A stretch of 64,000 bases of DNA from Whalleya microplaca (Eukaryota; Ascomycota; Sordariomycetes; Xylariales; Xylariaceae), in contig MU385749.1 in assembly GCA_022497155.1 (NCBI GenBank), positions 186,001 to 250,000 of the forward strand. The letters are read 5' to 3'. Positions within the stretch are counted from its first letter, which is position 1; every line of letters begins with the position of its first letter. Positions 1-64,000 of this stretch are shown here, one piece after another. The notes under the pieces were generated by a model. The model searched no databases. It had not been told where the DNA came from and was given only the letters and a program-made list of their open reading frames with translations. A program made the position numbers and the translations under genes.

Positions 1-43
1 CAGCTAGTGAAGTTGTGTGTGTTTGAGGTGGCGTAGTTAGAGC

Positions 44-571
44 TCAAACACGGTTTCCTATCTCGTGTTCCTCGACTGCATTCGGAGAGTTGAATGTTAG
101 TGCATGGTAATAATTAGAGAAATAGGAGTCATGTAAAATGTACATACGTTCTTCACGCTTGCCACGGTGAGCCCATGAACTCCAGTTCAGAATCGCCCGG
201 CCTCGGCTGGGAGGAGCATGTCTCTCAAGTGAGGAGCGGTCGTCATTGCCGACAGTGCTGGCAAGGTCATCCTTGGGAGGTGGCACCGGCTCGTCAGACT
301 CTTGAAAGTCGACTGGTTGTGGATGAGAACTGCCACCAGGAGCATCATTGTATGCAGACTGAGCGTTCTTAGCACGACGGATTCTGCGTGATCGCCAAAC
401 GAAAATCCCGACGACAGTAATGATGACGATAATGATCGCACCAGTTATGACACCGACTTCTACGCCAGTGGGTGGGCTGTGTTGGTCGCCAACAGCGAGG
501 CTGGCTGGGCTTCCTCCGCCATCAAGGGGGGCTGCGCCATTGTAGTGGTTGTCATCATCAGAGGACGCCAT
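44..571 (-). CDS. Small single-pass membrane protein, function unknown
   Basis: The reading frame opens at an ATG at 571 and stops at 44. I see no family signature. Residues 1-38 are polar and rich in Gly, Asp and Pro; residues about 39-59 are a strong transmembrane segment (GVITGAIIIVIITVVGIFVW) followed at once by a basic stretch (RSRRIRRAK), so the long polar C-terminus should be cytosolic by the positive-inside rule. There is no cleavable signal peptide, so the N-terminus would be a short exposed tail. A probable intron lies at 147-76 (72 nt: GTATGT donor, CTAAC branch, GCAG acceptor). Spliced, the protein is 151 residues with exons 571-148 and 75-44; unspliced, the frame stays open and gives 175. 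It could also be the last exons of a longer gene, but the start context and 5' sequence show no acceptor demanding this. Confidence 0.6.
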   Translation of the reverse strand: MASSDDDNHYNGAAPLDGGGSPASLAVGDQHSPPTGVEVGVITGAIIIVIITVVGIFVWRSRRIRRAKNAQSAYNDAPGGSSHPQPVDFQESDEPVPPPKDDLASTVGNDDRSSLERHAPPSRGRAILNWSSWAHRGKREERMYILHDSYFSNYYHALTFNSPNAVEEHEIGNRV

Positions 572-3500
572 GACAGTGGAGGAGATCAGATGCTGAGTGA
601 TTGTTCGGTAAGAGATGAGATCCGCACGCTGACTGATTATTAGCTAACCAGCGTTGTGCATGAGTTGGATCACAAGACGGATCTTGTTTGACGTGACGGA
701 TCTGGAGGCCGACTGATGTCGACCGCAGGGTGATAATAACTGGGGAGACGGCACGACAATCAAGGTACGAGAGGTGGAGAGGAAAGAAGATGGAAGTGGT
801 ACGTGGGGGACTTTCTTCGGCGACCAGATGGTCAACATAAAAAGATTCGAGGGACGCCGGATTGTGGGAGGAAGGCGAGTCCAGATCCGAAAATGAGAAT
901 GGAAGCGACGATGTACCTATTAGTCACCTTGGCAGCGACATCTGGAGTGGTGAGTGATGAGAAATAGGAGGTAGTAGGTGCGAGCCTAAGTTTTGAAGAT
1001 GGAAACACCGACTAACACAATATCAAGTATCGAACCTTCTTGAGGGCGTTTCTCTCAATTACACATTCAAATAAAAGACATCCACTATGTATGTATCAAC
1101 GCCAATGTCTTCGTCGCAAGATAACAGGCTAGTTGACTGTATGATCTAAGCAAGGACTGTTAGTGCAGTTTGGGGTTATAATATCATTGGCCCGTTGGCT
1201 ATTCAAACGCCCAATGCGGAAGTCTATGCTATCACTGTGGTATGAGACAAGACAGCCACCATTCGTTAATATTCTGTGTCCAGGGAACGTACAAACCATG
1301 GATCCCTGCATCGGTAAATGTAACTAGCCGTGTGATATCCAACGGCCCTCGTACGCATTCAGACCAAACCCGCTAAATTCAACAAAATGACAGGCCAGTC
1401 TGGGATATGGTAGGTAGTCGGCAGATGCAAGGATTGGCTCTGCTTGATCGGATCCGAGTCCGAGTCGTAGCACAGGTGCAAGGTATAAATGGGAACACTT
1501 CACCAAATTCGACTCCTGTGTAGCATTTGAATCTTGTGCTCGCCTCTTCGATGATCTTGGTTTAGGGAATATTTTTGACATTGTCATACAACATTCGCTG
1601 ATGCTTCTAGGCTCAGATCCAATTCCCACTGCCTCTCGGCAATATATGTTTGCCCATGTTTCGGGTCTTTACAATTATTGAACTCAACCAAAGTAAGGCT
1701 ATCTACCCCTTGAGATCAACCATGGCTGAGGCAAAGGGTCGCTCATAGTTCCCTTGAAATTCATCTGGACACTGGGGGAGCGATAAATGTAACATGACCG
1801 AGACACTTACGCACACATATATATGCTATGGTGACCGTACTCGAATTGTGATGACACTTTGCTGACACTTTGCGGGGATGACTTAACGTGGAGTGCCGTG
1901 TCGTGCAGGGCGAACAAAATGATTTCCTAACTTGGCTGAGAGTCAACTCAAATCTGTTATCATACACTCAACATCCATCCAAATGCAACGTTATACAACC
2001 ACATTCTGAACGCAAACACTATCCATCACCTCGAGATATTGCAGCAGACGCCTCGCAGCGACTGAAACCTGCGATGCAAACTGTTGACCAAACGCATGTT
2101 TCTACAATATCCGCGAGACAGTCTCAAACAGACAAATCAGGAACAGAGACACACATGACCATCGCCGAGATTCATCGACAAATTGGGCACAAGAATCATT
2201 GTCTCTGAATCAGGTCAGCAGGAGATTTGACTTGGGGTATCTCTTTCGAGGATTTCTAGTACGAATCTAATACGCATGAGCTAACTTTAGATTCCCGAGT
2301 ATCAGGTTGAAACCTGTTGGTACTTCATCTCAAGATCCTCCACCGCATCGCATAACCCAAACAACGTAACGAGCTGTTGCGAACTCCATCGCCGAAGGCG
2401 GGTTCCTCATTATCGGATCCGCTTCAATCCGTCAGTATGGAATCACTAATAGCGATGCGTGAATTTGCGGGGAACTCAGGGTTTAAAAGTAGGTAGGATC
2501 TCATCGATCGTCCAGGCAATAGATGCTCTTCATAATTCTCAACTGCGCTGTGGACCCCCTCACGGATACGAGCAACAATTCCAGGACAATGGATTCGGTG
2601 CCAAATAAGTGGCCTAGGATTTCTACTAGCATATTGCGACAAATGAAGATCATATTCCGCAGTATAGCTCTTTCTGGCAAAGTATGACTGTCGTTGAGAG
2701 GACCAAAGTCCATTTTCAAAAGACGAAACGCCCAGGAAAGGACTCAAGTGCACATATTGATCATAGGAAAAAGTTCCCCAGATCTGTTCTCAAGAAGATC
2801 TCAGCAAGGCGCCGACATGCTAAACTTATGGGAGACAACGCTGTTCTGATTGCTATTGGTTTCTATGCTCCCTTCATACTCATCGTTACCCGTTCCATCT
2901 ACGCTTCGCTGACGTACTTAGCACATACTCCTGCAAAGAGCTTATTCCCGACTTTCTTTGAACATTACGGAATATATTCAGAGCTTATTATTTTGCAAAA
3001 ATACACAAAAGTTCTCGGTCGTAGTCATCGACTTACGCAAGACCGCCTCTTATTGCCCTAGTCCCCCGCTCGTGTAGGTATTCGTAAAACGCCTCACAAC
3101 AATATTAGGCGCCGGTTTATCACGGCATACCAGAACAGTGCATTATGATTCACTTTCATTCGATATATACGACGATCCTTCTGTGTTATAACCTCGAAGT
3201 ATTTGGTTCCCAAGGTATCTCTTGGATGAAGTATGAAAGTCTGCATTATCATAGTAGCTGACCTGCATGACAGTACGCTATATGTTCTCTGAACCAGCCT
3301 CAGAAAGAAGAGCACGAACTATTTAGAAACAAGAATTCCGAGCATTGATATAGGAGGCTGACATGCAGTGGATTCTCGGAGGGACGAAGTGGCTGCTAGG
3401 AACATGACTAGGATCGCGATTAAGACCAAGATATTCATCCGAGTGAGACAGCAGGGTTGAATACTTGATACGCAGTATGTCCTAAACTCGTCGTCCAGTA

Positions 3501-4988
3501 AGCCGAAGAAGGCGCTGCTGAAAACATGAGCAACATGCTTCGCCAACTTGCGCCCGCCTTGCCTTGCCTAGATGAGGCTGTGTTTTTCGAGGCGCTATTT
3601 AATTTTCAGAGAGCACTGCCTAACCGATGCCAAAGAGGTCAGAATGGCTATATCCATTCATGAAACTCTAGTTATTGTTTCAGAATATCCATATCTCAGG
3701 GAGATGAATCTCTATTATGACAAAAGTTGGCAGCGTGAGGGCTTGTTGCGCTCACGGACGAATCCTCGGACATACATTTGATTCACCGCCAGAACTTCAC
3801 TGGCCTTAATAATGAATCCTGGCAAACTAGTTGTAGGAATATGCAGTGGAATTTATTTTTGGTTAATTTGTCCGGGGATGTTGTCTAATAGAACTACCGA
3901 GTTTGCAAGTCAACCCACAAAGTTAGACTCTTCGCATCTCAAGTGAGATTTAGCGCGCTGTCATCGCATCAAACTAGCAGATGCATTTCAAATTGTTAGT
4001 TGCAATAGGCGTACCAGAACCATCTAAAGTTAATAGGGTATAGTACAGAACATCCAGGCACAGATGAAGAAGGAAACTGTTGCTAGAAGAGGCAACTGTC
4101 TGGCCCAATTCATCAAGGCCTTTTGTGTGGAGGTGAGAACCCGATTGGATGTTGGGCTTAATATCATGGTCTTATATATATAAATGACTTATATTAGTAT
4201 CATGTGGCAATCCGTTCACTTTCTACCAGATTTCAAACCTGTGTCATCTATCTTCAACCATCCACCTTATTGTCTGCTTGCGCCCTATCCGCGACACTTA
4301 CGTATTTTCCCACAACTGCCAATGAGATTGCGAACAGAGATCTATCTGGCAGATCCCCTCCACCGGTTTCGAACATGTTGGCCATCGTATCGTATCGTAT
4401 CGCTCGCATCGATGATGTAAACCCAGGGGGTCGAGGGGGCTGCCACGAGGGCATTGCGCATAATGTGACGCGCCCGAATCAGGCACGCCAGCCCTATCCC
4501 ATTTTAAGATCTGTCGGTGAGTTGTCCTGCAGGAACGCCAACGATTTCCCCCTCGGAAACTCCACGTCAGAAGTGGTGTTGAAGGGTTCAGGTGGAAAAG
4601 TCGGACACGACAAAGCCGGTGGTTGGACAGAAAGGCAGGGAGCAGATCCGCTTGTGCTACCTGGCGGTGAGCACGCACCATCGCCAAGTCGGGCTCCTAA
4701 CTCCACCCGAATACTCCGCTTCTCAATTTCTGTAATTCTTGTAATTTGCCATACCACAAAGTCCCGGATAGAGGAATATGCCTCTCTGCCCTCTTTTTTT
4801 TTAATCCCTTTTGACGTGGCGCGACGTGTCCCCTGCGTGATCTGATCTCGCGTATCTATTCTTCTTAGCATTTATTATCTCTCTCTGTTCGTTCGGGGCG
4901 CACGGTGAGTTAATTTCTAGTTTCTCTTTTGCGGTTTTGTTGTTGTTGCTTTTTGGTGCATTGCGTCTCTATTATCCGTTATTCTACC
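572..4988. other. Gene-poor spacer
   Basis: No convincing gene in 4.4 kb. Open frames are short (up to about 125 codons), do not chain through splice sites and match nothing I recognise. Two of them (2684-3061 plus and 3319-3546 minus) contain hydrophobic runs but no family motif. Base composition is more AT-rich than in the flanking genes, consistent with degraded sequence. The last 600 bases (about 4400-4980) are GC-richer and pyrimidine-rich just before 4989, as expected for the promoter and leader of the next gene. Confidence 0.5.
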
Positions 4989-6567
4989 ATGGCTTTCGTA
5001 GACTGGAATGGCCTCATATCGGGGTTATATGAGGATGCCGATCACCCTCGGCTTGAGCTCGCACCTGAACCTGAGATTGAGCTGGAGCTTGAGCCGACTC
5101 CTGAGACGCGGTTCCGCGAACGTGTCGCATCACTCCCGTGGAATGTGCGCACCAAATTTGCCATAGCCGCCGCCATCTTCGGCGCCATATTGATATGGTA
5201 CTGTCTCAGACGCCTCAGACGGAATAAGAGGGGCTCTAAGACATTACCACCGTTAGTAACCGAGGATGAGGCGCTCAACGCGGTGCGGAGGGACTATTGC
5301 GAGCGGATGGAGGCAATGGAGGAGCGGTTTGAAAAAAGTTTGAAGGACCAGACCGAAGTCGTCGAGGGTCAGGTTGAGAAGGCTTTGAGTGAGCAGGCCG
5401 AGGCTATCGAGGAAACTGTCCGCAAGGGCCTGAACAAGAGAATCGAGACGCTCGAGGCCCGGATAAAATTGGACCAGGAAGCTCTCGAAGCCGTGCACAG
5501 CGCGCTGGGTCAACGGACCGAGATTCTCGAGGAGTGCATCAAGACAATCGACGGCAAGCAACTGGACCAGGAGGCACTCAATATTATGCAGAGGGGACTC
5601 GCGCAGCGGCTTGAGACAGTGGAGGAGAACCTGCAGATGGTGGAAGGCAAGGCTAGGGCGTCGGCCCAGCGAATCGAGGCTATGGATGACAGCGTGCGCG
5701 TTATCGACAGCCGGACCAAGGCGCTGAGCCAGCGGGTTGAGGCTGTCGAGGACAACGTCAGCTCAGTTGATGGCCAGGTGACGCTGTTGTCGCACGATGT
5801 GAACCGTGGTGGTGTGGTCATTGAGAAGCTGCAGAGACAGGTAAAGAGTAAGCAGCTCCACCGTCATGTTTTACCCCTTTTGTTTTCAGTCTTAGGCATA
5901 ATATTACTATTAAGCTCCAGTCGAGATATTATCGACCTCTCAAGTTAATATCAGAACTTTGCTTTAAAAAGATCGATTGCTAACTCCATCTACTATAGTG
6001 CTACCTGATGCTGAGAAATTCAGAGGACTCTCGCGTCTTTGGGAGGCCAGGTTTAAAAAGGTGGAAGCTAAGATTGAGCAGTAAGTATCCTGTACATCAC
6101 AAGCCCTATGCTTGTTGCAATAGACATAATCAAAGGGGATCAAGTCTTTTGGCCTTATACGATCGTCTTGGGTTCCCAGCGCAATGAATTTATCGCCCCA
6201 CCAATTTCTGCCGTTCCTCTAACTGTTAACCAGATATCGAAAGACACTCGAAGAGGAAATCGCCGAGAGCACTCCCACCTTATCGTGGTCCCATGTCGAG
6301 TCGGTGGAGATCGAGCCCTCGGGGCCTCTCTACACACGGCCTGCGTCGGCCTTTGACGGATCGACGATATATTCGTCGCCCTCGCCTAGCATCCGGTCGC
6401 CGTCTAACTGTAGCCACACGCGCACCTACTCGACCGCCAGCTCCTCTCCCACAGCCGTCATGCCCCTGACGCCAGAGCAGAAGCGCATCGAGATGGCCGG
6501 CTTCCGCGACATGACGTTTTCGGCGCGGCAGAAGCAGATGAACCCGAGGAACAGCTGGACGAAATGA
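4989..6567 (+). CDS. Membrane-anchored coiled-coil protein
   Basis: Three exons: 4989-5847, 5999-6080 and 6234-6567, giving 424 residues. The introns are 5848-5998 (GTAAGC...CTAAC...TAG) and 6081-6233 (GTAAGT...CTAAC...CAG); phases agree and the joined frame is continuous. I start at ATG 4989 (ACCATGG context) rather than at an upstream cysteine-rich run. Residues 20-40 are acidic; about 57-73 is a transmembrane helix followed by basic residues (RRLRRNKRG), predicting a signal-anchor with the long C-terminal part in the cytosol. From about residue 90 to 285 the protein is a heptad-rich coiled coil containing at least three 21-residue units beginning QRxE (QRLETVEEN, QRIEAMDDS, QRVEAVEDN). The C-terminus is Ser/Thr/Pro-rich and then basic. 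No catalytic motif is seen; a tether or membrane-organising role is possible but not shown. Confidence 0.7.
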
Positions 6568-6996
6568 TATTTCCGATCCACCGGTCTATCTCCCCTTGTT
6601 CCCGGTGATCCTGCGCGTAGCGCACTAACGAAGGTGACGGTCAACAGAGAAGACCATTCGCGTCTGCGCGAGCTGGGACTTCGCTGCCCTTACTGCACTA
6701 CCACGGAAGGCAGGATACCAACTTCCCCGGGTTCGGAGTCGGGTGAGGCTTCGGGTGAGGCTTCTGGCTCAGGTTCTCAACAACCGAGCGAGCGACGCGC
6801 TCCGCAGAGAAGCTCTTCAGAGACAAGCCGTTTACCACGGAGATGTCTCTGTACCTTGGTAAGTTGAAACAAAGCCTGGTATATCTTCAACACCCGCCCG
6901 TCAAGTCTGCTAACGTAATCTCAGCCCGAGGAAGGGGAAACAGGAGAGAGTGCCGGTGGATCTTCCAAACAACCTAACCAACCTAACCAACCCTAA
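6528..6996 (+). pseudogene. Possible extra 3' exons of the coiled-coil gene, out of frame
   Basis: Downstream of the stop at 6565-6567 there is gene-like sequence. A frame open from 6528 (ADEPEEQLDEMIF) would splice at 6584 (weak GTCTAT donor) through a CTAAC branch to an acceptor at 6647, continue as EDHSRLRELGLRCPYC and a Ser/Gly/Glu-rich tract to 6858, cross a good intron (GTAAGT at 6859, CTAAC, CAG at 6924), and stop at 6994-6996. It is one base out of register with exon 3 of the upstream gene. It may be a lost C-terminus after a one-base deletion, an assembly error, an alternative transcript, or chance. The high GC at third codon positions in exon 3 runs right up to its own stop, which argues that the shorter protein is real. 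Confidence 0.3.
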
Positions 6997-7352
6997 CGGC
7001 CCAGCCAATCCATTGCGGAAAGAATGTCGATGATTCGTATTCGAGGAGACGAGTGTAGTGACAAACGGAGGCTTCGAGGATTTACTACAGCCATGATACC
7101 CATCAATTTTTCTTATGACGATACCCACGATTTTTTCTTCTTGTTTATTATTTATCATCCATTGCATGTCATTCATGACAATAGGAGTTGGAAACCTGCT
7201 TGGAAAGGAAGTATGACCATAAAAGGTTTTCTTCTATGACAAACTATCAAACCCAATGTATCTAGCAGCACCACGCGCGCGCAAAACGCCGCAACAATGC
7301 AAAAAACCATGATTTTCCTTTTTAATTTCACAAACAGAGACACTACCCCCTA
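6997..7352. other. Convergent 3' intergenic spacer
   Basis: A short AT-rich stretch between two convergent genes. It contains only overlapping short frames and should hold both 3' untranslated regions. No RNA gene or repeat is seen. Confidence 0.5.
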
Positions 7353-9345
7353 CTACTCTAACCTGCCCAGCTCCCAGAGGTGCTTCTGTTTCCTCAGCAC
7401 CGAAGACCTCGGACCGATGTCCCCGCTGGCCGACAGACGCTGCTCCCTCCGCCGGTCCCTCGACGATCCCGTGGTCGTAGTAGTAGTGGTAGGTTCGCTC
7501 CTTCCCGCAGGCGCGACTACGACGCTAGGCGGCTTCAATATCCCCATCCTGCGCTCCGCATGCCGCACGCGCGCGGCTAGCGATGGGAGCTCGACCACGC
7601 CGCCATCCAGCGCGGGGAACAGCCCGCCCTCGGGCGTCCCGCTCGAGCTCCCGTCGCTGACCGCGATCGCCTTCCCCTTCTCGTCCATCACCGCGACTCT
7701 GCCTTTCCGCACCAGCACCGGGGCGGCGGCGCCGCTAGGTGGTGTGCTCGACGAGTACGCCGACGATGAGGGCGAGAACGTCGAGCGGAAGCCGTCCCAG
7801 TTCTGGCCCGTTGACTTCGTCTCGTCCGTAACCATGAACACGAGCCCCGTCAGCAGGCTTATGAGGATGATGACGGTGACGATGGCGGCGCCGGCGCGGT
7901 CGCCGCTGGATATCGTCCCGTAGTGCCAGCCGACGGGGTCGACGCGCCCGGAGTCCGAACCGCCGGCGCCCGGGTTCCCCGTACTAGTGCCGCCGGTGGC
8001 GTTCGTCACGGGCGGGTCGGCGGCCTGGATCATGTTCGCGAGCACGACCTCCATCGCCGCCATCTGCTGCCCGATGCCGGTGGTGCCGTCCCACTTGCCG
8101 CTGTTGTTGGCCCACTTGAGCCCGCACAGGCGGTGGTTGTCGCCGCCGGTGCACTGGCGGGCGGCGGCGAGCGCCGAGTTCTGGAGCAGGGTCTTGATGC
8201 GGGCGAACGTCCACGGCGCCCACTTCGTCGTCGCCGCCATCCACCGGCTCAGGTACGCCTTGAAGGACTGCTGGTCGACGTCGCACAGGTCGACGGGCTC
8301 GCAGGCCACCTCGATCATGACCCGGTCCGCCGTCGAGTTGCCCAGGAAGAAGATCGCCTCCGTGCTGTTGAGCAGGCCGTCCACGCGCTCGTGCCACGTC
8401 GCCGCGTCGTCGGACCGGTTCTCGTTGTCCGCGTACGCGACCATGGCCGCGGACCCGAGCAGGAAGGCGCCGACGTTGTAGGAGAACTCGTAGGGGGTGA
8501 CGACGGTGCAGTTGTCGCCGGTGTGAGCGCCGTCGAGGATGCGGTACTCGTCGTCGAGGAAGCGCACGCCGACCATCCAATCCCAGGTACTAACGGCCCA
8601 GTCGGCGTAAGTCTGGTTCCCCGTGTAGAGGGCCAGGCGCGCCGCGAGGTTGAAGAAGCAGGCCTGCGAGATCGAGTTCTTGTAGTCGTAGCCGTTGTTC
8701 CACTGGAAGATCTGCCACCGCAGCCCCCCGTTGCACTCGCGCCGGTCCCAGCGCGCCGCCTGCGTATTGAATACGGCCTGCGCCAGCGCCAGCCACTGCG
8801 GCGCGTCCGCCGGCGGGTTCGGGAAGTTGTACTCCGCCGCCGTCATCACCGCCATGCCCCAGAAGCCTTGATCGTCGTTACCTTCCGTCAAGGTCTGGTT
8901 TGGCGGCATGTAGTCGTTGTCCGGGCCGACCTGGTGCAGGAGTCCCCGTATGGTGAGGTTGTTGTACTGGCTGTCGCCCGTGTAATACCAGTAGTCAATC
9001 AATGCGCCTAGAAAGGCGCCGCCTTCCCACCCTGTCGAGGTGAATCAATGGGGAGGGTTTCTCATAGTGAGGCGCGGGGACTCACAGTAATACGGGTCGG
9101 GCAGAAGACCCGGTACGTGCCCCGGTTGGTCACCGGTATAAAAAGACACCAAGTCTTCTGCCATCTGTTTTGATATATCTTTGATAGAATCTAGAGAGAC
9201 GATTAATATTAATCAACACTCAAAATATAAAATAACCCATTGACTCACCTGTTGATTGGACGTCTAGATCGTACGTCCTGACCAGCCGGCTAGCGATCAG
9301 CAACGAGGCTGTGGTCAATACAGCATTTCGCCATGAGTGCCACAT
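7353..9345 (-). CDS. GH76 alpha-1,6-mannosidase, DCW1/DFG5 type
   Basis: Three exons: 9345-9249, 9190-9086 and 9031-7353, with introns of 58 and 54 nt (both GTGAGT donors). The joined protein has 626 residues. The first exon encodes a signal peptide (RNAVLTTASLLIASRLV). The enzyme domain follows, with the family hallmark PYYWWEGGAFLGALIDYWYY across the exon 2/3 junction and the catalytic Asp pair in GNDDQGFWGMAV. Dcw1/Dfg5 proteins are thought to transfer GPI-anchored mannoproteins to wall glucan, acting at the outer face of the plasma membrane. After a Thr/Gly-rich linker there is a hydrophobic helix (AAIVTVIILISLLTGLVFMV) and a long basic and Ser-rich tail, so this member looks transmembrane rather than GPI-anchored. 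The family call is firm; the substrate is inferred from family knowledge. Confidence 0.93.
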
Positions 9346-12300
9346 GGTGGCGGGATCGGATTCAAGAGAACCAGGAGGCAAAGGTTACAGATGAGAAACG
9401 TTCAGAAGATTTTCTAATAAGAACTCATCTTCGCTTTGAAACTTGCAGACCGACTGACAGCAGATGCACATGTGTGGTACCTGGTGCAAGACAATCGGGT
9501 TGTGTGTCCCACGAGTGACAAAGTATGAACGAATATTGGTACAGCCTTCCTGTTCTGTCAGTGACGTATGGCACGGTAGGAGCCGTAAACACCAGTGGAC
9601 CTTATTGAAGGAAGCGATTCCTCATACCCACTGAACGGAACTCGATGTGATATGAAAAAAGAGGCTCTAGGAGTCTCCCGTGATTGCGCTTTGATGTCTC
9701 TAATAACCTGTCACGAGGAGCCTCATTCCAGAAGAAGCGATGATAAGAGAACTGTACTGAAATTGGACAATCAAACTCAAGAACAGTCTCTCTTATGAGT
9801 TGCATTGGCATAGTAGTAATTAGGGTCAGCTGAATATCATGACGAAAATCTGTTGGAACTACTACGAAAGCAAGCCCAACACGCTACGCAGTGTCATTCG
9901 CATCCGGAACCGGTCATTATGAGTGCTGTAGATACCTACCTAGGCAAGATATGCATACCAGCGTGTGGGCGGTATGGACCGATAACTACTGCACAGCTGA
10001 CGCGATATAGATGTATGCGACCGAGCAAAGTCGATGATGACAGCCGTACGAAGTAACCTTATAAGAGGGATGGGCCGGCTATTTCGGAGACCCTTGTAGT
10101 AGGTGATCGGCTGGCGGATGCGGGGGAAAGCTTGAATACGAGAGCACGATACCAACGGGTGCCGCCTATCAGCTGATGTATACTGATTCTTAATAATTTG
10201 GTGTTCTGCCACTTGAATATAGAATAGAATTGTAGATATGTGATCTTAAGACTGTTAAGAACATCCTAAACAGGCACTATAGCTCCTTGAGCTGTCTTGG
10301 CTGTCAATTTTTGGGTAGGTGGTAAAGTATCGATTAATACTGGCTGAGGAACTACCTAGCCTCGCAGCCTCGGTAGCTAAATGAATATGAGTTCAGATCA
10401 TTGTGCTCACAAACAGCTCTTCATGAGATGAAGGCTAGTTATAGGCTTTGGCGGCTTGCTTGATCGAAAAGAACTACAACTTCAACGCGGGGCACATTGC
10501 TAATCTTATACGAGGGGATTTGTGTTACAATTGATATCTCACAGCTAACGACTGTGCGATTCAAGCAGAGGACTCCAGATTATAAACTCAACCGAATTAG
10601 TGGAGTAATTTGGTGTTGAGTCTGTTTAATACTAACTAAAAGCCCGAGTGACTGGTTACTCCGCGCCTACCTTAGACATGCAGAGGATCTGGTGTAATCA
10701 TGCATGCCACAATGATGAAACTGTGGTATTACATTCATTGGGTTGGGAGACGTAGCTTAAGAAACTGTGACATATCGCTTACACTGGAATGCTTGCCTCG
10801 GCGCTAGCGGTAGTCACAGATCACCAGGAACGTATATGATGATCTTGCCTCTAACATCAAAATTGTAGCTAAGAATGAGCTAGCTCATATTCATGAGCGG
10901 CGGTATACTTACGTACGTTGCCCGTAGCCTACACTCAGAGCGAATAATGATGAGGTTGTGATGCTTTAGTATTAACCCGCTTATAGATTTTGAAATTAGC
11001 CTGTCTTATAAAGAGCATGTTCGATCTCGCCCACGACAGATATCGAATTTTGTGTTACTTTATTGTTTGAGGGAAATGGATATTCTTTCCAAACCAAAGC
11101 GAGTACCAGAGATTCCCATCATATCACAGGAGTCACATATGCAGTTTATAGATAAACTGTGAATGCATTATATGTCATTGATGACGTCTTCCTGCGAATA
11201 CTTTCATTCACTAAAGGATCGCGGATCATTGGGATGATAGAGATGGTAATGTAGGCAATCACTGGCTTGAGGAAACTTCAAGACTATTGACCTAGAAGAA
11301 GAATCTCTAGACCGACCATCATATGCACTAGTACAACAGACTCCGGGACCACCGCTACGGTTACCCGGTCATAGCTTCACTATATTTCCCTAAATATCAT
11401 CATGTTGCAAAGCCGGAGCCGCAGCCGGAGCCTTTGTCGCAGTCAGTTCGCAAAGAGCTGGAAAATGCTCACCATCATCCTCAGATACGGCATTTGCACC
11501 ATTGAAATACTCAAAGAGAATCATAACCGGATATCAACTCAAGCCAAGACATCGATGCATGGCAATACTAAGATATTCCTTTGTTCACTTTTCTTGAGAT
11601 CAAGCGGTACCAACTTTAGCCCTAGTTAGTATCTGCAAGTTTCCGGCGATAATTGGTTCGGATATCGGCTCTCTTGAACCTCCAAACCCAGCAGCCCAGA
11701 GCGATGAGGTGAAAACAGTGAAGACAAAGGTTCTCTAGTGATCCTCTGACTGACGATGCCTTACGTTGGGGTACTCGTTTCGTAAAACCTAAAGCTTCAC
11801 ATCTTGAAGGACTTCCCGGTTGTACTAAACTTCAACATGACTCGCAGTTATTCGAGCTAGAGCTGGTGGTTGAAAGGGAGAATCACGCCGACCTTGCAGA
11901 GCTGTCATGGGGTTGGTTGGATATGTATAAGGATAAGTGCGCGAGATAGGCGCTCTTTGCTGTTGTAGAAAACCGTGGAGATGTGATACTTATCATCTAT
12001 TTTTGAATAAGCACCATATTATGACCATATGTCATATACTGATATCAGGGCAACCTCGGTAAATCTAGGTAAATTGCTGGATACCTAGGCATGCTAAGAA
12101 CAAATGACCACCTCTAGAAAGAGAGGAGTGGAGAGATGTGGCCAACGCCGACCTCGTAATGCGCACCTAGGTATGTCGTGGCAATGGGAACATTTCTTAC
12201 ATGATGTTGGACCGGATTGAACAGACAGCCCGCGCCCGTGTCAACTGGTCTAAACTTCCGAATCTATTGAGCCAAGAGACCCGCAGCCACAAGAGCGTCA

Positions 12301-13127
12301 ACTGTGGCTTATATATATTTAGTATGTATGTATGTATGTACCTATGTATATACCGAGAGCGCGCCTCGCTTCATTGCGTAACCCTTCACTGCTGGGCCAG
12401 TCAGGTACACGTATCGTACGGTATGGCCTACTAAGCCACAGTTGAGACGTATGTATGTATCGATCCCTCTGTAGGCACCTAGATAGTGCCCAGGTGGATA
12501 CGCCGTATCTAGAGGTCGCCCTTCAGGTCGCTCTAGAACATTAGGGAAGAGTTGTAAAAAAAAAAAAAAAAGACATACCTTATTCAGGAACATCCGACAT
12601 GAGTTGATTGGTTAGTCAGTGAAGGGACAAAGATCACTTGCTACTCTATGGGGTTGTAAGCACCTGACTGGATTCCATTATTAGGTACAGGTACCTGTAC
12701 AGGTACAGGTACCTGCTGGAGCACAGGCCGACCCGAAACAGGTTACAGGCAGGCAGGGCCTGGCAGGTTGCTCTGCCAGTAACTGTAGACCCCTACACGT
12801 ACCAAACAGTCAAACGTCTCAGAAGGGTCTCTTTTAACCATAACCAATCTAGCCAATCTTGCCAATCTAACCAGATTTCCGACCTCCCTCAGCTTCCCTC
12901 CAACCTCTTTGCCCTCTTTTTCCCCCCCATCACCAACTTTGCCACATACCAAACACACCAAACACACCAGCAAATTCCCATCTGCACCGTCGCGACAAAC
13001 AGTCCAGAACCGCTGCATTTATTCCGCATCACCGTCGACGACTTGAGCATCGCCTTCTGAGCGTCCTCCGATTTATCCGCTAGCCTCTCGAGAGCCCCCC
13101 AGCAACCAACCGACCGAACCCGCGAAA
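9346..13127. other. Gene-poor spacer and synaptobrevin promoter
   Basis: About 3.8 kb without a gene I can support. From 9.5 to 12.2 kb the sequence is AT-rich with scattered stops in all frames. A TATG microsatellite lies near 12325-12345, and 12675-12720 holds nested GGTACA/TGTACC palindromic units. From about 12830 the sequence becomes pyrimidine-rich with CCAAT boxes, marking the promoter and 5' leader of the gene at 13128. Confidence 0.5.
12848..12875 (+). promoter_or_regulatory. CCAAT-box cluster upstream of synaptobrevin
   Basis: CCAAT-type elements occur in short order (AACCAATCT, AGCCAATCT, TGCCAATCT) about 260 bases before the start codon. CCAAT is the binding site of the HAP/NF-Y complex in fungi. 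The 9-base spacing makes them look like a small tandem array. A role in transcription is inferred from position only. Confidence 0.4.
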
Positions 13128-14063
13128 ATGTCCGGCCACAACCAAGACGCTCCCTACGACCCGTACATCCCCAGCGGCCAGCAGGGCACGCCGCAGCAGC
13201 AGGGTGGAAATGCCAGAACGCAGGCGCTGCAAGCAGTAAGTTGCCGTATTCTTTTCGGTGTCGCGTCCGATGGAATTGTTCCTGGATCGCGAGATTTCGA
13301 TGTTCGATGTTCGATGTTCGAAGTTCGATCCTCGACCGTGGCTGTCAGCACCCGACCGTGCATCCGACGATTACGACCAGGCAACGGCTAGGCAACGACA
13401 TTTAGCATTCGAACGCGCATTCCACAAGTATCATCAGCGATCGACCTCGGCGATGAACGGGCTCATCAAATTTACAATTCAGCAATGAAGATGGATGAGA
13501 GAAGTGGATGCGAGTTTCAATGTGTTGGGGCAGGAAATGGACGATGGTCGTATTCCGGCCCACGATCACCACCGCTCCTTTCTATCCGCAACGCTTTCCC
13601 ATTCGCGCACCGCCTTACTACAACGACAGCCACCTCTCGCGATTCGCGACGAAATACCAATTACAATACGAACATCGATTATCGTGGTCCAGGAACAGTC
13701 CAAGATGACGTGTGCAATTCACCAGCGGCTAACAATTGTCATCGTAGCAAATCGATGACACCGTCGGTGTCATGAGGGAAAACATCAACAAGGTTTCCCA
13801 ACGTGGCGAACGTCTCGATGCCCTTCAAGATAAGACCGACAACTTGGCCGTCTCGGCCCAAGGCTTCCGCCGCGGCGCCAACAGAGTCCGCAAGCAGATG
13901 TGGTGGAAGGACATGAAAATGAGAATGTGCCTGATTGCCGGTATCATTATTCTTATTCTCGTTATTGTTGTACCATCCGGTAAGTCGCAAGTAATCTCGC
14001 GAGGTGTGCCGAAAGCAATCTAACCGGCCCAATCCAGTTCTCGCCAGCCAGGGCAAAGTCTAA
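13128..14063 (+). CDS. synA: Synaptobrevin, exocytic v-SNARE (Snc1/SynA type)
   Basis: Three exons: 13128-13235, 13748-13979 and 14038-14063, giving 121 residues. The introns are 512 nt (GTAAGT, CTAAC, TAG) and 58 nt (GTAAGT, CTAAC, CAG). The N-terminus is short and Gln/Gly-rich ([11 protein letters not shown], as in fungal homologues). The R-SNARE motif runs through [30 protein letters not shown], with the zero-layer Arg in QRGERL, then [21 protein letters not shown], then the C-terminal membrane anchor. The protein sits on secretory vesicles and pairs with plasma-membrane t-SNAREs (Sso/Sec9 type) at the hyphal tip. The first intron separates the variable N-terminus from the SNARE domain and is unusually long for this genome. 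The gene symbol follows Aspergillus usage; in yeast the pair is SNC1/SNC2. Confidence 0.95.
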
Positions 14064-15120
14064 ATTCGTTCCACTTGGGCAACATTGAGCAACGACGCAT
14101 ATAAACCAAGTGAACGGAGTTGACGATACGATGATGGGTTGAATCCCGCAAAGCTTATGAGCACCTCAATCGATTGAGTGAGCCCTTTCTTCAGGCATGG
14201 GGTCACAACACACACACACACTGGAGTTTGTCTTTTGATTTTCATCGGTCTTTTCTTGTGTTTTTGGCTCTCAGTGGAACACTACTGTAAGGGTTTGGGT
14301 TACGAAACCAGATCAAGATACTACTACTGGTGACATGGAGCCACGAACGACCGAACTTGTATGTATGATGGCGAGGCGTTTCCCGATTAATCAAGATATC
14401 TCATGATCCTCAATACTAATACCCTTCCTTCCCGCCCCTAAATATATGCTAAAATAACTTATTGATGTGAAATGTATTGATACATCTGATAAGGTGACTA
14501 GTGTTTAGGTAAACGTCCTGTCTTTTGAGTAATCTAATCAAGATAGGTTACTATTCACTTTTTGCGTAGCAACTTGCCCTATCTAATTCGATTAAGTCGT
14601 TTCTGAGTGAGACGTCACCTTCACTGTGATCTAAGTCATCAATAAATACTAATACGAGTGTGTACTCACTCATGATAACTATATGATGAGAGACAATGGA
14701 AAGCGTTTCACTTACATGCGGAGTACACTGTAAATGGAGACTTGGGTATAGAAGGAAGCAGCATTCTATACAGAAGTATTATGAATAAAAGACCAATGTG
14801 GAATGCCCATCTACCCAAGAAAGTCAACTTCGACAGAAAACTTCAAAAAGCCTCAAGAAGGCACTCTTACTACAGCAGTCACAAGTCGTTTCTTGAACTG
14901 GTAGTAATGGTATTGCCAGTTATGCCTTGGTATGCGCTTGACAATAACTAGACATGCTCTACCAGACACAATGACTCTATTCTACGTCTACGTCTAAGCG
15001 TGAAAAAGAAAACGTTGATGTAAAACTCAAAATTGTAGCAATTTGATGCTCCTTTCCTATAATCATGAGTAGAATTGACCAGATATGATGCATGAGAATC
15101 CAATATGGTCCCGAAGGCAA
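14064..15120. other. Intergenic spacer
   Basis: Holds the synaptobrevin 3' region (with a short CA run near 14210) and about 900 bases of AT-rich sequence with no supported gene. The genes on either side converge here. Confidence 0.5.
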
Positions 15121-16589
15121 CTAGACTTTCTCACACACGGCAATGAAAGGGGAAATCACACCTGTAAGAATGAGTTAGCTAAATTCCATAGTCGCATTTA
15201 CTCATACACTCACTACTCAAGAACAACCTGCCCGTCTTAGCATCATGAACCACCGTCGTGCTAGCGGGCAGAACCTCACCATCGCGATCCTCCAGTATCT
15301 TCGTGACCTCATACCCGTCCGGCGTCTTACGAACCCGGAGCACCGCCGACGGCGGGAAGCTGTTCAGGGGATCGTCGTACGCCTGGAGCACCTTCAGCCC
15401 CTGCGGGAACGCCGCGGCGTAGATATCGCCCTCCGCGTCGACGGAGAGGTTGTCGATCGAGTACTCGGTGTCAATGTGCGTGACTTTGGTGAGAGAGTGG
15501 TCCGCCTGCGGCGCGTACACGTCGATCCCGCCCACCATCGAGCTCGGCACGTAGAGCAGCCCGTCGAGGCCCCGGACCAGCCCGTTCGGGTACTTGAGGC
15601 CCGCGAGCACCGTCTTGCAGGACGCCGCGTCGCAGAAGGATACGTCGCCGTACCCTACTATCGGGGCCAGGTTCCGCGTCTGCGCTGCCTTAGCTACCTA
15701 GATGTTGAGACTTCGCAATAGGGATGGGATACAAGCTTACCAGCCCGACTTTATAAGCTCCGAAGTCATTCGAGAAATAGAACCCCTCCCCCAGCCCCTC
15801 CCCCCCGAGCGCGGCGACCCGATTCGGCGTCGTGATCTGCGGCGCGAAGAACGTCCTCACGTGTTGCAACTCCGCAGCCCCCGGTCCCGCGCGGAAGAGC
15901 TCGATCGTCGAATTCGCGCCGGTCTGGGCATGGTCCGTGAACGCGCCCGTGGCGGGGTCCACGGACGGCTTCATGTCGACGAGCCAGAGGCGGACGGCCC
16001 CGCCCTCGTCGTCGATGCCGGTCATCCCGCACAGCTGCAGACGCCCGTCGCCGTTCGTGCCGGCGTAGCCGGGCGTCTGCAAAGCGCGCAGCGCGAAGCC
16101 GGAGTCGACGGGCGAGTCGACGTCCATCGCGAGGACGGCGTCGGAGGCGCTGCGTCCGGAGACGTTGAACCGGGCCGCGCTATCCATCATCAGCACAGCA
16201 CCTTCACAACCAACCAACCAACCAACCAACCAACCAACCAACCAACCAACCAACCAACCCAGCCAGCCTTCCCATCCAAGGCCCAAGGCCCTTAACGTCA
16301 CCTAGGCACCCACTTACTTAGGCATCCACTCCCTTCTCCCCAGGCTATCAGAGCACGCGAGGAACAGCACCCGGCTGGCCTCCGAGAGCCACATGTCCTC
16401 GCAGGCCTGCAGGCGCGCGTCGGCGCGCAGACGCCGGCACCGGTAGCCCGGGAACGCGGCCAGCGGCTCGCTGGCGCGGGTGAGGCCGAAGGCCAGGTCG
16501 AGGATGCGCGGCAGCTGCAGCTGCTGCAGGGCGGCGAGGAGGAGGACTAGGAGCGCGGAGGCGCTGAGGGTGGTTGTGGAGAGCGCCAT
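15121..16589 (-). CDS. Paraoxonase/SMP-30-like beta-propeller, His dyad absent
   Basis: Four exons: 16589-16318, 16179-15741, 15697-15214 and 15161-15121, joined with correct phases into 411 residues. Introns are 138, 43 and 52 nt. The N-terminus is a hydrophobic signal or anchor (SALLVLLLAALQQLQL). The six-bladed propeller is recognised from ACEDMWL, TPNRVAALG, YPNGLVRGLDGLLYVPSS, DNLSVDAEGDIYAAAFP, ATTVVHD and the C-terminal SPFIAVCE. The residues matching the paraoxonase calcium ligands (Glu-Asp in ACED, Asn in PNRV and PNGL, Asp-Asn in DNLS) are kept. The two positions that carry the catalytic His pair in PON1 (PHGI and VNHP) read LCGM and VDMK here. Members hydrolyse lactones or esters; this one may not, or may use other residues. 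Intron 1 contains a tetranucleotide repeat. Confidence 0.85.
16208..16259. repeat. (CCAA)n microsatellite in intron 1 of the propeller gene
   Basis: About 12-13 perfect CCAA units. On the gene's strand it is (TTGG)n, lying near the 3' end of intron 1, some 30 bases before the acceptor. Length variation here could affect splicing, but nothing in the sequence proves this. Confidence 0.9.
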
Positions 16590-23238
<6,649 letters not shown>

Positions 23239-23747
23239 GGGGGGGCACTTTGCATACGATTCGGGTTTTGGAGCAATGGGGTTTAAACTTGTATATACGT
23301 TAGAAACTGCTGCAGCTCTTACGAGCACTATAAAGGCTGTCCATATTTTACGTGTCAATTGCCCAATGGGATTCCAGTCTGACCAGTAGCGAGTATCTAT
23401 GGCAAGATTTGGTCGGTCTCTGGTCGAGTAGAGGCAGATACAGAGGCCGAATAGACACCGCAGGGTACTTCCATGTAGGTACAGAAGAGCGCGGATTCTG
23501 GGTACCTGCAGATACCGAACTGTGGGAGTCTAACCTACATAGATCTACAGCGTATGGACTAGAGCGTCCGATGGCGGATGGCGGGGTCCATTTTGCGCAT
23601 TTGGTGGGGCAAAGCTTTTGACATCAGATTCAACACTCGTTCGAGCTCTCATCAGTATAAAAATTCTACGTAGTGTGTGGCCTGACTCTCCCATTCCTTA
23701 CCTTTCGACTGTCCATAATCGATCCCGAGACAAAACAAACAGAAAAT
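23239..23747 (+). other. Intergenic region with HOM2 promoter
   Basis: A 509-base gap between two genes in the same direction. It contains a TGACTC core at 23684-23689, matching six of the seven bases of the general amino-acid-control site TGACTCA, about 60 bases before the HOM2 start. Use by CPC1/Gcn4 is plausible for this pathway but inferred. Confidence 0.4.
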
Positions 23748-25074
23748 ATGGCTTCTCAATTCCCCTCCAAGAAATGCGGTATGATTAATCCCCCTCCCCG
23801 TTCCTTCCTCGTAAGCCAATGGCTGGCAGGAAGCGTGCTGAACTGTGGTTTGTGACTGACTGCTCCAGGTGTGTTGGGATGCACGGGTTCCGTGGGACAG
23901 CGCTTCATCCTGCTCCTGGCGCAGCACCCGCACTTCGTGCTCCACGCCGTGGGCGCCTCGTCGCGGTCCGCCGGCAAGAAGTACAAGGACGCCGTGCGGT
24001 GGAAGCAGGCCACGCCCATGGGCGCCGTCGGCGAGCTCGTCGTGCGCGAGTGCAAGGCCAGCGAGTTCGCGGACTGCGACGTCGTCTTCAGCGGCCTGGA
24101 CGCGGACGTCGCCGGTGAGATCGGTACGTTCTGTCCCTGCACACCACCACCGCACTTGACATACCTAGGCAGTCATCTAACATCGTGAGATAGAGATGGA
24201 GTTCCTCAAGGCTAACCTGGCCGTTTTCTCCAACGCCAAGAACTACCGCCGCGACCCGCTGGTGCCGCTGGTCGTGCCCACCGTCAACCTGCCGCACCTG
24301 GGCCTGATCCCGCACCAGCGCCGCCAGCACGGGCTGCAGAAGGGCTTCCTGGTGTGCAACTCGAACTGCGCGGTGATCGGGCTCGTGATCCCGTTCGCGG
24401 CGCTGCAGGCGCGCTTCGGCCCCGTCGACACCGTCAGCGTCGTCACGCTGCAGGCGGTCTCGGGCGCGGGGTACCCCGGCGTCAGCTCCATGGACGTCCT
24501 CGACAACGTCGTCCCCTACATCGCCGGCGAGGAGGACAAACTCGAGACCGAGGCGCGCAAGATCCTGGGCGGCATCAGCGAGGACGCCACCGCGCTGCGG
24601 GATCTCGAGGGCTTGAGGGTGTCTGCCGCGTGTAATCGGGTGCCCGTGCTGGATGGTCATACCGCGTGTGTCTCGCTCCGGTTCAAGAATCGGCCGCCCC
24701 CGAAGGTCGAGGATGTTAAGGCCGCCCTGAGGGAGTACGTTAGTGAGGCGGAGACGCTGGGGTGTCCGAGTGCGCCGAAGCCGAGTATCAAGGTCTTTGA
24801 TGAGCCGGATCGGCCGCAGCCGAGACTCGATCGCGAGCTCAGTCGGGGGTACACAGTTAGTGTGGGGCGGGTGCGCGAGGACGAGAGCGGCATTTTCGAT
24901 ATCAAGTTCGTGGCGCTGAGCCATAATAGTGAGTTGCCCCCCTTTCCAAAAGGCTACCTCCCTTGAGGTAAGAAAACACGTTACTAACATGACGTTACTT
25001 CTGCAGCCGTCATCGGAGCCGCTGGCTCGTCTATACTGAATGCGGAGGCGGCGGTGCTGAAGGGATTCATCTAA
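23748..25074 (+). CDS. hom2: Aspartate-semialdehyde dehydrogenase
   Basis: Four exons: 23748-23778, 23869-24123, 24194-24928 and 25007-25074, giving 362 residues, close to the yeast enzyme. All phases agree. The NADP-binding motif [13 protein letters not shown] is formed across the first junction. The catalytic Cys is in [13 protein letters not shown]; the substrate-binding segment [14 protein letters not shown] and the active-site His region ([12 protein letters not shown]) are present. The enzyme makes aspartate semialdehyde, the branch-point metabolite for threonine, methionine and isoleucine, in the cytosol. Exon 2 and the first half of exon 3 are markedly GC-rich at third positions, unlike the neighbouring spacers. 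It lies 509 bases downstream of the arginine gene, whose C-terminal half belongs to the same dehydrogenase fold family. Confidence 0.97.
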
Positions 25075-26512
25075 AAGGAGGTAGGCTGTAGGGTTGTCTT
25101 TGCATCTTCGGCGTCCGGTTGCGGATTTATTTCATCAGGGGTATAGCAGAAAAGGGGCATTTGATAAGGTATACAATGAGATGATGGTCATGGAAAATAA
25201 GAAACGTTTCATTCGCATATACCAAGGATAGAGAAGTTATTTGTTTTCCCTCGTCTCTTGATATATGACCTTTACAGTTGTTGTGTTGATACAGGGAACC
25301 TTGAAAGCTATGTTTCTGAGCCGTACCTAGGGCAACACAGTGAAGGTATCTGTCACGATTGGCAAGCAAGTATCTCATGGATTTCATATTCTACTGAGAT
25401 TTGTGTGGTCACTCAAGAGAGATTCTCGGATGGCAAATGGCTGCCTGTGCTTTCAATTGTCCAGTGAGTCCACTACGCGTTCTTGTCTGTAACGCCATGC
25501 TTATAGCATTATGGTATCGCGAAAGAGCCTACTGCTGAATTACGTTCGTATATTTATGCCTCTCCTTTAGATATCCCCTAAATGCCCAGGAGTCAGAAAC
25601 AGCCTCAAGCAAGAGAACGTATGGCGAAGACGTGGACGTGGTCACTGTGATATTCTTGAAAAGTACGGTCACTTAGTACTATTACCCAAGGCTCAACCAC
25701 GGACAGTAACGTGAGAGTCTTCCCTTGTATTAGTGAAAGGCTTCATGTAAATTTGAAATATAGCTTCATATAGATAACGATATGCAAATTGTCCTACCTT
25801 GAAGAATTCACGTTGTCGTCTCAGCCTGGGACCTGACAAGTACGTAAGCACACATATATTCTGTTTTCGTATGTCTCAGACACAGAGCAATGTTGGAACT
25901 AATTCACTCCACCTTCTGGATTCCTTCCCGGAGCTGCAAAGCAACATTTGGCGCTGTAGCTGTGCAGCTTGATGAGACTTCACGATAATGAGTCCTGCTC
26001 ACTCAAGCAGTCATCAGACAACAGCCTCAGCATGAGAGCAACTATTCCAACGCTACCGTCATCTGTTCAGACACGAACGACCAATCTGCATGTTCTGCAT
26101 GGCGACGCATAACAGCGACGAGCAGACTGCCCTCTCCACTACAGATTCTTCCTCGCATACCAACTCATCATACAGCGTTCAGCCATGAATGTCAACGTTC
26201 CAACTCAGAAGCGACTTAGGTGCACCGCTGAACTGACGCTAGGATATAACCAACGACCTTATCAAAGAGACATCATCTGCCAAGACTAACTAGATGCAAG
26301 CAACCCATTAAGGGTATCTCGAAACATTGAAGCATACCGCCTTCACAAAACATATCATCCGTACATAACTCCCCACAGCGGGACCTAATATTGCTTCAAG
26401 GAGCCACTATAAGTGGCACGACCAGCCCACAGCCATGGAAACAGCTTTGTTTAGTATATATGCTAAAATGAAAAGTCCAGTTGCCAACCAATCACATGAT
26501 AATCGCAATCAT
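25075..26512. other. Intergenic spacer
   Basis: About 1.4 kb with no gene I can support. The last 60 bases before the tRNA are AT-rich. Short frames only. Confidence 0.5.
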
Positions 26513-26655
26513 GGCCGGGTGGTCTAGTGGTAGTAAGTTGCTTCGTGCCTAATTCTGTCCCTTCACGATCCTAACATCTCTACCAGTGATTCTCGCTTAG
26601 GGCACACCCTATGCTACAATGCGAGAGGCCCCGGGTTCAAATCCCGGCTCGGCCC
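26513..26655 (+). tRNA. tRNA-Pro(AGG) with a 17-nt intron and a 54-nt intron-like insert in the D arm
   Basis: Acceptor strand GGCCGGG (26513-26519) pairs with CTCGGCC (26648-26654), one G-T pair; discriminator C at 26655 as in eukaryotic tRNA-Pro. The A box (TGGTCTAGTGG, 26520-26530) and B box (GGTTCAAATCC) are intact. The T arm is CCGGG-TTCAAAT-CCCGG. The anticodon loop TTAGGG(T) gives anticodon AGG at 26599-26601, so it decodes CCU and, as inosine, CCC. A canonical intron, 26603-26619, follows position 37 and contains CCCTA complementary to the anticodon loop, as the tRNA endonuclease expects. A second insert, 26533-26586, interrupts the D arm between positions 21 and 22; it starts GTAAGT, has CTAAC at 26571-26575 and ends CCAG. 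Without both inserts the RNA is a normal tRNA-Pro. A tRNA pseudogene is possible, but all pairings and promoters are kept. Confidence 0.95.
26533..26586 (+). other. Spliceosomal-type intron within the tRNA-Pro gene
   Basis: 54 nt with GTAAGT at its 5' end, CTAAC eleven bases before the terminal AG, and a pyrimidine-rich stretch before the AG. These are the same signals and length as the mRNA introns in neighbouring genes. Only the GT-AG boundaries restore the standard tRNA-Pro sequence GGTATGATTCTCGC. Whether the spliceosome or another nuclease removes it cannot be told from sequence. Confidence 0.85.
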
Positions 26656-26659
26656 TGTC

Positions 26660-26665
26660 TTTTTT
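26660..26665 (+). terminator. RNA polymerase III terminator of tRNA-Pro
   Basis: Run of six T residues five bases after the discriminator base, with a second T run shortly after. Confidence 0.85.
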
Positions 26666-29222
26666 CATTTTTTCTCAATTTTTTGCACATCTTTAGCCTG
26701 TGGTATGGTCTTGGTTTCATGTAGAAAAAGGTTTAGCGGTGAGAGGCACATAAATTTTCTTCATTTTGGCTGTTGAAATGTGCTTTCTTATGCGTGTGGT
26801 CCGTGCACGGATCTCTGTAATCCCCACACAGCCCCTATCGAGGCATCTTGAAATGGCCTACAAAAATGCAGTATTACCTTATAACAGTTTCCACAGGAGG
26901 TAAAATAATGAATGGATGAATGAATGGATACACAGAAAATCAGTAGGGTAATGTGGCCTACGAGAATGAAGTAGAGATGGTGTATGGATACGAAGCAGTG
27001 AATAGGGGTAACCGGACTATAGGTAGGCAAGTAGTATCGCGACAGTGAATTACTTGGGGCCTTTCGTAAATTGAAACCATTGACTCAGAATTATTTCAAA
27101 CACAAGATCAAGGTATCCCAAGAGACGTCGTGTGTCGCTGTTAGGGATGAAGTGTAGGGTGTTACTTAGTAAACTCGCTCCCCCGACAAGCCATGTTTGG
27201 TTTGCCAAGTGGACGCCCCTATGCATCTAGGTTGGGTATAGTAGTTTATGTACGTCCAGATATCATCTTCAAGAAATGCCAATATAGGAGTCGATAAATG
27301 GCTAAGAAAAGCTACTCCTAAAGTCCTAATCTAGGTATACCTGATACGCTAGAATTGATAGCTTCGAACTCCATTATAAAATTCTATATATACACTACAC
27401 TAGTTATCTAAGTGGTTTACTTATATACTATACATGAAGCCGTACATCAAGCTTTGGGATAAGTTCCTTTATGGCTTTCTTTCAAATCCCGTTTATATAA
27501 GTTGTTACAACTATAGCCCGATGAATGTGATATAATTATAGCTTAGTACAGGACATTCAAGTGTCACCTTGAACGTTTGACGCCGTTTTGGGGTGCAATG
27601 TCTAATAGTGTGGAAGCTAATTGTGCACCGTCATATAAGTTTTGCCTATATAACTAGTTGATTGTGTATTGTTCAATAATATAATTATACGATTCAGTAT
27701 GTCTTGATCATCATCGCCTTGATATTGTCCACAGTCGTGAGTTTCCTATCATTGCCGCAAAAGGTTTGCTAAAGCAGCTCAAGAGGTTTTTAGGACAGCG
27801 GTAAGAATCAAATATGAAGATTGTGTCTAGTAGTGTAACATACTGTATTTTCAAGTCTGACTGTATAAGTCAGCATGTATACAATATCTCGATTTTCAGT
27901 GCGCTGTGAGATGCTATCTTTCGATGAGGATTATTGGTTACTAATCCCTAACAACATAGCATATTCGTTCACTCATAGTCATTAGAGGTCGCAGAGGCAG
28001 CGAGCCGCTGTACTTTGTGTTAGCCCCCGTGTGTCTCGGAGACATGGGGAGCACCACCAAACAATTTAGTATATTCTATGGTTTATATTAGGGTCTCCAG
28101 CGGCTGCTGTCTCACGGGACCAGGTCGATTCTATATATTAATTGGTGGAGACTACTTCAAAGTATTCTAACACCATCTATGATATTTTTTCCTTTTAGGA
28201 CTTTTGTTGAAATTTGGGCTTGCGGCCATCTGTACGATAGATCCTGCCCTCCAGTTACTCGTCCATATACCATCTCCGACCAAACTTTCCTTGCTTTGCC
28301 TTTTAATTCTCAGAAGCTCACTCACTCAGCCTCATTGAAAACATCAATTGGTCATCTATTCATGTGATGAAAATGTCAATATGGGACAAAGTAATGAGGA
28401 GTATAGTGACTTGGTTAGTGCAAGGTGAGGCTATAGGAAGGTGACAAAGCCCCTTATATATACATGTATAGGCGGCTTGGCATAGGTAGGCCCGTACCAC
28501 CCTCAGCCCTATAGGGAGTATTTTAACAGAATACTGGCCTACCTATTTGCATTTACAGGTACTATGCGTTCTATAAGCCATATATATCATCCCTATACTC
28601 ACTCCCTTAAACTTGGAGGTGTTGCGCGTTTTCCACCTACAGTCTATGAAAATATCTGAGAACTCCTTCCTAGCTTCACTATCCTGGATCTAAGCCGTGA
28701 GAAGTGGCGTAGGTAATGCTCCAGTTCTATATAGCCTTGCTTAAACTCGACAACATCCAACTCAACCAGTCAATACACAAGACCATTTTACCTTCACAAG
28801 TATTCACAGTTACTCTAGAGGATATCGTTCTAATCCTACCACAATCTCGACGATAGTCATTATTCGGGGAAAAGCACCTATTTATACTCATAAAACTAAA
28901 AGCGCTTACAAGAGCGCCTACAAACTATAAAACAAGCATGGGGGGAGATTGGCTTAGATCCATGAAGACGACCTTAAAGCAACCAATTTAGAAGGTGAAG
29001 AAAGTAATCAAAACCCTTTACAAGCATCTGGTGCATGACTTTCGTGATTTTACCTAGCAGAACTTACATCCAACAATCCGATATGAAATCAGGGAACCTA
29101 CTTGGGTTTCACAGGGACAAGAGGGCTCAGAAGTAGCCTTCGACTAGAAGGCAAGTGAAGTGACTTTCAGGGGGTAAGGGCTAATTCATGTCTTTCTGGC
29201 CTGGCAATCCATGTTGCCTATT
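26666..29222. other. AT-rich gene-poor spacer
   Basis: About 2.5 kb with no supported gene; stops are frequent in all frames and TA-rich words dominate. It includes one copy of a dispersed repeat at about 28381-28560 (separate entry). Confidence 0.5.
28381..28560 (+). repeat. Degraded dispersed repeat, copy 1 (LTR-like)
   Basis: Shares an ordered series of words with 63363-63505: ATGGGAyAAAGTAATGAGrAG, GGTGArGCTATAGG, a TATATATA box after CC(C/T)T, GGCCTGC/GGCCCG, and an AGTATrTTyAA tract. The two copies differ by many transitions and small indels, as expected for an old transposon edge. An LTR with its TATA box is the likeliest origin; no coding remnant is recognisable beside it. Confidence 0.55.
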
Positions 29223-30497
29223 TCAATTCCCCATCCATTCGGCCTCCAACATCCAGAGATTAGACCCTGGCACCTGGCTTCCGCCGTGAAACCGGAAACC
29301 GGAGTGTGCCTTAGCAAAGAGCCGCTCGAAGTCCGCTAACTCCCTATCTCCCCCATTGAAAAGCTCAAGCATAACGAGGTCATTAGCTCGTACCCGCGCT
29401 GCGTCTCCCGGGAGGATCTTATCCGGTTCCGGAACCACAGTGTCGTTGAGTACGATTTTTGCCCCGATCTTCAGCGCCGGGATATGGGCTTGTAGGATTT
29501 TGGCAGCATACGAATCTGACCAGTTATGCATAACGGATCGGAAGAAATACACGTCGGCGCCTTTAATCGGCTGCTCCGTGAAGAAGTCATGGACCATGTA
29601 GCGCACTCGATCGGCAAGCTCCTCCGGCCGCTGGCGTTCGGCGTCTCGGACCACGGGCTCATCCCGATCTTGCACGACGAAGCTAAGCGACGGAAACCGA
29701 CGAGCTAGCTCGATGCAGACCTTGCCGTGAGAGCCTCCCACGTCTACGACGACTCCGGTACCCCCTTTACCGACCTTATCCCAGGGGTAGCCGTTTACAA
29801 CACGTTCCGGTTCTAGACCCGGTCGCTGGTTAAAGAAGCGCATAGCGGCTGCGAAGCGCAGCGAGCGTTCCGGATTCTCGCCGAAGAACTGGTACATGCC
29901 CTTATTTGTTTTGTTGGCCACAGCGAAGGCCGTCTCCCCAGGCTCCTCCGAACCGGGATATTGTGCCATGGCGTCGCTCATATGGTAGGCGACACGCCAA
30001 AGGTCATTGGTGCTGAACCACAACCAATCGGCAAGCACCTTGTTCTCGGCAATGAGGCGAGATACGGCCGAGTGGGCCACGACGCCGGGACGTGGCTCGG
30101 TGAATATGTGCTGAGCAATTGCAAGTCGGAGTATCTTACGAAGGTGGATTTCGTGAAGTCCGGAAGTGCCGGCGAGCTCTGCGATGGCGATTTCACCGCC
30201 GACAGGGACGGCCTCGGCTAGCTTAAAGCGCGTAATAACTTGCTGGCCTACTAGTTGGTTGTGTTGAAAGCTTGTTAGGTACTCGCGGGGCCCGAGCATC
30301 AAGTCGCGAAGCTCGAGGCAGTCATGGAGTACAGCTTGGCGCGCGGCGGCTATCTCGGGCTCATTGATTGAGAACTGCGAGGGTGCGTCTATATCGAAGG
30401 AAGGCTGCGGCAGGTTGTTGGCAGCCAAGTAGTCATTGACCTTAGCCGTATTGGTTGCAATACGGACGCTGAGCTCAAGGATCCGGGAGTCCGCCAT
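29223..30497 (-). CDS. Class I SAM-dependent O-methyltransferase (plant-COMT/OmtB type)
   Basis: One exon, 424 residues from the first in-frame ATG at 30497. The N-terminal half is the helical dimerisation/winged-helix domain (LAELAGTSGLHEIHLRKILRL-like segment). The SAM-binding motif VVVDVGGSHGKV lies at about residue 248-259, an acidic VQDRDEP loop follows, and the catalytic His is in SVMHNWSD near residue 324. The family methylates hydroxyl groups of aromatic or polyketide metabolites, as in sterigmatocystin and aflatoxin synthesis. Here there is no polyketide synthase, P450, transporter or regulator in the gene-poor spacers on either side (2.5 kb each), so no pathway can be named. It is intact, with no frameshift. 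Lineage-specific gain is possible; the substrate is unknown. Confidence 0.9.
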   Translation of the reverse strand: MADSRILELSVRIATNTAKVNDYLAANNLPQPSFDIDAPSQFSINEPEIAAARQAVLHDCLELRDLMLGPREYLTSFQHNQLVGQQVITRFKLAEAVPVGGEIAIAELAGTSGLHEIHLRKILRLAIAQHIFTEPRPGVVAHSAVSRLIAENKVLADWLWFSTNDLWRVAYHMSDAMAQYPGSEEPGETAFAVANKTNKGMYQFFGENPERSLRFAAAMRFFNQRPGLEPERVVNGYPWDKVGKGGTGVVVDVGGSHGKVCIELARRFPSLSFVVQDRDEPVVRDAERQRPEELADRVRYMVHDFFTEQPIKGADVYFFRSVMHNWSDSYAAKILQAHIPALKIGAKIVLNDTVVPEPDKILPGDAARVRANDLVMLELFNGGDRELADFERLFAKAHSGFRFHGGSQVPGSNLWMLEAEWMGN

Positions 30498-33027
30498 GGT
30501 CGTGAGTGACTGAAGGCAGAGCACGATATATAGTACTTAGTCGTTTGAGCCAGTGATGTGGCACAGTCCAAATGCTTCGGGAGCTCGGAGAGGGAAAACT
30601 GAAAATCGAAAAATAGCCCTCAAGACGTATTTACATAAGATAAGAATTGCGAGCAAAGGGAGGTATCACGTCCTCATGGAGCCAGACGAGCCTCGGATTT
30701 TGCTGATATACACCAAACATGCAGTTGGGAAAAAGTACCCCGTGTCGTGTAACTTGATTAGGACTTTGCTTCTTACCAACACAACATAGATCCTAAGCTA
30801 ATGGATCCTGGAGACCCATAGCACCCTTTCTCCAAAAAGAACGTACCGTATTGCAAGGGCGTTGAAGATAGACTCTGGTTCTGCAGTAGTATATTTAATT
30901 AGTGGAACATTCCAGCGTTGTCATATTCTCTGTCTCTGTCTAGAGCAGAAACATATTATTTTTGCAGATATATACCTACATGCTTTATTCTAAAATAGCC
31001 TGATCTTAGGTAGCTTTCAACTTATGATTGAATAAATAACAAACCCAACATGTTTAAAACTATGTTAGAAATATATTTATCAACTTCTAGGTTGCTGAAG
31101 CTTTAACTTCAATGTCAGTTACTTTCCTGTGCCTACAGAAGTCAACACATGCTGTGACATATTGACTAATATACATGTGTAATCAGTACATGAACCGTTG
31201 ATCAGATTAATGCTTCCCTTAATTGTCCTGCTACCACTCGCTTGATCAGCTCACTTTGATATGGTTGAGCATCCTTATTATTCATAGGGTACACATTTGG
31301 AGGAAATATAATTCATCATAGTACAAGCACTGGATTCTAACTTGTCTAACAATTGTAATTCGGCATGAAGAGCTGTTTATGTCATTGCACAACACGTCTC
31401 ATTCACAACTGACTAACAATTGCCTCGGTGTATTCCTGTGTCGAAGAACCATTACATTTAGACTTTGGGGAAGTTATAGCGATGTGTAGTTAAACACACC
31501 GCCATTCGATACAAGAGGAAGAGTAACGATGCTGCCTAGAAAGAATGTCAAATTGAATGCTCTGCAAGAAGTCAACTATCATAAAGCTCTCTATAGGCAC
31601 TCTTTTTCCGTAGCCGTTTACTCTCATTACGTTTTCTTTATGATAAGTTCACCCCTGTGATCATATTATAGGTATATAACAACCGTTTAATCATCACTAA
31701 TGCAAGGCTCATTTCTATCAAACCCAACCGCTTGAATCGTACTTACTGTTGCGCATACTCTGGTAATAGCGAAGCGTCACTTATTAGTTAGAGACTTGAT
31801 CTATAGCGTCCGTGTTTTCCAGTAATGGGGACATATGATTCTCATTATGTGATAATTTAGACTTTTGACACACACCTCTTGACACAAAAGCTGGATGTTA
31901 TATTTCACAATAGCCATCAGTCTTATGGGAGTCGCGCAATCGCTTATATATCATTCGTTTTATGACTTCAATTTTGTTAAAGGGGTTATGTACCTTAGAA
32001 ATGTCTGTAGTTAAGTTATCGATACTAGCATTACTAGTGTTAAGAATCTAGTTAGAGATCTGGTCGAGATTTACAATAGTTATGTTACAACGAGACACTA
32101 ATGAGCTAAGGGATGGTGGTGGCACAAGTGAAGTGTCTAACAGGACCATGGTATTCATTATGTCTTAAAGGGGGATTGAAACTTAGATTTAAGATACATA
32201 GAATTTCTGTTTAGACTCATAGCAGAGGTTGGAATTGAAATAAGCCGAAGACCTGTCACCGTATTATTCCAACACTTACTCTAGCGAAACTCAGTGTTGT
32301 GCACGGTTAAACTATGAGGGCCGGCACGCTTGCTAACTAGTGAGCTAATGAGCGACTAGAATAGCTGTCAGTCATAAGGTTAGCAATCTAAAGGAGACTT
32401 GAAACAAGTCATAGATGCACTTATGAAAGTGAATAGGCAGGTTTCCTGTGAATCGCGAGCGTTCTACCGCTGACCATGCTCGACATCATCGAGTCGATGA
32501 GAAGAGCGAAACGACGTGACGAAATATGGGAGCGCAATGGCCCTAATCTACTAGTAGACTTCATCATGTCTAAGAAACAGTCTCATACACCTGCTGTGGA
32601 TTGTTACCCACATTTGACGACCGCCATTATTGTCAAGAGAGACAATTCCTTCTCATAAACTTCTACAATGTTTTTAGTCGCTACCAAGCATCTAGACTTC
32701 ATCACAACAAGATCCTAGGTAAAGTCAACGTTCTTTAAATTTATAGATACAATAGAGTCTGACCGGAAGAAGAGCTCCGGTGCGGATTCCAGCAACATAA
32801 AACAAGTGCAATGAGCCCTGGTATAAGCTATAAAGCAACGCTTGCAGTGGCAAACCAAGCCATGCGAACAACACATAAATATATCCTTCTGAGACTGGCC
32901 TTCAGACGACCAGCAGTGCTTCGTCATAAATATCCAACTACGCCTTACATACCTACCTTCGCAACACAACGCTGGCCCACTCACTCACTCACTCCTTCGG
33001 TGATAACATATGCGTGTCATGGTTTCG
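30498..33027. other. AT-rich gene-poor spacer
   Basis: About 2.5 kb without a supported gene. Open frames are few and short. Nothing resembling a transposase or reverse transcriptase is seen. Confidence 0.5.
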
Positions 33028-34485
33028 TTAAAAATTCTCAAAGTACCGGTCGTATTGGCGCGCCAACTCGTCCGTGTACGGTTCTCTCTTCCCGTCGTCC
33101 TCCGGGTAGACGTCGAAGCATTGCGCGTCGCCTGGGAAGCGCACTTTGGGTTGGATAGGGGCCCGCACTTTCCGTTGTAGAAGGGCGTCCCAGTCGACGT
33201 TCTGGAAAAAGGGGTGCGACTTGACCCGCTGCGAGCCGCCGCTAATGTTACCTAACCGCCGGGAGCGATCTACCGTGCAGAATGACCGGATAATGTCTTG
33301 CGCATTGGGTGAGACTGGCGGTTCAGCCGGGAAGAGCACCGGCTTCTCAATAATTCTGCAATCTTGTTAGTACCTAGGCTAGCGAGGGAAAGTTCAAATT
33401 GACTGACTGTTTATAGATCTCGATTGGATTTTGGTGCCAGAATGGCGGGTAGCCGGTCAAGAATTCGTATATCAGAATCCCCAATGCCCACCAATCAACG
33501 GCTGTAGTACTATGAGCAATTTAGAGTTAGCAAATGCCCCCTTTGGACAAATACGGGAATCTTTTATCCCGCATTGGAGCTTCAACTCGAGAGACACCCC
33601 GACTAGCTAGGCTAGTTCCTAAGAGAAGTCCTAACGGGGAATAAGGAACTCCAGAATACGTACTGGCCCTTGTTCTGAATCACTTCGGGCGCTAAGTACT
33701 CCGGCGTGCCGCAAAGTGTATAAGTCTCGACGGGTCTATCATCTCTGCTACCCAGCCTCTTCGCAAACCCAAAATCTACCAATTTCACGTGTCCTTGCCC
33801 ATCTAGCAAGAGGTTCTCTGGTTTCAGATCGCGATATGCCACACCTCCCTGTTGTTCATGCAGGTACTCGAGCACCATGACGATCTCGGCCGCATAGAAT
33901 TGAGCCCATTCCTCGGGGAAACGTCGATGTCTTCGCAGATAGCTAAAGAGCTCACCACCGGGGATATAGTCGAGTAGCATGTACAACGAGTCGCGATCCG
34001 AGAAGGTGGTGATCAGCTCTGTGATAAATGGGTGGCCGGACACATCGGCGAGGATTTGGCGCTCGTCTCGTACGTGATCGATTTGTTTGAGCTTGATTAC
34101 TTCGGCCTTCCGCAAGATCTTGAGGGCAAAAACCTTCTCGCGTTCTTCTACACTGCCAGCCACGGGACGGACCAGACATACCCTCGCGAAGGTACCTGCG
34201 ACAATGTTAGTTAGCATGGAAAAGTAACTACTCTAGCGACATATTGCGCGCAATAAAAGACAAGGCAGATAGTAGCGACATACCTGTTCCTAAAGTCCGC
34301 ACAAGAGAGAAGTCGCTTGGCTTCAATCGCTGTTGTTGCGGTGGTACATTTTGCCCCGCATGCGCATCTCCTTCATCTCCTTGCGAAACCCCGCCAGCGC
34401 CAGCGTCCATATTCGTAACAGGTCGCAAGTTGTGTTCCCGTCCAACGCCAGTCCGGAGACCAAGCTTAGCAACTGTAGCAGCCAT
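33028..34485 (-). CDS. cAMP-dependent protein kinase catalytic subunit-like AGC kinase
   Basis: Four exons: 34485-34284, 34195-33664, 33509-33408 and 33355-33028, giving 387 residues; introns 88, 154 and 52 nt. The frame is open upstream to a TTG at 34668, but the first ATG is at 34485. Kinase signatures in order: glycine loop LGTGTFARV (completed by the first splice), Lys in FALKIL, catalytic [17 protein letters not shown], activation-loop Thr in [13 protein letters not shown], then [17 protein letters not shown] across the second splice, and the C-terminal hydrophobic motif FENF ending the protein. This is the PKA catalytic-subunit pattern; filamentous ascomycetes usually have two such genes, and the short, divergent N-terminus suggests the second (PkaC2-like) one, which I infer. 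It would act with the regulatory subunit downstream of adenylate cyclase. The third donor is the uncommon GTCAGT. Confidence 0.9.
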
Positions 34486-36136
34486 TTTACGATAAGACGT
34501 GTGAAGATGTTGTTTCCCGGCTAGCAATACGCGACGTATTTTATGCCAGCCAGTCTTTCGCAATTGGTGATTGTCAAACGGCACCCATGTCTCGACGCTA
34601 GGTGACGGCCGGCGGAGGGCGACTCTGGGGACTGGGGGGTCGGAATGCCCGCTAGGCTCGACAGACAAGGTTGATATTAAGGTGAATTATGGCGCAGGTA
34701 ATTATTAGAGAATGCACATCATGAACCAATTCTTTAGCGAAGAGTAGGGAGTGTGTACGGGAGAAAAAACTGCGCGACGGGCCTTGCAACGGTTGCTCTA
34801 CGGAAAGGCTCTAGCCTAGCGCATTCAATTACAAGGACTGACTAGGAGGACTATCAAACTCCAAGTATTTGGCGGCAGTGCGGTGCCAGCGATGACGTTT
34901 GCTCTCAGGCGGGGAGAAGTTGGGATTATTTTTAGGCGGCCTAGACCAGGTTAGTTGTGTGTACATGACATAGGTATGTGTGTATTCCATATGCATGTAC
35001 GTATCTCGGGCGAGGGATCCAGCACCAGCATAAGTGTGTCGGCCGCTCGCATGAGGTTGCATTTGGAAGAGTCGAGACAGCCCCCTTTGCCAATGAAACC
35101 CTCAGAATGAGCGCTACTTGAGCTGCTACACTGTAGCACAGCGCTTCAGGTCAGGTGTCAAGGCCATCGCATCACACATAACAAGGGACGGATCCCGGTA
35201 TAGGCATGTGATTGAGATTGGTAGAAGGTCATAAGCCTTCAACAAACACTTACAAGCTTATATAAAGACCTGGAGGCTTCCAGCTTTCTTCCTCATGAGA
35301 CTGAAGACTTCTTCAGCGACGACAAGGCACCTGACATTTGATATCGGGGAGTGGCCGGGGTGGATTCATGTTCATGCATGAACGGTACCACCCTTTTCCC
35401 CTAGCCTTTGCAGCAATGAGAACAGAGTCAGGCAAGCCTTTATAGCTGAGACTCAAACTGCTAGGTGGCCTTGACAATTTATGGATATCCGTATGTATAC
35501 TTGGTAGAAGGTCGCTAGGAATATTGATGTTGTTAGTACAAGTACCTGAATCGATGAAGAAGAGTAATGGGAAATCGGGTGAGAGGAACTACATAAAGTC
35601 TATCACGGGAGTGGCCACTGGTTCTTGGTGTTGGTCACAAGGGTTTCCCAACTTATCATTGCGTGCATATGTGAGCTTAAATGCATATGATATCACAATC
35701 TCCCTGGGGAACTCATCCCTTTTCAACGATACATACAGGTAAATGCATAGAGCTTTAACTCTCCCATCACAAGGGGTCCCGGCTTGACCCAATTGGCTCT
35801 AGCTCCATTGTCAGATTGCCTACTACGGAGTACATACAATAAGTAGGTACGTACTAGCAGAGCTTCAGCCACAAAGGATCCCTGTCTTGTAGAGAGGCTG
35901 AAGAGCGGTAGACCGGCAGTGTTGCTCCTTGTCAGTAACAACCCCACGAAGGAACTGGACCTCGTGAATACATCTCACCTTCACCTACGCACGATAACAT
36001 CTGATACGAGCCAAAATTGATCTTGTCCGCTGCCGATCGTCCCTATCGTCCCTATTGTCCCCCCATCCCTCAACCAATGTCCGAAATGCATTGAACGAGA
36101 ATTCATGGACTTGACTCCGTTGGAAGGTCTTGAACC
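34486..36136. other. Divergent intergenic region
   Basis: Shared upstream region of the kinase (minus) and the Rab-GAP (plus). A coding-like frame continues upstream of the kinase start to 34668 without an ATG. The rest has only short frames. GTCCCTATCGTCCCTATTGTCC repeats sit about 90 bases before the Rab-GAP start. Confidence 0.45.
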
Positions 36137-39100
36137 ATGTTTAACATCAGCAGCTTCGTGCAGAAGGCTCAATCAGCCGCCCAGCAGCTGATTGATCCCA
36201 TGCAGGGGCTGAACTTGACCAACTCTGACAGAAACCCCTCGAAGTCTTCGCTATTTCAGAACCAGTTCCGACTTCCTGGCTCCCAGACGCCTTTGTACGA
36301 GATCCCCGCCGAGCTCACCATACCGCCCTCCAATGTCACCCAGGGGGACAAAGAACGTGATCGAGGCTGGCACTATGCAGGGAAACTCCATCTATCCGAG
36401 GCTTACATCTGCTTCTCAACCACCCCGACCAGCTTCGTCCATACTGCCACAACATCCACCTCCTCTGCGTTTACCGGTCAAACACACGGCGGGGGTCCTA
36501 GTGGGAATGGCTTCACTTTCCCCCTGTGTGCTATCAGACGGGTTGAACGCCTCAATAGTCCGAACTTCCAGGTAACTGAGGCCCAAGTTGTCTAGGATGA
36601 ATGTCAACACGAGCTGACTCCGAGATTTCTAGTTTGCTCTCGCTATTACAACCTGGAATGGAATCACGCAAGAAATGGCCAAGGACAAAGATGCGCAAAA
36701 AGACAAGAAAGACTTTAAAGAACAGCGGATCACGATACAGCTGGCTGGAAGCCGTCAAGCATGCGAGAGGTTTTGCGATGGCCTCAAGAAAGGTTTGAGG
36801 AACGCCGTCGGCAACGTTGGGAAACTTAAGAAGGTTGTGGGAGAATGCTACTCGGAATACCTGCTCCGGCCCGACGATAAGAAGAATATCAGTCCGCCCG
36901 ATGCGGGTTTGGGTATGATATTTAGGTACCCTGGCGATCCGAAGAAGCTGAGAGACCGAGCAAAGATGAGATTATGGGGCGAATACCTCCGCGACAATGG
37001 CCGTAACGCAACCCTGATTCGTCAGCCCACTTTTCACAAGCTAATCAGAGTCGGTCTCCCAAACCGACTTCGTGGGGAGATATGGGAGCTGACTTCTGGA
37101 TCTTTATATCTACGACTTGAAAACCCAACACTGTACCATGACACCCTGGCTAAGTTCGACGGCAAGGAATCGCTTGCCATCGACGAGATAGAAAAGGACC
37201 TGAACCGAAGCCTTCCCGAATACCCTGGTTTCCAGAGCGAGGATGGCATCAGCCGGTTGCGCCAGGTTCTTACAGCGTATAGCTGGGTGAATCCTGACGT
37301 CGGCTATTGCCAGGCGATGAATATAGTAGTCGCCGCCTTGCTGATATATATGTCCGAGGCCCAGGCATTTTTCCTGCTTTCGGCCTTGTGCGATAGGCTC
37401 GTCCCTGGCTATTACTCCTCTACCATGTATGGAACCCTCTTGGATCAGAAGGTGTTCGAATCCCTCGTGGAGAAGACGATGCCGATCCTGTGGGAACACC
37501 TTGTCAAGAGTGATGTACAACTATCTGTGGTTTCTCTTCCGTGGTTTCTGTCTCTGTATATCAACTCCATGCCTCTGGTCTTTGCATTCAGGGTCCTGGA
37601 TGTCTTTTTTGTTGAAGGGCCCAAAGTTCTCTTCCAAGTTGGGCTGGCCATTCTAAGGATCAATGGTGAGGATTTACTAGACGCCACAGACGACGGCGCG
37701 TTTATATCCGTTCTCAAATCATATTTCACACGTCTCGATGAATCCGCACACCCGAAATCGGAGAACCCCAAATTGAGAGCCATCAACCGGTTCCAAGAAC
37801 TTATGGTGGTCGCTTTCAAAGAGTTCTCGGCCATCACTCACAGCACAATCCAAGATTTGCGATTAAAGAACAAGGATGCGGTTCTCAATAACATTGAGAA
37901 TTTCGCTAAGCGGACTGCTATCCGAAATCTTGGGCCTGACAGCAAGATACTCAGCCCCGATGAGCTAGGGTCTCTTTATGACAGGTTCTATGGTGTGTTA
38001 TATGAACGGCAGCAGCGGGATCACATAATACAAGAAGAGCAACTGCGCCGAGCTAGAGCTAGTAAGACTAGGATCGCCGACGCGTACCCGGAACACCATG
38101 ACCATAACGTGGAGAAGGGTCGCGTTGGTCTTGGTCCCAGCACCAGTGTGATGGATTATGATGCATTTCGGGAGTTCTTAGCGAGTATATCTAAGTGGGC
38201 CATTTCGGATACTCAACCTTCATCCCGACGCGACCAGTCCTCAGAGAAGGACCGTAACAACTCGTATTTTGGCAGTTTCAGACGTTCTGACGCTAGCCTG
38301 CTCTCACCATGGGGTGGCGGCCCTGAGCCAGCTGACCATGAGTTTATGCAGAGATTATTCCGAAGGTGGGATGTGGATGGCAATTCGACGTTGACGTTAC
38401 AGAATGTCGTGACCGGACTGGCACACATTAAGGGCAAGCGTGATATCATGGGTACAATCACCTATTTCTTCGAACTATACGACGATGACGGCGATGGGAA
38501 GGTTGACCGCGAAGGTATTCTGCGAATATCCGAAGCGCTCCTGTTCCTTTCGCGTCGCGGGTTGGAAGGATCACTAAGCAATTCTAATTCAACTACAACG
38601 CTCAATGGGCTAGGAGATTCTGGCCCGTTGAGCCCGCCTATCGGCGGCACCGTGAATGAGCGTTTCTTAGGAAGCGTGAGTGCATTTATTAGACGCTGTT
38701 TTGAATATGCGGATCCAGACCATCCAAGCAATCAACATGGCAACTTTGACACCACCCCGAGATCAAGAGTCAAAACGAATGAACCGGTAGATAACAGCGC
38801 ATTCGCTATCGGCGACGAGGAAGACGATGAAGAGGACCTACTGGCCTTTGAAGGCCCCGCAGCCAGTCCGAGGTCTACAAAGGCAAAGCCGGACCTGGGC
38901 TCAATTCCTCAGGCGATGGGCGGACCAGATAATGGAAACGACTCAAGGCGCACTGTGTCCAGAGCACAGTCTGAGAAAGCCAATGCGGCTCTAGATCCCT
39001 CAAATCCCTTGCATATGACATTGCCTACCTTCCGGATGGTGGTGCTTGCAGATGAGTTACTAGAACAATTCTTCGAATCCTCATTTCCCACATCGTTGCA

Positions 39101-39584
39101 CATTACCGACGGCTTGCCGAGTGGTAGCCAGTCGGTCTCGGCTCTCACAACATTCTCAAATATGAACTTCGGCCGTTCTACAGCTCCACCCGTCCCACTC
39201 CCGCAGCCAGGTGTTGCGGGTGCTGGTCGTAGTCTACGGGGTGTTCTAGACAACATCGTCACGGATGCATCACGTGTGGCGGCCGAAGTCCGACGGCGAA
39301 TGGAAGAAGCACAGCGCGAGCTGGAGAAGAATGCACTACCTGGACAGAAGGACGACGATGAGGAGGATGAAGATCTCCGACGACCAAGTGGTTTTGGTGA
39401 CCCTGAGCGGCGGAGCGTGCGCTCCTCAGACAGAGATCTATTAGACGGCGCAGACGCTGAAGCCGGCTCAACGAAGGTACCGGAAGGGTCGAACCATTCA
39501 ATTCTCGAAGCTAATGGTGTGCAAGAAGGGAGGTCAAGAACTATCAGTTCCGCAGCATCGGGCATTGTGGAGTTTGAGGGTTGA
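36137..39584 (+). CDS. gyp2: GRAM-TBC-EF-hand Rab GTPase-activating protein (Gyp2/Mdr1 type)
   Basis: Two exons, 36137-36571 and 36633-39584, with a 61-nt intron; 1,128 residues. Order of domains: a GRAM domain (about 55-240; LHLSEAYICFSTTP, FPLCAIRRVERLN), a linker, the TBC domain (about 300-530) with RVGLPNRLRGEIWEL, the Arg finger in IEKDLNR and the Gln finger in GYCQAMNIV, then a long helical region and an EF-hand pair (about 720-790; RRWDVDGNSTLT and ELYDDDGDGKVD). The C-terminus is acidic and Ser-rich (PGQKDDDEEDED). TBC proteins speed GTP hydrolysis by Rab proteins using both fingers; both are present, so this should be active. Yeast Gyp2 acts on Ypt6/Sec4-class Rabs in Golgi and exocytic traffic, which is family knowledge. 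The second EF-hand loop has the full Asp set, so calcium binding is credible. Confidence 0.94.
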
Positions 39585-40477
39585 GGATAGCAAGACATAA
39601 GGGAGTTAGGTATCGGTCTGGAACATGAGTTAGGGTCTCTCTCGGTGTCCTTCTAATTGCGCTGTTCACGGGGGTAGTATGTATTGGCTGCACTATTGGA
39701 GCAAGGACCACGTCAATTCAATCAGCTAAATGAATCCTCACTTGTCCCCAACGATGGCGCTGAGACATGGCGAGGATGCTAAGAATTTCGTGAGATGGCA
39801 AATTTACTACTCAGGAATCCAGGAAGCCGCATGCTACAATGGGCTGTTCATTGCAATATGTGTGATTGATCGAATTATACGGATTAGCAGAACTCAATTC
39901 TGCGAATGGATCCGGGTCTATATCAGTGTTTCCTCGCGATGAACAACCGCGATCACAACACGGCTCACTTGAACCTGGACTTAGGAGATTATCTTCTGAG
40001 CTAGTCTCATTATTTCATTACACTGGTTTGCCACCTTCCAGCCGGCCGTCCAACTAGGCAAAAGCAGTGACCCTAAGTAGGATCTTCGTACCCATTCCAA
40101 GGGCATCGAGAAGCCTTTATTTATCTGGATCAAAACATCTCCCTTAAATGGCATTGGGTGGTGATGGATCTGGATCAAGCGAGGGAATGTCGAATTCGTG
40201 CAGAATTATTTATCTTCTCTGCTAATGCCCGTGAACATTCCACCTCGAGATGTATGTTCCTTATCCCTTTCGATTCTCGTCTTCCTTCAAATAGGATAGA
40301 TCTCGCTGCTCTTTCGCTTATTCTTTACACTTCGTTCTTTCTTTACTACGCTCATTGATATTTATCATCCATTCATTTAAGCTCTTTTGCCCTTTTCCTA
40401 GATCGGCTTTTATCTTATAGTTTACCCACGTGGAATACCGACTGCGTGTGCGGATCTTCCGGGGCTTGTCTGCCAAC
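39585..40477. other. Intergenic region, WSC-gene promoter
   Basis: About 0.9 kb between two genes in the same direction. The final 170 bases are strongly pyrimidine-rich (TTCTTTACACTTCGTTCTTT), typical of a fungal leader before a highly expressed gene. No other feature is seen. Confidence 0.5.
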
Positions 40478-43400
40478 ATGGGGTTGTCGAGCCGGGTCCG
40501 AGTGGCGGCTTCGGCTTGCTTGCTGGCCTTGTCCGCCACGGTCAACGCCCAGGCCTTTTACTATGAAGACCTGTCTATCTCCTGTAAAGCGGATAACACC
40601 ATCCAATACGCCGGCTGCTACGCCAGTACCAGCAATCCTTGGCCGTTTGCCCCTCAAGCTTTCAAGCAGGATGGTGACAACTCGAACGCGTACATCCGTT
40701 TCGACAAGGGTGACCAGGTCAACAACACCGTCACTCCTTACCTGTGTTCCCAGTTCTGTCGTGCCGAAGGTTTCAAGTACTCCGGTCTTTGGAACCAGCA
40801 GTGCTCTTGCGGTAGCACTCTCACATACAAGAAATCCGATGGTAGCACGGTCAACCTCGTAAAACAGGCCGACGACTCGACATGCAAGAACACCGCTGAT
40901 CCTTGTCCCGGTGACCGCCGGGAGTCCTGTGGTACGACTTCCGGAGCGCACGTCTACGTGGACCCTTCTTTCCCAACCACCGGCGACCCGAGCTCTCTCG
41001 TTTCCGGCTACGGTCTGCTCGGATGTTTCCAGGGGCCTAACCTGCCTTCTGGAGACTCGGGTATCACGTCGCCGAGCAGCACGTTCGCTAGTGCCGGCGC
41101 TTGTTTCGCCTACTGTGCTGCTCTCGGCTCGCCCTACACTTACATGAGTGGCAGTGGAAGCAGGTAAGTTGTTGATGTTTCCTGTCAGATTTTGCTCTTG
41201 CTAACCAACTGGGTTAGCATCCAATGTTTCTGTGGAAGTGGTTTCGGTATAAACTCTCGCAACGTCCAGTTGGCTGCAACCGACACGAGCTGCTTCAACT
41301 CTTGCGCCAACCCCGGAACGTACGTTCATGAACATCCCCTAACCCCCATGCTCCAGAACTAAGCGTGATTATAGTGCTTGTACCGGCCAGGACTGCTGTG
41401 GTGCGGGCAATGGTCCGTTCCCCGTCTACGCCAACCCCAAGCTCATGGGTTGCTTCATCCCCAGGATCCCAGGTTCATACAACAACCCCCCGGCGACGCT
41501 GGTCAGCACCGGGTACGCCAACTGCTTCGCCACTCCCGCCAGTGTCGTGAACCGCGCCACCGCCCCTCTGGCTGTTGCCGCCGGTGCCACTATCTCCAGG
41601 AGCGCAACCTTCGTCGCCACCGCCAGCCCCTCCGCGATCGCGACCCCGTACGTCCTGTACGGTTGTTACTCCCAGAACTCCATCACTGATCTCTTTGCTT
41701 CTTCCTCGGACGGTGGTGTCGCTGCCGCCAGTGTCAGCGTAGACTCCTGTGTGTCAGCTTGCTCCAAGGGTGGCTTCGCCTACGCTGCCCTTACGGCAAA
41801 CAATGGACCCGCGAAGTGCACCTGCTCTAACTCCGACCCCAAGGCCGGCGCCACATTCCAGAACGTCCAGGACTGTAACTACCCCTGCCCCGGCTCGGAC
41901 TCCCAGAACTGTGGTGGCGGCAACCCGCTAGTCTACGCCGTCTCGTCCAAGGCCGCTAACGGTCCTTGGATCAAGGCGTTCAGCTCTACTTACGTCCCTA
42001 CCCCTACCTACGGTTGCAGCAACAGTACGTGACTCCCCCTTTCCTATGTTCCATTGCTTTGAGGTCTAATTATGTGTTCCCCTAGGCGCGTCCAGCAGCT
42101 CAACTACCACCACCACTACCACCACTACCGCAGCATCTACCACCACCACTACTACTGCTAGTTCCAGCCCTTCAACCACTACTACTGCCAGTTCCAGCCC
42201 TTCTACCACTACTACTACCGGTTCCAGCTCCACCACCACCACCACGGCCAGCGGTTCCAGCTCTACAACCACCACCACGGCTAGCGGTTCAAGCTCTACC
42301 ACCACTACTAGTAGTAGTTCCAGCCCCTCGAGCACCACGCCTGCCGCCACCACCACCAGCGGTGGCCCATCCAGTTCCTCCCCGTCGGGAAGCCCGTCGG
42401 GTGCAGGCCCCAGTTCTTCTAGCCCTACCTCGCCCGGAGGCCCAAGCAACAGCGGTTCGGCTAGCCCGACCTCGTCCAGCGGCCCAAGCAACTCCGGTTC
42501 GGCCAGCCCGTCCTCGTCCAACGGCCCAAGCAACTCCGGTTCGGTTAGCCCGACCTCGTCTAACGGCCCAAGCAACTCCGGTTCGGCCAGCCCGTCCTCG
42601 TCCAACGGCCCAAGCAACTCCGGTTCGGCCAGCCCGTCCTCGTCCAACGGCCCAAGCAACTCCGGTTCGGCCAGCCCCTCCGGCTCGGCCAGCCCGTCCT
42701 CGTCCAACGGCCCAAGCAACTCCGGTTCGGTTAGCCCGACCTCGTCTAACGGCCCAAGCAAGAGCGGTTCGGCTAGCCCGACCTCGTCTAGCGGCCTAAG
42801 CAACTCCGGTTCGGCCAGCCCGTCCTCGTCTAACGGCCCAAGCAACTCTGGTTCGTCCAGCCCGACCTCGACCGGAGGCGGAAGCAACACCGCTTCGACC
42901 AGCACCTCCCCGTCCGGCGGCGCAAGCAACACCGGCTCGTCTACCCCCTCGCCGTCTGGCGGCGCGAGCAACTCCGGTGCGCCCAGCTCCGGCGGTGGTT
43001 CGTCGACCCCTAGTGCCAGTCCATCTACCGCTTCGGGCGCGCCTGGGTCTTCTGCTGCCTCCACCTCGCCCTCTGCAACATCTGGTTCTAGCTCTCCTAC
43101 TGGATCTTCCGCTCCATCAAGCTCGCCTCCCGGATCTTCGGGCGCTGCATCTGGTACGTCTAGTTCCACAACCTCAACAATCTCCCTTACTGGTTCTTCC
43201 TCTTCCACAACCTCAACAATCTCCCCTACTGGTTCTTCCTCTTCCACAACCTCAACAATCTCCCCTACTGGTTCTTCCACCACCACTACATCAACAGGCT
43301 TTCCTACTAGTTCTTCCACCACCACTGCATCAACAGGCTCCCCTGTTGGTGCTTCCACTTCCACTAGCACGATTGCTAGTTCTTCCTTCACCTCTCCGTC

Positions 43401-46400
43401 AAGCACAAGTAGCTCCAGTAGTATGAACTCTGTAATAAGTACAAGCCCTACTTCTGGTGCAAGCTCAGCTACTGTTTCATCGATAATCGGCAGCACTAAG
43501 AGTTCAGCAAGTGCTATTGTCTCTACGAGCGCACAGTCTAGTACATCCAGCACAGCAAGCGCTGCCCCTAGTTCATCTAGTTCGACAACCAATGCCGAGT
43601 CTTCGACAGGCGCGGGTTCTTCAATCAGTAGTCTGACCACTTCCGGATCAGCAAGCGCTGGTTCTGGCTCTTCCGACAGCTCTTCGACTTCGACAGCTTC
43701 AACGGGTGCCGATGCGGGATCTTCTAGCACCCCATCCAGCATCATTAACCCCACGAGCACGCCCGGCTTTGGTAGCAGCTCTCCCAGTTCTACGACTTCA
43801 GCAGATGCCAGTGGCAGCTCCCCAGGTTCGACAAGCCCATCAGGATCATCCGCAAGCTTGGATGCTGGAAGCACATCTGTCGCCGGTTCTAGCGCCTCAA
43901 CAACTTCTGTTGCTTCTGATGCGGGCTCTTCCGCTTCACCTAGTGCGTCAGGCCCTTTCGCAGGCGGGTCCGGCTCTTCCAGCTCTGGAAGCCTTGCCGG
44001 TTCTGCTGCTAGTTCCAACTCTCCAGGCCCAGCAAGCACCAACGCCGCCTCATCAGCCACTACCGTCCAAATATCCCAAGCGTCAGACTCGTCATCTGCA
44101 GGTTCATCAGGCTCGATCATCGCTACCAGTTCGGGATCCAACAGTACCCCTGGCCCTGGATCGTCTTCAGCGCCTTCTACCACTGGAGCGCTCGGCTCTT
44201 CTACTCTCGCTCAGAGTTCTAGTGGTCTGGCATCGACTGCTGCCTCTTCAGGTGCTGCGGGATCTGGATCATCTAGCACTTCTGTCACATCTGGAACTTC
44301 TGGATCTGCTACTAGTACTACCGACTCTGGGTCAGCGAGCTCTAGCCTATCGGTCACCAGCTCTACCACAACGACCTCATCCAGTTCTTCAGGAACCTCT
44401 ACCACACAGACTCCTACACCTACTGTCGTCCTCGCGTCTACCCAAGTGCAGGCATTTTCCGATATTTTCAACACAAACTCGGTGCCCCAAGACAGAGGTG
44501 CTCTTGCTCAGCTTCAAGTAGTAGACCCAAAGACAGGCCAGGCCTCCACCGTCGAGATGGTAGTCGAGTACGTCGGGTGTTTCCAATTAGCAGTTGGTCA
44601 GACACCATTCAGTGACAACGGCACCGATCAATTCCGTGGAAACGCAGACGCTGGCGGTAGCGCTGCCAGCTGTGCTGGGTACTGCGCAGGTGCCCAATTC
44701 CAGCTCTCTGCAAACAACGCCGGCGATTGTTTCTGCGGTAGCCAAGTGAACCTGAGGCAGCTACCCGCTGCCCCAGACCGTAATGCCTGCAACATCCCCT
44801 GCCCTATGGACCACACACAGATATGTGGCGGTGGATCGAAGATCACAAAGCGTGATTCTTACTCGTTCCTTAACATCATTCTCGCTCAGCCAGCGAATCA
44901 GGCAGTCCTGCTCACAGTGAACGGAAATACCACCCAGACAGTGGGCAAGTTGCCCTCTGACCCTGACCTCCGTGCTACCTTTGGATTCTTACTGACAGGC
45001 TTATCTTTTAGGTTCTCCTAGCTCTCCCGCTACAACGGCATCAGGTGCGCCTTCCAATACGCCCGCTTCTGGGTCTCCCAGCGGTGCCAGTGGTTCGCCT
45101 AGCGCCTCCAGCCCGTCAGCTAGTCCTTCCAGCCCATCTGGTAGTGCTTCCAGCCCGTCGGCTAGTCCCTCTAGCTCATCAGCTAGTGGCCCCAGCGCGT
45201 CTAACAGTCCTTCCGGTGCCTCTTCTCCTGCTGGTTCTAACGCGCCTACCAGTGGATCTGCCGCGCCTACCAGCGGTTCTGGTGCTCCTACAAGTGGCAC
45301 TGCTACACCCTCCAACTCTGGTTCCCCAAGCGGGAGTAACACTGCTTCCGGCCCTGCTACTTCTGGCCCTGCTACTTCCGGTCCTGCTACCTCCGGTCCT
45401 GCTACTTCCGGTCCTGCTACTTCCGGTCCTGCTACTTCCGGTCCTGCTACTTCCGGTCCTGCTAGCTCCGGCCCTGCTAGCTCCGGCCCTGCCAGCTCCG
45501 GCCCTGCGAGCTCTGGCCCTGCGAGCTCTGGCTCTCCCAGTGCCAGTGGCAACGGTCCTTCGTCGACTGGTACTGGCTCCGGTGTACCCAGCGGCACGGC
45601 CTCCTCGTCCCCAAGCCCCACTACCTCGGGTGTACCCGGCGTTACCAACATTCCTGGTATCTCTGTTCTCCTCGGTGTTGTCCCGGCTGGTGACTTCAAC
45701 GCCGCGGCTGCTACCACTGTCCGTAGGGTGATGAAGAAGCGCCAGGATGCCAGTCGCGGCTTCATCGGAGGTGCTTCCCCCGCCAACCCGTCTTCTTGCA
45801 ACGACGCTACTCTGTTCAACCTGACCAACGGTGAGCTCCTCAGTGGTGGTCAGAAAATCGCCACCAACCCCGGCATCGCCAACATGCCCATCCGCGTGAC
45901 GCCAGATGGAACCATCTCGACCACCTTCACGATCATCAACGGTGTCCTCCACTGGTTCAACGACGCCTTCTACAACGGCCAGGCTGGTTTCTGCCAGGTC
46001 GCTTCTGGACAGGTTTTCGCTACCTTTGCCCCTGCTAACACGTGGCCTGCGGGCTGCCAGTCTGTCGACATTGTGCTGTACCAAGGTAAGTTCCACTCAG
46101 TCTCTGACATCTTCGACTTGTGGTTTGCCAGAAGGATTATACTGACTGACATGTCCAACAGCTACTCAATGCCAGAATGGTGTCATCGTACCTGGCGGTC
46201 CTCTGCCAGACGGAAACGGAAACGGTACTGGCAACGGTAACGGTACTGGCAACGGTAACGGTAATGGCAATGGCAACGGCAATGGTAACGGTGGTGATGG
46301 CAATGGCAACGGTAACGGCAATGGTAACGGCAATGGCAATGGCAATGGCAATGGAAATGGTAACGGAAACGGAAATGGAAACGGCGGTAATGGAAATGGC

Positions 46401-46775
46401 AACGGTAACGGCAACGGCAACGGTGGAGATGGAAATGGCAACAACAATGGAAACGGAAATGGCGGCAATGGGAACGGCAACAACAATGGAAATGGCAACG
46501 GCGGCAACGGGAACGGTAATGGAAATGGTAACGGTAACGGCAACGGCAGTGGAAATGGTAACGGCAACGGCAATGGCAACGGCGGCAATGGAAATGGTAA
46601 CGGCAACGGCGATGGTAACGGCGGCAATGGAAACGGAAACGTCCCTGCCGGCGTACCCAAGTCCCAGGACATCTTTGCCATGAACGCCAGCCCAACTGGT
46701 GAGGCTTGCGTTGAGACTACCCTCTCTTGGCAACCCGGCAGCCCAACCTTCTTGCCCCGTCGGGACGAGCTGTAA
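40478..46775 (+). CDS. Giant multi-WSC-domain mucin-like surface protein
   Basis: Six exons: 40478-41163, 41218-41319, 41375-42024, 42086-44971, 45012-46085 and 46162-46775. The joined frame is 2,003 residues. Five junctions have consistent phase; the fourth donor (GTGCTA, 40-nt intron) is weak and is the least certain. A signal peptide (ACLLALSATVNAQA) starts the protein. Cys-rich WSC domains lie at about residues 40-170, 185-290 and 390-470, and a further one follows the mucin region (VEYVGCFQL...CGGGSK, about 1370-1465). Between and after them are Ser/Thr tracts with 42-bp, 15-bp and 6-bp tandem repeats. Near the end is a globular domain (FIGGASPANPSSCNDATLFNL...WFNDAFYNGQAGFCQV) that I recall as conserved in fungal surface proteins (DUF7908-like, from memory), then a Gly-Asn repeat and a tail ending RRDEL. 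WSC domains bind wall glycans; a wall or sheath glycoprotein is likely. No GPI signal or membrane anchor is seen. Confidence 0.85.
42439..42876 (+). repeat. 42-bp tandem repeat in the mucin region, about 10 copies
   Basis: Units begin GGCCCAAGCAACTCCGG and encode 14-residue blocks of the form GPSNSGSASPSSSN. Copies differ at a few third positions and in SPTSS versus SPSSS; one unit near 42675 is disrupted and partly duplicated. The register is kept with the WSC gene frame. Confidence 0.9.
45350..45534 (+). repeat. 15-bp tandem repeat encoding Gly-Pro-Ala-Thr-Ser, about 12 copies
   Basis: Unit GGTCCTGCTACTTCC; later copies read Gly-Pro-Ala-Ser-Ser. In frame in exon 5 of the WSC gene. Near-identity of the central copies suggests recent expansion. 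Confidence 0.9.
46210..46643 (+). repeat. 6-bp repeat encoding a Gly-Asn run
   Basis: Imperfect GGYAAY units encode about 145 residues of alternating Gly and Asn, with occasional Gly-Gly, Asp, Thr or Ser. In frame in the last exon of the WSC gene. A low-complexity spacer between the globular C-terminal domain and the tail. Confidence 0.9.
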
Positions 46776-48629
46776 ATCCGTCATTTATAGTACAGCTCGA
46801 ACCACCACGCGACCAAAGGCCTGTTCCGCTGCCCGGGACTATTACCCTCTCGGAGCCAACTCGCCTATGTATGCCTCCCCTTTGGTCGTCGAAAAATACT
46901 AATCCAAATGAGCTATGATACACACGGACAAGTCTTTTCTTGGGTTCTCTTTTCTCTTCTCTCTGCATTTTTGCTATGTCATCACGGTGTTTGATTTGGG
47001 AAGTAGTTAGGTATAGAGGCAGTTTGTCTAGAAGCTATCTGTCACGAGGGAGGTATATGGATGTATGGCCAGCATGTTAATGTAGAGGATAGTAGCGCGT
47101 TTAATGCAAGTTCTTCTCCCATGATCTCATCTTGCCTTTCCCAAGCGTGATATTGGTCCCGGTTCTCACGGGCCGTTCTTCCACTTGCCTTGTATTCATT
47201 TAATAATACCTTCAAGACTCTTGTGTCCTACCCAAAGAGGACTTCGCAACTGCGGAGTGGGTGATCCCGATTTCCATATTTCGATAAGCCTTCCTCCTGT
47301 AAAGACCTCAAACATTCCGATTTATGGTAGTCAGCGTTAAAGGCATGTTTAATTAAGATATGGATATCTCAAACTTTGATGTTCGAAGGTCCGAGGCTTA
47401 GACCAATAGATGATCATAGAGTCAATTTGTCGTATACTTCTCAAGCGTTTGATATAGCGGCTCGCATCTTATTGTGTAATCCAGTTCTAGAAGCTTGTGT
47501 CAAATTTTGCAGTGGGGCATGAGATTCACGTCTAGAGATTGCCTACAAGGGGTACACGCGACTGTATTCCGTCACTCTTTTCCTTTTCACATCTAGGGCC
47601 CTAGGTTCCTTGTTATACACGCATATTAGTCGAGTTCACTCTGATCGGTATGGCTAGGATTTTGATGTGACTGTTATTCATCTGCAAGGCTTCGGCTTTG
47701 CGAATAGCTTTATTCACACCTGGCTCCCATTATATTACAGTGACTCCCGATTCCAGTGCATATAATAAAATAGAATACTTATTAACTATTATGAAATATT
47801 TGCTTTGCCTCTTTCTGATATCCTTTTGTCATATTCTTTCTTAAGTCGATGGCATAACTAGATAATCTGTATATATATGCCAAGACATATTATATAACCT
47901 AGGTAATCGCAAAGGCTTTTCACGATAGCGAGGAAATACATTCATATTTAATAATAAGCTTACATTGATCTTTGATTAGCTGCTACTTTATCTCGAGACC
48001 ATCCTGGTTTATGTTCATTTACGCCGCTAATAAGCTTTCACGGCGATCACCGTTCATTAAATGCTTTTTAAGATTTCCGCAACCTCCGCTAAGAAACCCT
48101 TTGACATTAATATAGAAGCCACACCACCCCCAAGAAGATATAACTCTATCTTGAACCTCTATAATATTGTGAAACATATTTATAAGAGCTTAGCAAATCC
48201 TAGCTTACGAAAAACTTTCACTTAATAGGCCCGAGAGCTGAAACATAAGTAGTATAGGTTGCGCAAGGATATAATATGGCACATATTCAATGTGTAACGG
48301 AAACAAGCTATTGTGCCACATTCGTTAGGCGCCTCGGTCTTATTTTGGATTGTTTGCAGCCTCACTCGCTTCAAACGCTCTCAAAATGTGATGTTCGTCA
48401 CTGAGGTACAGCTAGCGCCTCACTTGTGAGACCCACCCTGCTCATAATTCCCAACCTAGATAAGCTTTAAAAGAGCTCCCACTTAAAAGTAAATGTAACA
48501 ACCTCTAGATAGCCTGTGGTTGACGGAGAGAAGGCTACAAGGCTAAACATGTCGGACTAAAAAGAAAGCCCAGGAGAAAGTGACACGAGACAAAAGGGGG
48601 GCGAGTTCGGACGTAAAAAGAATATCGAG
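46776..48629. other. Intergenic spacer
   Basis: About 1.9 kb: the 3' region of the WSC gene, then AT-rich sequence with no supported gene. An ACCTAGGT palindrome lies at 47897. Confidence 0.5.
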
Positions 48630-48635
48630 AAAAAA
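48630..48635 (-). terminator. RNA polymerase III terminator of the 5S gene
   Basis: On the minus strand a run of T residues immediately follows the 3' GTATGT of the 5S rRNA. Confidence 0.8.
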
Positions 48636-48754
48636 ACATACAACACCGGGGATTCGCTGGTCGTCACCGACCCAACTACTAATCCGGCGGTACCCAGCTT
48701 ATCTAGGACAGAGCGGACGGGATGCCGAGTTTTCTAGGTCCTATGGTCGTATGT
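48636..48754 (-). rRNA. Dispersed 5S rRNA gene
   Basis: Reading from 48754 downward the sequence starts ACATACGACCATA and ends CCCCGGTGTTGTATGT, so the terminal helix ACATAC/GTATGT forms. The internal control region (GGATTAGTAGTTGGGTCGGTGACGACC region) and the AGCGAATCCCC segment match the conserved filamentous-fungal 5S pattern I know from Neurospora. Length is 119 nt. The helix II/III part (GACCTAG...CTGGGTACC) differs from the Neurospora alpha type but can still pair with G-T pairs, so this may be a variant isotype or an early pseudogene. It stands alone, as expected where 5S genes are dispersed rather than in the rDNA array. Confidence 0.93.
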
Positions 48755-51700
48755 GGTAGTCTAGGGCTCTATTCGTGCTCATATATTGTGCCCGACGACA
48801 GCCGATGTTTCTAGCCCCGTCTCCTGATATGTCCGTAGTCCAGCCTCGCGCATATCTAGACGAGACCTTTCAGGTTGATAGAGGAGCCATTAGACAATAC
48901 CAGGAGCATGTTTAAAGAACTATGTCATTAACTTAAATGCCGATAATCTATTGGTAGGAGCCACCCCGCGTTATATTCGTATATATTTGGTAATCAGGCC
49001 ATTGCCACATCTCTTGGATGGCTGGATTTCGCCCAGAGAAAGCTCATGACGATATAGGCCAATGAATTCTAAATGGTGTACATTAGTATCCGGTAGAATA
49101 TAGTGATCGCAGCCTTACCACCAAAGTTCCTACTACACATTAATAGCAGACGAGGGGCACGAGGGGGTTAATAGCCATTTCTTTCAATGATCGAATCAAG
49201 TATTTTCCTGTTTTCCAGTGTGTACTCATTTTCTTTTAGATCATCTTTAGTGAGTCTCCTGAGTCGAGATATCAAATCTCCCATGGCCCCGTTTGGCGGG
49301 CATTATTGTCGTATAGTATCGTGGCGGTGATCAGGCTCCTCCATATCAGGTATTTCGTACCTATAACATGTGAAAAATAGCGTAGAAACACTGTGTTACC
49401 TCTGCATATAATTCGCAGTAAGCATCCCTGTTCTGTGTAACCCTTCAAGCTTTAGGTCAAGCCTCACAAGGCTGACAGGGAACAACGGTGAACCACATCT
49501 TTACCTTTTAGATCCACAAAGGGTCCGACGACGGGCGGAATTGTGACAATGACACCACTGATCTACTTAGTCTAGCTCTACTCCGGCCATTGATTCGCCG
49601 GGAGTGAGTTGGCATATTATCTACTATTTCATACACATTTAGCTGGAGAGAAGATGAGTGATTAAGTGATGTTGCGAACTCGGTCTCTATTGTAACGATG
49701 AAAGGTGCAACTCCTCATCTTGGGTATTGCGGCTCTACATGCTTTCCCTCATCTATCCAGCCGATCTTTTGAGTCTATCCACATGCCCCCAGAAGCCCAG
49801 AAAAGTCAGAAAACAGAGACTCTAATAAGTCGCATAGCTTTACCCGGACTCGACACCGACTCTCGACACCGACTCTTCGCGCCATAATCTGAGAAATGAC
49901 GTGTAGTTTTGAAACCTAACTCCAGCAACCAACTACGTAGGAAAACACACCAGTTACAGCCATCCCTTGGAGCTGAGTGAGATGGAACGGGATGGCTGTA
50001 ACGAAGGGTATTGTATTTGAAGAAAATGGACCGAGGCATGATATCATGAGTGTGGTGCTAAGTGTAAAGAAGCTTCGTCTCCAAGCTACAATCCACATCA
50101 TGAGAGTCAGCGAGGGATGTTTGGAACATCATCGAATAAGTGGCCACTAACTTGGGTACGACGCTTAGGCAACATAAGTTCCACAGTACACGCAGTCCCG
50201 TCCAGGTAAGACCCATGATTCTCGGCCCCTTTCCTGGCAAGTCGGGCAACGTTTTCCGGGGGCCTTGAGCGAACGGTCAGTAACGAGAGTTGTGGTGTGT
50301 TATCAGCAATATATCTCCTTACGGTTCCAGACTCATCAACCATGGGAGAGGAGTGGCCAGAGGCCGGCTGGGAGCAGTGGTTGGCATGAGGCTCTCGGCC
50401 CGAGGAAGAGCAAGTGCATGCCATAGTGTAAGTTTTGATGGTGACGATATATTCAAGTGTAGATATATGGATGAGAAGTGTATGTATAATGCTATAGATA
50501 ATTCCAGTCACGGCTTTGACAAGGAGCGAGTTGCACGGTGAGAGTGGATGTGGATTGATATACTCAACACAAGACGTACCTGAGGGCACAACACGTATAT
50601 TTATAGTTTTCCAGGCATCCGACTCCAAACAAGGGCCTGGAATACTTTCGCAGGGGCCGAGATAGAATCAAATTGAACAGTCACAATGCTCCCGTACGGA
50701 ATGCGGCTGGCGCAGCGAGTTCCTATAGGATGTGGTGAGGCGTTTGATAGATCTGTAAGTAGCCGAAGGAACAAGCATGGAACCATAGCTCGAGGTGCAG
50801 CAGCGGAAAGGCTCGCGGCAGACGCCAGCGTTATTTCTTTCGAAAACACGAGTCCCAAAAGTGAGTGACATATCGTATCTGGAGTTGACCGTTATCGAGG
50901 CGGAGCAACGATTGTAGTGAGTGACCCCGATGTACTAGCTGACTAGGTATGGACTAGGTATGGGCTAGGTATGTACTGTACTAGGTATGTATGCAGGTAT
51001 GCTAGCTATGCAAGCCATGGCGACAGGGGGCACGGAGATCTGAATTTCTGACAGGCAACACACGGGTGGGGTTCAGTTGTCAAGGGCTCAACGTGGGCGA
51101 GCCAGTCCGTGGCCGCTTGGCGCCTTGTTAGATCTGTTTCGTCACTGCGGATATGGCGTTAGAAAAGTCTATTGGACTACGCCTGTAGCTGAGAGACAGG
51201 TGGGCGAGTGTGGGTGGGCCGGGGGGGAGGGCTAAAGGGTAACTTCAGGTTATCGAGGCGAGCGAAATACAAAAACAGCAAAAACAGGAAAACAGGGTTA
51301 GGGATTGTGTACGCATATGTACAGCATGTACAGCAGTGATTGTCGTTGACCAGGTACTCGGGCCTGGTAGGGGGTTGAATTTTGTGAGATCGCGGATTTG
51401 CCTGGTGGGCCAAAGGGCCAAATGGAGGACAATCATCCCCAAAACTCGGGTTCTGCTGAGGTTTGCTTGATCCGAGCACCCGGAACCTCCGCTGAAAGTA
51501 GACGCAAGTGACATGGGGGAAGGTGCGCCCAGGCAGGTAGCCCAGGGGGGTTGCCACAGGGGCAAATGGGGGATGGGGGATGGGGGATCTTGGGTTTGGG
51601 GGGATAAGTGTTGTGTGACCTGAGTTATCTTATAACTACCTAAGGTAGGTAGATAGGCGAACATATTCAGGTACCGGAGGCCCAGCAAGAGCCCTGGAGC

Positions 51701-51756
51701 CTGTATGTATGTACTACTGCGAGTATACTATGCACATATGTAGGTAGTATTAGAGT

Positions 51757-51802
51757 AGGTACATACATACATACATACATACATACATACATACATACAT
51801 AC
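51757..51802. repeat. (CATA)n microsatellite
   Basis: About eleven perfect ACAT/CATA units, immediately left of the 15-bp minisatellite. Confidence 0.9.
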
Positions 51803-51811
51803 TTGCAGTAA

Positions 51812-51901
51812 GGTACTAGTATTATCGGTACTAGTATTATCGGTACTAGTATTATCGGTACTAGTATTATCGGTACTAGTATTATCGGTACTAGTATTAT
51901 C
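51812..51901. repeat. 15-bp minisatellite, 6 perfect copies
   Basis: Unit GGTACTAGTATTATC repeated six times without a mismatch. The unit contains the palindrome GGTACTAGTA-like core ACTAGT. Perfect identity suggests recent amplification. Confidence 0.95.
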
Positions 51902-52385
51902 GATTGTAGTTACACAGTTTACCGACTTGAAGGGGTTCATGGCTCCATTCTTAGGCTAGGTAGCTTAAAGTCGTTCAAGTCGTTACTATGTAAAGTCGTT
52001 GAAGTCTTAGGTAAAAAAACCTTATGATAGGCAATGGCCTTGTGCTGTGTCTACCCGCTTCAAATGCCCAATGTCGAGAAATTATCGTTGGGCTTGCCCA
52101 CCGCTCCCTAGATGAACACTGATTTGGTCTGATCTGATCCATGCGCGTCACCACGCACGTCGGTACTTTTCTACCGCGGGTACGCAAGTACACGCAATAA
52201 GCAATTAGCCTCCTCGAATACATACACCCACGAGCTAGCAACTCCAGCCTTTACTAGCTACTAGTAGTTTTGCCGACTTGCTTTCTTTGGCATTTCTAAA
52301 CCACTACATGTAAGCGCTGACAACTTGACAACTCGACAACTTGGTGTCATTATGGCCCGTCGAGCCACGAGGACCCTCTCTTCAC

Positions 52386-52567
52386 CTGCCCACAGCAGAA
52401 ACGGCGCCAGCTTATGAGCTGACAGTAATTACGTTTGCTTCCTCCATTGGTACGGTGCCTCTTGAGCACTGGGCTCTCTTTGGGCCCGGAGTGTATATCT
52501 CCTTTGTGGGGAACCGCCAGGTCGCCCACGAGGTAGATCTTCACACATGTTCGGCAAGAGGATATTG
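52386..52567 (+). pseudogene. Possible relic of a small fungal protein gene
   Basis: A plus-strand frame reads YELTVITFASSIGTVPLEHWALFGPG then VGNRQVAHEVD before a stop. The pattern TVITFAS...HWALF...VGN...HEV resembles a family of small fungal proteins of unknown function as I remember it. There is no good start, and the expected C-terminal half is not found in frame, so a decayed fragment is the most that can be claimed. Confidence 0.25.
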
Positions 52568-55500
52568 AAGCTGATGTCTTACGCGACATGACCTGATTGA
52601 TGGCTTCGACTACGATGGAGCTGCAATAGTAATCACGAGGTGCTTCTCTCGTTGCCTAAAGAAGAAAGTCAAATCCCGCCCATCGATCTCGGCCTTATCT
52701 ACCGCTCCATTATCTTCAAAGATCCTTCAAATGATTCCTACCTAACCTCTCTCTCTTTTCTTCTCGAGTCTCCCCATGAGTCACCACCTCGTCCGATTAC
52801 ACTATGGCTTTACTAATTCGTATACTCTTTCGTCCGACGGAACGTTCTACCACACTGGCGCCAGGGGTGATCATCTTGAAAGTTCAAGCCTGTATCTCGT
52901 CCTGCCTACTACCTATCACCACGGTATGCAAGCGGCTTCAAAAGACCCACAAAGTAACCACATTAACCTAGTCGACATTCACCAAGCCGTTCCCGGTGGA
53001 TACTGGTCCATTCAGTTTTGGCAAATCGATAAACGGCCGTAGAGGAGGTATTGCCGTGGATAGCCAGGCCATTCTGGACCTCGAGCCCAAAGTATTTCCC
53101 ATTGTCCTTGCATTGGTCCGCGTCTTGACCGCATTCATCTTGGCCAAATTCATAAATTTCTATTGCGGCCATGATCGTCCCCTTTTCCAGCAGTCCACCC
53201 AAACTGCTCTGTCTTATTCGGCATTGCCTGCGACGGACGTTGAATAAGACTTTAACATACCGGCTCCAGTTGATTATTAAACAAAGCGATGATACGTCCG
53301 ACGCAGCAGAGGGCTGTTGATTGGCGATGATGGAAGGCTAAAGAACCAAGGCTGACGCAAGAGGGCAGCTATAGGGTTCGTTGTCTCTATCAAAAAATGC
53401 AACATGGCTCCAGATGGCTGCCCTCCAGTTCGGAATGGAGGCGGGTCGAATCTCAGCTAATAGGGCTCAAAATCTTGATCAATAAGTAACTGACTCGCTG
53501 AAGAGCCGCAGAAATACAATTTCAGCCATTCAATTGTGGTTTCAACAGCCTGCACCGTCGATCGGTCATTCATAAATGACGAAAGTTACGCCAACGGGGT
53601 CCTTGCAGGTTTCATGGGTGTGTTCAGCCCGGTCTCGTGCATCTACAAAGTCATGTGTCAAAAATGACATGTCATCAAGTGCATGCTGCAAGGTGGGCCT
53701 GGCGAGCAATCAAACGTACAGTACCGTTCGACTATCGTGATATTCGAATGGCATGCAGCAGCACATCTTGCCGAGTCTTAAGTCCCACTCAACACAACAA
53801 TATCATTGGACTTCGAAGTCGTGCATCGGCGGCCACCATCCAGGTCAAACCCAGATCCATAAACTTGTCAGTCACTTTGATCAGCTCTTACCGCCAACCC
53901 AGTCCAAAATAAGACGTCGATCTTGGGTACATCTAAGTGAACAGCGCTGCTGGGATCAACGACAATGCGTGTTTATCATGCGTTTATCATCAGACGGCTC
54001 AAGTGAGCTATCCGATCTCAGATTTGCGTCGGCATGTCTTATACATCTCATACGCTCGAGAAAAGGATAGATTGGTATTCACTTGCTATGGCAGAATCCA
54101 ACCGGTGTCGGCGGAAGGCGGCCAAAAAATGATTGAACGGCGCAATGACACCGGTGTGGCGGGCCCTGGACGAATTCAGGGCTTCACCCCTGTTTCTATT
54201 ACAATTCCACTTCTTTGAAAGGAAGGTTTGGCAACACCAAGGTCACTTGCAGACTACCGTACCATTACGCCGGGACGAATCATCGGAAAAAGAAAGCCTC
54301 TTAAAAAATTCCAGTAAAAGCTTACTTCGTACGTGCCGTTATATTGACAAGGATTGTATGTATCACAATGAATGCTGAAAGGCTTGAGACCTTCTACCTA
54401 GTCAATGCTACCAATGCTGTCGGCGTCGAGACAAAATCGACAGTTATTTTATCAGTCGTTTTTTACAAGAAATGAGCTGCAGTCTAATAGTGTTTCAAGG
54501 GAACTCCCGTTCCGCCACCCGAGATTCTGTCGGCACCGAGTCAAGACAACAATGGCATTACTCCGTATAGCTAGTCAAATACAGCATATTCAGGCCTGGG
54601 ACAGAGACGTTACTCACAACGCTTGCTTGGGCTGATCGTTTCGTACAACATAACGGAAGTTTCCCTCTCTAAGGTGCACAACATTTCATTTATATACTCT
54701 CCGCGAGATATAACTATACCGGATCTGGATGCGTCAAACAATACCCTACATATTGCATATGCAGCGTCGAATGGTAACCAGGTCAGCCTTCGTCGCACAG
54801 CAGAGGGGCATTAAGCTTCTAGAACTACCAAGGTAGGTATGGAATTACGAAATAAACGTACGTAGTTAATCAGTCCTCGACCCCCGCTTTAAGATTGGGC
54901 TGCCATTGAATTGCCATGACTAACGTAAGGCAATATAAATCTTAATATAGGAAACCCCTGAATTCGATATAATACAAAAGTTGCTGACTCAACCGAGCAA
55001 TGCTATTCGGCCACTTTAAACCAACGTATCGATACCGCTCTACTGTTATCAATTCAACTCCTAGCTAACATACGAACGCACGTTATTTGTTCACATGCCA
55101 CCCGATAGTTCAATACGCCCTGAAATGCTGCAATATAACTGTTTCCTCCAGTGCCTCTGCTATGTCTCAGCTGGTACGCGCCAAGGTTTCTGGGCTTCTT
55201 GACATGACCCTGTGATACAAGGTTGCTATGACATGAGGCGCTGACCAGTGTAATGCTGACAGTTGAAAAGCAATGTTTTTTTCTCCCGTGATTAACCTAT
55301 CGCGGCTACGAACTCTACACCGACACCTGTTCGCGTTGCCGAGACAGCCGTCACGTATACCTAATAACTTGCACGGTGCAGGATTATTTTCAAACAATCC
55401 GTGTCTTTTTCGGCTATCTATATAGCGGCATTAACGCGTATTTAGAATTCCTTGCGGACTTGATAGACATTCGGCTCTGTCGGCCGTCCAATGCTGGTCC

Positions 55501-58224
55501 GGCCGCGAGTCAATTCCCTATATCATGGCATTGCTCCGTCCGCGTACGTCGGTTTGCCTTATGGAGCAATAGTTCACGGGTAGGAGGCTACGCTGGGTTG
55601 TAAATCCAGATCCCTGAAGCTCCCTATTAGCTAACGCTTCTGCATGGGCGGGATGCAACGGCTCCGAAGGCAAAGACAAGGTAAAAAGATCTCCGAAGCC
55701 GAGATGACAGGTCAAAGATCAACGAACCATTCAGACAGCTGCAAACTCTAGCCACACAAGTAAATCTTAACAAGCCAACAGCGGCAAGGCCGCATATACA
55801 AACTTGCAGCAGCCAAACTGCCAGAGATGAAAAAAAATACGACAGATGGCTGTCTATATCAGATGTAGTAATGCCTGTCCCGCTCCTGCATCTGCAGCGG
55901 AAAGCATCGCCGGGACATGGGGATAAGTGCCGAACACCGCTTTGTGCATATTACATATATACACACGACATATACCTATATGTAAATGTATGTATAGTAT
56001 ATTACATACATGCATACATATATATACATACATTTATATATATATAAACTGTCAAAATCTATCGAAAGCCACACAAGCACCAAGAGCAGCTAGGTTAGCC
56101 CCAGCCCGGAACCCGCCTGCGCGGTGGCAGCCGCAGCGGCCCAACGATCAGCTGTCTCGGGCATATCAAGGGAGAGGCGGACGACCTCAGAGCCCATTGA
56201 TTGATTCCTCGTCCCGTTGCTCTCCTGCCCAAACGCTCGGAAAGCCGCAGACCCAAGAGGCGCGTCGCGGTCCGACTCTCGGTTTGCATGGTATGGTGGT
56301 ACAGCACGCTCTATTGCTCTCGGCTTACATGATATCTACCTACATGATATCTACCGTGCTATTAGGTAGCCCTCTTTCCGCCTCGATCGCGCACATGGGT
56401 AAAGGGGCTTGACAGGGGCAAAGTAGTTTGACAGATTTGTACCTGTCTGTCTATTTGTCCGGTTTGCCTCATTCTACCATACTATATATGCCTAATCCTT
56501 TTATGGCGAGATAATGAGTTACGGCTTACGAACTAGGAAGAGAAAAAGAAAAGGGGGCTAAACTGCTGACCCAATCTAGCCAGTCTAAGCACTTGACTAA
56601 CTCGGTTTTCTTCTCGAGCTGGAATAGGAATTAATACCGAGATTATCTTCCAGTTACGCTATAAAACAATTTAATAAAAAGAAATATTTTTTATATATTG
56701 AACAAGACTATAGACTATAGACGTATCACTATATGCTATATTCTTTTTCTATTTTATAGTTCGAACCCTCCTCCCCCCCTGTTTGCTCGCTTGTCTCCGT
56801 CGACGTCAGCATCGGATATCAAGATCAACGTCTAAGACAACCTCTATTCAGAATACAAACTCGAAAGGAGCTACATACCTACCTACCTCATCCGGAGCCA
56901 GTACTTAGCTGAATTAGTCGATCAGTTTGCTTGACCTACAGCTCAACTTTACATATCCGGCAGATTTTGCCCCAACTCTACAACAGGATAGCTATATAGA
57001 GCCTAACCTAAGGAACAGCTAGCCTACGTGAGTAACCTAACCTACAGAGCTGCTGTCCGGTGGGGCTGGTACTACATCATACCCCTAACCTAGGTCGGTA
57101 GGCAGCTCCCCGCGGGTTTGTACGTTATGTATGTATGTATGTATATGCATGCACGCATATAAACACCGCGAGCGTCTCACAGCTTGCGTATATTGACAGG
57201 GCATAAAACCAAGATAATAAAGGGAGTCGGTAGGTAACACATCGTGAACTAGTGCTGCCCAGCTAACAAGCTGGGCGCAGACGGGCAGGCAGCCAGGCAG
57301 CCTGATAGATACGTAGATAGACCAGACAGATGATCGGCCTGGCACACAAACACACACGACACGCGCGCCCGCGCAGACAAGCAAAGTGAAGATCAGCGTT
57401 CTATGAAGCCATCGACGGGTCTATTGTGAGATGCAGATATCTATCTAAATGCTCCTATCAATGCAATATCCGTAATCTCCTCCTCTCCCCCCTTCCCCAA
57501 ACACACCGCGCGGCCTCGCTTGTCGAGTCTCGCGATTGGTGGTGCGTAGAATGCGTATACGTATGAGATGGATGGAGTGATGCAAAATCGAGTTAAAGTC
57601 AGTAACACGAGACCAGCAATGATGAAGCATGGCCAGTGTTCCGGGTATCCCTAATCGCTCAATGAAATGAAAAGAACGCCATGCTGCCTGCTCATGCCGA
57701 CCCCCAACAGAAGATAAAAGGTTTTTCCTCAAAAAAATAATGAAAATAAAACGCGACAAGTCGATGCGGTCATACAATTCAAGACCATCTGATAATGCTG
57801 GCTCATTCCAGCACCCAGGGTACGACCGCCTGCTGCCGTGCAGCCATGTTGTATACCTTGCAAGTTGCACCCGGAAACAATCTCCCCTATGCCAGAAAGT
57901 AATTGCAGTGATGCCCAACCCCCGTTTCCCTTACACAGTTTATCTCGAAATTTTTTCGCCGGTTGCCCGCTTTCCCGTTCTTGTTTTAATACACCATGCC
58001 AACTGCGTGGCTGAAATCAGTAGATGACGAGTCGTTTTAGACTCGGGAGACAAAAGAAAAGTGTATGATGAGGTAAAAAAGAAGAAATCATAGTCTATGC
58101 AGAGTTGGCAGCTGAAGTGCGGCTGCATCAACGGCAAGCGGCCTTGCGTCCGCAATCCCGTGACACTGAACACGACAGCTGTCTCCCTATTACGTCCGAC
58201 TTCGGTTGTTTCCATAATCACTGG

Positions 58225-60928
58225 TCAGTGGTATTTGTAGTTTTTTGTAATACGGACCAGAAGAACGCCTTGGGTTTTGTTACCGTTGGCGTCGAGGAGG
58301 TGGATGAAGCGGGAGCCCGTTGCCAGGCGGTCAAGGCGGATGCATGCCCAAGCGGCAAAGGGGTCACGGAGAGACACTAGCCGCGACTTATCATCTTCGA
58401 CTTTAAACCTAAATAGAGAAATGTTGGTCAGCCAGGGGTATTATTCGAATGATATAAGGTTTTATTAGGTAAAGCATCAGCACGTCAGTTCCACAACTAG
58501 TGAACGATGGGAGATAAGAAAGAGTCAGAAGGGAAGGTGGACGATCAGAAAGAGCGACGAATCTACTGCGCTCAGGCACTTGCTCCGTCATCGCCGGTAA
58601 CCATGGAGGCGCCGGCTATGGGCTGTCATATATCAACAGTCCATTTCCGTTGCTTGTCGGGTCACTGCACATGCCAACGCAGTTGCTTGTCCTTGACAGG
58701 TTGCCGCACGTGGATCATTGGTCATATGCAGGAGAGAGATCCGGCCGCTCGGAACCTGTATGTGGGCAGCCGGTAGAAGGCCGATAGAGGGATGACTAGA
58801 AACGAAAATACGACGGGAGGGTTAGGATGGTAAATATCCTTACCTGACGAAGCTGAGCTGTTCCACTACATTCTGGAGGCCCATGAAATGAAGTTCATTT
58901 TTCTCGGTATCGAAGTCTGGGTGGTCTGTCTTACCAGCCCCCGTCTTCTGTTTGCATTCAGGCTCGCGCACCCTGCCGCCTCCTTCAATAAAAGCTCCAG
59001 ACCGATCTTCTACCCTCTCAACGTGCAGTTCGCACTTAACCAAGGGTCGGAAAGATCGTACGTTGTCGCTGCTAGCACCCTCAGGCAGCGGAATGTGCTG
59101 GCCCGCGAGCACATTGATGATTAGATCCATTGAGCGCTGAGGAATAGCAGTGTCTTGCGAAGCAGGCCATTCTTCGCTGCGGTAACCCGGTGGCTTGAGA
59201 ACCCAGCCATTCTCGCCTGAAAACATGGCCTCGTTAAGCATCATGCCTTCGTCCCATGACTGCCAATTCATCGCGACCATCTGGACACCCTTGCGCCAGA
59301 ATTGGGATGGATCGAGATTTGACGAGTCGAACCGAAGGCCTTTGGGATAGGCACGCATAAAGTAATGACGATTGTGGTAGAACAGCTCATCGTGTTTGGA
59401 AGTCAAAAGCTCCAATATCTTCGATTCGCTTATAGAGAAGATATGCGATGGAACCTTAGCAGCTGGCGATTCGAAGTTGTTGAAATGTTCGCTGTGCGTG
59501 TAAATGGCAAGAGCACTCAGACTCTCACATATGGGTACTTTGGGTTTCTTGTTACTTGAAGAGCCGGGCCTGTCATCTTCTGACCCGGATGCGTCATCGT
59601 CGATCGTAGAGTTTGGAGACAGTGTTGTCGACATGGTCGCTGATCCATCTAAGCTTGACGATGCTTTCTTGACCTTGACAAGTATCTTGTTCAGCAGGTC
59701 CTCCAGCCTCGGCATTCGACCAGTTGGGCAAGTATCGTGGGGTTCTTCAACTAGTACACCTGCCCATTCTTCTTTCATAATTTGGACCATGGTCTCCTGT
59801 TGCTCCTGGTCGGCATGGACTTCCAAACTAACAATGATGGGCAAGTTGGTCGTTTCAAAAGCCACTTCGCGGATTGCTTTACAAACTTCGCGAAATCCGA
59901 CGGGTGCGGTAAGTGTATATCCATGCATGACAATTGGTTCATCTCGAGGTAACGACGGCCTAGATCTAACAGATAAACGATCCGTGTCAATTCTGTCTGC
60001 CATAACAGCTGGATCGAGGGTGGCACCGCACTCCCGGCCAAATGGCGGTGGTACTAGCTCAGACTTGCTGCATCGTGGGCTGTGACTGTGAACCTTGTCA
60101 ACACCTAACATATGCCTCGTTTGTTCGATTTTCTCCTCTAAGGTCCCCTTCAATTGAGCTGCGGCGCTATGTAGACTGCCTCCTGAGAGGTGGCGAGCAT
60201 GCTCCAATTTTGCGCCTGGCTTGTTTGATGCTTCTCTCGAGCCCTCTGGGCTTGAGCTTGGGGACTCTCCATCCCATACGTCTATCTCGACACACCTGCA
60301 CCCTCTGCGAAGAACGCGTCTATACGCGTCTGCCGTGCTCCGCCCTGATAATTGATTGCCAGACAAGTATGTGTTGTGACTGCTGCTTATGAAATAGTTG
60401 CTGAGTGGCTTCGAGAGATCTTTGTCTCGGACCGGGGCCGGCTTTTCTGCCCCTAGTCCAAACTGAAGCCACCATACCTCGAGGAACTTCTCAAACTTAT
60501 ATTTCTCCTCAGTCAACATCAATATCGGGTTGGTCTCGCCCTGAGATGACTCGAGGAAAACGGCAAATTTCTGGCGGGACAGCGTAGATTCTGGGTAGCG
60601 TAATGAATCGTAGATTTTTCGTAAATGTCGTTGAATGGAGGCACTTAAGTAGATATCCTTCCCGTCTGCAGTTCCGTCGCCTTGGAAATGTATGGCAGTG
60701 GGCATCATGAACGAGGCTAGATCAATTGCCCGCTTGAGCGCCTTGATCGAATAGCCTCCATTTCCAGGGTTCAGCGTAAAACGGCGCCGCATCGTGGTCG
60801 CGTCGGTCGATCGTTTTCGCATCTGTCATAATACAGTCAGCATTCGCTTCATCAAGTTGTGACTCAAATGAAGAGTGAACTTGCTTCGGTCAGGATTATC
60901 TCTTCTGTGGACGTACCGTGAAGCACAT
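58225..60928 (-). CDS. plc-1: Phosphoinositide-specific phospholipase C
   Basis: Exons 60928-60917 (at least), 60822-58844 and 58408-58225. The 94-nt first intron (GTACGT...ACAG) and the 435-nt last intron (GTAAGG...TTTAG) both keep phase; at least 724 residues. The X box has the catalytic His in SSHNTYLSGNQLSGRS, the calcium ligands in CVEIDVWDG and SLEVH, and the second His in VMHGYTLT. The Y box has FMRAYPKGLRFDSSN with the substrate-binding Arg, QMVAMNWQSWDEGMMLN and GWVLKPPGY. A C2 domain ends in LSFVRFKVEDD (across the splice) and TQGVLLVRI. It cleaves PIP2 to IP3 and diacylglycerol. The 5' end is uncertain: the frame is open to about 61105 (GNSPVDSSEHPLHPNG...) without an ATG, so another upstream exon is likely. 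An EF-hand-like region precedes the X box. Confidence 0.93.
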
Positions 60929-62498
60929 GGAGCCAGCACTGAGCTGGCAAAGTTGAGTCAATGAAAATGTGGTTATCGTGTTGGTGCCCTGACCAGGTCG
61001 GCAAGGGGGTCGTAAGATACCATTAGGATGTAGGGGATGCTCCGAGCTGTCGACAGGGGAATTTCCTAAGACATTCGTGAGATTGTGCTCATAAAATGAC
61101 GACACATTTATGGCATGTCATAGGCAGAATGATGATAGGTACGTTAGGTGGGGAGTAGGGAGATTGAAAGCAGTGCAAAGTAGGATGGCGTAGGAGGTTC
61201 TGATATGCGAAATGCATGCAAGCAAACTTGAGTTGTAATCAAGTGAGACAGACAGACGACAGGCCAAGTTCAGCTAGGGCCAGCGAGCAGCCTCATCTCA
61301 ATCAATCCCAGAACAGGGGAATCGGTACTGCGTACATGGGGGGTAGACCCGCTAGAGCAGGCCCAGACCTGGCTTTTCCAGGTGAGCTGGTCCCTGGTTA
61401 AGCTTCTAATCCGTAGGGCTGTACGGAGTAACAAGTGATCTATCTATTCCGTAGTCTGCCGCCAAACAATGACTCTTGTGAGTCGGAAGAAAACCAGTCG
61501 AATGGGAATAGAGAGATGAAAAGAAACAAATGAGGGAACAACTCAGACGTTTATACAATGCCTGTCACGAGCATATGCGTTTGTGCCGTCGATAATGGCC
61601 ATAGTTCAGCTTTCAGGGGGGCTGAGTCTATCGGCTTTGACATGCTGTGAATGATACGCTGGTCAATTGGGCCCCCAATTGGCCCCCAAATGATGACTGC
61701 AGATGAATATTGCGACTTCGCAACTTCGGCAACCTCGTTGAAGAAGATGATAATCCCTTTGCAGGAGCTGAAACCAAACTTAATATCTTGACTTTCATAC
61801 TTATAGATTCCAGTAGATAGGAACAATGAAGGATAGGAGCTGACAAATCAGTCTCGAAGTGAAGAACAACCTTGGAAGATGGTTTTTTCAGTGAAACAAT
61901 GTGTATCGTTGTCGTAAGTTGGCCAATTGATCATCGCCATCACAGAATACCTGCCTTGGTGTTATTAGATGTATGTAGAAGGGTGAGTGGAGGGATGGTT
62001 AGCTGGTGGCTGTGCCATTTTGACATTGGGTCTTGTGGGCGTGCAGTTGCCATCTCAGGTGGAATGCGCTGTCCACTGTCCAAGCCGCCCATGTGTCTCA
62101 TTGCTGGCGGGTCGGTTCGATCTGACGACTTTGTAGAAATACTTGCATACTATTAGTAGAATGCGTGTCTAACAGTAAGGTAGTCTACTGTAAGGTACCG
62201 AGAGTCTAATTGGGTCGTCTAAACATAGTCGAACTTGGCAATGGCTACCGACTGAAACGACGTCACCGATCTGATCAAAGGCTCCACCTCCGCATTTGCA
62301 TACCTCTGCTACACGTTCCTGCCTAGGCAGATAGGTAGGCATTACCTGTCACAGCCACACAAGCGGGAAGCGCCGACTTCTCCAGATTCTCTTCCTCGCA
62401 CCGCCCTGCCCCCGGTCAACAACCACAAGGCTACCAAATGTGAAACGCACATCGTTCGCGCACCAGTTCGTCAGAGACAGATACAGATAGTCTAGATC
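60929..62498. other. Divergent intergenic region
   Basis: Upstream of both PLC (minus) and the cupin gene (plus). 60929-61105 is probably PLC coding sequence of an upstream exon (open minus-strand frame ending TTFSLTQLCQLSAGS). The remainder shows no supported gene; GGGCCCCCAATTGGCCCCCAA near 61668-61688 is a small direct repeat. Confidence 0.45.
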
Positions 62499-62879
62499 AT
62501 GTCGCAAAAGACCCGTAGAGACTACGAGGCCGAAGTTCGTTCGTGGGGGTTTCAGCATGTGTTTACCTGGACCGATGGGCCGTACGTAACCACACCAGCA
62601 CGCGAGCACACCGAAAGAGACAGGGGGAGAGTAGAGCTATAAAACATCTCGGAACGTGAGGCTGACAGAGGCGGCAGCAACGCACACTACCGACCCCATT
62701 CACACTCGGGGCTTACGACCCACTTGATTCTCAACGGTCAGCTCACCATCACCTATCCGAAAGATGCCCATCCTCAGAAGAAGACCTACTCCGTTGGTGA
62801 CCGGATCGATGTCGATGCCGGTCGCACTCACGAGGTCTGGATGGGCAGCGAGGGCTGTACCTATGTCATCGGCGAGTGA
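62499..62879 (+). CDS. Small single-domain cupin protein
   Basis: Two exons, 62499-62581 and 62669-62879, with an 87-nt intron (GTACGT...CTGACAG); phase 2 joins correctly and gives 97 residues. Neither exon alone is a long frame, and a 75-codon frame on the other strand masks it. The cupin motif 1 is HYRPHSHSGLTTHLILNGQL, with the metal-type His pair in PHSH, and motif 2 is GDRIDVDAGRTHEVWMG with a further His. One beta-barrel domain fits the length. Such small cupins bind a metal and act as dioxygenases, isomerases or binding proteins; I cannot name a substrate. No signal peptide is seen, so it should be cytosolic. Confidence 0.85.
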
Positions 62880-64000
62880 GTCGACAAGCTGTCTCAGTTT
62901 GCCACTCATTTCTGCCATGGTACACATGAGCCCGATGGACCCCTAGCTCCTTTCAGGTATAATCAGTAATTATAATGAATGAGATACGATAGTTATAATA
63001 GTTTATGTTCAAATTGAGATTGATATCACTAAAGCCAAGCAATCTCATTAACTTAGTGTCAAGATGAGTCTTGAGCTTAGCAGGCTTAGTTCCATCTCAC
63101 AGAATTCAGGTCATTACGGACGACTAGCTCTATACAACTTCAGTTAAAAGATTGTATGGTTCGCCGTATCATGTCAAGTTGAAATCTCTAGCTACCGAAA
63201 ATCTCATAATTCCTCATGATGAGTGCAAGAGTGAGAATATCTCATATCAACTCCAGCTGAGAATTTTACATACAAAGTAATAAGAGAAAGACATCTATGA
63301 GAGAGCTCTATCCAACATAATCGAAGGCCGCCAAACACAAATAATAAAGATCAATATCTGAAAACATGGGATAAAGTAATGAGAAGATCAATGGCTTCAT
63401 TGGCACACGGTGAAGCTATAGGGACAGAGCCACCTTTATATATAGACAATAACCACACATGGGCCTGCATTCAGTCGTATTGAGTATATTTCAATAACAT
63501 CTGCTCCAAAAAAAAAAAAAAAAAAAAAGGAATCAAATACTTGCTGTGTTCTAAATCTGCTAGCTCATATTAGTATAGTGGTGTGGTAGTGGTAGCGAAT
63601 ATGTGAAGAGAGTACAAAGGCTTCTCGTCCACGCTGCGTACATAAACAGCCAGCGTTAGCATCTTGATAATCAAGTATGATTTTCAGTGATAGCATAGAG
63701 GTTAGAAGATATTTCCATGAGAAGCACACCAAAATCTGTCACATACTCGCACAGGCGAGAGCACGTAGTGCTTAGGGCAAGCGTTTGGGGTGTAAAGTTT
63801 CCCAGAGCTCACTATGCCTAAAGGTAACAATCCTTCAAGTAAGGCTATTAGATTTGTATATCTATCTACGTATGAGGTTTGTCCTTAGAGATGAACGGAG
63901 ATGTGTCAAGCGACTAATAGTGTATAAAAAGTGAATGAGAATTATCTGACATGAGAAGATTTGCCTAGAGGGTGTTCATTCCAACTTTGTCATATCTTAC
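62880..64000. other. AT-rich right end with degraded repeat
   Basis: No gene. It includes the second copy of the dispersed repeat (63363-63505) and a 20-base poly-A run at about 63508-63528 directly after it. Confidence 0.5.
63363..63528 (+). repeat. Degraded dispersed repeat, copy 2 (LTR-like), with poly-A
   Basis: Matches 28381-28560 in order and orientation (ATGGGATAAAGTAATGAG, GGTGAAGCTATAGGG, TTTATATATA, TGAGTATATTTCAA). It ends with AATAACATCTGCTCC and a poly-A run. The run could be an LTR end next to a polypurine remnant or a retrotransposon tail. Confidence 0.5.

Follow-up and report, generated by a model that had tools for sequence, protein, structure and literature searches.

Probable spliceosomal introns in at least five tRNA genes of Whalleya microplaca, including both tRNA-Cys genes found

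A tRNA-Pro(AGG) gene of the fungus Whalleya microplaca (Xylariales) carries a 54-nt insert that is very probably a U2-type spliceosomal intron in a working Pol III gene, and the tRNA genes of this species contain at least five inserts of this kind, this one included. Nuclear tRNA introns are usually assigned to the tRNA endonuclease, and spliceosomal introns to Pol II transcripts. We also consider it probable that all tRNA-Cys of this fungus, and perhaps its tRNA-Arg(CCT), would be made only by way of the spliceosome first and then the tRNA endonuclease and ligase, mRNA-type introns having been taken into tRNA genes repeatedly. Both readings are drawn from the genome sequence.

The window analysed here is a stretch of 64,000 nucleotides (C40:186001-250000) of the Whalleya microplaca assembly, which comprises 48.1 Mb in 114 contigs. 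On its forward strand, exon 1 of the tRNA-Pro(AGG) gene (positions 1-21, at 26513..26532) is followed by the insert between positions 21 and 22 (26533..26586), which we read as a spliceosomal intron, by exon 2 (positions 22-37 with the anticodon AGG, at 26587..26602), by a 17-nt intron of the tRNA endonuclease type at the canonical site after position 37 (26603..26619) and by exon 3 (positions 38-73, at 26620..26655). The insert opens with a predicted 5′ splice site GTAAGT (26533..26538), holds a branch-site-like CTAAC (26571..26575) 11 nt ahead of its end and closes with CCAG, in which the AG (26585..26586, preceded by C) is the predicted 3′ splice site. The initial annotation had described a complete tRNA with just these signals, and the sequence is as described. 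It had also reported intact internal promoters with a terminator, and both boxes are indeed found in the DNA, the A box TGGTCTAGTGG at 26520..26530 and the B box GGTTCAAATCC at 26634..26644, with a T6 run resembling a Pol III terminator at 26660..26665. The second intron is likewise present where it had been placed, and its CCCTA is complementary to the anticodon region. Elsewhere in the window a 5S rRNA gene lies at 48635-48754 on the reverse strand; it gives a full-length match to RF00001 (87.4 bits) and is apparently without interruption.

That only excision from GT to AG restores the tRNA is borne out in two ways. A single placement of the insert yields the spliced sequence, and it is the GT..AG placement; ARAGORN, allowing introns of up to 60 nt, finds no tRNA in the unspliced letters and reads the spliced ones as tRNA-Pro(AGG) containing a 17-nt intron. 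With bacterial settings, ARAGORN calls no tRNA in the whole window. The insert had further been said to share its signals with nearby mRNA introns. This stands in kind, on a small sample of three introns, for which two annotated Whalleya proteins gave the exact borders: two in a GH76 gene on the reverse strand (54 nt, 9032..9085; 58 nt, 9191..9248) and one in a TBC/RabGAP gene on the forward strand (61 nt, 36572..36632). These begin with GTGAGT, GTGAGT and GTAACT, and the tRNA-gene inserts, at 54-64 nt, are of the same length class as these three local introns of 54-61 nt. It does not stand for CTAAC, which occurs in none of the three; their branch-like motifs are TTGAT, TTAAT and CTGAC, ending 12, 11 and 14 nt before the intron end, and are less perfect than those of the tRNA-gene inserts.

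The claim that a spliceosomal-type intron sits beside an endonuclease intron gains support from four more tRNA genes with what appears to be the same kind of insert. A tRNA-Lys(CTT) gene at C41:306943-307077, matched by the Rfam tRNA model, has a 62-nt insert (GTAAGT...TACTAAC...GAAG) at 52/53. Two tRNA-Cys(GCA) genes, called Cys1 and Cys2 below (C11 near 484 kb and C15 near 521 kb), have inserts of 57 and 64 nt, both at 24/25, and a tRNA-Arg(CCT) gene (C23 near 531 kb) has a 59-nt insert at 18/19 in addition to an anticodon-loop intron. The genome of Whalleya microplaca thus holds at least five tRNA genes with GT-AG inserts, at four sites (18/19, 21/22, 24/25 and 52/53), and four of the five carry an anticodon-loop intron as well.

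These genes are easily overlooked. The Rfam tRNA model, run against the genome, has 61 matches, best candidates only, among which the window gene, both Cys genes and the Arg(CCT) gene are all missing. The Cys and Arg genes were exposed by genome pattern searches for a B box followed by a T-run. Of the 364, 135, 104 and 161 matches of four pattern searches, 100 each were considered, and five interrupted genes is therefore a lower bound. From the search with 364 matches, 30 of the 100 listed were taken as loci; from that with 135, whose listed matches reach contig C54 and often fall in the same place, 30 matches and 20 further places were examined. The search with 104 matches contributed 10 places chosen by eye, nine of them inspected and the tenth (L160) scanned with ARAGORN only, and that with 161, listed as far as contig C34, another 11 chosen by eye. 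Genes for tRNA-Gly(GCC), Val(CAC), Trp, Asn and Phe, absent from the Rfam list, turned out to be ordinary, with no insert in the D or T arm. A BLAST search with a fungal tRNA-Asn query found no match, yet two Asn genes exist in the genome.

Once spliced, the Pro, Lys and Cys2 sequences receive the expected isotype from ARAGORN. It calls spliced Cys1 an Ala and spliced Arg a Ser, placing the second intron otherwise; on inspection these calls were overruled by the position-37 rule, by which the Arg anticodon CCT was also assigned. The same rule, again by inspection, overruled the ARAGORN isotypes of Phe (given as Asn) and of one Trp (given as Arg).

The searches also brought up other tRNA-like elements, which we record here for their own sake. 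One locus on C1 near 1563 kb (L024, 1490-1675, reverse strand) has all stems paired and matches RF00005 with 40.3 bits; 120 nt replace its anticodon loop, U33 is absent by inspection, and no GT-AG/branch signature was found in it. Three related tRNA-like genes (L151 and L152 on C4 near 1314.8 and 1315.3 kb, and L161 on C32 near 479.4 kb) have good acceptor and D arms and an unclear anticodon region, and L152 matches RF00005 with 33.7 bits. A family of short elements (L110, L131, L134, L135, L136 and L022) shares an upstream ATAACCT..., a start resembling GGCCGGGTTGG, a B-box-like GTTCGATTCC and a T-run; it may be a Pol III repeat or else a small RNA not yet named, and L022, L110, L131, L134 and L136 have no Rfam match at E 0.1. 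In three tRNA-Ala(AGC) loci (L072 on C5, L073 and L074 on C25), a second T-arm-like hairpin (GAGGTTCAA..CCTC) lies directly 3′ of the gene, followed by a TACCA-like end and a T-run. Their flanks are otherwise unlike, and an overlapping or dimeric tRNA arrangement is possible. Dispersed repeats with GGTTCGATTCCTRACAGCG (e.g. L013, L023, L036 and L037), perhaps tRNA-derived SINEs, crowd the B-box searches, and a very AT-rich tRNA-like match on a nuclear contig (L057, C48:408742-408814, 36.8 bits) is perhaps of mitochondrial origin.

The splice signals recur throughout the interrupted genes. All five inserts start with GT, have G at +5 and end in AG; this GT-AG reading is the unique placement in Pro and one of 3-4 equivalent placements in Lys, Cys1, Cys2 and Arg. 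Each also contains YTAAC (CTAAC in four, TTAAC in one), ending 11, 12, 10, 10 and 11 nt before the insert end in Pro, Lys, Cys1, Cys2 and Arg, where shuffling would put it in 3.1, 3.1, 2.5, 1.8 and 0.3 percent of cases, in the same order. As a control, 46 canonical-site introns of 10-45 nt were drawn from 75 distinct ARAGORN calls: one of the 46 allows a GT..AG placement within 4 nt, and another contains YTAAC somewhere in its length, although these introns are shorter than the inserts and so offer less room for a chance motif. The five inserts match a combined signature from first base through last; it was written after the five were known. Shuffled sequence contains it 11.5 times per 128 kb of strand, or roughly once every 11,000 positions, and the window has 10 occurrences.

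Fusarium introns offer a further yardstick; 91 percent of them have the branch site CTRAY, and about 4 percent have TTRAY (PMC5677156). Scored with the Fusarium matrix from the same source, the 5′ splice sites of Pro and Lys are ideal or high, that of Cys1 is fair, and those of Cys2 (GTTAGC) and Arg (GTGGGT) are weak; on this matrix, 13 and 12 percent of the GTs in the window score equally well as the Cys2 and Arg sites. The Lys insert ends in GAAG, a minority type of 3′ site in Fusarium, where RAG followed by a purine makes up 3.5 percent (PMC5677156).

The A box and the B-box core are intact in the DNA of all five genes, in two of them with the help of the insert itself. The Arg insert precedes the last base of the A box and the Lys insert lies just inside the B box; in each, the terminal G of the insert completes the box, replacing the displaced base, so that the internal promoter reads correctly. 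After removal of the insert, A box, B box and cloverleaf are present, as would be expected of a functional Pol III tRNA gene. Upstream of the tRNA-Pro(AGG) gene, at a distance of 58 nt, a TATA-like stretch (26455..26461, forward strand) is weak evidence; Pro alone among the five has such an element, compared with 32 of 82 upstream regions, a set that includes copies of some of the five. For Arg the comparison covered only 45 nt. These elements were set aside as uninformative.

Do the interrupted genes still work? It may be that an insert hit a spare tRNA gene whose RNA is never matured, so that some or all of these genes are dead. Short D- and T-arm insertions in eukaryotes are reported mostly from one of many synonymous genes and have been taken as pseudogenes (PMC4090602), and uninterrupted counterparts do exist here. 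The window gene, for which the initial annotation asked whether it is the only tRNA-Pro(AGG), has an uninterrupted companion on C1 near 494 kb; the Pro(TGG) and Pro(CGG) genes also lack the insert, and Lys(CTT) has three uninterrupted copies. Given these copies, the interrupted Pro and Lys genes could be unused. Against their being dead, the splice signals of the interrupted genes are complete, and the Pro and Lys exons show compensated stem changes in place of decay. Between the two mature Pro(AGG) sequences there are 5 differences in 72 positions, every one of them in the acceptor stem, and the pairs 3:70 and 5:68 are changed on both sides, differences that fit two apparently working tRNA genes rather than a gene and a wreck. 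The interrupted Lys differs from each of two intact Lys versions by one compensated acceptor pair. Many intact copies together with decay had been named as what would speak against an intron in a working gene; of this, only a small part is seen, namely one intact Pro(AGG) copy, its stem changes being compensated and the exons free of decay.

The strongest argument against dead genes comes from tRNA-Cys, of which both genes found are interrupted and cannot both be dead; on the whole we regard such a loss of function as unlikely. An exact pattern for the two halves of the Cys anticodon arm, separated by 4-34 nt, has two matches in the whole genome, and these are the two interrupted genes. The best candidates of the Rfam search include no Cys gene. 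BLAST with one mature Cys sequence recovered no more than the 3′ half of the gene it came from, and not the second Cys gene, so it is unable to show absence. Within the reach of these searches and on their letters, both Cys genes need the insert removed, and the route through spliceosome and then endonuclease would thus be obligatory for tRNA-Cys. Of the 72 positions of the mature Cys sequences 11 are different, and one acceptor pair and two pairs of the T stem have both partners changed; Cys1 has, by inspection, one A-C mismatch in the anticodon stem. For Arg(CCT), no uninterrupted gene was noticed among the loci that these general searches brought up.

A different objection is that the tRNA endonuclease cuts the inserts out at bulge-helix-bulge sites, which would make them non-canonical tRNA introns with a coincidental GT-AG look. 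The endonuclease is needed in any case for the 17-nt intron of the window gene, and tRNA introns in the D and T arms exist in archaea, in Cyanidioschyzon merolae and in nucleomorphs (PMC4090602). This explanation gives no reason for GT, G at +5, YTAAC and AG in all five inserts, each of which lies outside the endonuclease position 37/38 (18/19, 21/22, 24/25 twice and 52/53), and we hold it to be very unlikely. Folding leaves it undecided, as the positive control failed: the bulge-helix-bulge scores of the inserts are reached by 19 to 93 percent of shuffles, and only 4 of 33 canonical introns come out at or below 10 percent. That the inserts are shrunken group I introns is scarcely credible. 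Group I introns follow an upstream exon that ends in U, and the five inserts here are preceded by A, G, G, G and G; nor would a group I intron explain the GT-AG and branch signals. Similarity in length is what speaks for it, group I introns of 56-81 nt being reported from fungal rRNA genes (PMC3160393).

If the inserts are spliceosomal introns, then Pol III would transcribe the interrupted tRNA gene, the nuclear spliceosome would excise the GT-AG intron from the pre-tRNA, and the tRNA body could then fold normally. The tRNA endonuclease would next remove the anticodon-loop intron, with ligation after. We put the endonuclease step second because its subunit Sen54 is reported to contact the D arm (PMC4090602), the arm that is interrupted by the insert in four of the five genes.

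Where the inserts came from can be approached by looking for their copies. No second copy of the Lys insert was found in the whole genome, and the Pro, Cys1, Cys2 and Arg inserts, compared with 328 kb (the window and the loci) and with one another, gave short chance matches only. The near-identical copies that mark introner elements are therefore not seen for Lys genome-wide or for the other four against 328 kb, and there is no sign in these sequences of a recently mobile element. The two Cys inserts have their site and splice signals in common and are otherwise unlike, their longest BLAST match being 6 letters and out of register, as an old intron with its signals kept would look.

Spliceosomal introns in genes other than mRNA genes are known in kind. 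The fission yeast U6 snRNA gene is likewise a Pol III transcript with an mRNA-type intron, thought to have arisen by reverse splicing close to the U6 catalytic bases (PMC10484740). Unlike U6, the Whalleya hosts are tRNAs, which have no part in splicing, and they number at least five genes with four insertion sites and a second intron type in four of the five. In lichen fungi, the nuclear rDNA also has short ectopic spliceosomal introns in a structural RNA that is not a Pol II transcript, and one of these introns (57 bp) is excised by yeast spliceosomes too when put into yeast rDNA (PMC8527467). That rRNA is made by Pol I, and its precursor has no endonuclease intron alongside. The tRNA introns of nucleomorphs, C. 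merolae and archaea resemble the inserts as D- and T-arm extras, in many cases accompanied by a canonical intron (PMC4090602, PMC3978253). In archaea and C. merolae, however, they are of the bulge-helix-bulge type, with a GT-AG/branch signature unmentioned in the portions of these papers used here, and in the Guillardia nucleomorph they are 3-24 nt long, by a mechanism stated there as unknown (PMC4090602, PMC3978253). From the canonical nuclear tRNA intron at 37/38, of which the window gene carries one of 17 nt, the 54-nt insert differs in site, length class and signals. No described case of spliceosomal introns in nuclear tRNA genes surfaced in searches of the open-licence PMC literature, and the same holds for their presence in several such genes and in both genes found of one essential family.

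One practical warning is that tRNA finders can miss essential tRNAs, as the best candidates from Rfam did with the window gene, two Cys genes and Arg(CCT). If our reading is true, the spliceosome can process a tiny Pol III tRNA precursor, and does so in seemingly indispensable genes. The order and place of tRNA processing would become testable, and the inserts would offer insight into how introns are gained and kept by genes without coding constraint. For Whalleya microplaca itself, reading cysteine codons would directly require the spliceosome, and any condition slowing splicing would limit these tRNAs as well.
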